Shown here one piece after another: positions 1 to 60,405 of a stretch of 60,405 bases of DNA. The notes below the pieces were generated by a model. The model did not search any database, had not been told where the DNA came from, and saw only the letters and a list, made by a program, of their open reading frames with translations. Position numbers and translations under genes: made by a program. Source of the stretch: Polaromonas sp. (GTDB lineage: Bacteria; Pseudomonadota; Gammaproteobacteria; Burkholderiales; Burkholderiaceae_C); the NCBI RefSeq assembly GCF_018780625.1, contig NZ_JADMJK010000074.1, positions 1 to 60,405 on the forward strand, read 5' to 3'. The stretch's first letter is position 1. Each line of letters starts with the position of its first letter.

Positions 1-463
1 CGGGCGACGCGTAAATGTTGTCCACCGGGATGTCAAAAAATCCCTGAATCTGGTCAGCATGCAGATCCATGGTCAGGATGCGCGTGACGCCAACGGCCTG
101 CAGCATGTTGGCCACCACCTTGGCGGTGATGGGGACGCGCGCCGAACGCGGCCGGCGGTCTTGCCGGGCATAGCCAAAATAGGGGATCACGGCGGCAATC
201 TGGTCGGCCGATGAGCGCTTGAGCGCGTCCACCATGATCAGCAGTTCCATCAGGTTGTCGTTGGTCGGCGCGCAGGTGGACTGCACCACGAACACGTCAC
301 GCGCCCGGACGTTTTGCTGAATTTCAACGGTGACTTCACCATCTGAAAAACGGCCCACATGGGCGGCGCCCAGTGAAATACCCAGGTGCTGGGCGATCTC
401 TTGGGCCATGCTCGGATTGGCATTGCCGGTGAAAACCATGAAGTCGGGATGGTGCGTTTGCAT
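1..463 (-). CDS. prs: Ribose-phosphate pyrophosphokinase, N-terminal part (cut by window edge)
   Basis: Makes PRPP from ribose 5-phosphate and ATP, the entry point to purine, pyrimidine, His, Trp and NAD synthesis, in the cytosol. The visible 154 residues start [19 protein letters not shown] and contain the family landmarks [16 protein letters not shown]-type segment (here ...[16 protein letters not shown]), the substrate loop region [13 protein letters not shown] and the metal/ribose-binding [13 protein letters not shown] segment. The ATG at 461–463 is the conserved start. The gene runs off the left edge so the PRPP loop and C-terminus are not seen. It lies downstream of tRNA-Gln and ispE on the same strand, the usual Burkholderiales order (lolB–ispE–tRNA-Gln–prs). 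Confidence 0.96.
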
Positions 464-590
464 GTGGGGCCCAGCTGCTGTCGCGCTTGAAGGTGGCTGA
501 AATTTTTGCGGAATCAACATACGCACAAGAAACATACTGCAACGCGGACTTGGCAGTGAGTGCCGCTTGCGGGTGTTTCCATAAACAATC

Positions 591-640
591 AGACCCGCAC
601 TACGCGGGTCTGAAGTTCATGCAAACTCGCGTTATGCGAG
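591..640 (-). terminator. Two hairpins between tRNA-Gln and prs
   Basis: Perfect stem AGACCCGC/GCGGGTCT (591–598 with 604–611, loop ACTAC) and a second stem CTCGC/GCGAG (626–630 with 636–640). They lie just downstream of the 3' end of the leftward tRNA-Gln. There is only a weak T-run after the first stem in the direction of transcription, so this may be a processing or attenuating structure rather than a full terminator. Confidence 0.4.
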
Positions 641-650
641 CCTGAAAATT

Positions 651-727
651 TGGCAGGGGTGGAAGGAGTCGAACCTGCGAATGCCGGAATCAAAATCCGG
701 TGCCTTAACCAACTTGGCGACACCCCT
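651..727 (-). tRNA. tRNA-Gln (anticodon UUG)
   Basis: 77 bases including an encoded CCA (TGG at 651–653 on the plus strand). The reverse strand starts AGGGGTGTCGCCAAG and folds into a cloverleaf with a seven-base acceptor stem, D-loop GGTT, T-arm GGTTCGACTCC, and anticodon loop TTTTGAT giving anticodon TTG (CAA codons). Confidence 0.95.
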
Positions 728-849
728 ACACAGGACAGCTGTTGCTTGTGTAGCGCCGACTGAAACCAGCCAACACCGCTTGCCAACAACCAACCTATAA
801 ACTTTTCTCTAAATCCAAACTTGGAAGCGCAATTTCAAGAGCGGTGATT

Positions 850-1743
850 CTACCAACCGGCCAGAGGATGCGACTCCAAATTGCTGCATTTGCGAATAAT
901 CCAGTCGCTCGGGGCGTCCAAAAAATCAAGCTCATGCAGCAATGGCGCAAATACAGCACTTCCTGAGCCGGTCATTCGCCCATCAAGCTGTTGTGCTCTC
1001 AGCCAATCAAGTGATTGGTCAATCTGCGGACACATCTGTTGGGCGACCGGCTGCAAGTCGTTGTGGCCGAATTTAAAAATCTGACCGTTTGCATTTGCAG
1101 CGTAGCCTTGAATTCTAGCAGTTTCTGTATCGCGTTTTAGCCCTGGTGCCCCAAAAATCTCTGGTGTCGACAGCCCGGCGGGTGTTTTAACCACCAAAAA
1201 GCGGGCTGGCGGCAGCGTGAGGGGGGTAATTTTCTCGCCAATTCCTTCTACCCAGGCGTGTCCTCCCGACAGGAAAAACGGTACGTCTGCGCCCAGCGAC
1301 AGGGCGATGGCGCGCAACTCGTCGGGTGGCAGGCGTACGCCCCAGAGGCGTTGCAGTGCCAGCAGGCAACTCGCTGCGTCGGATGACCCGCCGCCCATGC
1401 CCGCCTGCGACGGGATGCGCTTTTCAAGACCGATATGTACGCCCAAGGGGGTGCCGGTGGCTGCTTGCAAGGCCTTGGCCGCCCGCACGCTGAGGTCTTC
1501 CCCGGGCAGCGCTTGCGCCGCGGTGTCGCCGAGGTCGGCCCGGCTGATGCGCCCGTCATGGCGCAGTTCAAAGTGCAGCGTATCGCACCAGTCGATCAGC
1601 ATGAAGACCGACTGGATCAAATGGTAGCCATCGGGCCGGCGCCCTGTAATGTGCAAAAACAGGTTGAGCTTGGCGGGCGCCGGTACGTCGTACAGGGCTT
1701 TCAGGGGCCGGAGAACAGGTGATGAAAGGGCGGGGCTGCGCAT
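850..1743 (-). CDS. ispE: 4-diphosphocytidyl-2-C-methyl-D-erythritol kinase
   Basis: GHMP-family kinase that phosphorylates CDP-ME in the non-mevalonate isoprenoid pathway. The 297-residue product shows PAPAKLNLFLHITGRRPDGYH near the N-terminus (substrate-binding motif 1, Lys and Asn present), the ATP-binding glycine-rich motif IPSQAGMGGGSSDAA around residue 110 and the C-terminal GRMTGSGSAVFA motif. Length matches the family (about 280–300). The ATG at 1741–1743 gives a short extension before the conserved AKLNL block; a start a few codons later is possible. Follows lolB with a 9-base gap, so the two are probably cotranscribed. Confidence 0.96.
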   Translation of the reverse strand: MRSPALSSPVLRPLKALYDVPAPAKLNLFLHITGRRPDGYHLIQSVFMLIDWCDTLHFELRHDGRISRADLGDTAAQALPGEDLSVRAAKALQAATGTPLGVHIGLEKRIPSQAGMGGGSSDAASCLLALQRLWGVRLPPDELRAIALSLGADVPFFLSGGHAWVEGIGEKITPLTLPPARFLVVKTPAGLSTPEIFGAPGLKRDTETARIQGYAANANGQIFKFGHNDLQPVAQQMCPQIDQSLDWLRAQQLDGRMTGSGSAVFAPLLHELDFLDAPSDWIIRKCSNLESHPLAGW

Positions 1744-1752
1744 GCTCTAAAT

Positions 1753-2265
1753 TTACTGATCCAGTATGACGCGAAGCTCGGCCTGCGGCGCAGGTTGTGC
1801 GCGTCTGGCCAGGATTCGGCCTTCGCTGTGCCTGGACAGGTCGGCCGACCAGCCGCTCACGTTGGCGTTATCGCCCTGTAGCCAGGCGAAAAGCGCACCC
1901 AGCGGAATAGCTGCGCCGGTGGCTTGCGCCATCAGTGCATCGACCGATGAAAAGCGCTGGGTCTGCTGGCTACCCGAGTCAAGCGTGGCTTCAAGCGGGG
2001 TCCAGCGCAAGATGCCCAGCACATTGCCCAGGGGGCTGATCAGCGTCAACTCGCCCCGCTCCGGCTTGCCTTTGAGTTCAAAGCTGGCCGAAAAAGACTG
2101 CGCGGGCTCGCTCTGAACTTGCAGGCTGATGCGGCCCATCCAGAAATTATTTTTTGGATCGTTTGCGCCTGTAGTCAAAGGAGGGCGGGCACAACCAGCT
2201 ATTAAAATAGTAGCAAAAAGAAGGGTGAAAAAAAACAGCGCACGCAGGCGGGTTGAAGAAATCAA
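1753..2265 (-). CDS. lolB: Outer-membrane lipoprotein insertion factor LolB
   Basis: Receives lipoproteins from LolA and inserts them into the inner leaflet of the outer membrane. 170 residues; starts at a TTG (2263–2265) followed by a signal peptide and the lipobox LIAGC, with Cys at about residue 25, then the LolB-type beta-rich domain (FWMGRISLQVQ..., GELTLISPLGNVLGILRW, ...FSSVDALMAQATG). Short for the family but complete. Lies between the TPR gene and ispE on the same strand. The bases that encode the lipobox (2167–2214) match an interspersed repeat seen elsewhere in the window, see the repeat entry. No ATG start is available close by. Confidence 0.85.
   Translation of the reverse strand: MISSTRLRALFFFTLLFATILIAGCARPPLTTGANDPKNNFWMGRISLQVQSEPAQSFSASFELKGKPERGELTLISPLGNVLGILRWTPLEATLDSGSQQTQRFSSVDALMAQATGAAIPLGALFAWLQGDNANVSGWSADLSRHSEGRILARRAQPAPQAELRVILDQ
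2167..2214 (-). repeat. Probable copy of the 48-base interspersed repeat inside lolB
   Basis: Read on the minus strand this block begins GCTACTATTTTAATAGCTGG and ends GACTACAGGC. A gap-free hand alignment to the intergenic copy at 38781–38828 gives 30 of 48 identities, with the blocks CTACTA, AATAGCT, GCCCG and AGGC in register. It encodes the end of the LolB signal peptide, the lipobox and the first residues of the mature linker. Chance similarity under coding constraint cannot be excluded. Confidence 0.45.
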
Positions 2266-2280
2266 GGGGCAGTTACCGGG

Positions 2281-4056
2281 TTACAGTTTCACGCGAAGCC
2301 GTTTGAGTGTCTCAAGCAAGGTCTCGTTGTCAGGATTGATGAGCATGCCTTCTCTCCAGAGGGCCATTGCACGGTCTCGCTGGCCCACGGTCCAGAGCAC
2401 TTCACCAAAATGAGCAGCAATTTCTGCGTCGGGCTTGGCCTTGTAAGCGGCTTCAAAAATCCGGATGGCCTCGGCGCTATTGCCCATGCGGAATTCGACC
2501 CAGCCCAGGCTGTCCTTGATGAAGGGATCAGAGGGTGCGTATTCCAGCGATTTTTGTATCAGCGCCTTGGCCTCTGGCAAACGGATGTTGCGATCTGCCA
2601 GCGAATAGCCAAGGGCATTGTGCGCGTGGTGGTGGTCGGGCTTGTACTTGATGACCTCGCGCAGCAGCCGCTCCATGTCATCCAGGCGCCCCAGTTTTTC
2701 TGCCATCATGGACTGGTCGTAGAGCAGGTCTGTGTCATTGGGCGTGGCCGCGAGGGCCTTCGCGAGCAGGTCGTAGGCCAGCTGGTACTGCTTGAATTCC
2801 CTGAGCAGGCCAATTTCGGCGTTCAGTTTGAGCCGCGCATCTTCGGGGCTGCGTTCCGGCAGTTGGCGAATCAGCTGGCGGCCTTGTTCCAGCTTGCCTT
2901 GACGCGCCAAAATGGATGCCCGCCGTGTTTGTGCTTGCGCAAGGGCTGACGAATTCTCGATCTTGTTCAGCCAGTTTTCGGCGGCGGCGTAGTCCTTGCG
3001 CGTTTCGGCAATCTGTGACAGCGTGAGGTAGGCCTGAGCCAGGCCGCGCTTGTTTTCTTCCTCCTGTGGTGCCTGTTGGTTGACCAGGGCGATGTAGCGC
3101 TCCAGCGAAGTCTGTGCCAGCGCGGGCTGGTTGTCCTGCAACTGCAGGGAGCCCAGAACCAGCCAGCTTTCCGGGAAATCGGGTTTTTCACGTGTCACGA
3201 TCTGCAACTGGGCGGCCGCTTCGGCGTAGCGCTGCTGGTCCAGCAGGGCGCGCGCGTAAGCCATGCGCAATTCAGGCCGGGCCCCAGGGGTGCTTTCCAG
3301 GTGCTTGCGCACCAGGCTTTCCGCTTCGGGCAGCTTCGGGTCCATGGTTTCCAGCGCGACCAGCACGGGGCCTTCTGCTTGTGGATCAGCCGCCTGACCG
3401 CGTTTTGCTGCAGCGAGCGCGCCCTCCAGGTCGCCCGCCAGCCCGCGCATGCGTCCCACGGCGGTCCATGCCGCGCTGGCGGTTGATGGGCTCTTCAGGT
3501 AGTCGGCCAACGCTTGCTCGACCACGGTGCTGGCCAGCTTTTTGTCACTGACGCGTGCATAGGCCCGCGGCACCGCCGCCAGAGCCAGCGGTCGCTCGAC
3601 ATCCGGTGCCAGTCCAATTTCCTGCTTTAGCGGCTCAATGGTGTCAGTGATGCGGTTCAGGGCAATCAGGATTTGCAGCACGTAACGGTTGGCTTCGCGT
3701 GAAGCAGGCTGCGCCTGCTTCCAGGCCATTGCGGCCTGCAGCGATGCCTCGCCAGAGCGCGACTGCAGCGCTATGTCGGTCGCCCGTTTGTAAAGCTGGG
3801 GGTCGCCGGTTTTTCGGGCCGCATCCAGCATCAGGGCAAAGCTCGCGGCGGGCTCCTCTTCTTGCAGGGTGATCTCGCCCAGCAGCAATTGGTAGAAAAG
3901 TGCGCTGTCGAGTCCCGAGGACGGGGCTGCCGCCAGCGCGGCCTCTGCCTCGGCGAGCCCGGATGGCGCAGCCGGCTCTGGTGCAGCAGTCTGTGCCAAA
4001 ACCAAGGGGGCGACAAGCCACAGGTAGCCAAATGCAAGGCCAAGTTTTTTCTTCAT
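2281..4056 (-). CDS. TPR-repeat protein, exported
   Basis: 591 residues with an N-terminal signal peptide (MKKKLGLAFGYLWLVAPLVLA, cleavage after AQTA likely) and then tetratricopeptide repeats through most of the chain, best seen near the C-terminus (HNALGYSLADRNIRLPEA, DPFIKDSLGWVEFRMGNSAE, AAHFGEVLWTVGQRDRA). The last two resemble the PF13432/TPR tail found in a betaproteobacterial protein family encoded beside lolB. Probably a periplasmic scaffold; the partner is unknown, and a link to lipoprotein or outer-membrane assembly is inference from the neighbour lolB, 15 bases downstream. ATG at 4054–4056. Confidence 0.85.
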   Translation of the reverse strand: MKKKLGLAFGYLWLVAPLVLAQTAAPEPAAPSGLAEAEAALAAAPSSGLDSALFYQLLLGEITLQEEEPAASFALMLDAARKTGDPQLYKRATDIALQSRSGEASLQAAMAWKQAQPASREANRYVLQILIALNRITDTIEPLKQEIGLAPDVERPLALAAVPRAYARVSDKKLASTVVEQALADYLKSPSTASAAWTAVGRMRGLAGDLEGALAAAKRGQAADPQAEGPVLVALETMDPKLPEAESLVRKHLESTPGARPELRMAYARALLDQQRYAEAAAQLQIVTREKPDFPESWLVLGSLQLQDNQPALAQTSLERYIALVNQQAPQEEENKRGLAQAYLTLSQIAETRKDYAAAENWLNKIENSSALAQAQTRRASILARQGKLEQGRQLIRQLPERSPEDARLKLNAEIGLLREFKQYQLAYDLLAKALAATPNDTDLLYDQSMMAEKLGRLDDMERLLREVIKYKPDHHHAHNALGYSLADRNIRLPEAKALIQKSLEYAPSDPFIKDSLGWVEFRMGNSAEAIRIFEAAYKAKPDAEIAAHFGEVLWTVGQRDRAMALWREGMLINPDNETLLETLKRLRVKL

Positions 4057-4165
4057 CGGGCCATGATAATTGAAGCTCCGGCGGCGTGCTTTTCACCATG
4101 GTCTTTCAAGACTTACCTTGCGCTGCGGTCCTGTGCCGATGTTTGTTGACCCAAATCATGATCCT

Positions 4166-4981
4166 ATGCCTGAACTGCCCGAAGTAGAAGTCACCCGCCT
4201 GAGCTTTGCAGGCCGCATTGCTGGCGCCCGCATCGAGGCGGTGTCCCTGGGCAAACCCTTGCGCTGGCCGCTGGGCTGCCAGGTTCAGCAGCTCGAAGGC
4301 CAATGCGTGCTGGGCGTGCGTCGCCGCGGCAAATATTTGCTGATTGATCTGAGTGGCGGCTTGTTGTTGATGCACCTGGGCATGTCCGGCAGCGTCAGCT
4401 TTGGCGCGGGCCTGCCCGCTCCGGGCAAGCATGACCACTTTGAAATGGTGACCAGCCTGGGCACCTTGCGCCTGAACGACCCGCGTCGCTTTGGCGCGGT
4501 GGTGTACGCCAGCGGTGAAGGTGACCCCATAGCGCACAAGCTGCTGGGCCGGCTGGGTGTGGAGCCGCTCAGCGAGGCTTTCAATGCCATTGAATTCCAC
4601 CAGGCCCTGCAGCGCAGGCAGACGGCCATCAAGCAGGTTCTGCTGGGTGGGGAGGCGGTAGTGGGCGTAGGCAATATCTACGCGTCCGAGGTATTGTTTT
4701 TGGCCCGTATCCGTCCCACCACCAGGGCGGCTCGTATCAGCAAGCCGCGTGCTGCGCTGCTTCATCGTGCGATCCAGAACGTATTGACAGAGGCCGTGAA
4801 AAAAGGAGGCAGCACGCTGAAGGACTTTTCGAACGCCCAGGGCGAGGCGGGTCATTTCCAGCTTGATGCCATGGTCTATGACCGTGCTGGCCAGCCCTGC
4901 CGGGTATGCATGACGCCGATCAAGAGCATGCGTCAGGGCCAGCGATCCACCTTTTACTGCAGTCATTGCCAAAAGCCGTGA
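4166..4981 (+). CDS. mutM: Formamidopyrimidine-DNA glycosylase (MutM/Fpg)
   Basis: Removes 8-oxoguanine and other oxidised purines from DNA and nicks the abasic site. 271 residues. The start is fixed by the motif MPELPEVE: Pro2 is the catalytic nucleophile after Met removal and Glu3 the acid, so the ATG at 4166 must be used although the frame is open 96 bases upstream. The zinc finger CRVC...CSHC closes the protein, and the helix-two-turns-helix segment [16 protein letters not shown] is present. Followed by the dynamin-like gene and mutY, so two glycosylases of the GO repair system flank one GTPase. Confidence 0.97.
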
Positions 4982-5049
4982 GTGCGCCTCTCGCCCTGGC
5001 AGCCCTTGCTCTGGGCGGAGGCAATGCTATATTGGACAAGGAAATTTTT

Positions 5050-7041
5050 ATGGACAGACCGATGTCTTTTAACGAACAGTTCGATCATTATGGCGAATGG
5101 CGGCGGGAATTCGCGCTTCAGCTAAAACGGCTCTCCCAATGGATGAAAGACCATAGCCTGCTTGACGCGGCGGTCGAGGAGCGTTTGCTGCGACTGGAGT
5201 TGCAGGTGCGTTCCGACAAGATCATGGTGGCTTTTGTGGCGGAGTTTTCGCGCGGCAAGTCCGAGTTGATCAATGCCCTCTTTTTTGCAGGGTACGGCCG
5301 CCGCATCATGCCCGCGAGCGCTGGCCGAACCACGATGTGCCCGACTGAACTGGGTTACGACGCCGATGTGCCGCCTTGTCTGCGCCTTTTGCCCCTGGAA
5401 ACGCGTTTGCAGACACAGGCGCTCATGGAGTGGCGTAACGTGCCCGAAAAGTGGACGCGCGTTGACCTGGACGTGAACGACCCGGCCCAGTTGGCCCAGG
5501 CACTGGAGAAAGTGGCTGAAGTCATCCATGTCAGCCAGGACGATGCCCGGGCCTTAGGGCTCTGGCACGATGACAGTCCGCAAGACAACCCGCCGGTCAG
5601 GGCCAATGGCCTGGTTGAAGTGCCTAAATGGCGTCATGCGCTGATCAACATTGCACATCCCCTGCTCAAGCAGGGGCTGGTCATTCTTGACACGCCAGGC
5701 CTGAACGCCATTGGTGCCGAGCCTGAACTGACGGTCAGTCTGATTCCCCAGGCGCATGCGGTGGTATTCATACTGGCGGCCGATACCGGAGTGACCAAGT
5801 CAGACCTTTCCATTTGGCGTGAACATCTGGTCACCGAAGGGGGGGGGACTGAGACACGTCTGGTGGTACTGAACAAGATCGATACGCTGTGGGACGCGCT
5901 GAGCACGCCCGAACAGGTGCAGGCGCAAATTGACAAGCAGATTGCCACGTCGGCCGAGACTCTGGGCTTGCCTTGCGAGCAGGTGATTGCAGTTTCAGCG
6001 CAAAAAGGGCTGGTCGCTAAAGTCACCGGGGATCAGGCCCTGTTGCAGGCCAGCCAGCTACCAGCGCTTGAACTGGCGCTGGGCAAGGGTCTGATGGGAC
6101 AGCGCCAGGATATTTTGCGTTCGGCCGTGGCGGCCAGTATCCATGCGCTAAAAATCGAAGCTGGGAGAGCCATCAACATGCGCAGGCGGGATCTTGCCGA
6201 GCAGTTGCTGGAGTTGCGCAGCCTGAGGGGGAAAAATATTTCGGTCATCAGGCATATGCGCAGCCGCATTGAGCAGGAGAAGGCCGAATTCGACGCCAGT
6301 GGCACCAGAATATTTGCAGTGCGCTCGATCCACTTCAAGCTGTTGCGAGAAGTCATCGATCTGCTCAGTACGCCCACGCTCAAGGCCGAACTGGCGGAAC
6401 TGACCCGCGCACTCAAACAGCCAGGAATCAAACTGGGCGTGAAGAAAGCCTACGGCCAGACTTTTGTGTACCTGCGTGAAGGGCTGCAGAAGTCTCAAGC
6501 CCTTTGTGGTGAGATCCACGCGATGCTGGCCTCGTCCTTTCGCGAACTCAATGCGGAGTTTGGCTTTTCGCTGCAGGCGCCGGTGCAGCCGGATCTGGCA
6601 CGCTATGCGCGTGACCTGGAATTGATAGAGCAAAGCCACCTGCGGTATCTCGGGGTTGGCAATTTAATGAAACTTTCCCGAGCGGACTTCTGCGAACGGC
6701 TGATGCGTGCCCTGGCTACCCGCCTGCGAGTGGTGTACGAGTCCGCGCTGGGCGAGGTGGAACTCTGGAACAAGTCGGCAGCTTCTCAACTGGACGTGCA
6801 ATTAAGGGAGCGGCGACGCAATTTCGGACGCCGTCTTGACGCCATTGAGCGTATTGGGCAGGCGGCCTCCGGCCTTGATGACCGGATTTACGAAATTGAT
6901 GACCAAGAGCAAGTTCTAAATGAACTGGATGCCAAATTGGCGGCGTTGACGTCGCTCCTGACAAGCGCGCCACTCCCCTTTGCAGCGCACAGTGCGACTG
7001 CCCCAGCCCCGGTCCGAGCGGCCATACCAGAGGCTGCGTGA
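5050..7041 (+). CDS. Dynamin-like GTPase
   Basis: 663 residues. GTPase motifs in order: G1 AEFSRGKSELINAL (GKS at residues 69–71), G2 Thr in the AGRTTMCPTE segment, G3 DTPGLN, G4 NKID, followed by long alpha-helical regions rich in Glu/Arg/Leu, as in bacterial dynamin-like proteins. No transmembrane segment is obvious, so membrane or partner binding would be through the helical stalk. ATG 5050 follows a GACAAGGAA ribosome site; the frame is open further upstream into mutM but that part has no family similarity. Its stop overlaps the mutY start (GTGA), indicating translational coupling. The substrate is unknown; a role in repair is suggested only by position. Confidence 0.85.
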   Translation: MDRPMSFNEQFDHYGEWRREFALQLKRLSQWMKDHSLLDAAVEERLLRLELQVRSDKIMVAFVAEFSRGKSELINALFFAGYGRRIMPASAGRTTMCPTELGYDADVPPCLRLLPLETRLQTQALMEWRNVPEKWTRVDLDVNDPAQLAQALEKVAEVIHVSQDDARALGLWHDDSPQDNPPVRANGLVEVPKWRHALINIAHPLLKQGLVILDTPGLNAIGAEPELTVSLIPQAHAVVFILAADTGVTKSDLSIWREHLVTEGGGTETRLVVLNKIDTLWDALSTPEQVQAQIDKQIATSAETLGLPCEQVIAVSAQKGLVAKVTGDQALLQASQLPALELALGKGLMGQRQDILRSAVAASIHALKIEAGRAINMRRRDLAEQLLELRSLRGKNISVIRHMRSRIEQEKAEFDASGTRIFAVRSIHFKLLREVIDLLSTPTLKAELAELTRALKQPGIKLGVKKAYGQTFVYLREGLQKSQALCGEIHAMLASSFRELNAEFGFSLQAPVQPDLARYARDLELIEQSHLRYLGVGNLMKLSRADFCERLMRALATRLRVVYESALGEVELWNKSAASQLDVQLRERRRNFGRRLDAIERIGQAASGLDDRIYEIDDQEQVLNELDAKLAALTSLLTSAPLPFAAHSATAPAPVRAAIPEAA

Positions 7042-8204
7042 TTTTGGCATTTTCCAGCCCCGCACCAGTCGACCTTGCACAGAACGACCAGCCCGCATTG
7101 CGGGGAGGTCGGCAGCCCGCGATACAGCCAAGTGATCTCTCCGCTTTTTCAAGCGAAGTAGCAAGCTGGCAAAAGACGCACGGGCGTCACACGCTGCCTT
7201 GGCAAAACACGCGCGACCCCTACCGTGTCTGGTTGTCTGAAATCATGCTTCAACAGACCCAGGTTGCCGCTGTCCTTGATTACTACGCCCGGTTTTTGCA
7301 GCGATTTCCCACCGTGAGCGACCTTGCAGCGGCAGGACAAGACGAGGTGATGGCCTTGTGGAGTGGTCTGGGTTATTACAGCCGTGCACGCAACCTGCAT
7401 CGCTGCGCACAAGACGTGATGGCGCTGCACGCAGGGCAGTTTCCCCCTACGGCGCAACAGCTTCAATCTTTGCCAGGTATCGGGCGCTCAACGGCCGCGG
7501 CCATTGCATCCTTTTGTTTTGGAGAACGCGTTGCCATTCTGGACGGCAACGCCAAGCGCGTTCTTGCGCGGGTGATTGGCTTTTCTGATGACCTGGCGCA
7601 TGGCGCCAATGAGCGTGCGCTCTGGGACCTGGCGACAGGCCTGTTGCCAGACCAGCACCAGGATTTGCTGCAAACCATGCCGCGTTATACGCAGGGCCTG
7701 ATGGACCTGGGGGCGACCATCTGTCTGCTCCGGCAGCCGCAGTGTCTGTTGTGCCCGGTACAAAAACTGTGCCGCGGCTTCGCAACAGGAGAGCCCGGCA
7801 ACTATCCTGTCAAGACACGAAAACTCAAGCGCAGCGCGCAGGCGCTGAGCCTGCTGTGGGCGCGAAAGCCAGACGGCGCGGTGTGGCTTGAAAAGCGTCC
7901 CGCGTCCGGAATCTGGGGCGGACTCTACTGCCTGCCGGTGTTCGAGAGCGATGATCTCCTCAAAGCGCATCTTCCCCCACCTCTGCATGCCCGACTAGAA
8001 GCGCTGCCTCATTTTGTTCATGTGCTGACGCACAAGGATTTGCACCTGTCGCCGTGGGTGGCAGGCTTTACGCCCGGTCAGGCCATGCCGAAGGCCACCT
8101 CCCCGGATGGCGCAGCGGGTGCGTGGTTTGGCCCGCTTGCCTGGCCGGGCTTGGGCTTGCCAGCACCCATTCGCAAGCTGCTGGCGCAGGACACCTGTAT
8201 TTGA
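7038..8204 (+). CDS. mutY: A/G-specific adenine glycosylase MutY
   Basis: Excises adenine mispaired with 8-oxoguanine. 388 residues. Visible: HTLPWQ and SEIMLQQTQV (substrate pocket), helix-hairpin-helix LPGIGRSTAAAI followed by the catalytic Asp in ILDGNAKRV, the 4Fe-4S loop C-x6-C-x2-C-x5-C (CLLRQPQCLLCPVQKLC) and a C-terminal NUDIX-like 8-oxoG recognition domain. The listed GTG start (7038) overlaps the upstream stop by four bases; the first 35 residues before VASWQKTHG are not conserved, so a later start is possible. Confidence 0.95.
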   Translation: MILAFSSPAPVDLAQNDQPALRGGRQPAIQPSDLSAFSSEVASWQKTHGRHTLPWQNTRDPYRVWLSEIMLQQTQVAAVLDYYARFLQRFPTVSDLAAAGQDEVMALWSGLGYYSRARNLHRCAQDVMALHAGQFPPTAQQLQSLPGIGRSTAAAIASFCFGERVAILDGNAKRVLARVIGFSDDLAHGANERALWDLATGLLPDQHQDLLQTMPRYTQGLMDLGATICLLRQPQCLLCPVQKLCRGFATGEPGNYPVKTRKLKRSAQALSLLWARKPDGAVWLEKRPASGIWGGLYCLPVFESDDLLKAHLPPPLHARLEALPHFVHVLTHKDLHLSPWVAGFTPGQAMPKATSPDGAAGAWFGPLAWPGLGLPAPIRKLLAQDTCI

Positions 8205-8212
8205 TGCTGGCG

Positions 8213-8244
8213 GCGACTAAATAGTCGCGGTTAGTCGGTTAGTC
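8213..8244. terminator. Hairpin and tandem octamer between convergent mutY and rapZ
   Basis: Perfect 16-base palindrome GCGACTAAATAGTCGC (8213–8228) directly followed by two copies of GGTTAGTC (8229–8236 and 8237–8244). It occupies nearly all of the 42-base gap between two convergent genes, so a bidirectional transcription stop is plausible, although no T-run follows the stem on either side. Confidence 0.4.
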
Positions 8245-8246
8245 GA

Positions 8247-9122
8247 TCAGCGGGCATCGAGTTCGCGGTGCCGTTTCAGCGTGTGCCAATGCGGGCTGAA
8301 TGCAGTAGCCAGCTTTTCTGCAAGATAGACCGAGCGGTGCTGGCCCCCCGTGCAGCCAATGGCCACGGTAACATAGCTGCGGTGGTCGCGTACCAGCGCT
8401 TTCAACCAATGGCTCAGGAACTGTTCAACGTGGGTAAACATGTCACCCACTTCTGACTGAGCCTCCAGATAGTCCACAACCGCTTGATCCCGTCCGGTCT
8501 TGTCGCGCAGGTCGGGCTCGTAATGCGGGTTGGGAAGCATCCGTACGTCAAACACATAGTCTGCATCCAGTGGCACCCCGCGCTTGAACGCGAATGACTC
8601 GAACACCAGCGTCAGCTGGGTGGGCGGTGCCTCGATCAATGACTTGACATAGCCCTGCAACTGGGAAGGACGGATCATGCTCGTGTCGAGTACGTGGGCC
8701 TGCTCGCGCATGTCGCCAAGCAGTTCGCGCTCCAGTTCGATGGCGTCAACCAGTGCCCTGTGCTGGTCGGTGGCGTTGGGACGCGACAGAGGATGAAGCC
8801 GACGGGTTTCCGAGAATCGTCGCACCAGCGTCTCGGTGTTGGCATCCAGAAAGAGCGAGTGCACGGTGACGCCTTGCTCCTCCAGTAGTCGAAGCTGCCG
8901 CAGTTGCTGGGGTACAAGCGGCAGCGAAGTGGCGCTCCGAACGTCGATCGCAATCGCCACCTTGCGGGCGCCATCTTTTTGTTCCAGCGCAATAAAAGGC
9001 ATCAGCAACTCGGGTGGCAGATTGTCCACACAGTAATAGCCGGCATCTTCCAGCGCATGCAGGGCCACGGATTTTCCGGAGCCCGACATGCCGGTAATCA
9101 GCACCATTTTCAAATCCGTCAT
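8247..9122 (-). CDS. rapZ: RNase adapter protein RapZ
   Basis: Nucleotide-binding protein that in enterobacteria binds GlmZ-type sRNA and recruits RNase E; in other proteobacteria its target is often not known. 291 residues, usual length. Walker A GMSGSGKS near the N-terminus, the conserved [12 protein letters not shown] segment, [19 protein letters not shown], and the C-terminal RNA-binding signature [16 protein letters not shown]. Start ATG overlaps the recN stop (TGATG), so it is translationally coupled to recN. No glmZ-like sRNA is visible in the window. Confidence 0.94.
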
Positions 9123-10765
9123 CAGTGTCCCAGCATTTCTTTAGCGTGTGCGAGTGTGGTTCCAGAAAGTCGTTCTCCCCCCAGCATACGGGCGATTTCG
9201 GCGACGCGCTGTTCGCCATGGACATGTTCCACGGTGCTGAGGGTTCTGCCTTTTTCAGTGTGCTTGGCCACCACCAGATGCTGGTCAGCGCAGGCGGCAA
9301 CCTGGGGCAAATGAGTGACGGCCATCACCTGCCGGTCTTTACCCAATTGCTTCATCAGGCGGCCAACGGTTTCAGCCACAGCGCCGCCCACACCCGAATC
9401 AACTTCATCAAAGATCAGTGTCTGTGCCTGGCCAAGCTGGCTGGTGGTCACTGCGATGGCCAGGGCGATACGGGACAACTCGCCGCCCGATGCCACTTTG
9501 CCCACAGGCCTTGGTGTGCTGCCGCTATGGCCCGCCACCAGAAATTCGGGCTGTTCAAGCCCATGCTGGGCGGGCTGCTCCAGGGGGGCAAGGGCCACCT
9601 CAAACTTGCCGCCCTGCATGCCCAGGCCTTGCATGGCCTGGGTGATGGATTTGGCCAGCAGGGGCGCCGCCTGGCGGCGGGATTGGGAGATGCGACCAGC
9701 TTCCTGCAGATAAGCGGCTTGGGCCTGGCCCTCGTTTTTTTCAAGTTGAACCAGGTCTGCTGCCTCGTCGAGCTTTTGGAGCTCACTCTGCCATAAAGCC
9801 AGCAAGTGGGGCAACTCGGCAGGGCTGCGCTTGTAGCGCCGTGCCAGACTGACCCAGAGTGCCAGCCGCTCGTCAAGTTCCGCCAGCCGCTGCGGCTCCA
9901 GCTCGGCATGCCGGGCGTAGCTGTGGAGTGAATGCACGGCATCTTCTATCTGTGCAAGTGCACTGTCCAAAACCTCAACAAGCCCTTTGAATTCGGGTTC
10001 TATCCGCTCCTGATTTTGCAGTGCGGAAATGGCGCGGCCAAGCAGGGCGGCTGCGTTGCTATCGGACTCCTGCAAAAAGTCCACGGCGTTTTGTACGGCC
10101 TCACGCAGGGCTTGCGCGTTCGACAGGCGACCGTGCTGGGCGTTGAGTTCTTCCCATTCATCCGCACCGGGCGCCAGCTTGTCCAGTTCGCCGATTTGCC
10201 AGGCCAGGCGTTCACGCTCCCGCTGGAGGCTGTCTTGTGCGTTGCGGGCTTGCATCAGCGTTTTTTGGGTCTCGCGCCAGGCTTGCCAGCGCCGCGACAG
10301 CTGCTCGGTGGAGACCGCCGCATAGGAGTCCAGCAGGCCTCGCACGGCATCAGGGCGGGTCAGGCTCTGCCATGCATGCTGGCCGTGAATATCCACTAAC
10401 TGGCCTGCGATGTCCCTGAGTTGCGCTGCAGTTGCCGCGCTGCCATTGATCCAGGCCCGGCTCTTGCCTTGCGCGTCGATCGTGCGCCTGAGCAGCAAGC
10501 TCTCGCCCGCCTCGAAGCCGCCCTGTTCGAGCCGCTGTTCCAGGCCTGCAGGGTGGTCAAATTCCGCACTGATTTCGCAGCGCGGAGCACCTTCGCGCAC
10601 TACACCGGCATCGGCGCGTGCGCCCAGTACCAGTTGCAGCGCATCAATCAATATTGATTTTCCCGCTCCAGTCTCACCCGTGAGAACCGTAAATCCACCC
10701 GACAAATTCAGGTCCATTTCGTGAACGATCACGAAATCTCGCAAAGAAATGCTTTTGAGGCTCAT
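9122..10765 (-). CDS. recN: DNA repair protein RecN
   Basis: SMC-like ATPase acting in double-strand break repair by recombination. 547 residues. Walker [10 protein letters not shown] near residue 31, central coiled-coil rich in Glu/Gln/Ala (about residues 150–370), signature region [17 protein letters not shown] and Walker [12 protein letters not shown] in the C-terminal head. Length and order are standard. Downstream gene rapZ overlaps by one base; upstream nadK is 32 bases away on the same strand, so nadK–recN–rapZ is a likely operon. Confidence 0.96.
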
Positions 10766-10797
10766 AACTTAAGTCCTGGTCAGGTTCAGAGACAAGC

Positions 10798-11673
10798 TCA
10801 GGCCACGCCTTCGTTCCAGTGGAGTTTCTTGCGCAAGGTATCAAAGTAGCTCCACCCCTTGGGGTGTAAAAAGCGCACCTGATACTCTGAGCGCCTGACA
10901 GTAATCCGGTCGCCGTGCTGCAAGCTGGCCAGCGACTGCATGTCAAAATTGGCGCTGGCATCCCGGCCCGACACTATTTCAATAGCGACTTCCCCGGAGT
11001 CTGAAAGCACGATGGGCCTGTTCGAAAGCGTGTGTGGCGCAATCGGAACCAGTATCCAGCCCTCAATGGACGGGTGCATCAAAGGGCCGCCTGCAGAAAG
11101 CGCATAGGCGGTAGATCCGGTGGGCGACGCGATGATCAGGCCATCTGCGCGCTGGTTGGCCACAAAACGGCCATCGACTTCCACGCGAAGCTCGACCATT
11201 CCCCCGGTCGCGCCCCGGTTGACCACCACGTCATTCATGGCCGTGGCGCTGAACACGCACTGGCCGTCGCGCACCACCCTGGCTTGCATCATCCAGCGCC
11301 GATCTTCCTCGAATTCCCCGTGCAGCATGGGTTCGAGCGTCTCCCGGTATTCCTCGAATGCGATGTCGGTGATAAACCCGAGCCTGCCCTGGTTGATGCC
11401 GACCAGTGGAATGCCCGACTGGGCCAGCTGCCGCCCGATACCCAGCATGGTCCCGTCGCCGCCCACCACCAGCGCCAGATCGCAGTGTGCTCCGATCCCG
11501 GCCACGTCAAGCGTGGGAAACTGGTGAAGGCCGGTGTTGGTTGCGGTGTCTTGTTCAAGCACAACCTCGCAGCCCTGTGTGCCTAGAAAGTGCGCAATGC
11601 CCTCCAGCGCGGAGCGGGATCCTTGGGCTTGGTACTTGCCGATCAGTGCGACATGGCGGAATTGCAACTTCAT
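10798..11673 (-). CDS. nadK: NAD kinase
   Basis: Phosphorylates NAD to NADP. 291 residues from ATG 11671–11673 (a TTG two codons upstream is less likely). Shows the GGDGTMLG diacylglycerol-kinase-like motif around residue 67, [16 protein letters not shown], the NE/D-type MNDVVVNRG segment and [15 protein letters not shown], all diagnostic. Divergent from hrcA with a 49-base gap, the standard betaproteobacterial arrangement. Confidence 0.96.
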
Positions 11674-11722
11674 CGCCAAATTACATCACAACCTGGTGGC
11701 CGAAGCTTCGTAGAATGTGTCC

Positions 11723-12742
11723 ATGCTTGATGCCCGTGCCCGGTTGTTGTTGAAAGCGCTCGTTGAGCGCTACATTGCTGATGGCCAGCCGGTGGGCTCA
11801 CGCACGCTCTCCAAAGCCTCCGGCCTTGATTTGTCGCCCGCCACGATCCGCAATGTCATGAGCGATCTGGAGGATCTTGGCCTGATCGTCAGCCCGCACA
11901 CCTCTGCCGGACGCATTCCCACAGCCCGGGGCTACCGCCTTTTTGTCGACACCATGCTGACCACGCAGCGCGACCCGCTGTCAGCGGCAGGCCGCTTCAC
12001 CACACCCAGGCTTGCGCCCGATCAGCCGCAGAAGGTATTTAGCAACGCTGCCCATATGCTGTCCAGCCTGTCGCAGTTTGTGGGGGTGGTCATGGCGCCC
12101 CGCCGCACGTCTGTATTCAGTCATATCGAGTTTTTGCGGCTTTCTGAAAGGCGTTTTCTTGTGATCATCGTCTCGCCCGACGGTGATGTGCAAAATCGCG
12201 TGATCTTTACCGAATCCGACTACACCCAGTCCCAGCTCGTTCAAGCTGCCAATTTTCTTAATTCGCACTATGGGGGCATGGCCATTGAAGAGGTGCGCGA
12301 ACGGCTGAAAAACGAGGTGGACGCGCTGAGGGGTGAAATTTCCGGTTTGATGCATGCGGCCGTTCAGGCCAGCTCCGAAGCGATCGAGTCGCGTGACGAA
12401 GTTCTTGTCTCGGGGGAGCGCAACCTGCTGGCCGTGAGCGAGTTTTCAAGCGATATGGGTAATCTGCGCAAGCTTTTTGACTTGTTTGAGCAAAAAGCGC
12501 AGTTGATTCGCTTGCTTGACGTTTCCAGCCGCGCGGAAGGTGTGCGCATCTATATTGGCGGCGAAAGCGAGGTCATTCCCTACCAGGAACTGTCCGTGGT
12601 GACCGCACCTTACGAGGTGGATGGTCAGGTCGTTGGCACGCTGGGCGTGATCGGCCCCATGCGCATGCCCTACGAGAAAATGATCCAGATTGTCGATATC
12701 ACGTCCAAACTGGTCAGCACGGCCCTTAGCCATAGCAAGTAG
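11723..12742 (+). CDS. hrcA: Heat-inducible transcription repressor HrcA
   Basis: Represses groESL/dnaK-type operons through the CIRCE inverted repeat. 339 residues from ATG 11723 (a GTG two codons upstream is also possible). The N-terminal winged helix is clear ([53 protein letters not shown]), followed by the GAF-like and C-terminal domains ([35 protein letters not shown]). I see no CIRCE element in this window, so its targets lie elsewhere. Confidence 0.96.
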
Positions 12743-12767
12743 GCCCTTACAATCTGGTTGTTGTTGG

Positions 12768-12844
12768 GGGGCGTTAGCTCAGTTGGTTAGAGCAGAGGAC
12801 TCATAATCCTTTGGTCCACGGTTCAAGTCCGTGACGCCCTACCA
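12768..12844 (+). tRNA. tRNA-Met (anticodon CAU), elongator type
   Basis: 77 bases with encoded CCA at 12842–12844. D-arm GCTCAGTTGGTTAGAGC, anticodon loop CTCATAA, T-arm CGGTTCAAGTCCG, acceptor GGGGCGT paired with ACGCCCT. Anticodon CAT; an Ile tRNA with modified C34 is the alternative. A TACAAT hexamer at 12748–12753 could be its -10 box. Confidence 0.92.
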
Positions 12845-12859
12845 TTCAACAAAAGAGGA

Positions 12860-13303
12860 TCAGCGCAGCACCAGCACCGGCACAGTGCTGTGCGTGAGCA
12901 CATGCTGTGTTTCGCTGCCAAGCAGCACCCGCTTGATACCCTTGCGGCCATGAGAAGCCATCACCACCAGGTCACATTTGTGCTTTTTTGCAGCGGCCAT
13001 GATGGATTCCGCCACCAAGTCAGACCTGACGACGACGGCCTTGGCTTTGATGCCTTCCGCCTGGGCAGCCTGTTGCACGGCATCGACGACGGCCTGTCCT
13101 TTTTCGCTCCACTGTTTCTCGGTTCGCTCCACATCCTGCATTGAGATCGTCACGCCGCCTTCAAAGTAGCTGACGGGGTAGCGCGGCACGACGTACAACG
13201 CCACCAGATCCGCTCCGACTGCTCCTGCGAGATCGATCGCATTGCGCACCGCCTTTTTTGAAAGGGTTGAGCCGTCGGTTGCCACAAGAATGCGTTTGTA
13301 CAT
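12860..13303 (-). CDS. Universal stress protein, single domain
   Basis: 147-residue UspA-fold protein. N-terminal strand MYKRILVATDGSTLSKKAV and the ATP-binding loop G-x2-G-x9-G(S/T) seen as MASHGRKGIKRVLLGSETQ identify the nucleotide-binding class. Cytosolic, probably dimeric. First gene of the stress block; transcribed leftwards towards tRNA-Met. No FNR-type box precedes its own start, unlike its neighbours. The small TVPVLVLR C-terminus is typical. Physiological role not deducible beyond energy or oxygen stress tolerance. Confidence 0.9.
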   Translation of the reverse strand: MYKRILVATDGSTLSKKAVRNAIDLAGAVGADLVALYVVPRYPVSYFEGGVTISMQDVERTEKQWSEKGQAVVDAVQQAAQAEGIKAKAVVVRSDLVAESIMAAAKKHKCDLVVMASHGRKGIKRVLLGSETQHVLTHSTVPVLVLR

Positions 13304-13360
13304 GTTGGTTTCTCCGGGTTTGGTGTAACGGGATTTACAGTTTAGTCCAGTTTCGCGCGG

Positions 13361-13714
13361 CTACTCTCCACCGGATTTGATCCAACCCCCTGCCAACCTG
13401 CCTGCCAGAACGATGCCCGCCATCAGGCCCAGGACCGCTGCGACGCTGATGGATTCCCAGGGATGGCGGTGCATATACAGGTCGGCGGCGCGGCCCGCAT
13501 GGCGCGCACGATCCAGAAGTGCATGCTCTCTGCTATCAAACTCGCGACGAGCCGTTCTCAGACTTTTTTCGAGCCGCTCTCGCGCATTGTTGAAGCCTTC
13601 ATCCCCTCCTTGCGATGCGTGGCGAAGCAACTCTTCTGCGTCGTTAAGCAGGGTCTTGAAATCCTGCGCAAGTTGCGCCTGATTGTGACTGAGCGTTGTC
13701 CTTGCATCGTTCAT
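13361..13714 (-). CDS. ElaB/YqjD (DUF883)-type membrane-anchored protein
   Basis: 117 residues: a charged amphipathic coiled-coil region (about 1–80, LAQDFKTLLNDAEELLRHAS) followed by MHRHPWESISVAAVLGLMAGIVLAGRL, a C-terminal membrane helix preceded by the family's HxHPW motif. E. coli relatives are stationary-phase inner-membrane proteins that bind ribosomes; that function is known of the family and inferred here. A ribosome site AGGAG lies 6 bases before the ATG. The FNR-type palindrome at 13772–13785 is centred about 41 bases upstream of a plausible start point near 13737 with a TAGATT -10, so anaerobic induction is likely. Confidence 0.85.
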   Translation of the reverse strand: MNDARTTLSHNQAQLAQDFKTLLNDAEELLRHASQGGDEGFNNARERLEKSLRTARREFDSREHALLDRARHAGRAADLYMHRHPWESISVAAVLGLMAGIVLAGRLAGGWIKSGGE

Positions 13715-13771
13715 ACCATCTCCTTTGTGAAAGCCGATGCTTCAATCTATTGCAGCCCGCTCAGGAGAGGG

Positions 13772-13785
13772 TTGACAATTGTCAA
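13772..13785 (-). promoter_or_regulatory. FNR-type box (TTGAC-N4-GTCAA)
   Basis: TTGACAATTGTCAA, a perfect palindrome matching the TTGAY-N4-RTCAA consensus. With TAGATT at 13744–13749 as -10 it has class II geometry (centre at about -41.5) for the DUF883 gene. Confidence 0.7.
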
Positions 13786-13955
13786 TCGTGATGTGGCGCT
13801 GGGGTGACTATGCGACCGAGCGTGAGGAACTGGCCAGGCGCAGGGCGCTCTGCCGCGTCAGACGCCTTCATCTGTGAGATGCGTCCTCCGCGTTTTCGAG
13901 GTGTCAGCGAGTACCCCCGTGACGTCAGCCAGGACAAGCCAGCGATGAACAGGTT

Positions 13956-14426
13956 TCAGCCTGCCTTGGCGGCGCGGCCTTCTTCCGAGCGAACCACCAG
14001 GACCGGTACGGATGCGAGCCGGATGATTTGCTCGGCGCCGCTACCCATCAGCATGCGCCCCACACCGCGGCGTCCGTGGGTTCCCACCACGACAAGATCG
14101 GCATTCCATTGCTTGGCGGCATCTGCGACCACTTCGGCCAGTCGGCCACCAAAGTTGTCAAACAGCATGTTGTCAGCCTCAACACCTGCCGCTTTGGCCA
14201 TGTCCATGCCGTCATTGAGCACCTTGGTGCCGGCTTCTCGCATCACCGTGATGAGTTCACCCGAATACCCGCCGAATTGCTCGTAGCCGCTCAGGTAGGC
14301 CAACTCCTCAATGACGTGAACGAGTCGTACGCGCCCGCTTGAGTCCTTGGCCAGCTGCAGTGCCGCCACCAGGGCCTTGTTGGAAGTTTCGCTTCCGTCG
14401 ACAGGAACGAGGATTCGCTTGTACAT
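13956..14426 (-). CDS. Universal stress protein, single domain
   Basis: 156 residues from ATG 14424–14426 (a TTG two codons earlier is less likely). MYKRILVPVDGSETSNKALVAAL and the ATP loop GTHGRRGVGRMLMGSGAEQ are clear, placing it in the ATP-binding Usp class. A middle segment with ELAYLSGYEQFGGYSGELIT distinguishes it from the neighbouring Usp. An FNR-type site lies 62 bases upstream (14488–14501). It faces away from the lipoprotein gene at 14553, so this site lies between divergent genes and could serve both. Confidence 0.92.
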   Translation of the reverse strand: MYKRILVPVDGSETSNKALVAALQLAKDSSGRVRLVHVIEELAYLSGYEQFGGYSGELITVMREAGTKVLNDGMDMAKAAGVEADNMLFDNFGGRLAEVVADAAKQWNADLVVVGTHGRRGVGRMLMGSGAEQIIRLASVPVLVVRSEEGRAAKAG

Positions 14427-14487
14427 GGTCAATCCCTTTTGTAGTTATTTGACAGATTCAGTGTGGTGGATCGCAGGACCGAGCATG

Positions 14488-14501
14488 TTGAGGTTTGTCA
14501 A
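14488..14501. promoter_or_regulatory. FNR-type box (TTGAG-N4-GTCAA)
   Basis: TTGAGGTTTGTCAA; one arm deviates from consensus by one base. Located between a leftward Usp gene (start 14426) and a rightward lipoprotein gene (start 14553). Confidence 0.5.
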
Positions 14502-14552
14502 TGATGTTTGTTGACGCGGCGCAAGACATGAATATTGCACACGGGTAATAGT

Positions 14553-15137
14553 ATGCCAATGATGTTTCGCCTATTCCTGTTGACTATCGTTGCGGCATCC
14601 GTCGCCCTTTCTGCGTGTACATCCTTGCTGCCACGCAGCAGCAGCCGCACACCAGGAAATTTTGCCAATTTTGAGTCGGCCAGGGATGCCGTGCAGCGGA
14701 TCGTTCCGCTTGAAACCCGGTTTTCGGAGCTCAAAGAACTGGGGTTCGATCCCGATGCCGGTTCCAACGTCACCTTGATTCCTTATCCCGACGTCGTGGC
14801 GCGGCTGGCGCCATATCCGGCCCTGACGCTGCAGCAATTGGACCCGGGTGTCAGAAAGTGCGTGGAGGACCAGGCTGCATGCCGGGGTTACCTGTTCCAC
14901 TTCGAGCGGCAGGGTCGGCGCCGAACCGGGAGCTTCTGGCTGGATTTCCTGAACATTCGCCGCGTCACGGAAGTCACGGGGTGGTCGTTTGACGCATTGG
15001 TCATCGTCAGCAACGGTACCGTGTTGTTTCGAAACTTTGCAGGGCAGCCGCAGATCGACCGTTTCGAAAGACAGAGCAATCCGCTTGGACCACTTCAGCC
15101 CGCTGGAGAGGCTGCCGGGGCACTCTTGAAGCGCTAG
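14553..15137 (+). CDS. Putative lipoprotein, unknown function
   Basis: 194 residues from ATG 14553; a second ATG two codons later is also usable. Signal peptide MPMMFRLFLLTIVAASVALS followed by lipobox ALSAC, so a lipidated envelope protein. The mature part has no motif I recognise; a pair of Cys (RKCVEDQAACRG) could form a disulfide, and the C-terminal half contains SFWLDFLNIRRVTEVTGW and an AxVIVSNGTVLFRNFAGQP beta-strand segment. It stands alone between divergent Usp and the two-component genes. Function not assigned. Confidence 0.75.
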   Translation: MPMMFRLFLLTIVAASVALSACTSLLPRSSSRTPGNFANFESARDAVQRIVPLETRFSELKELGFDPDAGSNVTLIPYPDVVARLAPYPALTLQQLDPGVRKCVEDQAACRGYLFHFERQGRRRTGSFWLDFLNIRRVTEVTGWSFDALVIVSNGTVLFRNFAGQPQIDRFERQSNPLGPLQPAGEAAGALLKR

Positions 15138-15659
15138 CCAGCCCTCGTTGTCGCCTGCCTCTTTCCCATGGCAAGAATCGACCTTGTTCCATGTGGTTCC
15201 GCTACCGCTGCGTTGCAACCCCAGTGCATGACGCGCGCCAGGCGTGCGTCATGGCCTGAATGGCAAACAGCAAAAAATGGTCGAAATGGAAATTTCGGCG
15301 AAAACTTCAATCAATGGCTTGGCTTCGAAACAAAAAGTTTGTCCAGACGGGCCTGAGAACGGCTGCCTGGACAATGCCCGCTTCCTGGAAAGCGGGTTGG
15401 TACGTGGTACTTTGGGAAAAAACAGGTTTGCAATCCGGTAGTTGCTGTATGTAACTATCAATGCTAATTGTATATTTGGTTCATTTCTGGAGATATTTCC
15501 GTAGCAATGCTTCTGAATTTATTCTAAGGTTGATGCGTATAGGGTAATAGGTCAAAGTTTTCTGTATCAGTCAGCAAAAACCGATAGAAGCGATATCCCC
15601 ACCAAGAAATGGCTGAGAACACTTGGCCTGGATGGGGACTAAGAGTTTCAGGAGGAATT
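15138..15659. other. 522-base gap without a convincing gene; AT-rich second half
   Basis: Short open frames exist on both strands (for example 15260–15454 plus, 64 codons, basic and Trp-rich) but none has a good ribosome site or a recognisable domain. An imperfect hairpin TGACGCGCG/CGTGCGTCA lies at 15229–15251. From about 15430 to 15600 the base composition is clearly more AT-rich than the surroundings, consistent with a promoter or regulator-binding region for the kinase gene, but I see no consensus FNR or sigma-54 site. Confidence 0.5.
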
Positions 15660-16520
15660 ATGGAAAGTCGCATCCGGTCTAACGTCGTTGCCAGTTCGCC
15701 AATCAATTTTGGTGCCCGTCCGGCGGGGCAGTACTTTTTTGGGCCACGCACAAGCGGGAAAGAGTCGCCGATGGGTGCGTCGATTTTTCAGCTTAAGACA
15801 GTCGACAAAGAGCGTGCTGGTGGAACGCTGCAAAACCTGACCGATCTTGCGTGGATCCATGACGAACGCGGCGCCTTCGCGTCTGCGAGCAATACTATTC
15901 TTGAAGTAGAAAAAACCCGCGTGGCGCGCGAGTTGCACGACGAGCTTGCACAGCCCCTGACCGCGTTGAAGATGGACGCGGTATGGGTGCGCGATAACCT
16001 GGCGCTTGCGCCCGAGCTTGCAGCGGCCAGGTTGAACGAGATGCTGGAGATGCTGGACCGTGCGGTTGCAGCTACCCGCCGCATCGCGTCAGACTTAAGG
16101 CCACTGCTGCTGGACGATTTAGGCCTGGTGCCCGCCGTCGAATGGTTGGTGAGCAAATTCACCCAGCGCTCGGGGGTGGTTTGCACGCTTTCGGTGGACG
16201 AAGCGCTGGAGTTGTCGGAACCCTATGCGACGGCGATGTTCCGGATCGTTCAGGAGTCCCTGGCGAACGTTGCCAAGCACGCTGGCGCATCAGAGGTCGC
16301 TGTGCGTATTGAAAAATCGCGGGGCGCGGTCACGCTGGCCGTTCGGGACAACGGCTGCGGATTTTCGCCAGCGACGCCGCGCAAGCCCCAGTCGCTGGGC
16401 CTTCTGGGCTTGCGCGAACGGGCACATTTGCTAAAGGGCAAGATCGTCATCGAGAGCGCACCGGGGCAAGGGACCTGCATCCGGGTGTCTATTCCGCTGG
16501 CGCCAGCGGGTACGGCCTGA
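15660..16520 (+). CDS. Soluble sensor histidine kinase (HisKA_3/NarX-like family)
   Basis: 286 residues; start fixed by AGGAGG at 15650–15655 just before ATG 15660. No membrane helix and no recognisable PAS or GAF domain in the first 80 residues. The dimerisation/phosphoacceptor box is VARELHDELAQPLTALKMD with His93, followed by RRIASDLRPLLLDDLGLVPA, and the catalytic domain has FRIVQESLANVAKHA (N box) and DNGCGFSPA (G1). This is the NarL-partner class. The stop overlaps the next gene's ATG (TGATG), so it is paired with that regulator. What it senses is unknown; the location suggests redox or oxygen state. Confidence 0.92.
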   Translation: MESRIRSNVVASSPINFGARPAGQYFFGPRTSGKESPMGASIFQLKTVDKERAGGTLQNLTDLAWIHDERGAFASASNTILEVEKTRVARELHDELAQPLTALKMDAVWVRDNLALAPELAAARLNEMLEMLDRAVAATRRIASDLRPLLLDDLGLVPAVEWLVSKFTQRSGVVCTLSVDEALELSEPYATAMFRIVQESLANVAKHAGASEVAVRIEKSRGAVTLAVRDNGCGFSPATPRKPQSLGLLGLRERAHLLKGKIVIESAPGQGTCIRVSIPLAPAGTA

Positions 16521-17164
16521 TGATCAGGATCCTGATTGCCGACGACCATGCCATCGTGAGGGAGGGGCTCAAGCGCATTGTTGCTTTGGCTGACGACATG
16601 GAGGTGGTCTGCGAGGCTGCCGACGGAACGGAAGTGATGCAGCGCGTGCGAGACTCCGTTTTCGAAGTCATGGTGCTGGATCTGTCCATGCCTGGGCGAT
16701 GCGGAATGGAACTGATCAAGATGGTCCATGCCGAAAGACCCAAGCTGCGCATTCTTGTACTCAGCATGCATCAGGAGTTGCAGTACGCCGTGCGCGCCAT
16801 CAAGGCCGGCGCCAACGGCTACCTTACCAAGGAAAGCGCACCGGAACAACTGGTTCAGGCCCTGCGCCGTATTGCGGCTGGCGGTGCCTATATCAGCGCC
16901 GAGGTGGCCGAACAATTGGCCTTGGGCGCCATGCCGGGCGGGGTCGCCGCAGCGCACGAAACACTATCGGACCGGGAGTTCGAGGTGTTCGGTCTGATTG
17001 TGGCCGGCCACTCGGTGACCAGCATTGCGGCGCGCCTGAATCTGTCGGTCAAGACCATCAGCACCCACAAGACCAACCTGATGCACAAGATGGGCCTGCA
17101 AAACCAGAGCGAGCTGATTCGGTACGCTATTAAAAACGGTGTAACCGATCCCCTGGATCTCTGA
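16520..17164 (+). CDS. NarL/FixJ-family response regulator
   Basis: 214 residues. Receiver domain 1–120 with acidic pair Asp8/Asp9, phosphoacceptor Asp54 (VLDLSMPG), switch Ser and Lys (LSMHQE..., YLTKES). LuxR-type helix-turn-helix in the last 65 residues (LSDREFEVFGLIVAG, IAARLNLSVKTISTHK). Translationally coupled to the kinase at 15660. Its DNA target is not recognisable from sequence; the surrounding Usp and PHA genes are candidates, by position only. Confidence 0.94.
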   Translation: MIRILIADDHAIVREGLKRIVALADDMEVVCEAADGTEVMQRVRDSVFEVMVLDLSMPGRCGMELIKMVHAERPKLRILVLSMHQELQYAVRAIKAGANGYLTKESAPEQLVQALRRIAAGGAYISAEVAEQLALGAMPGGVAAAHETLSDREFEVFGLIVAGHSVTSIAARLNLSVKTISTHKTNLMHKMGLQNQSELIRYAIKNGVTDPLDL

Positions 17165-17192
17165 TGGCGGTTGTAGCGGATCCATGGCTTGA

Positions 17193-17206
17193 TTGACGTT
17201 TGTCAA
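17193..17206 (+). promoter_or_regulatory. FNR-type box (TTGAC-N4-GTCAA)
   Basis: TTGACGTTTGTCAA, matching the consensus in both arms, 62 bases before the start of the tandem Usp gene at 17268. Confidence 0.65.
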
Positions 17207-17267
17207 GTGGTTAAGGGCTGGCCAGACTTAAGCTTGCCAGATTGAAAACCTGTTGATGGAGTCGGCC

Positions 17268-18110
17268 ATGAATGCTTCCCTCACGCAGTTGCTGGTGCAC
17301 CTTGACCCTTCGCCAAAGGTGGCGCAACGCCTGAAAGCGGCCCGCCAGATCGCCCAGGCCCATGGCGCTGCGGTGACTGCGCTGTACGCGGTGACGCCGA
17401 ACTTTGTCGAACTCCCGTTTGCGCCTGAGATCGGGCCAGGCGTTGCGGCCAACCTGCGCGAGATCGACGACGAGTTGCGTGCAGGCGTGCGTGCCACGTA
17501 CGAGCAGTCGCAAAAGGAAGCCGGTGTCCCGATTGAATGGGCCGAGGTTCGCGATGATCCGGTGACGGCCTTGTTTGCGCAGCAGGCGTTTTATGCGGAC
17601 TTGCTGGTGCTGGGTCAGCACGATCCTTCCAGCACGACATCGAGCGGCGTCCCGGCTGATTTTGCCGAAAGTGTGATGGTCGCCAGCGGCAAGCCGGCCT
17701 TGATCCTTCCCTATGCAGGCATGCTGCCAGCGGTCATTGGCGAAACGGCCGTCATTGCCTGGAAACCTACCCGCGAAGCGGCGCTGGCCATCAGCGCAGC
17801 CATGCCTCTGCTGCAGCGCGCGCGGCGGGTTCATGTGCTGGTTTGGGGCGGTGAGGACGCTTGCGAAGACGGTCACCTGCTGAACCTGGACGGCTACCTC
17901 AAGCTGCATGGGGTGGATGCGGTGTGGCATCGCCACGGGGCCGAGCCCCAGGCATTGGGTGAGTTGCTGCTATCGCGCGTCTGCGATCTGGAGGCCGACC
18001 TGCTGGTGATGGGCTGCTATGGCCACAGCCGCGCGCGCGAGTGGGTTTTGGGCGGCACCTCCCGCACGGTGCTGCGCTCCATGACAGTGCCGGTGTTGAT
18101 GGCGCATTGA
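17268..18110 (+). CDS. Tandem-domain universal stress protein
   Basis: 280 residues with two Usp folds. Start chosen at ATG 17268 because GGAG (17258–17261) is at good spacing; an ATG at 17256 is in frame. The first domain (MNASLTQLLVHLDPS...) lacks a clear ATP loop (ILGQHDPSSTTSSG-like region), while the second ends with MGCYGHSRAREWVLGGTSRTV, which keeps the GHSR-x2-E-x2-LGG(T/V)S signature. Such asymmetry is usual in UspE-like tandem proteins. Preceded by an FNR-type box. Confidence 0.88.
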   Translation: MNASLTQLLVHLDPSPKVAQRLKAARQIAQAHGAAVTALYAVTPNFVELPFAPEIGPGVAANLREIDDELRAGVRATYEQSQKEAGVPIEWAEVRDDPVTALFAQQAFYADLLVLGQHDPSSTTSSGVPADFAESVMVASGKPALILPYAGMLPAVIGETAVIAWKPTREAALAISAAMPLLQRARRVHVLVWGGEDACEDGHLLNLDGYLKLHGVDAVWHRHGAEPQALGELLLSRVCDLEADLLVMGCYGHSRAREWVLGGTSRTVLRSMTVPVLMAH

Positions 18111-18364
18111 TGGCGGGGGGGCGGACTTCCTCGTCACGTTCCTGTCACAGTTCACAATCTTTCATAACCTGCGGCAAGCATCCGCGCCGCATGGCCCCGG
18201 CATACCGCCGCGTGATCGGTCGCGCAGCCAACATGCTTGTCCCCCACACTCGGATTTTTCTTAGGGCTTCTTCACGCTTCAGCGGCTTCGATCAGGACTT
18301 GTCTTAGGCCTGCTTTCAGCCGCCACCGAGACTGTTTTGCCGCGATCCCGGCGACAGTAGAGGC

Positions 18365-18754
18365 ATGTTCTACCGCAATACCCCCGTCAAAGTTTTCCTG
18401 GTGGATGACTCGGTTCTGATCCGGAATCGCGTCGCCTCTATGTTGGCCGGCGACACGATAGACGTCGTTGGCCAGTCCCACACGCCGCAGGGCTCGATTA
18501 ACGGCATTTTGGCCGCGCACCCGGATGTGGTGGTGCTGGATGTCCAACTGGAGGGGGGCGTTGGTCTTGAGGTGCTGCGCGCCATACGCCTGGCTGCCCC
18601 CGACATTGCCTTCGTGGTGTTCAGCAACAACGCCTGTCCCGCCTATCGCAAGCGCTATGCGGGTGAAGGTGCAAATGATTTTCTCGACAAAAGCACCGAA
18701 TTCGACCGGCTGGCGCGCGCAGTTTTGAACGCCGCGCAGCAGACCACGCACTGA
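18365..18754 (+). CDS. Single-domain response regulator (receiver only)
   Basis: 129 residues consisting of a CheY-like receiver: FLVDDS at the N-terminus, phosphoacceptor Asp59 (VVVLDVQLEGG), switch Ser (FSNN) and Lys (FLDKSTEF). No output domain, so it signals by protein contact or serves as a phosphate sink. Lies 28 bases upstream of fnr on the same strand and may be cotranscribed. Its kinase may be the soluble one at 15660, by proximity only. Confidence 0.9.
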   Translation: MFYRNTPVKVFLVDDSVLIRNRVASMLAGDTIDVVGQSHTPQGSINGILAAHPDVVVLDVQLEGGVGLEVLRAIRLAAPDIAFVVFSNNACPAYRKRYAGEGANDFLDKSTEFDRLARAVLNAAQQTTH

Positions 18755-18782
18755 TCTCCCAGAGTTAAAAAAGGAACACGCC

Positions 18783-19562
18783 ATGTCCGCTACCCTCGAA
18801 GCTTTCGTTGCCCCTTCTCACCCTGCGGTTTTCCGCCAGGAAAGCGTCAGTCCCGTGCCGCTCAAGACGATGTGCTCCAGTTGCCATCTCAATTCCGTGT
18901 GCCTTCCCTGCGGCGTTGCGGGCTGTGACCTGCTGCGCATAGATGGTTTGAATTTCGGCCGACGCAGGATCAAGGTCGGGCAGACGCTTTACCGTGAGGG
19001 CGACCGCTTCCAGTTTATTTACGCGGTGCGTAGCGGCACCTTCAAGTCGAGCCTGATGCTGGCCGACGGGCGCGAGCAGATCAGCGGGTTTTACATGGCC
19101 GGCGAGTTGCTGGGCCTGGATGGCGTGGCCAATGGGGAGCACGCCAGCAGCGCGACCGCCCTGGAAGACACGGAAGTGTGCGCCATTCCATATGCACACC
19201 TCACCGAACTGGCCGCTGGAAACCCCGGGATGCAGCACATGCTCGGCCGGCTGATGAGCCGGGAGATCGTGCGGGAGCACAGCCTCATGGTGCTGCTGGG
19301 CAGCATGAACGCCGAGGAGCGGCTGGCCGCGTTCTTGCTGAATCTGTCGCAGCGGCTCAATGCGCGTGGCTACTCGGCCACCGAATTTCATTTGCGGATG
19401 TCGCGCGCAGAGATCGGCAGCTACCTGGGCATGACGCTGGAGACCGTCAGTCGCACCTTCTCCACCTTCCAGCAGCATCGCCTGCTCGAAGTCGACAAGC
19501 GCCACATCCGCGTGATTGACCTGGATGGGTTGAAGCGGGCTTTCGAGATACGCCTGCACTGA
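18783..19562 (+). CDS. fnr: FNR-type oxygen-sensing transcription regulator
   Basis: 259 residues. N-terminal cysteines 31, 34, 40 (C-x2-C-x5-C, the exact spacing of E. coli FNR Cys20/23/29) plus Cys133 in EVCAIPYAHL, equivalent to Cys122: the four ligands of the oxygen-labile 4Fe-4S cluster are all present. Cyclic-nucleotide-like fold in the middle, then a winged helix whose recognition helix reads MTLETVSRTFSTFQ; E-xx-SR is the signature that reads TTGAT-N4-ATCAA. Several such sites occur in this window, making it the likely regulator of the block. RBS AAGGAA precedes the ATG. The symbol is used for the family; anr is equally fitting. Confidence 0.93.
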   Translation: MSATLEAFVAPSHPAVFRQESVSPVPLKTMCSSCHLNSVCLPCGVAGCDLLRIDGLNFGRRRIKVGQTLYREGDRFQFIYAVRSGTFKSSLMLADGREQISGFYMAGELLGLDGVANGEHASSATALEDTEVCAIPYAHLTELAAGNPGMQHMLGRLMSREIVREHSLMVLLGSMNAEERLAAFLLNLSQRLNARGYSATEFHLRMSRAEIGSYLGMTLETVSRTFSTFQQHRLLEVDKRHIRVIDLDGLKRAFEIRLH

Positions 19563-19643
19563 CGGCGTGGGCCGCACCCTGACGCCTTGGGAGCCGACCA
19601 TGAACTGCTGGCGCATCGCTGGTCACGCCGGCGTAGAACCATC

Positions 19644-20006
19644 ATGAAACCCCCCTTGCTTGACATGGCCTGGCTGAACGAGCGTCAGGTCGTGACCCAG
19701 TCCGAGCTGGCACGGATCTGCGCCATGAGCAGGGCTGAATTGGACGAACTGGTGGACTACGGCGCCCTGGTAGCGCTGGTGCCTTTGAATGGCGCGCAGC
19801 CAGAGCGCATTTTCAGTACCGAGTGCGTCATGCCGCTGCGCACAGCCAGCCAGTTGCGCCACGATTTTGTGCTGGACCTGTTCATGGTGGCGGTGCTGAT
19901 GGTGTACCTGCGCCGTATCGAGTCACTTGAGCAGCAAGTGCGGTCCTTGTCTGGCGCAATGTCCTGCGGCGTGAGCCGGTCATCTGGTGCTACCAAAAAT
20001 ATCTAA
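19644..20006 (+). CDS. CbpM-like / MerR-type chaperone modulator
   Basis: 120 residues from ATG 19644. N-terminal helix-turn-helix-like half (VVTQSELARICAMSRAELDELVDYGAL) and C-terminal amphipathic helix LDLFMVAVLMVYLRRIESLEQQVRSL, the layout of CbpM, which inhibits the DnaJ homologue CbpA in E. coli. No cbpA gene is adjacent. It directly follows fnr (82 bases) and may be part of its transcript. CbpM assignment is by overall layout only. Confidence 0.65.
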   Translation: MKPPLLDMAWLNERQVVTQSELARICAMSRAELDELVDYGALVALVPLNGAQPERIFSTECVMPLRTASQLRHDFVLDLFMVAVLMVYLRRIESLEQQVRSLSGAMSCGVSRSSGATKNI

Positions 20007-20028
20007 GTGTTTTAGGTGTTTTAGGCGC

Positions 20029-21225
20029 TCAGGGCGCACGTACCCGGACATTGCGGCCGTCGGCAAGAGCGGCGGGCGGATAAAGCACTACGGACTGGCC
20101 CGGTACCAGGCCTTGGCGCACCCACGCCATGGTGGTGTTGCGTGCAGCCACGTCCACCGCCTGCAGTCGCGCACGCCGTCCGTCCAGCCGGTACACGGCC
20201 ATGCCGCCTGCATGGGGAAACAAGGCCCCGACGGGCACCTGCACCGCCTGTTCAACGCGGGCTGTGACGATTTTCACCCCGACGCGGAACCCGTCGCCCA
20301 GGGCCTGCCAGGCTTTTGTCGGCTCAGCAATATCGATCAGCACATTGACCCGTTGCTCCTCAATGCCCAGGGCGGAGACCTTGGTGAAGGCGGCGGGCTC
20401 CACGCGGCGAACCCTGCCTTCAATCGGTGGCCCGCCCCAGCGCTCAATCACCACCCGGTAGCCGGGCTGGGCCTGCACCGCGTCGGCGGTCAGCAACTCG
20501 CTCACCACCTCCATGTGCGCCGGGTCGCCTACGTCCATCAGGGCCGCGCCAGCGGCAATGGTCGCTTCGCTCGGCAACACCACGCGCAGCACCACGCCGC
20601 TGACCGGCGAGGGCAGGGCGAAGGGACGTGCGCCCTGGGCGATGGCCGTGGCCGCGGCAGGCATCAGCGCTGCGCTGGCCTGGGCCTGCTCTTGCCTGGC
20701 AATCTCGCGTTCGGCGTTGGCAATGTCGAGTTCGCGCCGGGCAGCTGTCACGGCCAGGCGGGTGGTGTCCAGGCGCGCTGGCGACACGAAGCCTTCACCG
20801 GCCAATTTTCCGGTGCGCTGCAATTCAAGCCAGGCCTCTTGCAGCGACACCTCGGCGCGCTGTATTCGGGCGCTGGCGCGTTCAACGCCTGCAGAGGCCG
20901 CTTTCAGCCGCGCCTGGGCTTCGCGCCGGCTGCGTTCATCGACCATGGGCGACATCACCGGCGTTAAAACCGCCACGGTGTCGCCAGCGGCCACGCGGTC
21001 GCCCTCACGCAGCGTCATGCGCGACAGCCGCGCCGCGACGGGTGCTGAAATGGTGTAGCGCTCTTTGAGGCGGGTGCGGCCGTCCTCTTCAATAAACTGC
21101 TCAAAGCGGGCCGTCGTGACCGTTGCTACCTCGACGTCAATGGCACGCGGGGAAAAGGCCCACGCCAGCACGGCGATTGCAGCGGCGGCGGCTGCAATCA
21201 AGGCCCAGGTTGTCTTGCTTGGCAC
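20029..21225 (-). CDS. HlyD/MacA-type periplasmic adaptor
   Basis: 398 residues, starting at a GTG (21223–21225). One N-terminal membrane anchor (WALIAAAAAAIAVLAWAF), then the lipoyl/barrel-sandwich half TISAPVAARLSRMTLREGDRVAAGDTVAVL, an alpha-helical hairpin rich in Ala/Arg/Glu (about 95–190), and the second half SPVSGVVLRVVLPSEATIAAG. Bridges an inner-membrane exporter to the outer membrane. Last gene of a three-gene ABC exporter set (ATPase–permease–adaptor); 3 bases from the permease stop. No TolC-like outer-membrane partner is nearby. Substrate unknown. Confidence 0.88.
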   Translation of the reverse strand: MPSKTTWALIAAAAAAIAVLAWAFSPRAIDVEVATVTTARFEQFIEEDGRTRLKERYTISAPVAARLSRMTLREGDRVAAGDTVAVLTPVMSPMVDERSRREAQARLKAASAGVERASARIQRAEVSLQEAWLELQRTGKLAGEGFVSPARLDTTRLAVTAARRELDIANAEREIARQEQAQASAALMPAAATAIAQGARPFALPSPVSGVVLRVVLPSEATIAAGAALMDVGDPAHMEVVSELLTADAVQAQPGYRVVIERWGGPPIEGRVRRVEPAAFTKVSALGIEEQRVNVLIDIAEPTKAWQALGDGFRVGVKIVTARVEQAVQVPVGALFPHAGGMAVYRLDGRRARLQAVDVAARNTTMAWVRQGLVPGQSVVLYPPAALADGRNVRVRAP

Positions 21226-21228
21226 TGG

Positions 21229-23595
21229 CTACTCCCTTGTCTTCAGTGACGCCACCATGTCCAGCCGGTCAATGCGGCGGCGCACCACCAAAGCGCTGGC
21301 CGCGCCAGCGCCAACCACGCACAGCGCGGCCCAGGCGTAGGTGCGGGGGCGTATCACGACCGGAAACAAAAACTGGTCCGACCGCATCAGCTCCACCAGC
21401 GTGTGTGTCAGCGCCCAGCCCAGGAACATGCCCAGGGGCAGCGCAACCGCAATGCCCAGCGCCAACTCGCCCAGCAGCAAGGTGGACACCTCGGCGCGGG
21501 TAAAGCCCAGCACCCGCAGGCTGGCCAGTTCCCAGCTGCGCTCGGCCAGCGCGATGCGGGCGTTGTTGTAGACCACGCCCACCGCAATCACGCCCGCAAA
21601 CGCGGTGAGTATGGTGCTCATGATCAGGATGTTGCGGGCCGAGACTTCCTGCATGTTGCGCAGCATGGTGCCCTTGCTGAATGCCCCGGCCACGCGCGGC
21701 ATGGCCTGCGTGGCTTGCAGCACCTGCGGCGCTGTTCCCCGTTCTACGGCGACGCTGAACAAGGATGCCACATCGCCGTCGCCCAGCAAACGGTTCAGCG
21801 CCTGCAGGTCCATGTAGGCGTTCAGGCCCATCATGTCGCGCACGGTGCGCTCCACGACCACCTGCCGCACCGGGCGCCGCCCCTCGCGTACTTCAACCGT
21901 CACGGTGTCTCCTGCGCGCAGGCCGAGCTTGTCGGCCAGCCGGTCCGTCATCAAGAGACCCTGCGCGCTGGGGCTGGTTTGCTTGCGGTCCACGTCAATG
22001 ATCCGGCGAAGGTAGGGTGGCGCCGCATAGCCCTGAATCACGCCGCTCTCGCTGCGCGAACCATGCACAAAGCGCACCGCCACGCTGCGGCCGGGCTCGA
22101 CTTGCAGCACGCCAGGGATGCGCGCCAGCGCCCGTGCGGCTGAAGCGTCCACCGGGTCGGTGGTCCACACCGCGATGTCGCCGCGCATGGCCAGGGTAAA
22201 GCTCGCGTCCACAATGACCTCAATCGCGTCACGAAAGAAGTTGCCCATCACGACAATCGCTACCGCGGCTGCAATGCCGCCAGTTGTCAGCGCCGAACGC
22301 AGGGGGCGGCGTTCGATGTTGCGCAGGATCATGCGCAGGCCCGGGGTGGTGCGCAGGCGGGGCAGGCGCTCCAGCAGCGACCTGCGGTAACGTCCGGGCG
22401 CCAGCGGACGCATGGCTTCGGCGGGCGCCAGCCGCACCGTGGCGGCGATGGCCGTCAGCGTTCCCAGCAGGGCTGTCACGGCCACAATCGCCAGGCTGCT
22501 CAGCACCAAGGGCGGCGCGACGCGGTGGATAAAGCTCGGGAAGTGGAAAAATTCAGCGTACAGGCCCGTGAGCAGCCCACCCAGCCAGTCACCCAGCCAC
22601 AAGCCCAGCAGGTAGCCGCCCCCCACCATGGGCGTGACCAGCTTGAGGTAGTGCGCTGCGATGCTGCGGTTGCCGTAGCCCAGCGCCTTCAGCGCGGCGA
22701 TTTGTTCGCGTTGCGTAGACACCAGGCGTGCTGCGACCACATGCACCAGAAAGGCCGCCACCGCCAGAAAGATGGACGGCAGCAGTGTGCCCAGCACGCG
22801 CTGCTCGCGGATTTCGTTGTCCAGCATGGCGTGCGACACCTGCTCTGTGCGGCCATGCGCCGGCAGCGCGCCTGCGGGGGCCAGCAGCCGGTCCAGCGCA
22901 TCCACCACGGCGGGCCGGGAGGCCCCTGGTGCCAGCTTGAGTGCCACATGGTTGAACGCACCCGTCATGTTCATGGCGGCGGCCAGCGCTTCCTTGTCCA
23001 GCCAAAAAACGCCAAAAGCGCGAAGATCTGGCATGCCCCACAGGCCGGCAAAGATGTACTCGGGTGACAAGGCCACGCCCGTGATGCGAAGCACCCGGCG
23101 CTTGCCGTTGATGAGCGCGGTGACCTGCCCGCCCGGCCTGAGCCCATGCGCGGCGGCAAAGCCTTCGGATACCAGCGCCTCCAGCTCGCCGCCTGTGTCG
23201 GCACCTGAGCCGGGCAGCCTGCCCGCACGCAGCGTGACCAGGTTCAGCCGTTGCGGCTGGCTGCTGCTCAGGCCGATCAACTGCCCCACCACCGGGTCAG
23301 GGCTTCCCGTCAGCGTGACGCGCGCAACGGTTTCGACCGTCGTCTCGACCTCGGTCACGCCGGGTAGCGCGCGCAGCCGCTCCGACAGGCTGTCAGGCGC
23401 GCGCTTCAATGTGGTGAACACATCGGCGAAGCGCCCGGCCTCGTAGAAACGGTCGCGTGCCAGCGCCAGTGAATCCACCGCCGACAAGGTGGCCACAAAG
23501 CCGCCAATGCCGCTGGCCACCACCAGGGCAATGGTCAGGGCCTGGCTCCATAGAAGGCGCAGGTCCCTGAGCACTTTTCGGTCCAGGGCCTTCAT
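21229..23595 (-). CDS. ABC transporter permease, FtsX/MacB-like duplicated form
   Basis: 788 residues with an N-terminal helix (LWSQALTIALVVASGIGGFVAT), a large periplasmic domain, three membrane helices around 270–390 (LLPSIFLAVAAFLVHVVAARLV, VTPMVGGGYLLGLWLGDWLGG), then a second copy of the same plan ending LLGELALGIAVALPLGMFLGWAL and TYAWAALCVVGAGAASALVV. Two FtsX domains in one chain characterise the DUF214/LolE-like permeases of exporters that work on envelope substrates. Starts 4 bases after the ATPase stop. Substrate cannot be read from sequence. Confidence 0.9.
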   Translation of the reverse strand: MKALDRKVLRDLRLLWSQALTIALVVASGIGGFVATLSAVDSLALARDRFYEAGRFADVFTTLKRAPDSLSERLRALPGVTEVETTVETVARVTLTGSPDPVVGQLIGLSSSQPQRLNLVTLRAGRLPGSGADTGGELEALVSEGFAAAHGLRPGGQVTALINGKRRVLRITGVALSPEYIFAGLWGMPDLRAFGVFWLDKEALAAAMNMTGAFNHVALKLAPGASRPAVVDALDRLLAPAGALPAHGRTEQVSHAMLDNEIREQRVLGTLLPSIFLAVAAFLVHVVAARLVSTQREQIAALKALGYGNRSIAAHYLKLVTPMVGGGYLLGLWLGDWLGGLLTGLYAEFFHFPSFIHRVAPPLVLSSLAIVAVTALLGTLTAIAATVRLAPAEAMRPLAPGRYRRSLLERLPRLRTTPGLRMILRNIERRPLRSALTTGGIAAAVAIVVMGNFFRDAIEVIVDASFTLAMRGDIAVWTTDPVDASAARALARIPGVLQVEPGRSVAVRFVHGSRSESGVIQGYAAPPYLRRIIDVDRKQTSPSAQGLLMTDRLADKLGLRAGDTVTVEVREGRRPVRQVVVERTVRDMMGLNAYMDLQALNRLLGDGDVASLFSVAVERGTAPQVLQATQAMPRVAGAFSKGTMLRNMQEVSARNILIMSTILTAFAGVIAVGVVYNNARIALAERSWELASLRVLGFTRAEVSTLLLGELALGIAVALPLGMFLGWALTHTLVELMRSDQFLFPVVIRPRTYAWAALCVVGAGAASALVVRRRIDRLDMVASLKTRE

Positions 23596-23599
23596 GGTG

Positions 23600-24331
23600 T
23601 CACCACGACAGTTCGGCTGGCGTCAGGCGCCGCTCGGGCACCTCAATGCTGGCAATACGCCCGTCCACCAGCCGGATCACCCTGTCCGCCATGCCTGCGA
23701 TGGCTGCATTGTGGGTAATGACCACCGCCGTGGTCCCCAGTTCGGTGTTGATTTTTGCAATGACCTCCAGCACCAGCTTGCCGGTGGCATAGTCCAGCGC
23801 GCCGGTCGGCTCGTCGCACAGCAGCAATTGCGGGCGTTTGACGATCGCCCGGGCGATGGCGACACGTTGCTGCTCGCCGCCCGACAACTGGGACGGGAAA
23901 TGGTCGCGCCGGTGCGTCAGTGCCACCAGCGCCAGCGCCTCGTCTACGGGCATGGCGTCTGTTGCGATGTCGGTGACCAGGGCCACATTTTCCCGCACGG
24001 TGAGGCTGGGAATGAGGTTGTAGAACTGGAAAACAAAGCCCACGTGTTCCCTGCGGTAGCGGGTGAGGTCGTCGTCTGTTGCATGCGTCAGGCGGTGATC
24101 GAAAAATTCGACCTCACCGCTGGTCGGCACGTCCAGTCCACCCAGAATATTGAGCAGGGTGGACTTGCCGCTGCCCGACGCACCGAGCAGCACGACAAAT
24201 TCTCCGCTGCGCACGTCAAGGTCAATGTCCCGCAGCGCATGCACTGCGGATTCGCCGCTGCCATAGGTTTTGCACAACGACCGGATGCGCAGCACCGTGG
24301 CGTCCGGCTGCCGCGCATCCGCCGTTGTCAT
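23600..24331 (-). CDS. ABC transporter ATP-binding protein (MacB/LolD class)
   Basis: 243 residues. Walker [11 protein letters not shown]-loop [17 protein letters not shown], signature [14 protein letters not shown], Walker [14 protein letters not shown]-loop ITHN. The FQ(F/S)YNLIP segment is typical of the LolD/MacB group that powers FtsX-type permeases. First gene of the exporter operon; 19 bases downstream of the hsp20 stop reading leftwards is the opposite arrangement, i.e. hsp20 lies upstream on the same strand, so read-through from the stress promoter is possible. Confidence 0.93.
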
Positions 24332-24350
24332 GGGAAATGGCTCTATCGCT

Positions 24351-24779
24351 CTATTGGACCGCGATTTTCTTGGATGCGGTCGAGGCCTTCTTGGGCAACT
24401 CCAGCGTCAGCACGCCATCGGTGTATTTGGCAACCACCTTGCTGTCATCCACATCCTGGGCCAGACTGAAGGTGCGCGAAATATTGCCCCAGTAGCGCTC
24501 GCTGCGCAATACCTTGCCGCCGTTTCCCTTGGTCTCTTTTTCCCGATTGACTTCGGCGTCGATCTGCACCACGTTGCCGTCGATGCGCACGTTGATGTCT
24601 TCCTTTTTGACGCCAGGGATATCGGCCTTGACCTCGTAGGCGTTGTCTTTTTCAGAGACATCGACCCGCATTTTCAGCGCGGGTGTATCGGGCTCAAAGG
24701 CGACCGGGGCAAAGAAGCGGCGCAGGGCCGTGTCGAAAGTGTCGCTAATGCCGGGATCGAGTACACGAAGATTGCTCAT
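24351..24779 (-). CDS. Small heat-shock protein Hsp20 (alpha-crystallin family)
   Basis: 142 residues from ATG 24777–24779 (the frame is open a further 53 codons upstream without similarity). Alpha-crystallin domain from about 40 to 135: [52 protein letters not shown], and the closing strand motif [13 protein letters not shown] (A/G-x-L/I-x-L). ATP-independent holdase. Second in line after the BON gene in a leftward BON–hsp20–ABC series. RBS AAGGAAACGCATC region precedes the start. Confidence 0.93.
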
Positions 24780-24832
24780 GATGCGTTTCCTTAAGGTGGT
24801 TGACGAGAGTGGTGAGGGAGCGTCGGCGCATA

Positions 24833-25486
24833 TCAGCTGCCGACCTCCAGTTTGTCCACGACGCGCGAGACACCGTGCGCCGAGAACGCTGCGCCGACGG
24901 CCGCATCGCGCTCCGCCAGCGAATGCACTTTGCCCCATAAGGTCACCACGCCACCTTCCACCTCGATGGTGATGTGCCTGGCTTCCCGCAGGGCTTGCCG
25001 TGTCAGTGCGGCCGTGATTTGCGCCCCAACGTCCTTGCTGCTGGCGCGGGGCTTGATGGTGATGCGGTTATACAAACCGCGCACACCTGCCAGTGGCCGG
25101 ATGCACTGCTCGGCGCGGACCAGTTGGTAGCGCCAGTCCACCTCGCCGGTCAGCGTGACCCAGCCGTTTTCAACCTCAATCTGCACCTTGCCTTCCGGCA
25201 CCATGGAATTCAGGCGCAAGGCACTGGCTGCAGCCTGCGCGATCTCCGAGTCGCTGCGTTTGTGCTCGGCCGCGAGCTTGACGTCCAGCTCCAGCGCAAT
25301 GCCGCGTACGCCCTCGACACGGCGCACGGCGCGCTCCACCGCGTGCTTTTCGCCAAAGGTGTCCAGATGTCCGCTCAGGGTCACGACGCCGTCCTTGACC
25401 ATGACGCCGATGCTCGCTGCGTTGATGGCTGGATCCCATGCCAACTCGTCGGTGACATCGGCCTTGAGTTGCATATCGGTTTTCAT
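24833..25486 (-). CDS. Triple BON-domain protein (OsmY-like), no signal peptide
   Basis: 217 residues with three BON modules of about 60–70 residues, each with the conserved V-x-L-x-G pattern: DGVVTLSGHLDTFGEKHAVERAV, NGWVTLTGEVDWRYQ and GGVVTLWGKVHSLAERDAA. OsmY is periplasmic, but this protein starts MKTDMQLKADVTDELAWDP with no export signal, so it is likely cytosolic. Preceded by an FNR-type box at 25568–25581 and a TATATT -10 at 25541–25546, giving class II spacing. BON, Hsp20 and Usp genes clustering is known from hypoxia/stress loci in Burkholderia. Confidence 0.9.
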   Translation of the reverse strand: MKTDMQLKADVTDELAWDPAINAASIGVMVKDGVVTLSGHLDTFGEKHAVERAVRRVEGVRGIALELDVKLAAEHKRSDSEIAQAAASALRLNSMVPEGKVQIEVENGWVTLTGEVDWRYQLVRAEQCIRPLAGVRGLYNRITIKPRASSKDVGAQITAALTRQALREARHITIEVEGGVVTLWGKVHSLAERDAAVGAAFSAHGVSRVVDKLEVGS

Positions 25487-25540
25487 GCGTGGTGTTCCTT
25501 TGAAAAAGTCGACGGCCCTGCGGTGAGGTGCGTGGGCTTC

Positions 25541-25581
25541 AATATATTCAGCCTGCGCCGGGATGCCTTGATATTTCGCAA
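25541..25581 (-). promoter_or_regulatory. FNR-type box with -10 for the BON gene
   Basis: TTGATATTTCGCAA at 25568–25581 (TTGAT arm perfect, other arm CGCAA) and TATATT at 25541–25546 on the minus strand. The box centre is about 41 bases from the start point implied by that -10, which is the standard class II activation distance. Confidence 0.6.
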
Positions 25582-25658
25582 GTCGCTACCTCCCATGGCC
25601 AGCGGGCGCCGGGCGCTTGACCTGGCGCAAGGCCCGCACGTAAGCGCGGCCCGTCAGC

Positions 25659-26663
25659 TCAAGGAACAAGCACCGCAGCGCCGTTCACCTGGCCGCTGCG
25701 CAGGGCTTGCACGGCCCGGTTGGCGTCTTGCAGCGCAAAGGCCTGCACGTGAATTTGCAGAGGCAAATCGTTCACCAGACTGAAAAACGCGTCACCGTCC
25801 TGGCGCGTGAGGTTGGCGACCGACCTGAGCACGCGCTCTCCCCAGAGCAGCCGGTAGTCAAAAGCGGGGATGGTGCTCATGTGGATACCCGCGCAAACGA
25901 CCGTGCCGCCCTTGCGCGTTGCCGCCAGCGCGGCGGGAACCAGCGCACCGACGGGTGCAAAGATCAGCGCCGCATCCAGCGCAACAGGTGGGAATGCATC
26001 CGAACTTCCCGCCCAGGCCGCACCCAGGCTTAGCGCGAAGCGCTGGCCCGCGCCATCACCTGCACGTGTGAAGGCATACACCTCCTGGCCCTGCGCGACA
26101 GCGATCTGGCAAATGATGTGGGCCGCTGCGCCGAAGCCGTACAGGCCCAGCCGGCGCGGCATGGCCTCTGCCGCAAGCCGCCAGGCGCGAAAACCTATCA
26201 GCCCGGCACACAGCAGGGGCGCTGCGTGGCAGTCGTCGTAGCGATCGGGAAGGGCAAAACAAAAGCGTTCATCGGCGGCAGCATACTCGGCGAAACCACC
26301 GTCGCGGTCGTAGCCCGTGAACACCGGGCGGTCGCACAAATTTTCCCGCTTCAGGGCGCAGAACGGGCAGCTGCCGCACGTCTGGCCCAGCCAGGGAATG
26401 CCGATGCGCTGGCCGATGGAAAAGCGCGTTGCCCGCGTCCCGCGCGCCACCACTTGCCCCACTACCTCGTGCCCGGGCACCACGCTGGTTTTGTGCGGCG
26501 GCAAGTCGCCGTCCATGATGTGCAGATCGGTCCGGCAGACGCCGCAGGCCAGCACGCGGACCACCACATCGTGTTCAGCAGCCCGTGGCACAGGTCTGGC
26601 CGCCCATCGCAGCGTTCGTCCCGACGGGTCCACAGTCATCGCAAACATGGAGGCTGGCAACAT
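25659..26663 (-). CDS. Zinc-dependent alcohol dehydrogenase (MDR family)
   Basis: 334 residues. Catalytic zinc ligands in CGVCRTDLH and GHEVVGQV, structural zinc loop CGSCPFCALKRENLC (four Cys), and a Rossmann segment YGFGAAAHIICQIAVAQG where the usual GxGGxG is GFGAAA. The ADHP-like protein would interconvert alcohols and aldehydes with NAD. Start at 26663; an in-frame ATG at 26648 fits the family equally well. Divergent from phaC with an FNR-type box between, which suggests joint fermentation/PHA control under oxygen limitation. Confidence 0.9.
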   Translation of the reverse strand: MLPASMFAMTVDPSGRTLRWAARPVPRAAEHDVVVRVLACGVCRTDLHIMDGDLPPHKTSVVPGHEVVGQVVARGTRATRFSIGQRIGIPWLGQTCGSCPFCALKRENLCDRPVFTGYDRDGGFAEYAAADERFCFALPDRYDDCHAAPLLCAGLIGFRAWRLAAEAMPRRLGLYGFGAAAHIICQIAVAQGQEVYAFTRAGDGAGQRFALSLGAAWAGSSDAFPPVALDAALIFAPVGALVPAALAATRKGGTVVCAGIHMSTIPAFDYRLLWGERVLRSVANLTRQDGDAFFSLVNDLPLQIHVQAFALQDANRAVQALRSGQVNGAAVLVP

Positions 26664-26716
26664 GCTGTCATGGTACGCAATTGCCTTGCCAGCGGCGCAA
26701 GAATGAAAACTTGCGG

Positions 26717-26730
26717 TTGACTTTTCTCAA
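26717..26730. promoter_or_regulatory. FNR-type box between adh and phaC
   Basis: TTGACTTTTCTCAA: TTGAC arm consensus, second arm CTCAA deviates by one base. Sits 53 bases before the adh start (26663) and 66 bases before the phaC start (26797). Confidence 0.5.
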
Positions 26731-26796
26731 ATGCTAAGTGCGTTGCAAATGGCAGGATGACGGTGCGGGGCAGTTTGCCGCCGAACGAGGGTTTCA

Positions 26797-28551
26797 ATGG
26801 CACTATCTGATTTCAGTGCGCGCGGGCACGCACCGGCGCCTATGGATTTACCGCTCAAGCTCTGGCTGGCCCGGCTGGCGCATGGCATCTCACCCGTATC
26901 GGTGGCGCTGGCCTACGCTGACTGGCTCACCCATTTAATGGTCTCGCCCTCCAAGCAGGCTGACATGGCTGCCAGCGCGGTGCGCAAGAGTCTGCTGGGC
27001 CTGCAATACGCGGCGCCCTATGCCATGCAGGGCGAGTGCGCGTATTGCGTGGAGCCAAGGCCGCAGGACAAGCGCTTTTCACCACACGAATGGCATTCGC
27101 CGCCCTATAGCAATATTGCCCAGTCCTTTCTGTTGCAGGACGAATGGTGGACCGAGGCCATGACGGGCGTTCGCGGCGTATCCCGGCACCATGAAGACGT
27201 TGTTGCCTTCACCATGCGCCAGTGGGTGGACATGTGGTCGCCCTCGAATTTTGTCCTGAGTAATCCGCAGGTCATCATGGAAACGCTGAAGACGGGCGGG
27301 GCCAACCTGACCAACGGGTTTGCCAACTGGTCACGCGATGCGATGACCGTGCTCAGTGACGGAAGGCCCCATGGCGTCGAGAATTTTCAGCCTGGAAAAA
27401 CCGTCGCGGTGACGCCGGGCAAGGTGGTTTTTCGCAACCGTTTGATTGAACTGATTCAGTATGAGCCTGCCACCCCCATGGTGCATGTCGAGCCGGTGTT
27501 GATCGTGCCGTCCTGGATCATGAAGTACTACATTCTTGACCTGACGCCGGACGACTCGCTGGTCAAGTACCTGGTGGATCAGGGCCATACCGTTTACATG
27601 GTGTCCTGGAAAAATCCGGGCAGCGAGGACCGTGACCTGGGTCTGACGGACTACGTTGAGCTGGGCGTCATGGCCGCGTTAAAGGCGGTGCATATCTTGC
27701 AAGCTGACGTGGGAATACACGCGATGGGTTACTGCCTGGGCGGAACGCTGCTGGCCATTGCGGCCGCCGCGCTGGGGGCCAAGCCGGGCAGCCCCCTGAA
27801 AACCGTGTCGCTGCTTGCTGCGCAGACCGATTTCCATGAGCCTGGCGAACTGGGATTGTTCATCGATGAAAGCCAGATTGCCTTCCTTGAAGATCTGATG
27901 TCTGCGCGCGGCTACCTGGACGGGCGGCAGATGGCCGGCGCTTTCGCGCTGATTAACTCGAAGGATCTGGTGTGGTCCAAGCTGGTTCACGAGTACCTGA
28001 TGGGCGCCCACACGCCCATGACGGCCTTGCGCGCCTGGAACGCCGACGCCACGCGCATGCCGGCGCGCATGCACAGCGAATACCTTCGCCAACTCTATTT
28101 GCGCAACGACTTGTCGGAGGGTCGTTTCCGGCTTGGCGAGCACACCGTCATCCTGGAGGATTTAACGGTGCCGCTGTTTGTCGTGGCGACTGAGCGTGAC
28201 CATGTCTCGCCCTGGAAGTCGGTGTACAAGATTCACCGCCTGGCCCACGCACCCGTGACCTTTGTCTTGAGTTCAGGCGGTCACAACGTGGGAATCGTCA
28301 ACCCGCCCAGCGGCTCGCTCGCCCACCCGCAGGCGAGTTACCGCTTTGCGTCTTACCTGTCCAGCAAGGCCCCTGCGGATCCGCTGGTGTGGCTGGAAGC
28401 GGCACAGCCTGTGCAAGGGTCGTGGTGGACGTGTTGGCAAGAATGGCTTCTGGCGCACTCAACGGTGCAGGTCAAGGCTGTGCCGGTGGTTGCCCCTGCG
28501 CTGGCAGGGCCGCCTGTCAACGCACCGGGCAGCTATGTGCATGAGGCCTAG
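26797..28551 (+). CDS. phaC: Poly(3-hydroxyalkanoate) synthase, class I type
   Basis: 584 residues. Polymerises hydroxyacyl-CoA to PHA on granules. The lipase-like box GYCLGGT carries the catalytic Cys313; the Asp (VATERDHVSPWKS) and His (SSGGHNVGIVNPP) of the triad are present, as are the family segments PSWIMKYYILDLTPDDSLVKYL and YMVSWKNPG. Length fits class I enzymes that work without PhaE or PhaR. Not followed by phaA/phaB, so this is a second or specialised synthase; the phasin gene converges on it. Upstream FNR-type site suggests induction at low oxygen, where PHA acts as an electron sink (inference). Confidence 0.95.
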   Translation: MALSDFSARGHAPAPMDLPLKLWLARLAHGISPVSVALAYADWLTHLMVSPSKQADMAASAVRKSLLGLQYAAPYAMQGECAYCVEPRPQDKRFSPHEWHSPPYSNIAQSFLLQDEWWTEAMTGVRGVSRHHEDVVAFTMRQWVDMWSPSNFVLSNPQVIMETLKTGGANLTNGFANWSRDAMTVLSDGRPHGVENFQPGKTVAVTPGKVVFRNRLIELIQYEPATPMVHVEPVLIVPSWIMKYYILDLTPDDSLVKYLVDQGHTVYMVSWKNPGSEDRDLGLTDYVELGVMAALKAVHILQADVGIHAMGYCLGGTLLAIAAAALGAKPGSPLKTVSLLAAQTDFHEPGELGLFIDESQIAFLEDLMSARGYLDGRQMAGAFALINSKDLVWSKLVHEYLMGAHTPMTALRAWNADATRMPARMHSEYLRQLYLRNDLSEGRFRLGEHTVILEDLTVPLFVVATERDHVSPWKSVYKIHRLAHAPVTFVLSSGGHNVGIVNPPSGSLAHPQASYRFASYLSSKAPADPLVWLEAAQPVQGSWWTCWQEWLLAHSTVQVKAVPVVAPALAGPPVNAPGSYVHEA

Positions 28552-28730
28552 AAATGGCTGGTGGCGACGGAGCGCTCATTCAAAACGCGTGGACAAGCAC
28601 CTGCATTGATCCCGCCAAAAAATGGCGTGCTCCACGACCCGAAGCCAAGCCGTGGAACAGCGCACAACGCACCACATGCCCTGGCACCGTTCGATTGCAG
28701 TGCTCCTTCAGGCAGGGCGCAATGGCATCC

Positions 28731-29285
28731 TCACGCGGCGGCTTGGGATCTTCCGGCAGGGCCGTCCGGCCGGGTGGCAAAGAAACTACTGGCCATTGGC
28801 GGAATGGCCGACTGCATGGCTTGCAGTGCCGACTTCACGCCGCTGCCTGCTTCGTTGTCGAGCATATGGCTTGCGGTACCCATCATTTCAGTCTGCGCCT
28901 GAAGCCCCGCAGTCATCAGCTTTTGCCAGTAACGGTTGGCTTCCTCCAAGTCAAAACGCAGCAACTCGGCCTGAACGGCCAGCAGTTCGGCGGGCTGGGT
29001 AGCGCCGCGTAGTTTTTGAGCGGCTACCGCATATTGCTCTGATGCGTGGTGTGCCGCTTGCTGTTGAACCTGGCGGATGGCCTCGCTGCTGCGAAATAGC
29101 GCACAGGCGCTTTCGGTGGCAAAACTCATTTGCTGGCGGCTCAGGTCCGCCAGGAAGCTCCAGGGGGTGAGGCTATTGCCCTGGACCTCATGGCTTGAGG
29201 TCGGACGGGAAGTTTTTGAAGTCATTTGCATTTCCTTATGGGCTGTGGTGGGGGAGGTGGCGGGGAGAGGGATGCTTTTGCTCAT
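28731..29285 (-). CDS. Phasin-like PHA granule protein
   Basis: 184 residues, Ala/Gln/Glu-rich and almost wholly helical: SFLADLSRQQMSFATESACALFRSSE, VQQQAAHHASEQYAVAAQKL, and AELLAVQAELLRFDLEEANRYWQKL, the last matching the phasin_2 pattern. Coats PHA granules. Convergent to phaC. Two usable starts: ATG 29285 (AAGGA 8 bases before) and ATG 29225 (AAGGA 7 bases before); the extra N-terminal 20 residues are Ser/Pro/Thr-rich. Without a search the phasin call rests on layout and location. Confidence 0.75.
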   Translation of the reverse strand: MSKSIPLPATSPTTAHKEMQMTSKTSRPTSSHEVQGNSLTPWSFLADLSRQQMSFATESACALFRSSEAIRQVQQQAAHHASEQYAVAAQKLRGATQPAELLAVQAELLRFDLEEANRYWQKLMTAGLQAQTEMMGTASHMLDNEAGSGVKSALQAMQSAIPPMASSFFATRPDGPAGRSQAAA

Positions 29286-29673
29286 AGGGTTTGTCCTTTC
29301 ATCGGTTCAAAGGTTGAATGGCGCGTTGCCAGTACATGCCCGCGCTCGCAAATGGCCTGGCAGGCCGCCCAATAATGTTGACGACCTTGCCGAATCACTG
29401 AAATCGGGCCAAACCGTTGTCTTTGAGGCGGAGATGGAGCTTTTCAGCACCTTGCTTCATGACCGCTTCAGCATGGCAAGTTGCCATCAGGGGAACAGCG
29501 CAGGCATTCATGAAAACCTCTTTTTTTCAACCTAAAATTTTGTGAGTTGAATGGTTCGCTGTGTTTGATCTAGCGCAAGTGCGGGCGCCAAGCGACTCGC
29601 TAACCTGATCGATCATCCGGGTTTTTCCAGGACGGCAGGGTGGTATTCATTTCATTCAGGAGTCGCTTTGCTT
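29286..29673. other. 388-base intergenic region between phasin and Usp
   Basis: Divergent promoter region. No convincing gene. Holds an FNR-like site at 29565–29578 and the small palindrome TGATCGATCA at 29606–29615. The stretch 29310–29500 has no recognised element. Confidence 0.6.
29565..29578 (+). promoter_or_regulatory. FNR-like box (TTGAT-N4-CGCAA)
   Basis: TTGATCTAGCGCAA, one perfect arm and one arm of the same CGCAA type as upstream of the BON gene; 96 bases before the Usp start at 29674. Confidence 0.5.
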
Positions 29674-30171
29674 ATGTCCAAATATCATCAAATTCTTGTT
29701 CCGGTCGATGGAAGCCCAACATCGGAAATTGCGCTGGACGAAGCCATTCGGCTGGCGCAGTTGGGCGGCGCCCGGCTGCAGTTGCTTCATGTGGTGGACC
29801 CAATGGGCTATGCCACCGGCTTTGAGCCCGCCATGAACTACGTCAATGACATCATTCCGCTGATGCGTGTGGCGGGTGAAAAGCTGCTGGCGCACGACCG
29901 CCAAAAAGCGCTGGACAAAGGGGTAGCCGCAGACTGCGTGTTGATTGACGAGGCGCCAGGCCGCATTTGTGACCATGTTGCGGAGCAGGCCAGGCGCTCA
30001 AAAGCGGACCTGATTGTGGTGGGCTCCCATGGTCGTCGCGGTGTGGGGCGCGTGCTGCTGGGTAGCGATGCGGAGCAGATCGTGCGGCATGCGCCCGTGC
30101 CTGTGCTGGTGGTGCGCGCGCCCAAGGCGGCTCACAAGGCGGCTCAGTCCAGGGAGACCGATTCGAGGTAG
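29674..30171 (+). CDS. Universal stress protein, single domain
   Basis: 165 residues from ATG 29674; AGGAG at 29658–29662 is 11 bases upstream, and a TTG two codons earlier is closer, so the exact start is uncertain. MSKYHQILVPVDGSPTSEIAL and the ATP loop GSHGRRGVGRVLLGSDAEQ are both present. Similar in layout to the Usp at 13956 (shared GRRGVGR loop), suggesting local duplication. Its last 28 bases overlap the 3' end of the convergent metallo-beta-lactamase gene. Confidence 0.92.
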   Translation: MSKYHQILVPVDGSPTSEIALDEAIRLAQLGGARLQLLHVVDPMGYATGFEPAMNYVNDIIPLMRVAGEKLLAHDRQKALDKGVAADCVLIDEAPGRICDHVAEQARRSKADLIVVGSHGRRGVGRVLLGSDAEQIVRHAPVPVLVVRAPKAAHKAAQSRETDSR

Positions 30172-31502
30172 TAAGGCATGTGGCAGGGCCAGCGCAGTTC
30201 ACGCTCGATGCGCAGCCGCATCGCATCGGCCGCAGCCGGTTCGCCGTGCGTGATGAAGGTCTGGCGCGGCGGGGCCTTGAAGCCGCGCAGCCAGCGGGTG
30301 ATTTCCGCGGCATCCGCGTGCGCCGACAGGCTGTCAAGCATTGCCACTTCCGCGCGGATTGGGACATCTTCCCCAAAAATTCGTACTGACGACGCCCCTC
30401 CAACGATGGTGGCCCCGCGCGTGCCGCCAGCCTGATAACCGGCGAACAAAATCGTGTTGCGCTTGTCCGGCGCGAAGGCCTTGATATGGTGGACGACACG
30501 CCCACCGGTGGCCATGCCGCTGGCCGAGATGATGACCATGGGCCCGCGCCGCGCATTGAGCAGGCGCGACTCCTCCGGGGTATGCACAATTTGCGCGGCG
30601 TGGGCCAGGGCCCGGCACTGCGTGGCCGTCAGCCTTAATTCCGAACGGTTTCGCTCATAAACATGCGTGGCATTGGCTGCCATGGGGCTGTTGAGGTAGA
30701 CCGGCAGGTCCTGAATGACGCCTTGGGTCTTGAGCAGGTGAATGTGATACAGAAGACTTTGCGCCCGGCCAACGGCAAAGGCCGGAATGATGACAGCGCC
30801 ACCGCGCGCCGCCGTTCTGTTAATGACGTCGGCCAGTTCCAGCAGCACATCCGTTTTTTTGTGCAGCCGGTCGCCATAGGTGGATTCAACCACCAAGTAG
30901 TCCGCGCCGTCCATCGGCGAGGGGGGTGCAAGCACCAGGTCGTTGGGGCGGCCGATGTCTCCCGAGAACAGGATTGACCGCCGCCCATTGTTCAATTGGA
31001 CAAAAGCCGAGCCCGGTATGTGGCCGGAAGGCGTTAGTGTGGCGCTCAGCCCTTCAGCCGGCTGCCATTCCTTGCGGTAGTTCACCGGCTCAAACTGCGC
31101 CAGGCATCGCTGCGCATCGTCCCGGGTATAGAGAGGCAAGGCCGGCGAGTGTTTGGACATCTTGTGCCGGTTCAGGTATTCGGCTTCTTCCTCAAGCAAG
31201 TAGCCGCAATCGGGAAGCAGGATGCGGCACAGGTCAAAAGTTGCGGGGCTGCAGTAAACCTTGCCCTTGAACCCTTGTCTGGCCAGCAGGGGCAGGTAAC
31301 CGCTGTGGTCAATGTGCGCGTGGGTCAGGATGACCGCATTGATGTGAACCGGATCAATAGGCAGCGGTGACCAGTTCCGCAGGCGCAACTGCTTGTAGCC
31401 CTGGAATAGTCCGCAATCTATAAGCACGCTGGATTTACCCTGCCGCAGCAGGTACTTTGAACCAGTAACGGTGTCCGTTGCGCCGAGGAACTGAAGCTTC
31501 AT
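30144..31502 (-). CDS. MBL-fold/beta-CASP hydrolase (RNase J/CPSF73-like family)
   Basis: 452 residues. Metallo-beta-lactamase motifs: LTHAHIDHSGYLP (HxHxDH), SGHIPGSAFVQL, FSGDIGRP, then beta-CASP domain motifs VVESTYGDR, PAFAVGRAQ and SASGMATGGRVVHHI, and the terminal SLSAHADAAEI and ITHGEP metal-binding segments. Family members (CPSF73-like, YhfI/TTHA0252 type) are RNA exo/endonucleases. The ATG has no ribosome site and the FNR box at 31536–31549 would place the transcript start close to the ATG, so it may be leaderless. Present in the stress block of related genomes by recall. Confidence 0.92.
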   Translation of the reverse strand: MKLQFLGATDTVTGSKYLLRQGKSSVLIDCGLFQGYKQLRLRNWSPLPIDPVHINAVILTHAHIDHSGYLPLLARQGFKGKVYCSPATFDLCRILLPDCGYLLEEEAEYLNRHKMSKHSPALPLYTRDDAQRCLAQFEPVNYRKEWQPAEGLSATLTPSGHIPGSAFVQLNNGRRSILFSGDIGRPNDLVLAPPSPMDGADYLVVESTYGDRLHKKTDVLLELADVINRTAARGGAVIIPAFAVGRAQSLLYHIHLLKTQGVIQDLPVYLNSPMAANATHVYERNRSELRLTATQCRALAHAAQIVHTPEESRLLNARRGPMVIISASGMATGGRVVHHIKAFAPDKRNTILFAGYQAGGTRGATIVGGASSVRIFGEDVPIRAEVAMLDSLSAHADAAEITRWLRGFKAPPRQTFITHGEPAAADAMRLRIERELRWPCHMPYYLESVSLD

Positions 31503-31535
31503 GGTTCAGTCTAGCAAGAATGGCGGCCGATTGAG

Positions 31536-31549
31536 TTGATTTGCGTCAA
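31536..31549 (-). promoter_or_regulatory. FNR-type box (TTGAT-N4-GTCAA)
   Basis: TTGATTTGCGTCAA, both arms consensus, 34 bases upstream of the leftward MBL gene start. A TAGACT hexamer at 31508–31513 (minus strand) is a possible -10. Confidence 0.7.
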
Positions 31550-31638
31550 TCCCGTGAACAACTGTTGCCTTGAGAGCTTGCCTTAAGAAAATTAGTGATT
31601 CCATGCTTTGTATTTGGGATGCACCTGAATTAATGCGC

Positions 31639-31644
31639 TATAAT
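31639..31644 (+). promoter_or_regulatory. -10 box of tRNA-Arg
   Basis: Perfect TATAAT, ten bases before the mature tRNA 5' end. A clear -35 hexamer at the usual spacing is not visible. Confidence 0.6.
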
Positions 31645-31654
31645 TTGAAGCTTG

Positions 31655-31731
31655 GCGGCTGTAGCTCAGTTGGATAGAGTACTTGGCTACGAACCAAGGG
31701 GTCGTGGGTTCAATTCCTGCCAGCCGCACCA
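31655..31731 (+). tRNA. tRNA-Arg (anticodon ACG)
   Basis: 77 bases with encoded CCA. Acceptor GCGGCTG pairs fully with CAGCCGC; D-arm GCTCAGTTGGATAGAGT; anticodon loop CTACGAA giving ACG (wobble A to be read as inosine, CGN codons); T-arm with GGTTCAATTCC. Confidence 0.95.
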
Positions 31732-31737
31732 GACGAC

Positions 31738-31767
31738 AAGCCCTAGAACAGTGATGTTCTAGGGCTT
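31738..31767 (+). terminator. Rho-independent terminator after tRNA-Arg
   Basis: Stem AAGCCCTAGAACA (31738–31750) pairs perfectly with TGTTCTAGGGCTT (31755–31767), loop GTGA, followed by TTTCG. Begins 7 bases after the tRNA CCA. Confidence 0.9.
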
Positions 31768-31833
31768 TTTCGTTTGTGCGTCCGTTTTTTGGGGGTGACG
31801 GGTGCGCCCCCCGGATGCTATTCTGAGCGCCAC

Positions 31834-32406
31834 ATGAACAAAGCTTTTACCAAAGAAACCGACCAGGACGATGATGAGCCGGCGCTTGAGCCCCTGGTGG
31901 CAGGCGGGAAAAACTACATCACGCCCCAAGGCTACGCACGTCTGCGCTTTGAGTTGCTGGATTTGATTGATAACGAGCGTCCCAAGATAGTAGACGCCGT
32001 TTACTGGGCCGCAAGCAATGGCGATCGATCTGAAAACGGCGATTACATTTACGGCAAAAAGAGGTTGCGCGAGATTGACAGGCGCATCCGGTTTTTGACG
32101 AAAAGGCTGGAAATAGCCGAAGTCAGCAATCCGGCCGTCCATCATGGGCAAGATCAGGTTTTTTTTGGGGCCACGGTGGCCTACGCCGATGACAGCGGGG
32201 AACGCCAGAGCGTCACCATTTTGGGCATTGACGAGGCCAATAGCGCCTTGGGGCAAATCAGCTGGGTATCTCCTGTGGCCAGAGCACTGCTCAGGTCACG
32301 GGTGGGCGATGAGGTCAACTTGCTGACACCCCACGGCGTGAAGGTGCTTGAGGTGTTGGCGGTGGACTACCCCTTGCCGGATTCAGCCGACCCGCACAGG
32401 TCCTGA
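31834..32406 (+). CDS. greB: Transcription elongation factor GreB
   Basis: 190 residues from ATG 31834. Reactivates backtracked RNA polymerase by stimulating transcript cleavage. N-terminal coiled coil includes NYITPQGYARLRFELLDL, the tip with acidic residues NGDRSENGDYIYGKKRLREID (conserved D/E pair at the tip), and the C-terminal FKBP-like domain FFGATVAYADDSGE...YQISWVSPVARALL-type segment. An acidic N-terminal stretch (TDQDDDEPALEP) precedes it. Convergent with rsh; the greB–rsh–rpoZ–gmk neighbourhood is standard. Confidence 0.93.
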   Translation: MNKAFTKETDQDDDEPALEPLVAGGKNYITPQGYARLRFELLDLIDNERPKIVDAVYWAASNGDRSENGDYIYGKKRLREIDRRIRFLTKRLEIAEVSNPAVHHGQDQVFFGATVAYADDSGERQSVTILGIDEANSALGQISWVSPVARALLRSRVGDEVNLLTPHGVKVLEVLAVDYPLPDSADPHRS

Positions 32407-32500
32407 ACGTCTTGCGGGTGCGGACACAGGTTTTGCATCCCCCGGAAAGTGCTGTCTGCGCTGGGGTGGTGTGTAAAACGAAAAAAATCGTTGCGGGTTG

Positions 32501-34747
32501 TTAGCCGGCGGACTTGGCGCGATGCACCCGGAGCACGGAAGGGGTGCGCTTGACGTTGCGCATTGCCTGTGCCAGGTGAACGCGATCCCGCACGGCGATG
32601 CTGAAACGCAGATCTGTGGCGTTTTGAGCAGGCTCAGGCCCCATCTCCACATGTGTGATGTCGGCTTCAGCGCTGGCCAGCGCTGCCGCTACGCGCGCCA
32701 GTACCCCTTTGCCATTGGAAACCGTCACCAGCAGATTGGTCTCGAAAGTGCGCACGGGCTCATCAGACCAGTCAACGGCAATAAAACGCTCGCTGTCGCG
32801 GTGCTTCAGGCGGGTGGCGACGGCACAGTCGTCGGTGTGCACCGCCAGGCCTTCTCCCCGGCCCAGATAGCCCACGATGCCATCGCCTGGAATCGGCCGG
32901 CAGCAGGGCGCAAACTGCACTGTGGCGCCCTCGCTCCCATCCAGCAAAAGGGCACCCTGCGATACCGATTCATGCGCGCTGTAGCGTTCGCGGCTCATGG
33001 TCAGCGCATCGGGTTTTTCGCCAGTTTCCGCCAGTATGCTCACAATGCGCTTGGCGACCATGCTGGCAATGCGCTTGCCCAGCCCAATATCGGTGAGCAG
33101 ATCTGCGCGCGATCGATTGCCGGTAAAGCGCAGGATTTTTTCCCACTTGTCGTGATGGACTTCGTCGTCTTCCGAAAGGTGATCCCGGTTGATGCCTTCA
33201 GCCCTGAGTGCCTGGGCCAGCATTTTTTCACCCAGTGCCTGAGATTCTGTGAGCGCCATGGTTTTGAGGTACTGACGTATTTTCGAGCGCGCCTTGCCCG
33301 TGCGTACAAATCCGAGCCAGCCCGGGTTCGGGCTTGACACGGATGCTGTGATGATTTCGATCACGTCCCCGTTATGCAGTTCTGAGCGAAGCGGAACCTG
33401 TTCGCCATTGACCTTGGCCGCGACGGTCCGGTTTCCCACATCGCTGTGAATGGCGTAGGCAAAGTCAACAATGGTGGCGCCTCGCGGCATCGCCATAATC
33501 TGACTTTTAGGGGTGAGTACATAAACAGCTTCGGGAAACAGGTCGATTTTGACGTGGTCCCAGAATTCAGCCGCGTCGCGTGTTTCCTGCTGGATTTCAA
33601 GCAGCGACTGCAGCCATTGCGTGCCCAGCCGCTGCGAGGCGTCACTGTCCGGGTCCATGGCCTTGTAGAGCCAGTGAGCGGCTACACCTGATTCGGCCAC
33701 CACATGCATGGCGTCGGTACGCATCTGAAACTCGATATTGGTGCCAAAGGGGCCTACCAGCGTGGTATGCAGCGACTGGTAGCCGTTGACCTTGGGAAGC
33801 GCAATATAGTCTTTGAATTTTCCTGGCAAGGGCTTGTACAACTGGTGCAAGATGCCCATGGCGGTGTAGCAGGTGGTCAGGTCCTGTACGATGATCCGAA
33901 AACCATAGAGGTCGGTAACCTGGGCAAAAGACAAGTGCTTTTCACTCATCTTGCGGTAGATCGAGTAAAGCGTCTTTTCGCGGCCAAAAATATGGACCGG
34001 GATATGGGCGTTCACAAACGTGGTTTCGACCTCGGACTGGACCCGCTTGACCACATCGCGCCTGCGGCCACGTGCGCGCAGCAAGGCTTTGCTCAAGGCG
34101 GCGTAACGCCAGGGATGCAAATACCTGAACGACAAGTCCTGCAGTTCCCGGTAAGTCGTATTCAGGCCAAGGCGGTGCGCAATGGGGGCGTAAATATCCA
34201 GTGTTTCGCGCGAGATCCGTGTCCACTTGGTGCGCGGCGCGTCGCTTAGCGTGCGCATGTTGTGGGTGCGATCGGCAAGTTTTACGAGAATGACGCGTAC
34301 GTCCCGCGCCATCGCCAGCAACATTTTCCGGAAGGACTCTGCCTGATTTTCCTCCCGCGTATTGAATTCCAGCTTTTCCAGTTTGGTCAGACCGTCCACG
34401 AGTTCGGCCACAGGCGCACTGAAACGCTCAATCAGTTCTGATTTGGTGACGCCGCAGTCTTCAATGGCATCATGCAGCAGAGCCGCCATCAGTGCTTGCG
34501 CGTCAAGTTTCCATTCCGCGCACTGTTGGGCGACGGCGATGGGATGGGTGATGTAGGGCTCGCCGCTGTTGCGCAACTGACCCAGGTGGGCCTCATCGGC
34601 GAAGCGATAGGCCAGGCGGACATTCTCGATGTCTGCAGGACTCAAATAGTCCAGTTTGGCCATGAGCGCAGCAAAGCTCGCCGCCGCAGCGTTAGCAGCA
34701 GCGGGCGTTGCTTGATTCGAAACGACAGATGAAAGACGTGCGCTCAT
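32501..34747 (-). CDS. spoT: Bifunctional (p)ppGpp synthetase/hydrolase (Rsh/SpoT)
   Basis: 748 residues with all Rsh domains in order: HD hydrolase domain (YITHPIAVAQ, ALLHDAIEDCGVT, VKLADRTHNMRTL), synthetase domain (YGFRIIVQD, GRFKDYIA-type PGKFKDYIALPKVNGYQSLHTTLVG), TGS (YVLTPKSQIMAMPRGATIVDFAYAIHSDVG), helical/zinc-finger part (CCRPIPGDGIVGYLGRG) and C-terminal ACT. HD catalytic residues HD and ED are present, so hydrolase activity is expected. Downstream of rpoZ on the same strand after a terminator; ATG 34745–34747. Confidence 0.95.
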   Translation of the reverse strand: MSARLSSVVSNQATPAAANAAAASFAALMAKLDYLSPADIENVRLAYRFADEAHLGQLRNSGEPYITHPIAVAQQCAEWKLDAQALMAALLHDAIEDCGVTKSELIERFSAPVAELVDGLTKLEKLEFNTREENQAESFRKMLLAMARDVRVILVKLADRTHNMRTLSDAPRTKWTRISRETLDIYAPIAHRLGLNTTYRELQDLSFRYLHPWRYAALSKALLRARGRRRDVVKRVQSEVETTFVNAHIPVHIFGREKTLYSIYRKMSEKHLSFAQVTDLYGFRIIVQDLTTCYTAMGILHQLYKPLPGKFKDYIALPKVNGYQSLHTTLVGPFGTNIEFQMRTDAMHVVAESGVAAHWLYKAMDPDSDASQRLGTQWLQSLLEIQQETRDAAEFWDHVKIDLFPEAVYVLTPKSQIMAMPRGATIVDFAYAIHSDVGNRTVAAKVNGEQVPLRSELHNGDVIEIITASVSSPNPGWLGFVRTGKARSKIRQYLKTMALTESQALGEKMLAQALRAEGINRDHLSEDDEVHHDKWEKILRFTGNRSRADLLTDIGLGKRIASMVAKRIVSILAETGEKPDALTMSRERYSAHESVSQGALLLDGSEGATVQFAPCCRPIPGDGIVGYLGRGEGLAVHTDDCAVATRLKHRDSERFIAVDWSDEPVRTFETNLLVTVSNGKGVLARVAAALASAEADITHVEMGPEPAQNATDLRFSIAVRDRVHLAQAMRNVKRTPSVLRVHRAKSAG

Positions 34748-34810
34748 GCCTCAAATGTATCGTGGCATGGATAAAAAGTTCAATAAATGGATCTCAAAGC
34801 ATCAAAACGC

Positions 34811-34841
34811 AAAAAAAGGCACCGCGCCGAGATGCCTTTTT
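34811..34841 (-). terminator. Terminator after rpoZ
   Basis: On the minus strand AAAAAGGCA...TGCCTTTTTTT forms a nine-base stem around an 11-base loop and ends in a T-run; it lies 18 bases after the rpoZ stop. The A-run on the other side makes it usable in both directions. Confidence 0.85.
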
Positions 34842-34858
34842 GCAAGGAGTCGCTGGTG

Positions 34859-35062
34859 TCAGCCGGGAACCTTCTTCAGCATTTCCAGGCCAACTTTACC
34901 CTCTGCAATTTCACGCAGTGCGGTGACGCCGGGTTTGTTCTTGCTTTCAATCTTGGCGGCATGCCCCTGGCTGAGCATTCGGGCGCGGTAAGTTGCGGCC
35001 AGAACCAGCTGAAAACGGTTAGGGATTTTTTCGAGGCAATCTTCGACGGTGATGCGGGCCAT
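34859..35062 (-). CDS. rpoZ: RNA polymerase omega subunit
   Basis: 67 residues from ATG 35060–35062: [20 protein letters not shown], then [11 protein letters not shown], and [13 protein letters not shown]. Assists assembly of the beta' subunit and carries part of a ppGpp site, fitting its place next to rsh. Starts 28 bases after gmk on the same strand. Confidence 0.97.
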
Positions 35063-35090
35063 GGTGATTCTTTCGGGGTGATCGGGAGCA

Positions 35091-35711
35091 TTAAGGGATG
35101 TGAAGCGCCTTGAACGTATCGGCTCGGGCTCGTCGCTGCGCTGAAAACTTGAGCCGCTGGGCATGAATGATGGTTTTCAGGTCGAAAACTGCCCGCTCAA
35201 ACAACTCATTAATTATAACGAAGTCAAATTTTCGGGCTTGTGCCATCTCAACGGCTGCGTTTTTTAGCCGCAGTTCAATGACTTCCGCCGTGTCCTCGCC
35301 GCGCCGTTGCAGTCGCGCCCGTAGTTCTTCCCAACTGGGGGGGAGAATGAAAATCAGCACGGCGTTGGAAAAAATCTTTTTGATGTTGATGGCGCCCTGA
35401 AAATCAATTTCAAGAATCACATCGGCGCCATGCGCAACCCGCTCTTCAATGGTGTGGCGCGACGTGCCGTATCGGTGGCCATGCACATGCGCCCATTCGA
35501 GAAAAGCATCGCGCTGCACCATGCCATCGAATTCTTCGGGCGACAGAAAAAAGTACTCCCTGCCATGCTTTTCCTGTCCGCGTGGTGGACGGGTGGTGTG
35601 TGAAACGGCGGGTTGAATACATGAATCGAGTTCCATCAAGGCTTTCACCAGGCTGGATTTTCCGGCTCCACTCGGAGCGGCTACAACAAATAAATTTCCA
35701 GGGTAGTCCAT
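35091..35711 (-). CDS. gmk: Guanylate kinase
   Basis: 206 residues from ATG 35709–35711. Converts GMP and ATP to GDP and ADP. P-loop [14 protein letters not shown] near the N-terminus, GMP-binding [19 protein letters not shown] and [15 protein letters not shown], lid-region [14 protein letters not shown]. The frame is open 14 codons upstream but the conserved N-terminus starts at [15 protein letters not shown]. Operon yicC–gmk–rpoZ on the minus strand. Confidence 0.97.
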
Positions 35712-35756
35712 GCGTGCGGGTAGTTTTTTGCAATAAATTAAATGGCGGGCCAAGCG

Positions 35757-36674
35757 TCACTCGATGTTCTGAACCTGCTCGCGAATCTGCTCAATCAGAA
35801 CCTTCATGTCCACAGAAATATGCGTCAGCTCAAGGGATGCAGATTTGGAGCCCAGTGTATTGGCTTCGCGGTGCAACTCCTGGATCAAAAAATCAAGACG
35901 CTTGCCCAGTTCACCGCCGCTGGCGAGCAGGCGGTCAATCTCGTCCAGATGCGACGACAGGCGGGTTACCTCCTCCGCTACATCAATCCGGATGGCAAAG
36001 GCGGTAGCCTCGGTCAGTGCCCGATCCTGGGCCATTTCAGGCAGCGCTGTGCCGCCTCCCAGCGCCATCGCGTCTTTCCAGCGCTCCAGAAAGCGGGTTT
36101 TTTGCAGTTCAACCAGCTTGGGCACCATGGGCACGGCAAGCGCTGCCAGCGCGCGCAACTGCGCGGTACGGTCCAGTAGCATGGTTGCCAGCCGGGCACC
36201 CTCACGCGCGCGGGCCGACATCAATTCCTTGAGCGCCGTTGTGGCCAGCTTGACCAGTTCTTCGCTGTGATCGTGCGGCTTTTTGTCCTCGTTGGTCGCG
36301 AGCCTGAGGATGTCGGCCACGCTGAGCGCTGCGGCCTGCGGCAACCATGATTTGATGCTGTCTTCCAGCGATCCCAGGCGTTGCAGCGTCGCAGGCGATG
36401 GCGCGCGCAGGCTGCTGGCCGACAGGCTTTCCAGCGATACGCGTACTTCGACCTTGCCTCGCTTGAGCTTGCCTGTCAGGAGTTCACGCAGGGCGGGCTC
36501 AGTTTGCCGCAATTCATCGGGCAGGCGAAAAGCAAGGTCAAGAAAACGACTGTTTACGGAGCGTATTTCGACGCCGAGCCGGGAATTGGCATCTTGGCGC
36601 GCTTCAGTTTCTGGGGCAGACTGCGCCGTGCTGGATTGCGCGGTTGCATAACCCGTCATGCTGTAAACTGGCAT
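35757..36674 (-). CDS. yicC: YicC-family endoribonuclease-like protein
   Basis: 305 residues. Begins MPVYSMTGYATAQS, the diagnostic SMTGYG-like start of YicC/YloC proteins, and ends with the DUF1732 signature GKRLDFLIQELHREANTLGSKSASLELTHISVDMKVLIEQIREQVQNIE (conserved ELxREANTxGSK, QxRExVQNIE). E. coli YicC takes part in sRNA decay (RyhB) with PNPase, known from the literature. Divergent from the Ser/Thr kinase gene with a 68-base gap. Confidence 0.94.
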   Translation of the reverse strand: MPVYSMTGYATAQSSTAQSAPETEARQDANSRLGVEIRSVNSRFLDLAFRLPDELRQTEPALRELLTGKLKRGKVEVRVSLESLSASSLRAPSPATLQRLGSLEDSIKSWLPQAAALSVADILRLATNEDKKPHDHSEELVKLATTALKELMSARAREGARLATMLLDRTAQLRALAALAVPMVPKLVELQKTRFLERWKDAMALGGGTALPEMAQDRALTEATAFAIRIDVAEEVTRLSSHLDEIDRLLASGGELGKRLDFLIQELHREANTLGSKSASLELTHISVDMKVLIEQIREQVQNIE

Positions 36675-36742
36675 TTATTAATACGCTTTACTAGAAAGAG
36701 AATGAGACCAGGTGACTTGTTCACCGAGGCTAATTCCAAATT

Positions 36743-37753
36743 ATGTCAAAGGTCAAACCCGCGCCACTGCCGCCCGATACAGTCATTGGTGACTATCGCG
36801 TTGTACGAAAGCTTTCGGCCGGCGGGTTTGGTGTAGTTTACTTGGCCGTCGACGGCCAAGGCCAACAAGTCGCCATTAAAGAGTACCTGCCATCTTCGCT
36901 GGCCAGTCGTTCAGCTGGCGAGTTGCTGCCGCAAGTGCAGCCTGAAAAGCTTTCGCTCTACCGTCTGGGTCTCAAGAGTTTTTTTGAAGAAGGTCGTTCG
37001 CTTGCCCAGATTTCGCACAGTTCTGTTGTGAGCGTGCTGAATTTTTTCCGGGAGAACGAAACGGTCTACATGGTGATGAACTACCTGGAAGGCGGGACTT
37101 TGCAGGACTTCATCATCACTGCGCGTGAGTTGAAAAAAGACAAAGTTTTTCGCGAGTCGACCATTCGCTCCCTTTTTGATGAGATCCTGCGGGGGCTGCG
37201 TATCGTGCACCAGCACAAAATGCTGCACCTGGACATCAAGCCAGCCAACATTTTTATCACCGACGACAACCGCGCCGTGATGATTGACTTTGGCGCTGCG
37301 CGCGAGGTGTTGAGCAAAGAGGGAAACTTCATCCGGCCCATGTATACCCCGGGTTTTGCGGCGCCTGAAATGTACCGGCGCGACGCTTCAATGGGTCCCT
37401 GGACCGACATCTATGCGATTGGCGCCTGTATCTACGCCTGCATGCACGGTTATCCTCCCAACGATGCGCCACAGCGCCTTGAGAAAGACCGCCTGTCTCA
37501 GTCCCAATCGCGCCTGCGCGGGGTTTATTCGGACAATCTGATTGAAGTCGTCGAATGGTGCATGTCCCTGGACCCGTTGTCGCGCCCTCAATCGGTGTTT
37601 GCCTTGCAAAAGGAGTTGAGCCGGGAGGGTGAGCGTCGGTACACCAAACTCTCGGTGGGTGAGAAGGTCCGCCTGCAGCTTGACAGCATAGTTTCTTCTG
37701 ATACAAAAAAACCTGTGCGTAAAGCTACGGATGCAGCGACGAGATTCAAATGA
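36743..37753 (+). CDS. Hanks-type Ser/Thr protein kinase
   Basis: 336 residues, cytosolic, no membrane helix or PASTA domain. Complete kinase core: glycine loop LSAGGFGVVYLA, ATP Lys46 (VAIKEYL), catalytic loop HLDIKPANIF with Asp164, DFG at 182–184, APE segment FAAPEMY and DIYAIGACIYACM. C-terminal tail (KLSVGEKVRLQLDSIVSSDTKK) is short and basic. Its stop overlaps the PP2C start by ATGA, so kinase and phosphatase are a coupled pair, the arrangement of type VI secretion PpkA/PppA and of general Stk/Stp pairs. No T6SS gene is near. Confidence 0.94.
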   Translation: MSKVKPAPLPPDTVIGDYRVVRKLSAGGFGVVYLAVDGQGQQVAIKEYLPSSLASRSAGELLPQVQPEKLSLYRLGLKSFFEEGRSLAQISHSSVVSVLNFFRENETVYMVMNYLEGGTLQDFIITARELKKDKVFRESTIRSLFDEILRGLRIVHQHKMLHLDIKPANIFITDDNRAVMIDFGAAREVLSKEGNFIRPMYTPGFAAPEMYRRDASMGPWTDIYAIGACIYACMHGYPPNDAPQRLEKDRLSQSQSRLRGVYSDNLIEVVEWCMSLDPLSRPQSVFALQKELSREGERRYTKLSVGEKVRLQLDSIVSSDTKKPVRKATDAATRFK

Positions 37754-38652
37754 AATTTTCGGTCTTTCAGGTCAGCCGCCAAGGAGGGCGGGAAACAAAC
37801 GAAGACCGCATGGGTTACTGCTACACCCGCGAATCGGGCTTGTTTTTGCTGGCCGACGGTATGGGTGGCCATCCTGAGGGTGAAGTAGCGGCGCAGCTTG
37901 CATTGCAGACCATCTCAGCGCTATACCAAAAACAAGCGCGCCCTGTGATTGACAACATGGCGGACTTTTTATCGAGCGCCCTGAATGCCGCGCATCTTGA
38001 AATCACGCGCTACGCCACTGCGAAAGGCATGCTCGACACGCCCCGCACAACGCTTGTCGCGGTCATCTTGCAGGATTCCGGCGCCGCATGGGCGCATTGC
38101 GGAGACTCGCGGCTGTATGTGGTGCGCGATGGCGAACTGTTGAGCCGTACCCGGGACCATTCTTATCTGGAGCAGCAAGGCGCTGGCGGGCGCAGTCCTG
38201 TGCCGCTCAACCGTAACATCCTTTTTACCTGCCTGGGTTCGCCTACTCAACCGGTTTTTGACATCGCTGGTCCGGTCGTTCTGCAACAGGGCGACAAGCT
38301 GCTGTTATGTTCCGACGGACTGTGGGACAACCTGAGCGATACCGAAATTGTCAGCGAGATATCCAGCAAGGGCGTGGCTGAAGCGGTCCCCGACCTGGTT
38401 GAAAGTGCTTTGCGTGCCGGGGGGGCGCAGAGCGACAACGTGACGGCCATGGCGATTGAGTGGGAAACCCCGGATGCGTTTGAGTCCACCTACGCCGTGT
38501 CTACTGATAGCATCATGGACGGGGTGTTCGCCTCCACCATCCAGGCTGGCCTGCTTGACACCGAGATCGATGAACTCGATGACGCGACGATCGAACGGTC
38601 CATCGCTGAAATCAATGAGGCCATCCGCCGCTCGGCCGCCAAAAGAGCCTGA
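37750..38652 (+). CDS. PP2C-type Ser/Thr protein phosphatase
   Basis: 300 residues, metal-dependent phosphatase opposing the upstream kinase. Motifs: GGRETNEDRMGYC, LLADGMGGHPEG, AHCGDSRLYVVR, LLLCSDGLWDNLSD and GGAQSDNVTAMAI, containing the Asp residues that bind Mn/Mg. The C-terminal 50 residues (DAFESTYAVSTDSIM..., a helical tail) are not part of the catalytic core. Coupled to the kinase gene. Its stop codon abuts an apparent deletion scar of rph. Confidence 0.93.
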   Translation: MKFSVFQVSRQGGRETNEDRMGYCYTRESGLFLLADGMGGHPEGEVAAQLALQTISALYQKQARPVIDNMADFLSSALNAAHLEITRYATAKGMLDTPRTTLVAVILQDSGAAWAHCGDSRLYVVRDGELLSRTRDHSYLEQQGAGGRSPVPLNRNILFTCLGSPTQPVFDIAGPVVLQQGDKLLLCSDGLWDNLSDTEIVSEISSKGVAEAVPDLVESALRAGGAQSDNVTAMAIEWETPDAFESTYAVSTDSIMDGVFASTIQAGLLDTEIDELDDATIERSIAEINEAIRRSAAKRA

Positions 38653-38653
38653 C

Positions 38654-38796
38654 ATCGAAGTGCCTGGCTCTGGCGTGTCTGGCCAAGTGATGGCGCCGCT
38701 TTTTCGCGTCAGGAAATGGACGCCCTGCTCTTGCTGGCTGAAAAAGGCATTGCCGAGCTGGTGTCCCTGCAGAAGCAGTTACTACTAAATCAATAG
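38654..38796 (+). pseudogene. rph: Remnant of RNase PH (rph), C-terminal fragment only
   Basis: Frame starting at 38698 reads AAFSRQEMDALLLLAEKGIA and continues to a TAG at 38794–38796, closely matching the C-terminal helix of RNase PH (E. coli: EGEPFTHEELLILLALARGG...IVATQKAAL). A possible IEV of the preceding IEVQGTAEG motif lies at 38654–38662 but in another frame. No start codon, ribosome site or catalytic core (about 200 residues) exists in the 186 bases between the phosphatase and rdgB. In related genomes, by recall, the full rph lies exactly here, so this is a deletion scar. Confidence 0.7.
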
Positions 38797-38828
38797 CTAT
38801 ATATGCCCGAATAATATGGGCTATAGGC
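38781..38828 (+). repeat. Intergenic copy of the 48-base interspersed repeat
   Basis: Starts ACTACTAAATCAATAGC and ends GGGCTATAGGC with a small internal hairpin (GCCC/GGGC). Matches the reverse strand of 59035–59083, the block inside lolB and the core at 51582–51594. Supplies the stop codon and the last residues of the rph remnant and lies directly before rdgB, where no other ribosome site is obvious. Confidence 0.7.
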
Positions 38829-38838
38829 ACTTTTTACT

Positions 38839-39462
38839 ATGAAAATCGTACTTGCATCGAACAACCCTGGCAAGCTCGCAGAGCTGCAGGCCATGCTGGC
38901 CCCGTTGGGGCTGGAACTGCTCAGCCAGGCCGCGCTGGGCATTCCTGAGGCCGATGAGCCTTTTCGCACCTTTGTAGAGAATGCGCTGGCCAAAGCCCGG
39001 CACGCATCCAAATTCAGCGGCTTGCCGGCGTTGGCCGACGACGCGGGCCTGTGCGTCGACGCGTTTGGTGGACTGCCCGGCGTCGACACCGCGTTTTACG
39101 CCACCCTGTTTGGCTACGCCAAGGGTGACGACAACAACGTCAAAGCGCTGCTGGAACAAATGGCGGACCTGACCAAACCCGCCCAGCGCCGTGCCGCGCT
39201 GGTCAGCACGCTGGTGGCGGTTCGCGCTGCCGATGATCCGGAGCCCCTGATCGCCTGCGGGCGGGTGGCGGGCGAAATTGCGATGGCGCCCGTGGGCAGC
39301 AACGGGTTTGGTTTTGACCCGGTGATGTTCATTCCCGAGTTTGGCCAAACCTTTGCCCAGTTGCCTGTGGCGGTGAAAAACGCGCATAGCCACCGCGGCA
39401 AGGCTACCCGCGAGATGATGGCGCTGATGCGTGCGCGCTGGCTGCCGGCCCGGAGCGACTAA
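38839..39462 (+). CDS. rdgB: XTP/dITP diphosphatase (RdgB/HAM1)
   Basis: 207 residues. Hydrolyses non-canonical purine nucleoside triphosphates (XTP, ITP). Motifs: LASNNPGKLAELQAML at the N-terminus (SNNxxK), ADDAGLCVDAFGGLPGVD, and the C-terminal GSNGFGFDPVMFIPE...SHRGKA. Usual length. Start ATG 38839 lies 10 bases after the repeat; no clear Shine-Dalgarno. Followed by hemW after 3 bases, hence one operon. Confidence 0.96.
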   Translation: MKIVLASNNPGKLAELQAMLAPLGLELLSQAALGIPEADEPFRTFVENALAKARHASKFSGLPALADDAGLCVDAFGGLPGVDTAFYATLFGYAKGDDNNVKALLEQMADLTKPAQRRAALVSTLVAVRAADDPEPLIACGRVAGEIAMAPVGSNGFGFDPVMFIPEFGQTFAQLPVAVKNAHSHRGKATREMMALMRARWLPARSD

Positions 39463-39465
39463 GCC

Positions 39466-40656
39466 ATGGCCCAAAAAGATATTCAGCACTACATGCGGGG
39501 CGGCACGCTACAGCTTGCGGCGCTGCCGCCACTGTCGCTTTACGTGCACTTGCCGTGGTGCCTTAAAAAGTGCCCCTACTGCGATTTCAACTCGCACGAG
39601 GTTTCGGGCGAGATGCCCGAGCAGCGCTACATTGATGCGCTGGTGGCCGACCTCGAAGCGTCGCTGCCGCTGGTCTGGGGCCGCCCGGTGCACAGCATTT
39701 TCATTGGCGGCGGCACGCCCAGCCTGTTTTCGCCGCAAGCGATTGACCGTTTGCTGAGCGACATCCGCGCGCGGCTGCGGCTGGAGGCCGACTGCGAGAT
39801 CACGCTCGAAGCCAACCCGGGTACGTTTGAAAAAGACCGCTTCAAGGCGTTTCGCAGCGCTGGCGTCAATCGCCTGTCCATTGGCGTGCAGAGTTTTGAC
39901 GACCGTCATCTGAAGGCTCTGGGCCGCGTGCATGACCGCGCCCAGGCGATTGCGGCGGTTGAAGAAGCGGCCGAAGCGTTTGACACCTTCAACCTCGACA
40001 TCATGTACGCGCTGCCCGGCCAGACCCTGGAAAACCAGGCGCAGGACATGCGGCAAGCGCTGGCTTTGCAGCCGCCGCATATTTCGATTTACCACCTGAC
40101 GATTGAGCCCAACACCTACTTCGCCAAGTTCCCGCCTGTGGTTCCCGAGGAAGACACCGCCTACGCCATGCTTGACCAGATCACCGAGATGACGGAGCGT
40201 GCGGGGCTGGCGCGCTACGAAGTCTCGGCCTATGCCAAGCCAGGGCACCGCTGTTTTCATAACCTCAACTACTGGCAGTTTGGGGACTACCTGGGCATTG
40301 GCGCGGGCGCCCACAGCAAGCTCAGTTTTGCGCACCGGGTGGTGCGCCAGGTACGCCTGCGCGAGCCCAGGCTCTATATGGAAAAGGCCTTGGCAGGCGA
40401 CGCGGTGGCGCAGGAGACCGAAGTCAGCCGTGCCGATTTGCCATTTGAATTCATGCTCAATGCCTTTCGGCTGCGGGATGGGTTCAAGTTGCAGGATTTT
40501 GCCGACAAGACCGGCCTGCCTTTGACGGCTATTGCACAGGGGCTGCAAGACGCCGAGCACAAGGGGCTGATAGAGCGCGACCTGGTCCGAATAAAGCCGA
40601 CCGAGCGTGGCTTTGATTTCCTGAACGACTTGCAGTCACTTTTTTTACCCGACTGA
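39466..40656 (+). CDS. hemW: Radical SAM heme chaperone HemW
   Basis: 396 residues. Radical-SAM motif CLKKCPYCDFN (C-x3-C-x2-C plus the extra Cys-x-F aromatic typical of the HemN/HemW family), then FIGGGTPSLF, LEANPGTFEKDRF, GVNRLSIGVQSFDD, NLDIMYALPGQT. Family members without the HemN-type N-terminal extension are heme-insertion chaperones for respiratory enzymes rather than coproporphyrinogen oxidases; the N-terminus here is short (HemW type). Immediately after rdgB. Confidence 0.93.
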   Translation: MAQKDIQHYMRGGTLQLAALPPLSLYVHLPWCLKKCPYCDFNSHEVSGEMPEQRYIDALVADLEASLPLVWGRPVHSIFIGGGTPSLFSPQAIDRLLSDIRARLRLEADCEITLEANPGTFEKDRFKAFRSAGVNRLSIGVQSFDDRHLKALGRVHDRAQAIAAVEEAAEAFDTFNLDIMYALPGQTLENQAQDMRQALALQPPHISIYHLTIEPNTYFAKFPPVVPEEDTAYAMLDQITEMTERAGLARYEVSAYAKPGHRCFHNLNYWQFGDYLGIGAGAHSKLSFAHRVVRQVRLREPRLYMEKALAGDAVAQETEVSRADLPFEFMLNAFRLRDGFKLQDFADKTGLPLTAIAQGLQDAEHKGLIERDLVRIKPTERGFDFLNDLQSLFLPD

Positions 40657-40672
40657 GCAGCGGCAACATTCC

Positions 40673-40897
40673 ATGGAAACTTCGAACATTCTTCTTTTGG
40701 TGATCAGCTGCACCGTCAGCTTTGGGGTGGGCCGAACGGTCATGCATTTCCGCAGGAAAAAGCGCGAAAAGCAGGCGCAGGAACGCCAGGCGCAAGCCTT
40801 GCGCAATCGACCCCTTGAGGTGGAGTCCAGCAACAAGAGCAAACGAAAACGCCAGCTTCAGCAACTGGCGAAAGAAAGCAAAAGCCGCCAGTCCTGA
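40673..40897 (+). CDS. Small membrane-anchored basic protein
   Basis: 74 residues: one N-terminal membrane helix (NILLLVISCTVSFGVG) followed by a strongly basic, Gln-rich coiled tail (FRRKKREKQAQERQ, SKRKRQLQQLAKESKSRQ). Looks like a single-pass inner-membrane protein with a cytosolic tail, possibly RNA- or ribosome-binding; that is inference. Follows hemW by 16 bases and faces the amyloid-like locus. I do not recognise the family. Confidence 0.55.
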   Translation: METSNILLLVISCTVSFGVGRTVMHFRRKKREKQAQERQAQALRNRPLEVESSNKSKRKRQLQQLAKESKSRQS

Positions 40898-40918
40898 TTC
40901 GCGTGCTGCAAAAGCGCA

Positions 40919-41467
40919 TCAGCGGTTTCCGATGGCGCGGGCAATGGCATCGTTGATGCTCGCCTGAAGGTTCAGGTTTCTCAGCGCACCCAAGCCGTTG
41001 GTGCTTGCCTGAATCACCGTTTGGGTTCGGATCGCCTGGTTGTTCAAGGTGTTCTGAATGTAGGTCGCCAGTGGCGCGTTGATGGCAACCGGATCGACCG
41101 TGTTGCCGGGGCCGTTTTGCACCACCTGCGATGCCGATTGCGCGCCGAGTTGCTGGCTCAGTACCACCGCTTGTGCGGGCGTGAGCTTGGCAATGTCGTT
41201 TAGCTGGAACGAGGTGGTGGTGACCAGCCGGTCGTTGATGTAGACCATGCGGCTCATGCCAAAAGACACGACAAGCCCTGAACCCAGGTCGAAGCCGCCG
41301 CGCAACTGGTTGAGCGTGTGGTTGCTGGCAGCAAGCCATACCGTTTCTTTTTGCGGCGGCTGCGCGCCGCTCTGTGCCTGGCTTGCGCCAGCCACCAGCA
41401 AGGCACACAGGCCCATGACGGGCCATTTGCGCCTGACGGCGGCGCGCGGGGGGGGTAGCTTGTTCAT
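40919..41467 (-). CDS. Secreted protein of the Fap-like locus (182 aa)
   Basis: Basic N-terminus then signal peptide WPVMGLCALLVAGASQAQ, cleaved after AQ. Mature part is Gln/Asn/Thr-rich: VVLSQQLGAQSASQVVQNGPGN, LATYIQNTLNNQAIRTQTVI, LGALRNLNLQASINDAIA. The first half (ETVWLAASNHTLNQLRGGF, VSFGMSRMVYINDRLVTTTSF) is beta-rich. Start codon overlaps the C39 peptidase stop (TGATG), so it is the last gene of the leftward four-gene operon. Its place and composition suggest an accessory fibre subunit or assembly factor; no family is recognised. Confidence 0.75.
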   Translation of the reverse strand: MNKLPPPRAAVRRKWPVMGLCALLVAGASQAQSGAQPPQKETVWLAASNHTLNQLRGGFDLGSGLVVSFGMSRMVYINDRLVTTTSFQLNDIAKLTPAQAVVLSQQLGAQSASQVVQNGPGNTVDPVAINAPLATYIQNTLNNQAIRTQTVIQASTNGLGALRNLNLQASINDAIARAIGNR

Positions 41468-42162
41468 CAGAAATCTCCTGGTCCGTGCTTGGGCATCGTC
41501 ACGTCTGAAAGGCCGTGCCGATTGACCCCGGCCGTCAGCGGCGCCTGGGGGGCAGCGCGCCAGTCAGCCGACAGGTTAAAGCGCGCAGAGTCCATGCGGT
41601 TGTGCACGACAAACAGCAGCCCGCTTTGCCACTTGGCCTGAAATGCCTGGCGCGACACGGCGCGTGTCCCGGTGGCCGGGTCGCCAATCAGCACCCGCTC
41701 GCCGCGCAGTCCCTTGACCACGACAAAATGCAGGTAGCCGCTTTCATTGATCAGCACGATGGCGGGCACACCGGCCTCAGCGAGTTTTTCCGGGGGTTGC
41801 TCAAAGCCATCGGCCTCAAAGCCATGCGCCTTCAGAAACCGTTTCATGTCGAGCAGTGAAAATCCCTCTCGCTGGATTTTTGCCTGGTCGCCGTATCTGT
41901 ACATGTGTTCAAACACCATGCTCTCCGTCACGGGATAGCCGTAATGATGGGTGAGCAAGGTCGCCACGGCAGCAGACCCGCAGCTGAAATCGTATTGTTG
42001 CAACATCGTTCCGGCCAGACGTTGCGCGCGAATGCTGGCGACCGGCATCTGCACTCCGCCGGCAACCGAAGGCAGGTAGGCCTGCTGTGCGTCTGCCATG
42101 GAAACAACGGTGCTGGCGACGGCAAACGTGAACGCCAGGGGCAGCTTGGAACAGCGCATCAT
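41467..42162 (-). CDS. Periplasmic C39-family cysteine peptidase (FapD-like)
   Basis: 231 residues with a signal peptide (LPLAFTFAVASTVVSMADA) so it works in the periplasm, unlike the C39 domains of bacteriocin exporters. Catalytic Cys61 in YDFSCGSAAVATLL with a Gln five residues upstream (oxyanion), His145 in YLHFVVVKG and Asp161 in LIGDPATG. In Pseudomonas the fap operon encodes one such enzyme, FapD. Substrates are presumably the small secreted proteins of the same operon. Start from GGAGG-N4-ATGATG; 9 bases after the 125-residue gene. The C-terminal 40 residues are not conserved. Confidence 0.88.
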   Translation of the reverse strand: MMRCSKLPLAFTFAVASTVVSMADAQQAYLPSVAGGVQMPVASIRAQRLAGTMLQQYDFSCGSAAVATLLTHHYGYPVTESMVFEHMYRYGDQAKIQREGFSLLDMKRFLKAHGFEADGFEQPPEKLAEAGVPAIVLINESGYLHFVVVKGLRGERVLIGDPATGTRAVSRQAFQAKWQSGLLFVVHNRMDSARFNLSADWRAAPQAPLTAGVNRHGLSDVTMPKHGPGDF

Positions 42163-42171
42163 GCCCTCCGG

Positions 42172-42549
42172 TCAATTCATCTGCAGATTCAGAATCACGG
42201 CGTTCTGAATCAGCACGTTGGCACCCGAGTTCTGGACCACCAGGGGCAGGCCGCTCATGTTGGAGAAGGCACCGGCGCTGATGGTGTTGGTGCCTGTTGC
42301 CACATCAATGGCGGTATTGCCGGCTGTGGTGCCCGCAAGTTTCATGTCGTTGTAGACCAGGCCACTGCCACCGCGGTAGTCGCCCAGCATGGCCGCTGAA
42401 ACGGGTTTGTCGAACCCGGCGTGGCCCGCGCTGTGCAGGGCGGTAGTTGGGATGAGAGGCTCAATGGCAGAATTTTGAGCAACAACCTGCGTGGACAGCG
42501 TGATTGACAACGCTGTGCAGGCAGGCCCGAAGAAACCGAGAAATTTCAT
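42172..42549 (-). CDS. Small secreted protein of the Fap-like locus (125 aa)
   Basis: Signal peptide MKFLGFFGPACTALSITLST then a mature chain of about 100 residues ending TNTISAGAFSNMSGLPLVVQ and NSGANVLIQNAVILNLQMN. The C-terminal 40 residues share the pattern GTN-x-(I/V)-(S/N)-AG-x-FS...QNSG...L-(I/V)-Q-x2-V with the C-terminus of the Gly-rich protein at 42632, so the two are relatives, comparable to a nucleator and a main subunit (FapB/FapC analogy, inferred). GGGGGA ribosome site; 82 bases after the Gly-rich gene. Confidence 0.75.
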   Translation of the reverse strand: MKFLGFFGPACTALSITLSTQVVAQNSAIEPLIPTTALHSAGHAGFDKPVSAAMLGDYRGGSGLVYNDMKLAGTTAGNTAIDVATGTNTISAGAFSNMSGLPLVVQNSGANVLIQNAVILNLQMN

Positions 42550-42631
42550 TTTTTCCCCCTTTGTTTTTACGGTGCGGGCAAGCCGGCATCGAGCGTGGCC
42601 TGTGGGCCTTGATCGATGCCGGCTGGTGGGT

Positions 42632-43783
42632 TTATTGGCCGATTCCCAGGTTGGCCTGCACGTTCACGCTTTGCTGAACCAGCGAAGAAATGCCGCTGTT
42701 CTGGCTTGCGAGCATGATGCCGGCCGCAGATTGCCCGACGCTGGTCATGGTGTTGGCCATGCTGAAGGTTCCGGCGTTGACGCGGTTGGTGCCGCCATCG
42801 CCACCGCTGCCGCCCTGGCCGACGCCGCCGGTGCCGCCCGCAGCCGTGTTGGTGCCGCCGTTGCCCGCACCGCCTGTGCCGCCCGTGCCACCGCCGCCTG
42901 CACCGCCGTTGCCGGCCGTGTTGCTGCCGTTGGCAGCGCCACCATTGCTGGCGCTGCCGTTGGTGGCTGATCCGCCGGCGCCGCCGGCACCCAAGCCCGC
43001 CGTGCGGGTGCTGGCGCCGCCATTGCTGGCTGCATCACCGCCTGCACCGCCCGCACCGGCCGTGCCGGTGCCGCCGCCAGCGCTGGTGGCACCGCCGCCT
43101 GTGCCGCCTTCACCGCCAGTGCCCGCCAGGGTGCCGCCACTGCCGCCGTTGGCACTGCCACTGGCCGGGCCGGCGTTGGCGTTGCCGCTACGTCCACCAG
43201 CGCCGCCATCGGCTGTCGCCGTGCCGCCGCTGTTGGCGCCGCTGGCGTTGCCGCCAGCACCATAGGCGCCCCTGCCTGCAGTGGCGCTGCCGTTGGCGGC
43301 ACTGCCGTTGGTGGCATTGCCGTTCGAGGCGTTACCGCCCGCCGCACCCACGGCGGCAGCACCGCCAGCACCCGTGCCACCGGTGCCCGAACCAATGCTC
43401 GCGCCACCTTTGCCGGTGCCGCCATAGCCACCGTTGCCCGTACCGCCCGCGGCAGAGCCGGTGTTGTAGGCGCTATTGCCAAGGCCATGCACCATGTTGT
43501 TGCTCACGGTTCCACTCAGGCTGCTGCTGGCCGTGGCCGTGGTCACGTTGAAGGCGTTGCTGAACGTGCCGGAAGACCCGTTGTTCAGCGCAGCCGAACG
43601 TGCGGCGCTGGCAGCGGCGTTGCCCGATCGCTTGTTCAGGCTGCTGTCCGAGTTGCTTTCGGTCGACGTGCTGGTGCTTTCGTTGTTGCCTATGGTGCTT
43701 TGCTGGTCGGTCGTATTTGCAAACGCCACACCGCTCAAGCCAAATGCCACTGCCACAGCCGAAGCCAGAAGTGTCTTTTTCAT
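42632..43783 (-). CDS. Gly/Ala/Asn-rich secreted protein, candidate amyloid subunit
   Basis: 383 residues: signal peptide MKKTLLASAVAVAFGLSGVAFA, a Ser/Thr/Asn-rich N-terminal part with SGTFSNAFNVTTATASSS, a low-complexity centre of roughly 200 residues dominated by GGAGG, GGTGG, NGGA repeats, and a C-terminal part AGTFSMANTMTSVGQSAAG followed by QNSGISSLVQQSV. The two flanks repeat the GTFS-x-A-x-N motif. No Cys. Excellent AGGAGG ribosome site. First gene of the leftward operon, behind a sigma-54 promoter. Likely a surface fibre or matrix protein; resemblance to mycobacterial PE_PGRS is only composition. Confidence 0.8.
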   Translation of the reverse strand: MKKTLLASAVAVAFGLSGVAFANTTDQQSTIGNNESTSTSTESNSDSSLNKRSGNAAASAARSAALNNGSSGTFSNAFNVTTATASSSLSGTVSNNMVHGLGNSAYNTGSAAGGTGNGGYGGTGKGGASIGSGTGGTGAGGAAAVGAAGGNASNGNATNGSAANGSATAGRGAYGAGGNASGANSGGTATADGGAGGRSGNANAGPASGSANGGSGGTLAGTGGEGGTGGGATSAGGGTGTAGAGGAGGDAASNGGASTRTAGLGAGGAGGSATNGSASNGGAANGSNTAGNGGAGGGGTGGTGGAGNGGTNTAAGGTGGVGQGGSGGDGGTNRVNAGTFSMANTMTSVGQSAAGIMLASQNSGISSLVQQSVNVQANLGIGQ

Positions 43784-43860
43784 GGAACCTCCTAAGAGAA
43801 TTTAAGTTGGTTGAAAAACAGTCCTCGTTGAATTGCGTCACTGCAACCCGGCGGCAATTC

Positions 43861-43876
43861 AGCAACTTCGATGCCA
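43861..43876 (-). promoter_or_regulatory. Sigma-54 promoter of the Gly-rich gene
   Basis: Minus strand TGGCATCGAAGTTGCT, matching TGGCACG-N4-TTGCW with GG and GC exactly ten bases apart. Predicted start about 43850, leaving a 67-base leader before the ATG at 43783. A sigma-54 activator gene is in the same locus. Confidence 0.75.
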
Positions 43877-44306
43877 ATTTGTTTTTTTGAGTAGCTAAGT
43901 CATTGATGTCATTGGATAAAACGGCAATTGGCGTGGCGCTGCAAGTCACTGATGGCGATTTTTTGATGACGGACGGCGCCCGGAATGTCACAGATGGTTG
44001 ACGGTCGCCCTGCCGTGCGATGCGGGGCGCCACCTGCCGCAGCACGGTGAAAATTGCCCGCGCAAGGGTGTGGCGCAACCATTGGGATGCAGGCAACGCC
44101 AGTCGCCAGCCGACCGTCTCACGCATGTGACGGTGCTGGCTGCAAGAACAGGTCGGGGTGTCTGATGCATGCCGCCGGAAATCGCCTGCGGAGCCCCGAA
44201 TAGCTTGGGATTTTTAGCATGGTTAGCTCATGCACACGGGCTGTATCCGTTGTGTGACATGGTCATTGAGCGGCCCCGGCTTCAATCGGAAAAATAGGGG
44301 CGGCAC

Positions 44307-44348
44307 TTGATGCCTGTCAATTGCGCCACCCTGATCGTTTCGCAGAAT
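44307..44348 (+). promoter_or_regulatory. FNR box and -10 of the pore gene
   Basis: TTGATGCCTGTCAA at 44307–44320, consensus in both arms, and CAGAAT at 44343–44348. The box centre (44313.5) is 41.5 bases from a start at 44355, the class II geometry. The translation start follows at 44393. Confidence 0.65.
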
Positions 44349-44392
44349 GAGCGTTTGAATTTTCAACAAGCGAAAAAAATGGGGGGAGTTAC

Positions 44393-45694
44393 ATGAAGAA
44401 AAATCACGGTAGCCGGTCTTTGGGCCTGTTGGCTTGTACCTCACTGGCGATGGCGGCCACGGCTGCTCATGCGCAGGGCGCAGCGGCGGCAAGTGATGAT
44501 CCCGGTGTGCGCATCGAGCGGCTGCAGCAGCAGTTGACCGAGCAAAACCGGCAGATTGAAACGCTCAGGCAAGCCGTGGCAGACCAGGAGGCGCGCCACC
44601 GTGAACTGCAGCGGGCGCTCGGCCAGGAGCCCCGCGCTGTGGCCGGTCGGGCTGAAGGCGCCAGGACGCCGGACGCGGACAGTGCGTCCGATACATCCCA
44701 GCGCCCCGTGCGGGTCGGCACTGCACCCCGCCAGGACACCCAGCCGCCGGCGGTGGCGCCTTTGTTTGACCAGCCCGGAATCCTCACGCCCAAAGGCAAG
44801 TATTCGCTGGAGCCCTCGGTGCAATACAGCTACTCGTCGAGCAACCGCGTGGCGCTGGTGGGGTACACGATTATTCCGGCATTGCTGATCGGCTTGGTGG
44901 ATGTGCGCGAGGTCAAGCGAAGCACCTTCACCGGCGCCTTGACGACGCGCTATGGGCTGAGCAACCGATTGGAACTGGAAGCCAAGCTGCCCTATGTGTA
45001 CCGCTCCGACGCGACGATCAGCCGCGAACTCGGCGGCGGGTCGGCAACGGACCGTGTGTTCAACAGCAGCGGCCGCGCGATGGGCGACGTTGAACTGGCA
45101 GCACGCTATCAGCTCAATGACGGCGGCGCGAACAAGCCCTATCTGATCGGTTCCATGCGCTTCAAGTCACGCACCGGCAAGGATCCGTTCGAAGTCGTGA
45201 CAGACTGCATCACGCGCTGCGAAGGCAGCGAGACCACGGGCCTGCCGCTCGATTTGCCCACAGGTTCCGGCTTTTACTCGTTGCAGCCCGGCCTGACCTG
45301 GCTGTTTCCGTCAGACCCCGCCGTATTTTTTGGCGGCGTCAGCTACACCTACAACTTCAAGCGCAGCGACGTCAGCCGCCTGGTGCGCGGCGGTGAGCGG
45401 GAATTGATTGGCACCATCGAGCCCGGCGGCATCTTTGGCATCAATTTCGGCATGGGACTTGCGCTGAACGACAAATCAACGTTCAGCATGGGCGTTGACC
45501 TGAACTCCGTCGGCCGCACGCGCCGCAACGGCACGCCGCTGGAGAGTTCCGTTCGCACCCAACTGGCCAGCCTGCTGCTGGGCTATTCCTATCGCTACAG
45601 CGACAAGACCAACTTCAACGTGACCGTGGGCGCGGGCCTCACGCGGGACACGCCCGACCTGACGATCGGTCTGCGGATTCCGATCTCTTTTTGA
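44393..45694 (+). CDS. FapF-like outer-membrane pore with N-terminal coiled coil
   Basis: 433 residues, the size of Pseudomonas FapF. Signal peptide to about residue 28 (SLAMAATAAHAQ), coiled coil 38–75 (IERLQQQLTEQNRQIETLRQ), a Pro/Asp-rich linker, then a beta-barrel from about 120 to the C-terminal Phe (LRIPISF, the outer-membrane insertion signature). Barrel strands alternate as in YSLEPSVQYSYSSSNRVALV, TRYGLSNRLELEAKLPYVYR, LIGSMRFKSRTG, SMGVDLNSVGRTRRNG. A Cys pair (VTDCITRCEG) may close a loop. FapF is a trimeric gated amyloid pore with the same plan. Followed after 9 bases by the activator gene. Confidence 0.8.
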   Translation: MKKNHGSRSLGLLACTSLAMAATAAHAQGAAAASDDPGVRIERLQQQLTEQNRQIETLRQAVADQEARHRELQRALGQEPRAVAGRAEGARTPDADSASDTSQRPVRVGTAPRQDTQPPAVAPLFDQPGILTPKGKYSLEPSVQYSYSSSNRVALVGYTIIPALLIGLVDVREVKRSTFTGALTTRYGLSNRLELEAKLPYVYRSDATISRELGGGSATDRVFNSSGRAMGDVELAARYQLNDGGANKPYLIGSMRFKSRTGKDPFEVVTDCITRCEGSETTGLPLDLPTGSGFYSLQPGLTWLFPSDPAVFFGGVSYTYNFKRSDVSRLVRGGERELIGTIEPGGIFGINFGMGLALNDKSTFSMGVDLNSVGRTRRNGTPLESSVRTQLASLLLGYSYRYSDKTNFNVTVGAGLTRDTPDLTIGLRIPISF

Positions 45695-45703
45695 AGAGCT
45701 TTC

Positions 45704-47044
45704 ATGGCGTTGCGAAAAATCCTGTCCGTCTGCGTCGGATCCGGTTCTGAAGAGTTGTCCGACCATATTTTTGCGAGTGGCTGGATGGCACTGTCAGCAA
45801 CCGATGTGAGCATCGCACGGCGCATACAGGCGCAACAAGACGTGCAGGTCGGCGTGCTGCTGCTCGCGGATTCTTCGCCCGGACAACTCAGCGAGGTCGA
45901 GGAGTGGCTGAGGTTGTCAAGCCGGATGGAGTGGGTAGGCGTGTTTCCTGCCGAGGCGCTCGCGTCACCCGTTCTGCGCGAGCTGGTCCTGAGCTGCTTT
46001 TTTGACTATCACACGCTGCCCGTGGACTGGCGCGTACTCAACCTCACGCTCGGTCACGCCTTTCGCCGTGCCTTGCTGCGCGGCCAGGGCGACGGCCACC
46101 TGAAGGCCGAGGGCAGCATGGGCATGGTCGGGCACAGTGCAGCGGTTGTGCGCTTGCAGCAGCAGATACGCAAGGTGGCGGCCACCGACGCGCCAGTCCT
46201 TATTGGCGGGGAGAGCGGCAGCGGCAAAGAGCTGGCCGCCCGTGCCATTCACCAGTGCTCCAGGCGCGCCGCCGGCCCTTTTGTTGCCGTCAATTGCGGT
46301 GCCATTGCGCCCGCGCTGATTCAGTCGGAGTTGTTTGGCCATGAGCGCGGCTCGTTCACGGGCGCAACGGCAGGCAAGCTCGGACTGATTGAGGCAGCCA
46401 GTGGCGGCACTCTCTTTCTGGACGAAATTGCCGACCTGCCGCTTGAACTGCAGACCAATCTGCTGCGTTTCCTGCAGGAGCACACCATTCATCGCGTGGG
46501 CTCTACCCGCAGCCTGCAGATGGATGTTCGTGTGGTGGCCGCCTCGCACATGGACCTGGCGGCGGCGGCGGCGGCTGGCCGGTTTCGGGAAGACCTGTTT
46601 TATCGCCTGAACGTATTGCCCCTCGTGGTGCCGTCCCTGCGTGAACGCATTTCCGACGTACCCGAGTTGGCGCAGCATTTTTTACGCGCTAGCATGGCCG
46701 ACCAGCAGCCGCGGCGGGTGGAGGGCTTCAGCCGGCAGGCCATGACCGCCATGATGTCCCACCCCTGGCCGGGCAACGTGCGCGAGTTGTTCAACCGCGT
46801 GCAGCGCGCAGCAGTCATGACCGACCATCGCCTGATCACCCCGGCTGATCTGGGGCTGGCCGTCGAAAACCCTGCCGGTCTTGAGCTGGACAAAGCGCGA
46901 ACCCTGGCAGAGCGCGATGTGATTGCGCTGACCCTGGGCCGCGTTGGCCGCAACATCACCCATGCGGCACGCGAGCTGGGCATCTCGCGCATGACCCTGT
47001 ACCGGCTGATGGACAAACACGGCCTCGCGCCGCGCGCTGGGTGA
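45704..47044 (+). CDS. VpsR-like sigma-54-dependent transcription activator
   Basis: 446 residues. N-terminal domain about 1–140 without the receiver Asp pattern but with FDYHTLPVDWRVL, the motif of VpsR/BerB-type activators. AAA+ domain 147–375: Walker A GGESGSGKELAA, sigma-54 loop GSFTGA (variant of GAFTGA), Walker B FLDEIADLP, sensor II region WPGNVREL. C-terminal Fis-type helix-turn-helix (NITHAARELGISRMTLYRLM). VpsR and BerB respond to cyclic-di-GMP, known of the family; I infer the same here. Cotranscribed with the pore gene, so it would feed back on the divergent sigma-54 promoter. Confidence 0.9.
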   Translation: MALRKILSVCVGSGSEELSDHIFASGWMALSATDVSIARRIQAQQDVQVGVLLLADSSPGQLSEVEEWLRLSSRMEWVGVFPAEALASPVLRELVLSCFFDYHTLPVDWRVLNLTLGHAFRRALLRGQGDGHLKAEGSMGMVGHSAAVVRLQQQIRKVAATDAPVLIGGESGSGKELAARAIHQCSRRAAGPFVAVNCGAIAPALIQSELFGHERGSFTGATAGKLGLIEAASGGTLFLDEIADLPLELQTNLLRFLQEHTIHRVGSTRSLQMDVRVVAASHMDLAAAAAAGRFREDLFYRLNVLPLVVPSLRERISDVPELAQHFLRASMADQQPRRVEGFSRQAMTAMMSHPWPGNVRELFNRVQRAAVMTDHRLITPADLGLAVENPAGLELDKARTLAERDVIALTLGRVGRNITHAARELGISRMTLYRLMDKHGLAPRAG

Positions 47045-47102
47045 CATCGTCGCCGGTTTGATCCCGGCACATGACCGGCCGCTATATTCAGGCGAAATAA
47101 AA

Positions 47103-47123
47103 CCAACGACTTCGTTGGGTTTT
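47103..47123. terminator. Terminator after the activator gene
   Basis: Stem CCAACGA/TCGTTGG (47103–47109, 47112–47118) with two-base loop, followed by GTTTT and preceded by AAAA, so usable both ways; 58 bases past the activator stop and also in line for the leftward tRNA-Ser. Confidence 0.75.
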
Positions 47124-47185
47124 GATGCGTGCCGATTGGGGCTTGTTGGTCCAACACGCTGGAAAATCATCAGAATTTCCGGTAT

Positions 47186-47275
47186 TGGCGGAAGCGGTGA
47201 GATTCGAACTCACGGAGGACTCACATCCTCGGCAGTTTTCAAGACTGCTGCATTCAACCGCTCTGCCACGCTTCC
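47186..47275 (-). tRNA. tRNA-Ser (anticodon UGA)
   Basis: 90 bases with encoded CCA and the long variable arm of a class II tRNA (CCGAGGATGTGAGTCCTCC). Anticodon loop CTTGAAA gives TGA; T-arm GAGTTCGAATCTC; acceptor GGAAGCG pairs with CGCTTCC. Confidence 0.96.
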
Positions 47276-47336
47276 AAGCCCGCTAGTTTAACCGCAGGGC
47301 GGGCCGGGCTTGGGGCTGGCTCTGAAAAAATAGGCC

Positions 47337-47993
47337 TCAGGCGGGCTGCAGCATGCCTTTTGTTTCAATAAAGGCCACCACTTCGGCCAGTCCGGTGCTG
47401 GTTTTGAGGTTGGTCATGACGAAGGGCTTGAGGCCTTTGGCCGTGGTGCGCATGCGGATGGTATCGGCCTCCATCACGCCCAGGTCGGCGCCCACGTAGG
47501 GTGCCAGATCGGTCTTGTTGATGACGAACAGGTCGCTTTTGGTGATGCCTGGCCCGCCCTTGCGCGGGATTTTTTCGCCGGCGGCCACGTCGATCACGTA
47601 GATGGTGAGGTCGCTAAGTTCGGGGCTGAAGGTCGCGGCCAGGTTGTCGCCGCCCGACTCGATGAACACCACGTCGGCATTCGGAAACTCGGCCAGCATG
47701 CGGTCGATGGCCTCCAGGTTGATCGAGGCGTCTTCGCGTATCGCCGTGTGCGGGCAGCCGCCGGTTTCCACGCCCATGATGCGTTCGGCGTCCAGCGCGC
47801 CGCTCACGGTCAGCAGGCGCTGGTCTTCCTTGGTGTAGATGTCGTTGGTGATGGCCACCAGGTCGTATTTGTCTTTCATGGCCTTGCAGAGCATTTCCAG
47901 CAGGGTGGTTTTGCCCGACCCGACCGGCCCGCCAATGCCCACGCGAAGGGGCGGCAGTTTTTTTGTGCGGTTGGCGATGTGGTGCAAGCTCAT
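47337..47993 (-). CDS. ureG: Urease accessory GTPase UreG
   Basis: 218 residues from ATG 47991–47993 (frame open 24 codons upstream without similarity). SIMIBI GTPase that drives nickel loading: P-loop [17 protein letters not shown], switch [11 protein letters not shown], nickel-binding [15 protein letters not shown] (CPH motif), [15 protein letters not shown]4 NKTDLAP. Last gene of the leftward urease operon. Confidence 0.97.
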
Positions 47994-48030
47994 GGGGAAA
48001 TACCTTGGATGGTTGAAACGGGGCGCCTCG

Positions 48031-48729
48031 TCAGGAGCGAAACAGCCGGGAATACTGGGTTTCATGCTGGGCCGAAAGAATCGCCAGCATCGGTGAAAAG
48101 GCCTGGCGTTCGCCCTCTGGCAGTTGCAGGGCAGATTCGACAGCGGCCGGAATGCACCGGCTCAGGCGGGCCAGGATGCGCTGGCCGGCGCTCTGCCCTA
48201 GCGGAACCGACTTGAGCGCGGCCTGCATCATGTTCTCGGCCCAGCCAAAGGCATAGGCCAGCAGGCAGTCGCGCACGCCGGCCGCCGTCTGCGACGCCGC
48301 CAGCGCAAACGCCACCGGATAGGTTGGCTGCATGCGGGCACAGGCTTCAATATGACCTGCATTGGCGCCATCATGGTTGCGCAGCCAGTCGAGCAGCGAG
48401 CGGCCCATCTGTTCGGCCTGCAGCCTGAGTTCGCTGGTTTCGCGGGTCTGCAGCACCCAGTCGTTAAGTTGCTGGATGCGCGGCAGGTCCGATTCGCGCC
48501 AGGCCGGAATGGCCTGGGCAATCACGGCCAGGTCGCCGCGTGCCAGCGTCAGGTGGAGTTGGTCCGTCAGCCAGTCAGATGCGATGCCTTCCGTAGCTAC
48601 TCCCGCCCGATCGACGGCCGCTTCCAGCACTTCCGAGTAAGAAAATCCGCCCACGGGCAAGGCCGGGGACGCGAGCCAGATCAGCTGGAGCAGGCTGGCC
48701 GCTGGCAGGGTTTCGGCCGTTTGCGTCAA
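48031..48729 (-). CDS. ureF: Urease accessory protein UreF
   Basis: 232 residues. All-helical regulator of UreG GTPase: [26 protein letters not shown] at the N-terminus (family hallmark), [50 protein letters not shown] in the C-terminal part with the conserved PLGQ-x2-GQ. Starts at a TTG (48727–48729) overlapping the ureE stop; no nearby ATG. 37 bases upstream of ureG. Confidence 0.95.
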
Positions 48730-49346
48730 TGGCTGTGCGGCTTGCGCGGGTGGATCTGGATGGCGACCGGCTTGATGGCGTCCGTCTTCCCGTTGTCGTG
48801 GCCATGGTTGCAGTCGGGTCCGTGTACATGGGGCGCGGGCGTTGCGGCAGGCGCATGGGCGTGGGCGTCGGTATGGCTGTGGCCATGGCCGCCCGCGCTG
48901 TACGCGCCGCCCTCGGGTTCAAACGCTTCCAGGGCTTCCTGCACGGTCAGGTGCATGGCCCGCAGCATGTCGGCCAGCACATGGTCGGGCTCTATCTTCA
49001 GGTGGTCGGGTTTCAATTCAATCGGCACATGGCGGTTGCCCAGGTGGTAGGCGGCGCGGGTCAAATCGAACGCGGTGCCGTGCGACGTGCAGGCCGTGAT
49101 GCGCAGCACCGCCTGCGGTGCGGCAATCACGCGGACCATGGAGCCGTCTTCGGCCACCAGCACGTCGCCGCCGCGCACCAGCGTGCCGCGCGGCAAAAAA
49201 ACGCCGAGTTGGCGGCCCAGCGAGTCGGTGGCGTCAAAACGGCTTTTCTGGCGCACGTCCCAGTCGAGTTCGAGGGTGGACGCGCGTTTGACCAGCACCG
49301 GGGCCAGGCCAGCGCCCTGCGAAATGAGTTTGGAAATTTGAAGCAT
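48726..49346 (-). CDS. ureE: Urease nickel-delivery chaperone UreE
   Basis: 206 residues. N-terminal peptide-binding domain ([40 protein letters not shown]), the metal-binding central domain with GNRHVPIEL, and an extended His-rich tail ([35 protein letters not shown]), which would bind several nickel ions. Starts ATG 49344–49346, 7 bases after ureC. Confidence 0.96.
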
Positions 49347-49353
49347 CGCTTGA

Positions 49354-51117
49354 TTAAAACAAAAAGTAGCGCTGCGTCATCGGCAGGCTGGTCGCCGGCT
49401 CGCAGGTCAGCAGTTGCCCGTCGGCGCGGACCAGGTAGCTTTGGGCGTCGATTTCCATTTTGGGCAGGTAATGGTTATGCACCATGTGCTGCTTGCGCAC
49501 GCCGCGTATGTTTTTCACCGCGCTCAGCGTCTTGGCCAGGCCGAAGCGCTCCTTGATGCCGGCGGCCAGCCCGGCCTGCGAGACAAAGGTCAGCGAGCCC
49601 TTGGCCACTGCGCCGCCGAAAGCGCCGAACATGGGCCGGTAATGCACCGGCTGCGGCGTTGGAATCGAGGCGTTCGGGTCGCCCATGGCGGCCATGGCAA
49701 TAAACCCGCCTTTCAGGATGATGGACGGCTTGATGCCGAAAAACGCCGGCTTCCAGACCACCAGGTCGGCGAACTTGCCGACTTCGATGGAGCCGACCTC
49801 GTGCGAAATGCCGTGGGCAATCGCCGGGTTGATGGTGTATTTACTGATGTAGCGCTTGACGCGGAAATTGTCGTTGCGGGGATCTTGCTCGACCGAAGAG
49901 CCCCCACCCCAGCCCTCTCCCAGCGGGGGAGGGGGCAAGAGATGGCCGCGCTGCTGCTTCATCTTGTGGGCGTTCTGCCAGGTGCGGATGATGACTTCGC
50001 CGACCCGGCCCATGGCCTGGCTGTCGCTGCTCATCATGCTGATGGCGCCCAGGTCGTGCAGCACGTCTTCGGCGGCAATGGTTTCCTTGCGGATGCGGCT
50101 TTCGGCAAAGGCCAGGTCTTCGGCAATGCCCGCGTCCAGGTGGTGGCAGACCATCAGCATGTCGACATGCTCGTCGAGCGTGTTGACGGTGTAGGGCATG
50201 GTCGGGTTGGTGGACGAGGGCAGGAAGTTCGCCTCCCCGACGACGCGCAAAATGTCGGGCGCATGGCCGCCGCCCGCGCCTTCGGTGTGAAAGGCGCAGA
50301 GAGAGCGGCCCTTGGTGGCGGCAATCGTGTTCTCGACAAAGCCCGACTCGTTGAGCGTGTCGCTGTGAATCGCCACCTGCACATCGGCATCTTCGGCCAC
50401 ATCCAGGCAGTTGCTGATGGCCGCCGGCGTCGTGCCCCAGTCTTCATGCAGCTTCAGGCCAATCACGCCGGCGTTGACCTGCTCGTGCAGCGCGTCGGGC
50501 AGGCTGGCATTGCCCTTGCCCAGAAAGCCCAGGTTCATCGGGAAGGCATCGGCCGCCTGCAGCATGCGCTCTATGTTCCACGGCCCCGGCGTGCAGGTGG
50601 TGGCAAAGGTGCCGGTGGCCGGGCCGGTGCCGCCGCCCAGCATGGTGGTGACGCCGCTGGTCAATGCTTCCTCAATTTGCTGCGGGCAGATGAAGTGGAT
50701 GTGCGAGTCGATGCCGCCAGCGGTAACTAACATGCCTTCGCAGCTGATGATCTCTGTGCCGGGGCCGATGATGATGTCCACGCCCGGCTGCACGTCGGGG
50801 TTGCCGGCCTTGCCGATGGCTTTGACGCGCCCGCCCTTGAGGCCAATGTCGGCCTTGACGATGCCCCAGTGGTCGAGGATGAGCGCGTTCGTCATCACCG
50901 TGTCCATCGCGCCTTCGGCATTGGTTGTTTGCGACTGGGCCATGCCGTCACGAATGGTTTTTCCGCCGCCGAACTTGACTTCTTCGCCGTAGCTGCCGGC
51001 GCGCAGCGTGTAGTCGGCCTCCACCTCGATCATCAGGTCAGTGTCGGCCAGCCGCAGCCGGTCGCCCACCGTGGGGCCAAACATTTCTGCGTAGGCACGT
51101 CTGCCAATCGTTGCCAT
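49354..51117 (-). CDS. ureC: Urease alpha subunit, with an in-frame insertion
   Basis: 587 residues against 567–573 usual. Nickel ligands [13 protein letters not shown] (carbamylated Lys), [21 protein letters not shown], flap VCHHLD with the Cys, and SSDSQAMGR Asp are all intact, so the enzyme should be active. Between MKQQRG and [11 protein letters not shown] there is an extra [20 protein letters not shown], encoded by a GC-rich palindromic element (49901–49937). The site is a surface-exposed loop upstream of the conserved NDNF segment in Klebsiella urease (recalled). ATG overlaps the ureB stop (TAATG). Confidence 0.96.
49901..49937. repeat. Palindromic repeat-like insertion within ureC
   Basis: CCCCCACCCCAGCCCTCTCC followed by CAGCGGGGGAGGGGGC: stem GCCCTCTCCC (49912–49921) with GGGGAGGGGGC (49926–49936), loop AGCG. 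This CCCTCTCCC/GGGAGAGGG type is a common intergenic interspersed repeat in many proteobacteria. Here it is read through in frame without a stop. Confidence 0.65.
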
Positions 51118-51422
51118 TAAAGCGCTCCCTGAATGAGGCCGCGAAAGCCGTAGATTTGTCGCGCACCCGCAAAGTCCACCAACTCCACCGTGCGCTGCTG
51201 GCCGGGCTCGAAGCGCACGGCCGTGCCGGAGGCAATGTTCAGCCGCATGCCGCGCGCCGCATCGCGGTCAAAACCCAGCGCGCCGTTGGTTTCTGCAAAG
51301 TGGTAGTGCGACCCGACCTGGATCGGCCGGTCTGCGGTGTTTTGCACCACGAGTGTCAGCGTGCGCCGGCCTGTGTTGAGGAGATGCTCGGGGCCGTCGG
51401 TGAACAGTTCGCCGGGAATCAT
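51117..51422 (-). CDS. ureB: Urease beta subunit
   Basis: 101 residues: [43 protein letters not shown] (family hallmark GSHYHF-E-N-L), [25 protein letters not shown]. Separate from ureA as in other proteobacteria. Downstream of a small His-rich gene by 7 bases, upstream of ureC with stop/start overlap. Confidence 0.97.
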
Positions 51423-51429
51423 GGCCGCC

Positions 51430-51597
51430 TCACTTGCCGCCGCGTGACAGCCAGATCACCACCGCCAAGGCGCCGCCCAAGACCACAAAGCCCCATACGT
51501 CAGAGGCATGCCAGTGGGTGCCTGAAAATCCGTGTCCTTCATGGGCAAAAGAGGCTCCAGCCGCCGTAGCCATTAGGGTTGTAGCTATTGATTTCAT
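51430..51597 (-). CDS. Small His-rich membrane protein inside the urease operon
   Basis: 55 residues from ATG 51595–51597: short signal/leader ([18 protein letters not shown]) then [14 protein letters not shown], a dense His cluster facing the periplasm, then one membrane helix [18 protein letters not shown] and GGK. Sits between ureA and ureB where some genomes carry a nickel permease (HupE/UreJ) gene. I infer a periplasmic metal (nickel) binding or delivery role. GAG-x-A ribosome site weak. Its start region matches the interspersed repeat. Confidence 0.65.
51582..51594 (-). repeat. Core of the interspersed repeat at the start of the small urease gene
   Basis: Minus strand AAATCAATAGCTA, identical over 13 bases to the core of the copy at 38781–38828; the following GCTACAACCC...GGCTGGAGCC keeps a loose match. 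It forms codons 2–6 of the small gene. Confidence 0.4.
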
Positions 51598-51645
51598 GAT
51601 TTCTCCGGGGCTTTCAGGTTTCAACAGGGGAGGCAGGCAGCGGCA

Positions 51646-51948
51646 TCAGACGATGGGCTGGTGCACCGTGACCAGCTTGGTGCCGTCGGGAAAGGTGGCC
51701 TCGACCTGGATGTCGGGGATCAGCTCGGCGATGCCGTCCATCACATCGGCCCGGGCCAGGATGGTGCGGCCTTCGCTCATGAGTTGCGCCACTGTTTTGC
51801 CGTCGCGCGCGCCCTCCATGACGGCGGCGCTGATCAGCGCCACAGCTTCGGGGTAGTTGAGCTTGAGGCCGCGCGCGCGGCGCCGCTCGGCCAGCAGCGA
51901 GGCGGTAAAAATCAGCAGTTTGTCTTTTTCTCGGGGCGTCAGTTCCAT
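51646..51948 (-). CDS. ureA: Urease gamma subunit
   Basis: 100 residues: [95 protein letters not shown] 51946–51948 preceded by AGAAGGAGCCCC. First gene of the operon seen here. ureD, normally just upstream on this strand, is absent. Confidence 0.97.
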
Positions 51949-52266
51949 GGGGCTCCTTCTGGGGCGTGTCGTCAGGTTTGCAAGAACGGTGCCAAAAGCT
52001 CCCATAAGCGTTTGGCGGGCCCGGTTCCGGATTCTTGAAACCGTGGGCGCCACGCGGCTGGTGATGCACGGTGGTGCCCTTTGCCCGCGTCTGGCCGTGC
52101 GTTACGGGCGTTTTTTGGGCGTGGTGCACTACGGCGGTGAGAAGGGCGTAGCCGGCGAATTTAGGTGGCACTTTTTTGGTGCAGCGGTGAAGGCATGGCG
52201 AGGCACCGCATCCGGCGCTCGCGTGCTAAAGAACGGGCAAGGTAGACGCAATTTTTTCAGCGCGGC
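51949..52266. other. Region upstream of ureA without a recognised gene
   Basis: About 320 bases. Open frames cross it on both strands, but none resembles UreD or any family I know. A minus-strand frame ends ...[13 protein letters not shown]-stop just upstream of ureA, the only trace that could be a protein C-terminus. Promoter of the urease operon must lie here but no clear -35/-10 or sigma-54 site is seen. Confidence 0.5.
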
Positions 52267-52272
52267 TATAAT
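52243..52272 (+). promoter_or_regulatory. Sigma-70 promoter of the small gene/infA leader
   Basis: Perfect TATAAT at 52267–52272 and TAGACG at 52243–52248 as a fair -35, spacing 18. Start expected near 52279. Confidence 0.65.
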
Positions 52273-52278
52273 AGCGGG

Positions 52279-52583
52279 TTCGGTAGCGCATCAGCCTTTT
52301 ATTTTGAAGCTTTCCAATTTTGGCTTCCTTCTCAAATGCAGCGCTTCCCAGAGCCCGAATTCACGGAGCTTTGACAGTGTTTTCAGTGCCCAAACCGCCC
52401 TGAACCCTCTCAGCACTGTTCTATTTTTTCCTGTCGAGCACTTTCTCCAACGGTGCCCACGCATGGCTCAACCCGCACATCCCCTTCAAGGGCCTGGCGG
52501 GCGGAAACCGAATACCGTTGGCTTGCTCGCAAGCCGCTTACTTCTCTCTATCAAGCCGGGAAAAATACCTGGCGCAGGCTTTT
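52279..52583 (+). other. Long structured 5' leader with mini-ORF and attenuator-like hairpin
   Basis: About 305 transcribed bases before the first gene. Elements: hairpin GAAGC...GCTTC with inner CCAATTTTGG (52302–52325 area), a 12-codon ORF at 52336–52374 (MQRFPEPEFTEL), a stem ACAGTG/CACTGT (52374–52379 with 52414–52419) followed by TATTTTTT, and the perfect palindrome GGCTTGCTCGCAAGCC (52520–52535). The combination suggests conditional read-through or cold/translation-responsive control. No known riboswitch class is recognised. Confidence 0.45.
52374..52428 (+). terminator. Possible attenuator in the infA leader
   Basis: ACAGTG pairs with CACTGT across a 34-base loop region and is followed by TTCTATTTTTTCC. 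The stem is short, so this is a weak terminator at best; its 5' arm begins at the last base of the mini-ORF stop codon. Confidence 0.35.
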
Positions 52584-52823
52584 ATGAATACTGATTACTC
52601 CAAAATTGCGGTCGGCAAGTACCTTGTCTCGCCGCTTGCCAAGCAGCAGGGCGAAGGCCGCTACGCGGCTTCCGTTTCCATTCGCTCCGGTCGCGGCAGC
52701 GGCACGCATGACCGCGTGTTACGCTTCAGCGAAATTTTTGACAGCGCAGCCGCCGCCGTGCATTACGCAACGGAACATGCACTGGGCTGGATCCACGAAC
52801 GCGCATGCCCCGCTTGCGCCTGA
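52584..52823 (+). CDS. Small conserved-looking protein of unknown function
   Basis: 79 residues from ATG 52584: MNTDYSKIAVGKYLVSPLA, then GRYAASVSIRSGRGSGTHDRVLRF, SEIFDSAAAAVHYATEHALGWI and a terminal CPAC. Alternating beta and helix with a basic RSGRGSGTHDR loop; it might bind nucleic acid, which is inference. The CPAC motif at the very end is notable. Lies between a strong promoter with long leader and infA (79 bases on), probably the same transcript. Confidence 0.7.
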   Translation: MNTDYSKIAVGKYLVSPLAKQQGEGRYAASVSIRSGRGSGTHDRVLRFSEIFDSAAAAVHYATEHALGWIHERACPACA

Positions 52824-52902
52824 CAAACCAGTCGGCTGGCCTCGCTGAGGCCAGCCAGGACAGACAAAATTCAACTTTTTTAATTCTCACGGAGTTTGCA
52901 TC

Positions 52903-53160
52903 ATGGCCAAAGAAGAACTGATTGAAATGCACGGACTGGTCGACGAAGTTCTGCCCGATTCACGCTTTCGCGTGACGCTGGACAACGGCCACAAACTGAT
53001 CGCCTACACCTCCGGAAAAATGCGCAAAAACCACATCCGCATTCTGGCTGGCGACCAGGTGTCGCTGGAGTTGTCGCCCTACGACCTGACCAAAGGCCGC
53101 ATCACGTTTCGCCACATTGCCGGCCGCGGCCCAGGCCCTGCACCGCGCCAGTCGCGCTAA
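52903..53160 (+). CDS. infA: Translation initiation factor IF-1 (second copy type)
   Basis: 85 residues, OB-fold: [68 protein letters not shown]. Binds the ribosomal A site during initiation. Classic IF-1 is 72 residues; here a Gly/Pro/Arg tail ([11 protein letters not shown]) extends it. Burkholderiales usually have one infA in the ribosomal-protein cluster and another copy elsewhere; this is the isolated type. AGGAGTTTGCATC-type ribosome site (CGGAG) present. Confidence 0.95.
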
Positions 53161-53324
53161 GCCCAGTCTTTTTTTGCTGAATTCAAGCCGGAACCCAGCG
53201 CCGGGAGCTGCTGCATGGCGGCTCGCAACGTGCAGCACGCAGCAGCGCATGCCTGCCTTGTAAAAAGGGCTCTTTCGGGGTCTGCCACCGCCGCAGCCCC
53301 GGTCAGTTCGCTTTTCCCCCTGTT

Positions 53325-53951
53325 TCAGCCCCTGTCAGCGCCTGCATTGTCGGCATCCGCCGCGCTGGCCGGCGGGCGCGCCATCCAGGCAATCAGCGAG
53401 GAGCGCATGGCTTCCTCCACCGACATGTCAATCGCCTGCACCCAGTCGGCGGGCACAAACACCGTGTAGCCGCCAATCATGTAGCCCATGGGCAAATACA
53501 CCGCCACGCGCTCGCCCGGCAAAAAGCCCTGCGGTAAATCGGCAAAGCTGCGGCGCGTGATGAGCCCGACGATTTCCAGGCCATGGCCTGGCATGCGCAA
53601 GATCACCACACTTTGCTTGCCCTGGTTGGCGGCGGGCGAGAAGTAGTCGGCAAAACTCTTGAGTGACGAGTAAATGCTCTTGACCACCGGCAGGTAGGTA
53701 AACGGAAGCTCGGCAAAAGACAGCAGTTTTTTAACGCCGGGCTTGGACAGCAGAAAACCAATCGCGAGAATGATCAGTACCCCAAACACCAGGCCCATGC
53801 CCGGCACATAGATGCCGCCGATCAGGGGGTCCAGCACCCACAGCGCGGCAGCTTCTGTCCAGGCCAGAAACATGAAAAGCAGGTACAGCGTCAAGGCCAC
53901 CGGCAAGATGGTGATGAGGCCGCGGAAAAAATACTTGGAAAGGCTTTTCAT
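53325..53951 (-). CDS. DUF502-family inner-membrane protein
   Basis: 208 residues. Two N-terminal membrane helices (GLITILPVALTLYLLFMFLAW, GMGLVFGVLIILAIGFLL) then a cytosolic/periplasmic domain with the family motifs LPFTYLPVVKSIYSSLKSFADYF, GLITRRSFADLPQ, VAVYLPMGYMIGGYTVFVP and SVEEAMRSSLIAW. Widespread in proteobacteria and plants (LIKE COV), function not known in bacteria. ATG 53949–53951. Confidence 0.9.
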   Translation of the reverse strand: MKSLSKYFFRGLITILPVALTLYLLFMFLAWTEAAALWVLDPLIGGIYVPGMGLVFGVLIILAIGFLLSKPGVKKLLSFAELPFTYLPVVKSIYSSLKSFADYFSPAANQGKQSVVILRMPGHGLEIVGLITRRSFADLPQGFLPGERVAVYLPMGYMIGGYTVFVPADWVQAIDMSVEEAMRSSLIAWMARPPASAADADNAGADRG

Positions 53952-53993
53952 GTGGGGGGTTGTCTTGGTTGGTTTTTCAGGCGGTGGCGCACA

Positions 53994-54191
53994 ATGCCGT
54001 CGCCCGATACAAGCCCCAATATAACCATTTCATTTAGCAAAGTTTCCCTGATCTATCGGGTTTTCCGGCTTTGTCCTACATGCAAATTGGAAATGGCCTT
54101 GTGCACTGATGACGCCGCTGGCGCGACGCTCAAGGCGGATGGCAGCTTGCCATGCGTGCACTGCCACATGAAAAGGAGTCTGCCGGTATGA
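53994..54191 (+). CDS. Candidate small zinc-ribbon protein
   Basis: 65 residues if ATG 53994 is used (the conserved part could start later). Contains CPTC ... CVHC, two Cys pairs about 35 residues apart, plus an extra Cys and His, consistent with a zinc ribbon. Its stop overlaps the next ATG (ATGA), which argues for a real, coupled gene. No family recognised; if the start is further downstream the first Cys pair would still be included only from a non-ATG codon. Confidence 0.45.
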   Translation: MPSPDTSPNITISFSKVSLIYRVFRLCPTCKLEMALCTDDAAGATLKADGSLPCVHCHMKRSLPV

Positions 54192-54361
54192 ACACTGATC
54201 TTGAATCCGACTACCAGCGGTTGCGTGCGCAACTGCAAGCCTTGCAGGCGCAGGCGGTCAAGGATTACCCAAGGATCGATCAGCTCATTGACGCGCTGGA
54301 GCGGCTTCAGCTGGCCATCAAGGAGCGCCACGGCCTCAAGGGCAACAACCCCAACGAATAG
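54188..54361 (+). CDS. Small coiled-coil protein
   Basis: 57 residues: MNTDLESDYQRLRAQLQALQAQ then KDYPRIDQLIDALERLQLAIK, a heptad-like amphipathic helix, and a polar tail. Cytosolic, acidic/basic balanced. Overlaps the preceding zinc-ribbon candidate by ATGA. Family not recognised. Confidence 0.55.
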   Translation: MNTDLESDYQRLRAQLQALQAQAVKDYPRIDQLIDALERLQLAIKERHGLKGNNPNE

Positions 54362-54394
54362 CCTTTGGTGTTCGGTATGGGGCTCCAGGCATTT

Positions 54395-56695
54395 TTATGC
54401 ACTGGCATGCTGCACCCGCAGCTGCGACACCCGCCACCAGGCGGGCAGCAGGCTGCGCACCCCGGGCCGGGTGAAGCGGTCATCGATCAGCACCACCACG
54501 CCGCGGTCTGAGCCGGTGCGAATCACCCGCCCGGCGGCCTGCACCACTTTTTGCAGGCCGGGGTAGAGGTAGGTGTAGTCGTAGCTGCGGGCGGCGCCAA
54601 AGTGGGTGCCCATGCGCGCCCTGATCTGCTCGTTCACCGGGTTCAGCTGCGGCAAACCCAGGGTGGCAATAAAAGCGCCTATCAGCCGTTCGCCCGGCAG
54701 GTCTATGCCTTCGGCAAAGGCGCCGCCCAGCACGGCAAAGCCAATGCCCTGAGAGCCTGGCATGAAACGCGCCAGAAACGCGTCGCGCGCGGTCTCGTCC
54801 ATGCGGCGCGTCTGCTCCCACATCGGAATTTGCGGGTAGCGCGTGCCGAACAGCTGGGCCAGCTGCTGCAGGTAGTCGTAGCTGCTGACAAACACCAGGT
54901 AATTGCCGGGCGTGTGGCCATACTGCCGCGCCATCAGGTCGGCAATCGGCGACAGCGAGCTTTTCCGGTGCTGGAAGCGGGTGGACACATCGCTGACCAC
55001 CTGCACCAGCAGCTGCTCGGCCAGAAACGGCGACTGCACCTCGACCCAGGCCGTGTTGCCCGGCAGGCCCAGGGTGTCGGCGTAATAGGCCTGCGGGCTC
55101 AGCGTGGCTGAAAACAGCGCCACCGAGCGTGCGGCGGCAAAGCGCTGCGCCAGAAAAGGGGCTGGCACCACGTTGCGCAGGCACAGTTGCGCCGAATGGC
55201 GCCCGGCCGCGTTGTCGGCCAGCGTGATGTCAAACAGCGAATGCTCGCCAAAGCTGTCGGCCATGCGGGAAAAATGCAGCGCATCAAAGTAGAAGCGCTG
55301 CAGGCCGGCGTCCACGCGCGTCGGGTGCGCCTCCAGGTCGTCGGTGATGGCGCTGGTGGCCTGCTGCAGGGCCAGCGTGAATTTGTCCGGCAGGTGGTCA
55401 TGCACCTGGTAGGCCGCCAGCTGCCCCCGGTGCAGGTCGCGCCAGGCGCGGTGCAGGCGGTCCAGCGACTTTTTAAGGGCGGGCGCCGCCGACTGCCGCA
55501 CCAGCGCCAGGTCGGCCTGGTCCAGCCCGGCCGAATACATCTTGCGCGCCCGCTCCACCAGGTTGTGCGCCTCGTCCACCAGCACGCTGACGCGCCACTG
55601 GTTGCCCACGGTCAGCGCGTGCAGCAGGGCGCTGGTGTCAAAGTAATAGTTGTAGTCGCCCACCACCACATCGCTCCAGCGCACCAGGTCCTGGCTCAGG
55701 TAGTAGGGGCACACCTTGTGCGCCAGCGCAATGTCCCGCAGCGCCTGCTTGTCGAGCAGCTTTGGCGCTGGGGCGCTAGCGCAGGCCGCCTGGCGCGCGG
55801 CCGGCAGGCGGTCGTAAAAGCCCTTGGCCAGCGGGCATGCGTCGCCATGGCAGGCCTTGTCCGGGTGCTCGCAGGCCTTGTCGCGCGCCACCAGTTCCAG
55901 CACCCGCAGCGGCAGGGCCGGCGCGCTGGCCTGGATCAAGGCCAGCGCATCCAGCGCCAGCCGTCGGCCCGAGGTTTTGGCCGCCAGAAAAAACACCTTG
56001 TCGAGTTCCTGCCCGGGCGCGGCCTTGAGCAGCGGAAACACCGTGCCAATGGTTTTGCCGATGCCGGTCGGCGCCTGCGCCATCAGGCAGCGGCCGCTGC
56101 GGCCCGCGTTGTAGACCGCCGTGGCCAGTTCGCGCTGGCCGGGCCGGAAGGCAGCGTGCGGAAATGGCAGCGCGCGCAGCGCCGCGTCGCGCGCCGCCCG
56201 GTGCGCCAGTTCCTGCCGGGCCCAAACCAGAAACTTTTCGCACTGCGCTTCAAAATACTGCTGCAGCGTGTCGGCCGTGAACATCTCGCTCAGCAGGGTT
56301 TCCTGCTGGCTGCCAATGTCAAAGTAGACCAGCGCCAGCCGCAGCTCGGCCAGGTCCCGCTTCTGGCACAGCAGCCAGCCGTAAATCTTGACCTGCGCCC
56401 AGTGCAGCTGCCGGTGGTTGTCGGGCAGGGCGGCCAGGTCGCCCCGGAAGGTCTTGACTTCTTCGAGCTGGTTTTTGACCGGGTCGTAGCCATCGGCCCG
56501 GCCGCGTACCCGCAGTTCCATGTAGTCGGCCTCCAGGCTGACTTCGGCCTGGTAGCCTTCAGCGCGGCGCGCGGCCACCAGCGCATGGCCGGCGATGCCT
56601 TGCTGGGCAGAGGGCGAGGGCGTGAAGCGCAGGTCCAGGTCGCCCTGCTTGGCGGTGAATTCGCACAAGGCCCTGACGGCGATGAAATAGCTCAA
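54395..56695 (-). CDS. DinG/Rad3-type DNA helicase with N-terminal Cas4-like nuclease
   Basis: 766 residues. Residues about 1–180 show a PD-(D/E)xK pattern: GHAL His, RGRADGYDP (Asp), EEVKTFRG (E-x-K), as in Cas4 and AddB. Then an SF2 helicase of the XPD class: Walker A QAPTGIGKTIGTVFPLL, an Fe-S loop with four Cys (KACEHPDKACHGDACPL... VCPYYLS), DEAH box VLVDEAHNLVERA, and C-terminal motifs FVSSYDYLQQLA, GGAFAEGIDLPGERL, QAAGRVIRTGSDRG. Likely a 5'-3' helicase-nuclease in repair of damaged or stalled DNA. Start is a TTG (56693–56695). Confidence 0.9.
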   Translation of the reverse strand: MSYFIAVRALCEFTAKQGDLDLRFTPSPSAQQGIAGHALVAARRAEGYQAEVSLEADYMELRVRGRADGYDPVKNQLEEVKTFRGDLAALPDNHRQLHWAQVKIYGWLLCQKRDLAELRLALVYFDIGSQQETLLSEMFTADTLQQYFEAQCEKFLVWARQELAHRAARDAALRALPFPHAAFRPGQRELATAVYNAGRSGRCLMAQAPTGIGKTIGTVFPLLKAAPGQELDKVFFLAAKTSGRRLALDALALIQASAPALPLRVLELVARDKACEHPDKACHGDACPLAKGFYDRLPAARQAACASAPAPKLLDKQALRDIALAHKVCPYYLSQDLVRWSDVVVGDYNYYFDTSALLHALTVGNQWRVSVLVDEAHNLVERARKMYSAGLDQADLALVRQSAAPALKKSLDRLHRAWRDLHRGQLAAYQVHDHLPDKFTLALQQATSAITDDLEAHPTRVDAGLQRFYFDALHFSRMADSFGEHSLFDITLADNAAGRHSAQLCLRNVVPAPFLAQRFAAARSVALFSATLSPQAYYADTLGLPGNTAWVEVQSPFLAEQLLVQVVSDVSTRFQHRKSSLSPIADLMARQYGHTPGNYLVFVSSYDYLQQLAQLFGTRYPQIPMWEQTRRMDETARDAFLARFMPGSQGIGFAVLGGAFAEGIDLPGERLIGAFIATLGLPQLNPVNEQIRARMGTHFGAARSYDYTYLYPGLQKVVQAAGRVIRTGSDRGVVVLIDDRFTRPGVRSLLPAWWRVSQLRVQHASA

Positions 56696-56751
56696 TCGGC
56701 GCTCGCTCCTGGCGTCACAAGGTCATGGGGTGGGGCGGCAGGCCGGTGGGC

Positions 56752-57108
56752 TCACTCGGCCTTGGCGTGGTTCATGGCCGCGTCAAATTCCGCGCGTGAC
56801 AGGAAGTGGTCACTGTCGGCGTCGGCTTCGTCAAAATGCCTGGCCACGCCGCGAAAGCCGGCCGCTTCGGCCCGGCTGACCTTGCCATCACGGTCGCCAT
56901 CCATGTAGTTGAAGGCGAACTCCAGTTTGCTGGCGGTGTAGCGCGGCGCCGGGGCTTCGGCCGCCGAAACCGGCGCGGGCGCTTTAAGTGCTTGCGGTGC
57001 TTGGGCGTGGGCGTTGCCCATGGCCAGCAGGGCCGCCGCAGCGCTCAGGGTGAGCATCCCTGCCCGGGTAGCCAGCGATGGGCCTTGTTTGGCTTTTGAA
57101 AAATTCAT
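56752..57108 (-). CDS. Exported EF-hand protein
   Basis: 118 residues from ATG 57106–57108. Signal peptide (GMLTLSAAAALLAMGNAHAQA), Ala/Pro-rich linker (ALKAPAPVSAAEAPAP), then two calcium-binding EF-hand loops DGDRDGKVSRAE and DADSDHFLSRAE with Asp at positions 1, 3, 5 and Glu at 12. A periplasmic calcium sensor or buffer. No operon partner obvious. The family is common in Comamonadaceae, without an assigned role. Confidence 0.85.
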   Translation of the reverse strand: MNFSKAKQGPSLATRAGMLTLSAAAALLAMGNAHAQAPQALKAPAPVSAAEAPAPRYTASKLEFAFNYMDGDRDGKVSRAEAAGFRGVARHFDEADADSDHFLSRAEFDAAMNHAKAE

Positions 57109-57351
57109 GGGTTTTGAAAAGGGAGAGTCCAACATCCTGCCTATTGGACGCCAGTTTGCCCGATGACTCCAGCACGCTTGCAGGGTGTTTCGCAGCTTTA
57201 CACCGCCAGACGCATTACTTTGCCAACGGGGGGCGACTACTGCATGCGGTGGCGGCTGACAGCCGGGGTCTGGACTGTCCCACAGGGCGAAGCGCGGCGA
57301 CTTTCCACAATGGAGGCCTGTAGATCCATTTTAAAAGCACAAGGAGCAACC

Positions 57352-57753
57352 ATGGCCACCAGCAGCATTCTCGGCGGTTCACAAATGCCTGAAGAAATCA
57401 GCGGAAAAGACGTCCACGCCCTCGGCCCCAGCGACAACTCCGACAGCGGCAGCGATGCCGTCGGCGCATACGGTGACGACGAACTGGCCAGCGACACCGA
57501 TGCCGCCGGCACGGGTGAGCGCGCTTCGGTGGGCACTATTGGCGACCAGCCGGATGCAGACATCCTGCCGGACCGCATTGAACCCGTGATCGGCCAGATG
57601 GTTGGGGACGAACTGGAGGAGATGGCCGGCGATGACGTCAGCGGGTTGAGCGAGGTGGAAGACCTGGCCGATGACAGCGAAGACCTGGACGCGGAGGAAA
57701 ATCAAGCGCGCGATAAGGGCGATGAAGAGGCGGGTCCGTTCCGTAAAGCCTGA
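57352..57753 (+). CDS. Acidic low-complexity protein
   Basis: 133 residues, start fixed by AAGGAG at 57340–57345. Very rich in Asp, Glu, Gly, Ser (SDNSDSGSDAVGAYGDDELASDTD, LSEVEDLADDSEDLDAEE); likely intrinsically disordered in the cytosol. No Cys, no signal peptide. Family unrecognised. The terminal KGDEEAGPFRKA is the only basic part. Confidence 0.7.
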   Translation: MATSSILGGSQMPEEISGKDVHALGPSDNSDSGSDAVGAYGDDELASDTDAAGTGERASVGTIGDQPDADILPDRIEPVIGQMVGDELEEMAGDDVSGLSEVEDLADDSEDLDAEENQARDKGDEEAGPFRKA

Positions 57754-57918
57754 GAAACGTCCGCGCAGACCGGGCGCCCATGCCCCGCCTGGGCAGGCGA
57801 GCTTGGGCGGACGATTTGCTGCGCCGCGCAGCCGCTCAACACCGCCCGTTTCCATTTTTTCCAAAAAAGAACCCGTTACCATCGGCGGCCCAAGCCTGCT
57901 AAAAATGTCTGCACGTCC

Positions 57919-59010
57919 ATGAAACTTTCAAAAATTGCCCTGTCTTCCGCCCTGGAAGACAAGACCTTCCTGCTCCTGCTGCTGTTTGTGTCGCTGGCTT
58001 TTTTGTGGGTGCTATGGCCTTTTTACGGCGCGGTGTTTTGGGGTGCGATTTTGGCGCTGATGTTCGCGCCGCTTTTTTTGCGCTTGCTGCAAAAAATGCC
58101 GCAAAAGCGCACGCTCGCCGCGCTGCTCACGGTTTCCATCATTTTGGTGTTGGTGATTTTGCCCGTGGGTTTTATCAGCGCCTTGCTGGCCCAGGAAGCG
58201 GTCAGCGTGTACCAGCGCGTGGAGTCGGGCGAGCTGAGGGTCGGCCGGTATTTTCAGCAGATTTACGACGTGCTGCCGGCGTGGACCACCGGGCTGCTTG
58301 AACGTTCCGGGCTGAACAACCTGGGGCTGATTCAGGCGCGTATTGCCGAAAGCCTGACCAAGGGCAGCCAGTTCATTGCTACGCAGGCGCTGGACATCGG
58401 GCAAAACGCCTTTGATTTTTTCATCAGCTTTTTCATCATGCTGTACCTGCTGTTTTTCTTTTTGCGCGATGGCGCGGCCCTGTCCAGGCGCATCCGGGAA
58501 GCCATCCCGATGGAAGCCGAGATCAAGCGCAATTTGTTCAGCAAGTTCACCACGGTCATCCGCGCCACGGTCAAGGGCAATATTGTGGTGGCCATGCTGC
58601 AGGGCGCGCTGGGCGGTTTGATCTTCTGGATTTTGGGCATTCACGCGCCAGTGCTGTGGGGCACGCTGATGGCGTTTTTGTCGCTGCTGCCTGCCGTCGG
58701 GGCGGCCCTGGTCTGGGTTCCCGTGGCCATTTATTTTCTGGCCACCGGCGCTATCTGGCAGGGCGTGGTGCTGATCGCCTTTGGCGTGCTGGTGATCGGG
58801 CTGGTCGACAACATCCTGCGCCCGGTGCTGGTGGGCAAGGACACCAAGATGCCCGATTACGTGGTGCTGGTGTCCACGATTGGCGGCATGTCCCTGTTCG
58901 GGCTCAATGGTTTTGTGATTGGCCCCGCGATCGCCGCCATGTTCATGGCGGCGTGGGACATATTTGCCAGGGCCAGGCAGGACGAATTGATCGAGCCACC
59001 ATCGGCCTGA
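57919..59010 (+). CDS. AI-2E/PerM-family membrane transporter
   Basis: 363 residues with about eight membrane helices: FLLLLLFVSLAFLWVLWPFYGAVFWGAILALMF, LTVSIILVLVILPVGFI, FDFFISFFIMLYLLFFFL, NIVVAMLQGALGGLIFWILGI, AVGAALVWVPVAIYFL. The conserved C-terminal pocket VLVIGLVDNILRPVLVGKDTKMPDYVVLVSTIGGM is the family signature (DNxLRPxLVG). Annotated variously as TqsA/PerM; substrate cannot be predicted. Confidence 0.92.
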   Translation: MKLSKIALSSALEDKTFLLLLLFVSLAFLWVLWPFYGAVFWGAILALMFAPLFLRLLQKMPQKRTLAALLTVSIILVLVILPVGFISALLAQEAVSVYQRVESGELRVGRYFQQIYDVLPAWTTGLLERSGLNNLGLIQARIAESLTKGSQFIATQALDIGQNAFDFFISFFIMLYLLFFFLRDGAALSRRIREAIPMEAEIKRNLFSKFTTVIRATVKGNIVVAMLQGALGGLIFWILGIHAPVLWGTLMAFLSLLPAVGAALVWVPVAIYFLATGAIWQGVVLIAFGVLVIGLVDNILRPVLVGKDTKMPDYVVLVSTIGGMSLFGLNGFVIGPAIAAMFMAAWDIFARARQDELIEPPSA

Positions 59011-59034
59011 GCCTCCGATTTTGTTGATTAAATC

Positions 59035-59083
59035 GGGCTAAAGCTCAATGGATACGGGCGCATGATGCTATTAATTAAATAGT
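59035..59083 (-). repeat. Intergenic copy of the interspersed repeat, palindromic
   Basis: On the minus strand starts ACTATTTAATTAATAGC, homologous to 38781–38828. On the plus strand 59056–59094 can fold into one long hairpin (arms GGGCGCATGATGCTATT and AATAGTATCATGGCCC with few mismatches). Lies between PerM and the leftward dehydrogenase, where it may serve as a terminator. Confidence 0.65.
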
Positions 59084-59098
59084 ATCATGGCCCGTCTT

Positions 59099-60157
59099 TC
59101 AGGCAGCTTTCAGCGTCGCCATGTCCACCACGAAGCGGTATTTCACGTCGCTTTTGAGCATGCGTTCGTAGGCGGTTTCGATCTCGTCCATGCGTATTGT
59201 TTCGATGTCGGACACGATCCCGTGTTGGGCGCAAAAGTCCAGCATCTCCTGTGTTTCCTTGATGCCGCCAATCAAAGAGCCCGCCAGGCGCCGGCGCTTC
59301 ATGATCAGGCTGAACACGCTGGGCGACGGGTGCGGGCTGGCGGGCGCGCCCAGCAGCGTCATGGTGCCGTCGAGCTTGAGCAGCGCCAGGAACGCGTCCA
59401 GGTTGTGCGGCGCGGCCACGGTGTTCAGGATGAAGTCAAAGCTGGCGGCATGCGCCGCCATTTCGTCGGCGTTTCTGGACACCACGACTTCCCTGGCACC
59501 CAGCCGCAGCGCGTCTTCGCGCTTGTTGGCCGAGGTGGTGAACAGCACCACATGCGCGCCCATGGCCGCGGCAATTTTCACGCCCATGTGGCCCAGACCG
59601 CCCAGGCCCACAATGCCGACTTTGTGGCCGGGGCCGACTTTCCACTGGCGCAGCGGAGAGTAGGTGGTGATGCCCGCGCACAGCAGCGGCGCCACGGCTG
59701 CCAGGTCGGCTTCGGCGTGGCTGATGCCCAGCACAAACGACTCGCGCACCACCATGTGGCTGGAATAGCCGCCGTAGGTGTTGGCGCCCGTGCCCTGCTC
59801 GGGGCCGTTGTAGGTGCCGGTAAAGCCGTTTTCGCAGTACTGCTCCAGTCCGTCGGCGCACGGTGCGCAATGCTGGCAGCTGTCGACCATGCAGCCCACG
59901 CCCACCAGGTCGCCAACCTTGAACTTGCTCACCAAATCGCCAACGGCCGTCACGCGGCCCACGATTTCGTGGCCCGGCACCGACGGGTACACCGTGTTTT
60001 GCCATTCGTTGCGCGCGGTGTGCAGGTCAGAATGGCAAACGCCGCAGTAAAGAACGTCCAGTGCGACATCGAGCTGGCCAGGGGTGCGGCGGTCAAAAGA
60101 AAAGGGCGCCAGCCGGGCGCTGGGCGAGGTGGCGGCGTAGCCGTTTGCTTGGGTCAT
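59099..60157 (-). CDS. NADP-dependent zinc alcohol dehydrogenase (CAD/YahK group)
   Basis: 352 residues. Catalytic zinc: CGVCHSDLH and GHEIVGRV; structural zinc: CQHCAPCADGLEQYC; Rossmann GLGGLGHMGVKIAAAMGA. The GYSSHMVVRESFVLGI and SFDFILNTVAAPHNLDAFL segments place it with cinnamyl-alcohol/aldehyde reductases such as YahK/AdhA. Broad aldehyde reduction is the known family activity. Start ATG 60155–60157. Not preceded by an FNR-type box, unlike the dehydrogenase at 25659. Confidence 0.94.
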   Translation of the reverse strand: MTQANGYAATSPSARLAPFSFDRRTPGQLDVALDVLYCGVCHSDLHTARNEWQNTVYPSVPGHEIVGRVTAVGDLVSKFKVGDLVGVGCMVDSCQHCAPCADGLEQYCENGFTGTYNGPEQGTGANTYGGYSSHMVVRESFVLGISHAEADLAAVAPLLCAGITTYSPLRQWKVGPGHKVGIVGLGGLGHMGVKIAAAMGAHVVLFTTSANKREDALRLGAREVVVSRNADEMAAHAASFDFILNTVAAPHNLDAFLALLKLDGTMTLLGAPASPHPSPSVFSLIMKRRRLAGSLIGGIKETQEMLDFCAQHGIVSDIETIRMDEIETAYERMLKSDVKYRFVVDMATLKAA

Positions 60158-60335
60158 GGGGTGAAGGCTCCGGATTGGGGTAAATCCCCATGCTAGCCCT
60201 TTCAGATGCGCCCTGTCTGTCAGACGCGCACCCGAGGCGCATTCACGGCTTTAGCCGCGCGCACCTGCAGGCCGCCGGCTTTTGTGCTTTCGGCCGTCTG
60301 CTTTTCGCCTCACGTTATCGCGTATAACCGGGCCC

Positions 60336-60405
60336 ATGACCTACCTGCCGCCCCACTTTGAAGAGACCGACACCGCCGCGCTGCACGCGCTCGTCGCCGC
60401 CTGCC
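60336..60405 (+). CDS. PaiB-type FMN-binding regulator, N-terminus only
   Basis: First 23 codons before the window edge: MTYLPPHFEETDTAALHALV, the typical start of PaiB/FMN-binding negative transcription regulators (MYxPxHFxExxxxxLxALI). The rest is outside the window. ATG 60336. Confidence 0.7.
   Translation, partial: MTYLPPHFEETDTAALHALVAAC

Follow-up and report, generated by a model that had tools for sequence, protein, structure and literature searches.

The closest described relative of the locus presented here is the Fap functional-amyloid system of Pseudomonas (fapABCDEF). Already in print are the occurrence of fap in Beta-, Gamma- and Deltaproteobacteria, the frequent loss of fapA and separation of fapF in known operons and the membership of FapD and FapF in larger families (accessible parts of PMC3792158), as well as 25 more fap genera and FapD–FapF pairs in five further phyla (PMC6173800). 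In GTDB-wide surveys from 2025, which require a FapB/C repeat profile, the repeat number is nearly always three, and Fap is concluded to be fixed at that number (PMC12392863, PMC12822426). According to the accessible text of PMC5557850, FapD activity is required for secretion and FapE alone was found fully processed at its N terminus; Fap proteins are described there as being without canonical C39 sequences, yet GG/GA motifs in FapE suggest processing, a cut in FapF is named as the other possibility and the FapD target is called unclear. In PMC12822426, FapE and FapF are named as the presumed FapD substrates, and the accessible portions of these two papers state no exact FapD cleavage site. 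In P. fluorescens PF07, BrfA is a c-di-GMP-sensing enhancer-binding activator of fapA (PMC13101488).

Here we describe a six-gene locus (genes A to F) in a 60,405-nucleotide stretch of Polaromonas sp. DNA, the whole of which we call the window; judged from its sequence, the locus is probably a divergent sister branch of Fap. As in Pseudomonas Fap, there is a FapF pore, a FapD C39 peptidase, a FapE-like protein and subunits with Fap-type repeats, in the order subunits–FapD–FapE–FapF, and an activator like F stands beside canonical loci too. It differs from Fap in that its subunits have a Gly-rich body and a single repeat (four in 3 of 93) rather than three, FapF is divergently oriented, the leader mostly ends in RGG rather than RG[R/K], and the FapF clade is separate. 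This sister branch is real, conserved and widespread, but it is not a canonical Fap operon, since the three repeats are not found. All six open reading frames (ORFs) claimed by a first-pass annotation of the window are present (Table 1), and its reading of them as a Fap-type unit homologous to Pseudomonas Fap, with a FapF pore, a FapD-type peptidase, secreted subunits and its own sigma-54 activator, held up. Genes E and F, separated by 9 bp, run rightward, and D, C, B and A run leftward. Translations read by eye indicate a hemW-like gene beyond the low-numbered end of the locus and, beyond the other end, urease genes, with a tRNA-Ser in between.

Table 1. Genes and sequence features of the locus (window positions; aa, amino acids).
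Feature	Positions	Strand	Basis or remark
A: FapE-like (remote) secreted protein, 182 aa	40919-41467	-	ORF call, leader, profile comparison
B: C39 peptidase, FapD homologue, signal peptide by eye, 231 aa	41467-42162	-	Pfam, NCBIfam
C: small subunit, signal peptide by eye, 125 aa	42172-42549	-	Module and RGG leader
D: candidate major secreted subunit (FapB/C-like), signal peptide by eye, 383 aa	42632-43783	-	
E: FapF-type outer-membrane pore, signal peptide by eye, 433 aa	44393-45694	+	
F: VpsR-domain sigma-54 activator, 446 aa	45704-47044	+	Domain search
Fap-type repeat module of D, residues 332-380	42644-42790	-	
Fap-type module of C, residues 77-125	42175-42321	-	
Double-glycine leader of C, residues 50-61 (RGG = 59-61)	42367-42402	-	
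Double-glycine leader of A, residues 47-58 (RGG = 56-58)	41294-41329	-	
Sigma-54 -24/-12 promoter candidate TGGCATCGAAGTTGCT	43861-43876	-	77 bp upstream of D start codon
Terminator-like hairpin 3' of A	40850-40870	-	Scan total of such sites not above chance

Based on its profile matches, E is a FapF homologue. Residues 113–433 match the crystallised FapF barrel in the PDB (4e-38), and residues 19–433 match the NCBIfam FapF model at 8.6e-55 and 186 bits, relative to a model cut-off of 700 bits that was reached in none of the 369 genomes of our class sample. A coiled-coil-like stretch (about residues 40–79) is followed by the barrel (about 113–433). When E was aligned to the PDB FapF and to its relatives (alignment A1, whose row L003 holds, as judged by eye, an unrelated stretch upstream of the barrel), FapF R157 corresponded to R186, invariant among 15 rows, and FapF E111 and K401 to E140 and R428, each nearly invariant; the second PTG motif of FapF is also retained. 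The plug residues E98 and F102 are not conserved in E, which has Q127 and L131 instead (FapF numbering and roles from the accessible part of PMC5557850). Elsewhere, the pore of another Polaromonas sp. locus (L065) is 98% identical to E.

The same kind of evidence makes B a FapD homologue. It contains a C39 domain (Pfam, 3.8e-22), and its best named NCBIfam family is FapD (2.2e-38, 132 bits, below the 330-bit cut-off). The predicted catalytic residues Cys61, His145 and Asp161 are kept in 112, 113 and 113, respectively, of 113 B-type peptidases. The annotation had proposed a FapF-like coiled-coil/beta-barrel pore and a C39 peptidase with a FapD counterpart, and both identifications agree with these matches.

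The secreted proteins D and C share a C-terminal module of ~50 residues, which in D follows a body rich in Gly, Ala, Ser, Thr and Asn. Family searches returned nothing for A and C at E ≤ 1 and only two matches for D, both at E > 0.007 and below cut-off. A profile started from the 52 C-terminal residues of D detected about 200 copies of the module, spread over D-like and C-like proteins of 94 of 109 loci. By hhalign, it lines up in register with the canonical 36-residue Fap repeat (E = 5.8e-6) at a score of 24.9; 150 column shuffles reached at most 13.9. When the module profile was run on the 1528 ORFs of 20 canonical-type loci, nine proteins matched at E < 0.05, the best at 2.5e-8, all of them FapB-sized (210–254 residues) and bearing three canonical repeats. 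In the reverse direction, the canonical repeat profile, run on 8521 ORFs of this branch, had no match at E ≤ 1e-3, and 21 of its 22 weak matches (E ≤ 10) were C or D proteins. An alignment of C proteins only (47 rows) scored 17.1 against the canonical repeat, barely above its shuffles (up to 15.9). Taken as profile evidence, these comparisons make the D and C modules homologues of the Fap (FapB) repeat, remotely; the three imperfect repeats of FapB/FapC are absent from both proteins, which have one module each and remote homology only. The annotation's statement that the fibre proteins share no obvious sequence with FapC thus gives way to a remote, FapB-like Fap repeat.

Its second argument for a new branch, the missing FapA, fares no better, because fapA loss and a separated fapF are both common in known operons (PMC3792158, in the text accessible) and neither marks a new branch. 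The absence itself has become uncertain, as C has a FapA-like leader and size: compared with 7 FapA rows, C scored 25.4 (shuffles up to 15.1), with the alignment confined to the leader stretch, and the FapA profile at 1e-3 matched no A or C protein and one other ORF.

Subunit architecture varies at a few loci. Four-module subunits, with linkers and 8.5–11% Gly, are encoded at L164 (6393–7304) and at L172 (4558–5463 and 7958–8944), the latter thus carrying two such genes. Two nearby D-type subunit genes occur in each of L085, L100, L104, L113 and L128, which suggests subunit duplication.

In protein A, a leader motif ending in RGGF precedes a Q/N segment that is a homologue of the C module; the two proteins A and C are paralogues (E = 8.5e-11). 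When compared with 16 hand-picked FapE rows, A scored 43.3 (100 shuffles, up to 20.9) across the leader and the segment that follows; against the canonical repeat it did not rise above shuffles (39 of 150 equally high). In the 8521 ORFs of this branch, the 12 listed matches of the canonical FapE profile were all A or C proteins (six assigned by tag, six by position), none of them at 1e-5. A therefore appears FapE-like, although only remotely so by these comparisons.

A C39-type leader, defined by a regular expression, was present in 53/56 A proteins, 56/80 C proteins and 128/10179 other ORFs, and in 0/93 D proteins within the first 120 residues; with duplicate loci counted once, the figures were 50/53 for A and 53/76 for C. 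These proteins were located by position: of 109 loci, many of them on short contigs, 56 yielded A and 80 yielded C. For the C proteins, 24 of 80 fell outside the pattern, and a looser rule gave leader ends of GG in 58, G[K/R] in 12, another G pair in 4 and none in 6. All 28 aligned A proteins (alignment A3, from 29 eligible, one fragment omitted) have L(-7), G(-2) and G(-1), and among 47 chosen C proteins (alignment A2, from 57 eligible) these residues occur in 47, 47 and 45. Because A2 omits L100, L104, L111, L112 and L113, which end in GK, and L118, which ends in GA, its 45/47 favours GG, and 56/80 is the figure to use for C.

The A and C leaders fit the C39 consensus L(-12)xxxE(-8)L(-7)xxxxG(-2)G(-1) (accessible part of PMC6959990) except for E(-8), which is not conserved. 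In low-confidence AlphaFold2 models (mean pLDDT 57.9 for C and 62.2 for A), a short helix spans positions -10 to -4 before the GG (residues 52–58 of C and 49–55 of A); the PCAT leader is also helical at comparable positions (PMC6959990). Canonical FapE has G(-2) followed by R or K at -1 in 16/16 rows, with L or M(-7) and E(-8) in 10 of 16, and the FapE proteins of the canonical loci L033–L035 all end in RGK, for a total of 19/19 with RG[R/K]. That canonical FapE shares the leader nominates its RG[R/K] end, and RGG in this branch, as the proposed FapD-type cleavage site, a prediction. The conserved leader would thereby turn both the target of FapD and the position of its cut into a site prediction for the two branches.

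Gene F encodes a VpsR domain, a sigma-54 AAA domain and a Fis-type helix-turn-helix. We scanned for sigma-54 sites (score ≥9 of 11) from 450 bp before to 60 bp after the called D start and found one for 67/96 D genes compared to 3/96 on the reverse strand as a control, or 63/89 and 2/89 after repeats and C-type rows were removed; upstream of E, a site was found in 7/87. Across the whole window such sites were not enriched (18 versus 21 expected), so that only the conserved position before D counts, and sigma-70 and terminator scans of the window were at chance level. A sigma-54 site before the subunit gene matches a VpsR-type activator such as F, which the annotation had called VpsR-like.

Activators like F, called at ≥150 bits (lower-stringency matches at E < 1e-20 could be any sigma-54 activator), lie near the pore in only 47/74 loci and adjoin 15/17 canonical loci, with the VpsR domain confirmed in 5 of the latter. 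In all, 10/10 neighbouring activators checked have this domain, half of them next to canonical fap and half next to this branch. In pairing a VpsR/sigma-54 activator with a sigma-54 promoter ahead of the subunit genes, the locus agrees with a BrfA-type regulator. BrfA, which we set beside F by its description in the accessible part of PMC13101488, is likewise an enhancer-binding activator tied to a fap operon; by this analogy F may have a BrfA-like role and may bind c-di-GMP.

The gene set is conserved across the branch. At least 7.5 kb was available on each side of E in 74 loci, and three of these (L033–L035) are canonical fap, leaving 71. Within 9 kb, 65/71 combine B, A and C with two or more proteins bearing the D/C module (64/70 with one repeated pore removed), a figure that describes this branch and not all FapF relatives because most loci were chosen for similarity to E; 43 of the 65 also have an F-like activator. 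The grouping of these genes is therefore not due to chance, and the co-occurrence of the six families, which the annotation had put forward as a check, was observed for B, A, C and the modules.

Phylogenies were consistent with a separate lineage. In a tree of 84 FapF-type barrels (from 133 loci, near-copies removed by a hand list), a single label change separates canonical fap from this branch, and without the very long row L177 the 20 canonical rows form one side of a branch with support 100. The peptidase tree (78 loci) also has one label change (support 87). Both are quick, unrooted trees with several other long rows. In the first of them, FapF pores divide into a canonical clade and the clade of this branch; with homologous pore, peptidase and repeat in conserved order, the locus belongs to a wide-sense Fap superfamily as a sister branch.

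Within the genus, this branch occurs in 9/37 Polaromonas genomes and canonical three-repeat fap in two (G004 and G026). The clusters in those two genomes (L034 and L033, respectively) each encode two three-repeat proteins, with no match of this branch's pore. Genome G072 carries one locus of each kind (L153, L169). In the class sample, where we examined 33 of the 34 pore matches at ≥111 bits besides the window's own, this branch was found in 12 genomes besides the window's own and canonical repeats in 16. A homologue of C was present in 14/398 phylum genomes, the window's own included. Among the best 80 of at least 517 relatives, hosts include Variovorax, Massilia, Cupriavidus, Paraburkholderia, Pandoraea, Undibacterium and Aromatoleum, and also Lysobacter, Dyella and Rhodanobacter. 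The gene set is carried by a 2.1-Mb Photobacterium plasmid and, in weaker form, by an alphaproteobacterial plasmid (Croceicoccus, L005). The branch is accordingly not solely betaproteobacterial, contrary to what the annotation had proposed. Overall, that interpretation stands for the Fap-type homologous unit and fails or goes too far on unrelated fibre proteins, novelty by FapA loss and restriction to Betaproteobacteria.

On a 136-kb plasmid of Vibrio sp. SCSIO 43009 (L006), we found a pore, a C-type module, an A-like protein and a peptidase split over two frames, together with a gene annotated as a terminase. No repeat protein is encoded within the examined part of L148, a locus of canonical type.

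Fap-like working of this system is likely, by homology. We infer that a biofilm signal, probably c-di-GMP as for BrfA, switches on F, which would activate the sigma-54 promoter upstream of D. The Sec route would then carry D, C, B and A into the periplasm, where peptidase B would dock on the leaders of A and C and cut after RGG, leaving a 124-residue A and a 64-residue C that is little more than one repeat. The trimeric, plugged barrel of E would be the exit path for D, C and A. Outside the cell, the C-terminal Fap-type modules, one per subunit, might stack as the cross-beta core of a fibre, with C as its starter or cap and the Gly-rich bodies as its coat.

A different product is conceivable, in that FapF/FapD-type machinery may export a non-amyloid matrix or coat protein whose module serves as a tag for secretion or anchoring and whose working part is the silk-like, Gly-rich body. 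Such a tag would explain why the module occurs once, mostly at the very C terminus, in 90/93 D-like proteins (191–1105 residues long, median Gly content 27%). We nonetheless consider this unlikely, given that the module is homologous to the FapB repeat and similar FapC repeats form the fibre core (PMC12822426, in its accessible part), and that the three linker-separated, Gly-poorer four-module proteins of L164 and L172 follow the repeat-and-linker plan of FapC.

Other secretion systems share single components with the locus. PCAT/ComA-type C39 transporters combine a C39 domain with a double-glycine leader having L(-7), G(-2) and G(-1), and a secreted bacteriocin or signal peptide would follow the same logic of leader, peptidase and 64-residue product. 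However, B is free-standing and has a signal sequence, the six genes include no ABC transporter, the precursors have Sec-type signal sequences by eye and the large D protein contains the same Fap-type module as the predicted product, all of which makes such a peptide system very improbable. Marginally less credible still is a pilus-type system like Acinetobacter FilA-F. Its FilB C39 and FilC pore are related to B and E, FilB being the second NCBIfam match of B (1e-36) and FilC matching E (8e-23), both below cut-off, but B and E match FapD and FapF better, and A, C and D match no Fil model in NCBIfam, where no homologue of a Fil subunit turned up. Curli likewise have Q/N-rich fibre repeats and outer-membrane export, but no Csg family appeared among the matches of the six proteins (for F, among the best 25 of 32 NCBIfam rows).

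Returning to the sister branch of Fap, we rate at even chances that it is a second amyloid lineage with a single repeat per subunit, a Gly-rich coat and a C39 peptidase that cuts a true double-glycine leader in the periplasm. If so, Fap would not be ‘evolutionarily fixed’ at three repeats, and FapD would cut FapE, and perhaps FapA, after an RG[G/R/K] site. This branch escapes a FapB/C-type repeat profile, as tested with the profile built in this analysis rather than published ones. We found no description of it in the searched text of open PMC papers.

Finally, outside the locus, the ureC-like ORF at 49354–51117 contains a segment (49894–49942, minus strand) that looks like an in-frame insert of 19 proline/glycine-rich, repeat-like residues in the UreC-like frame; a 30-base piece of it is single-copy in the window.
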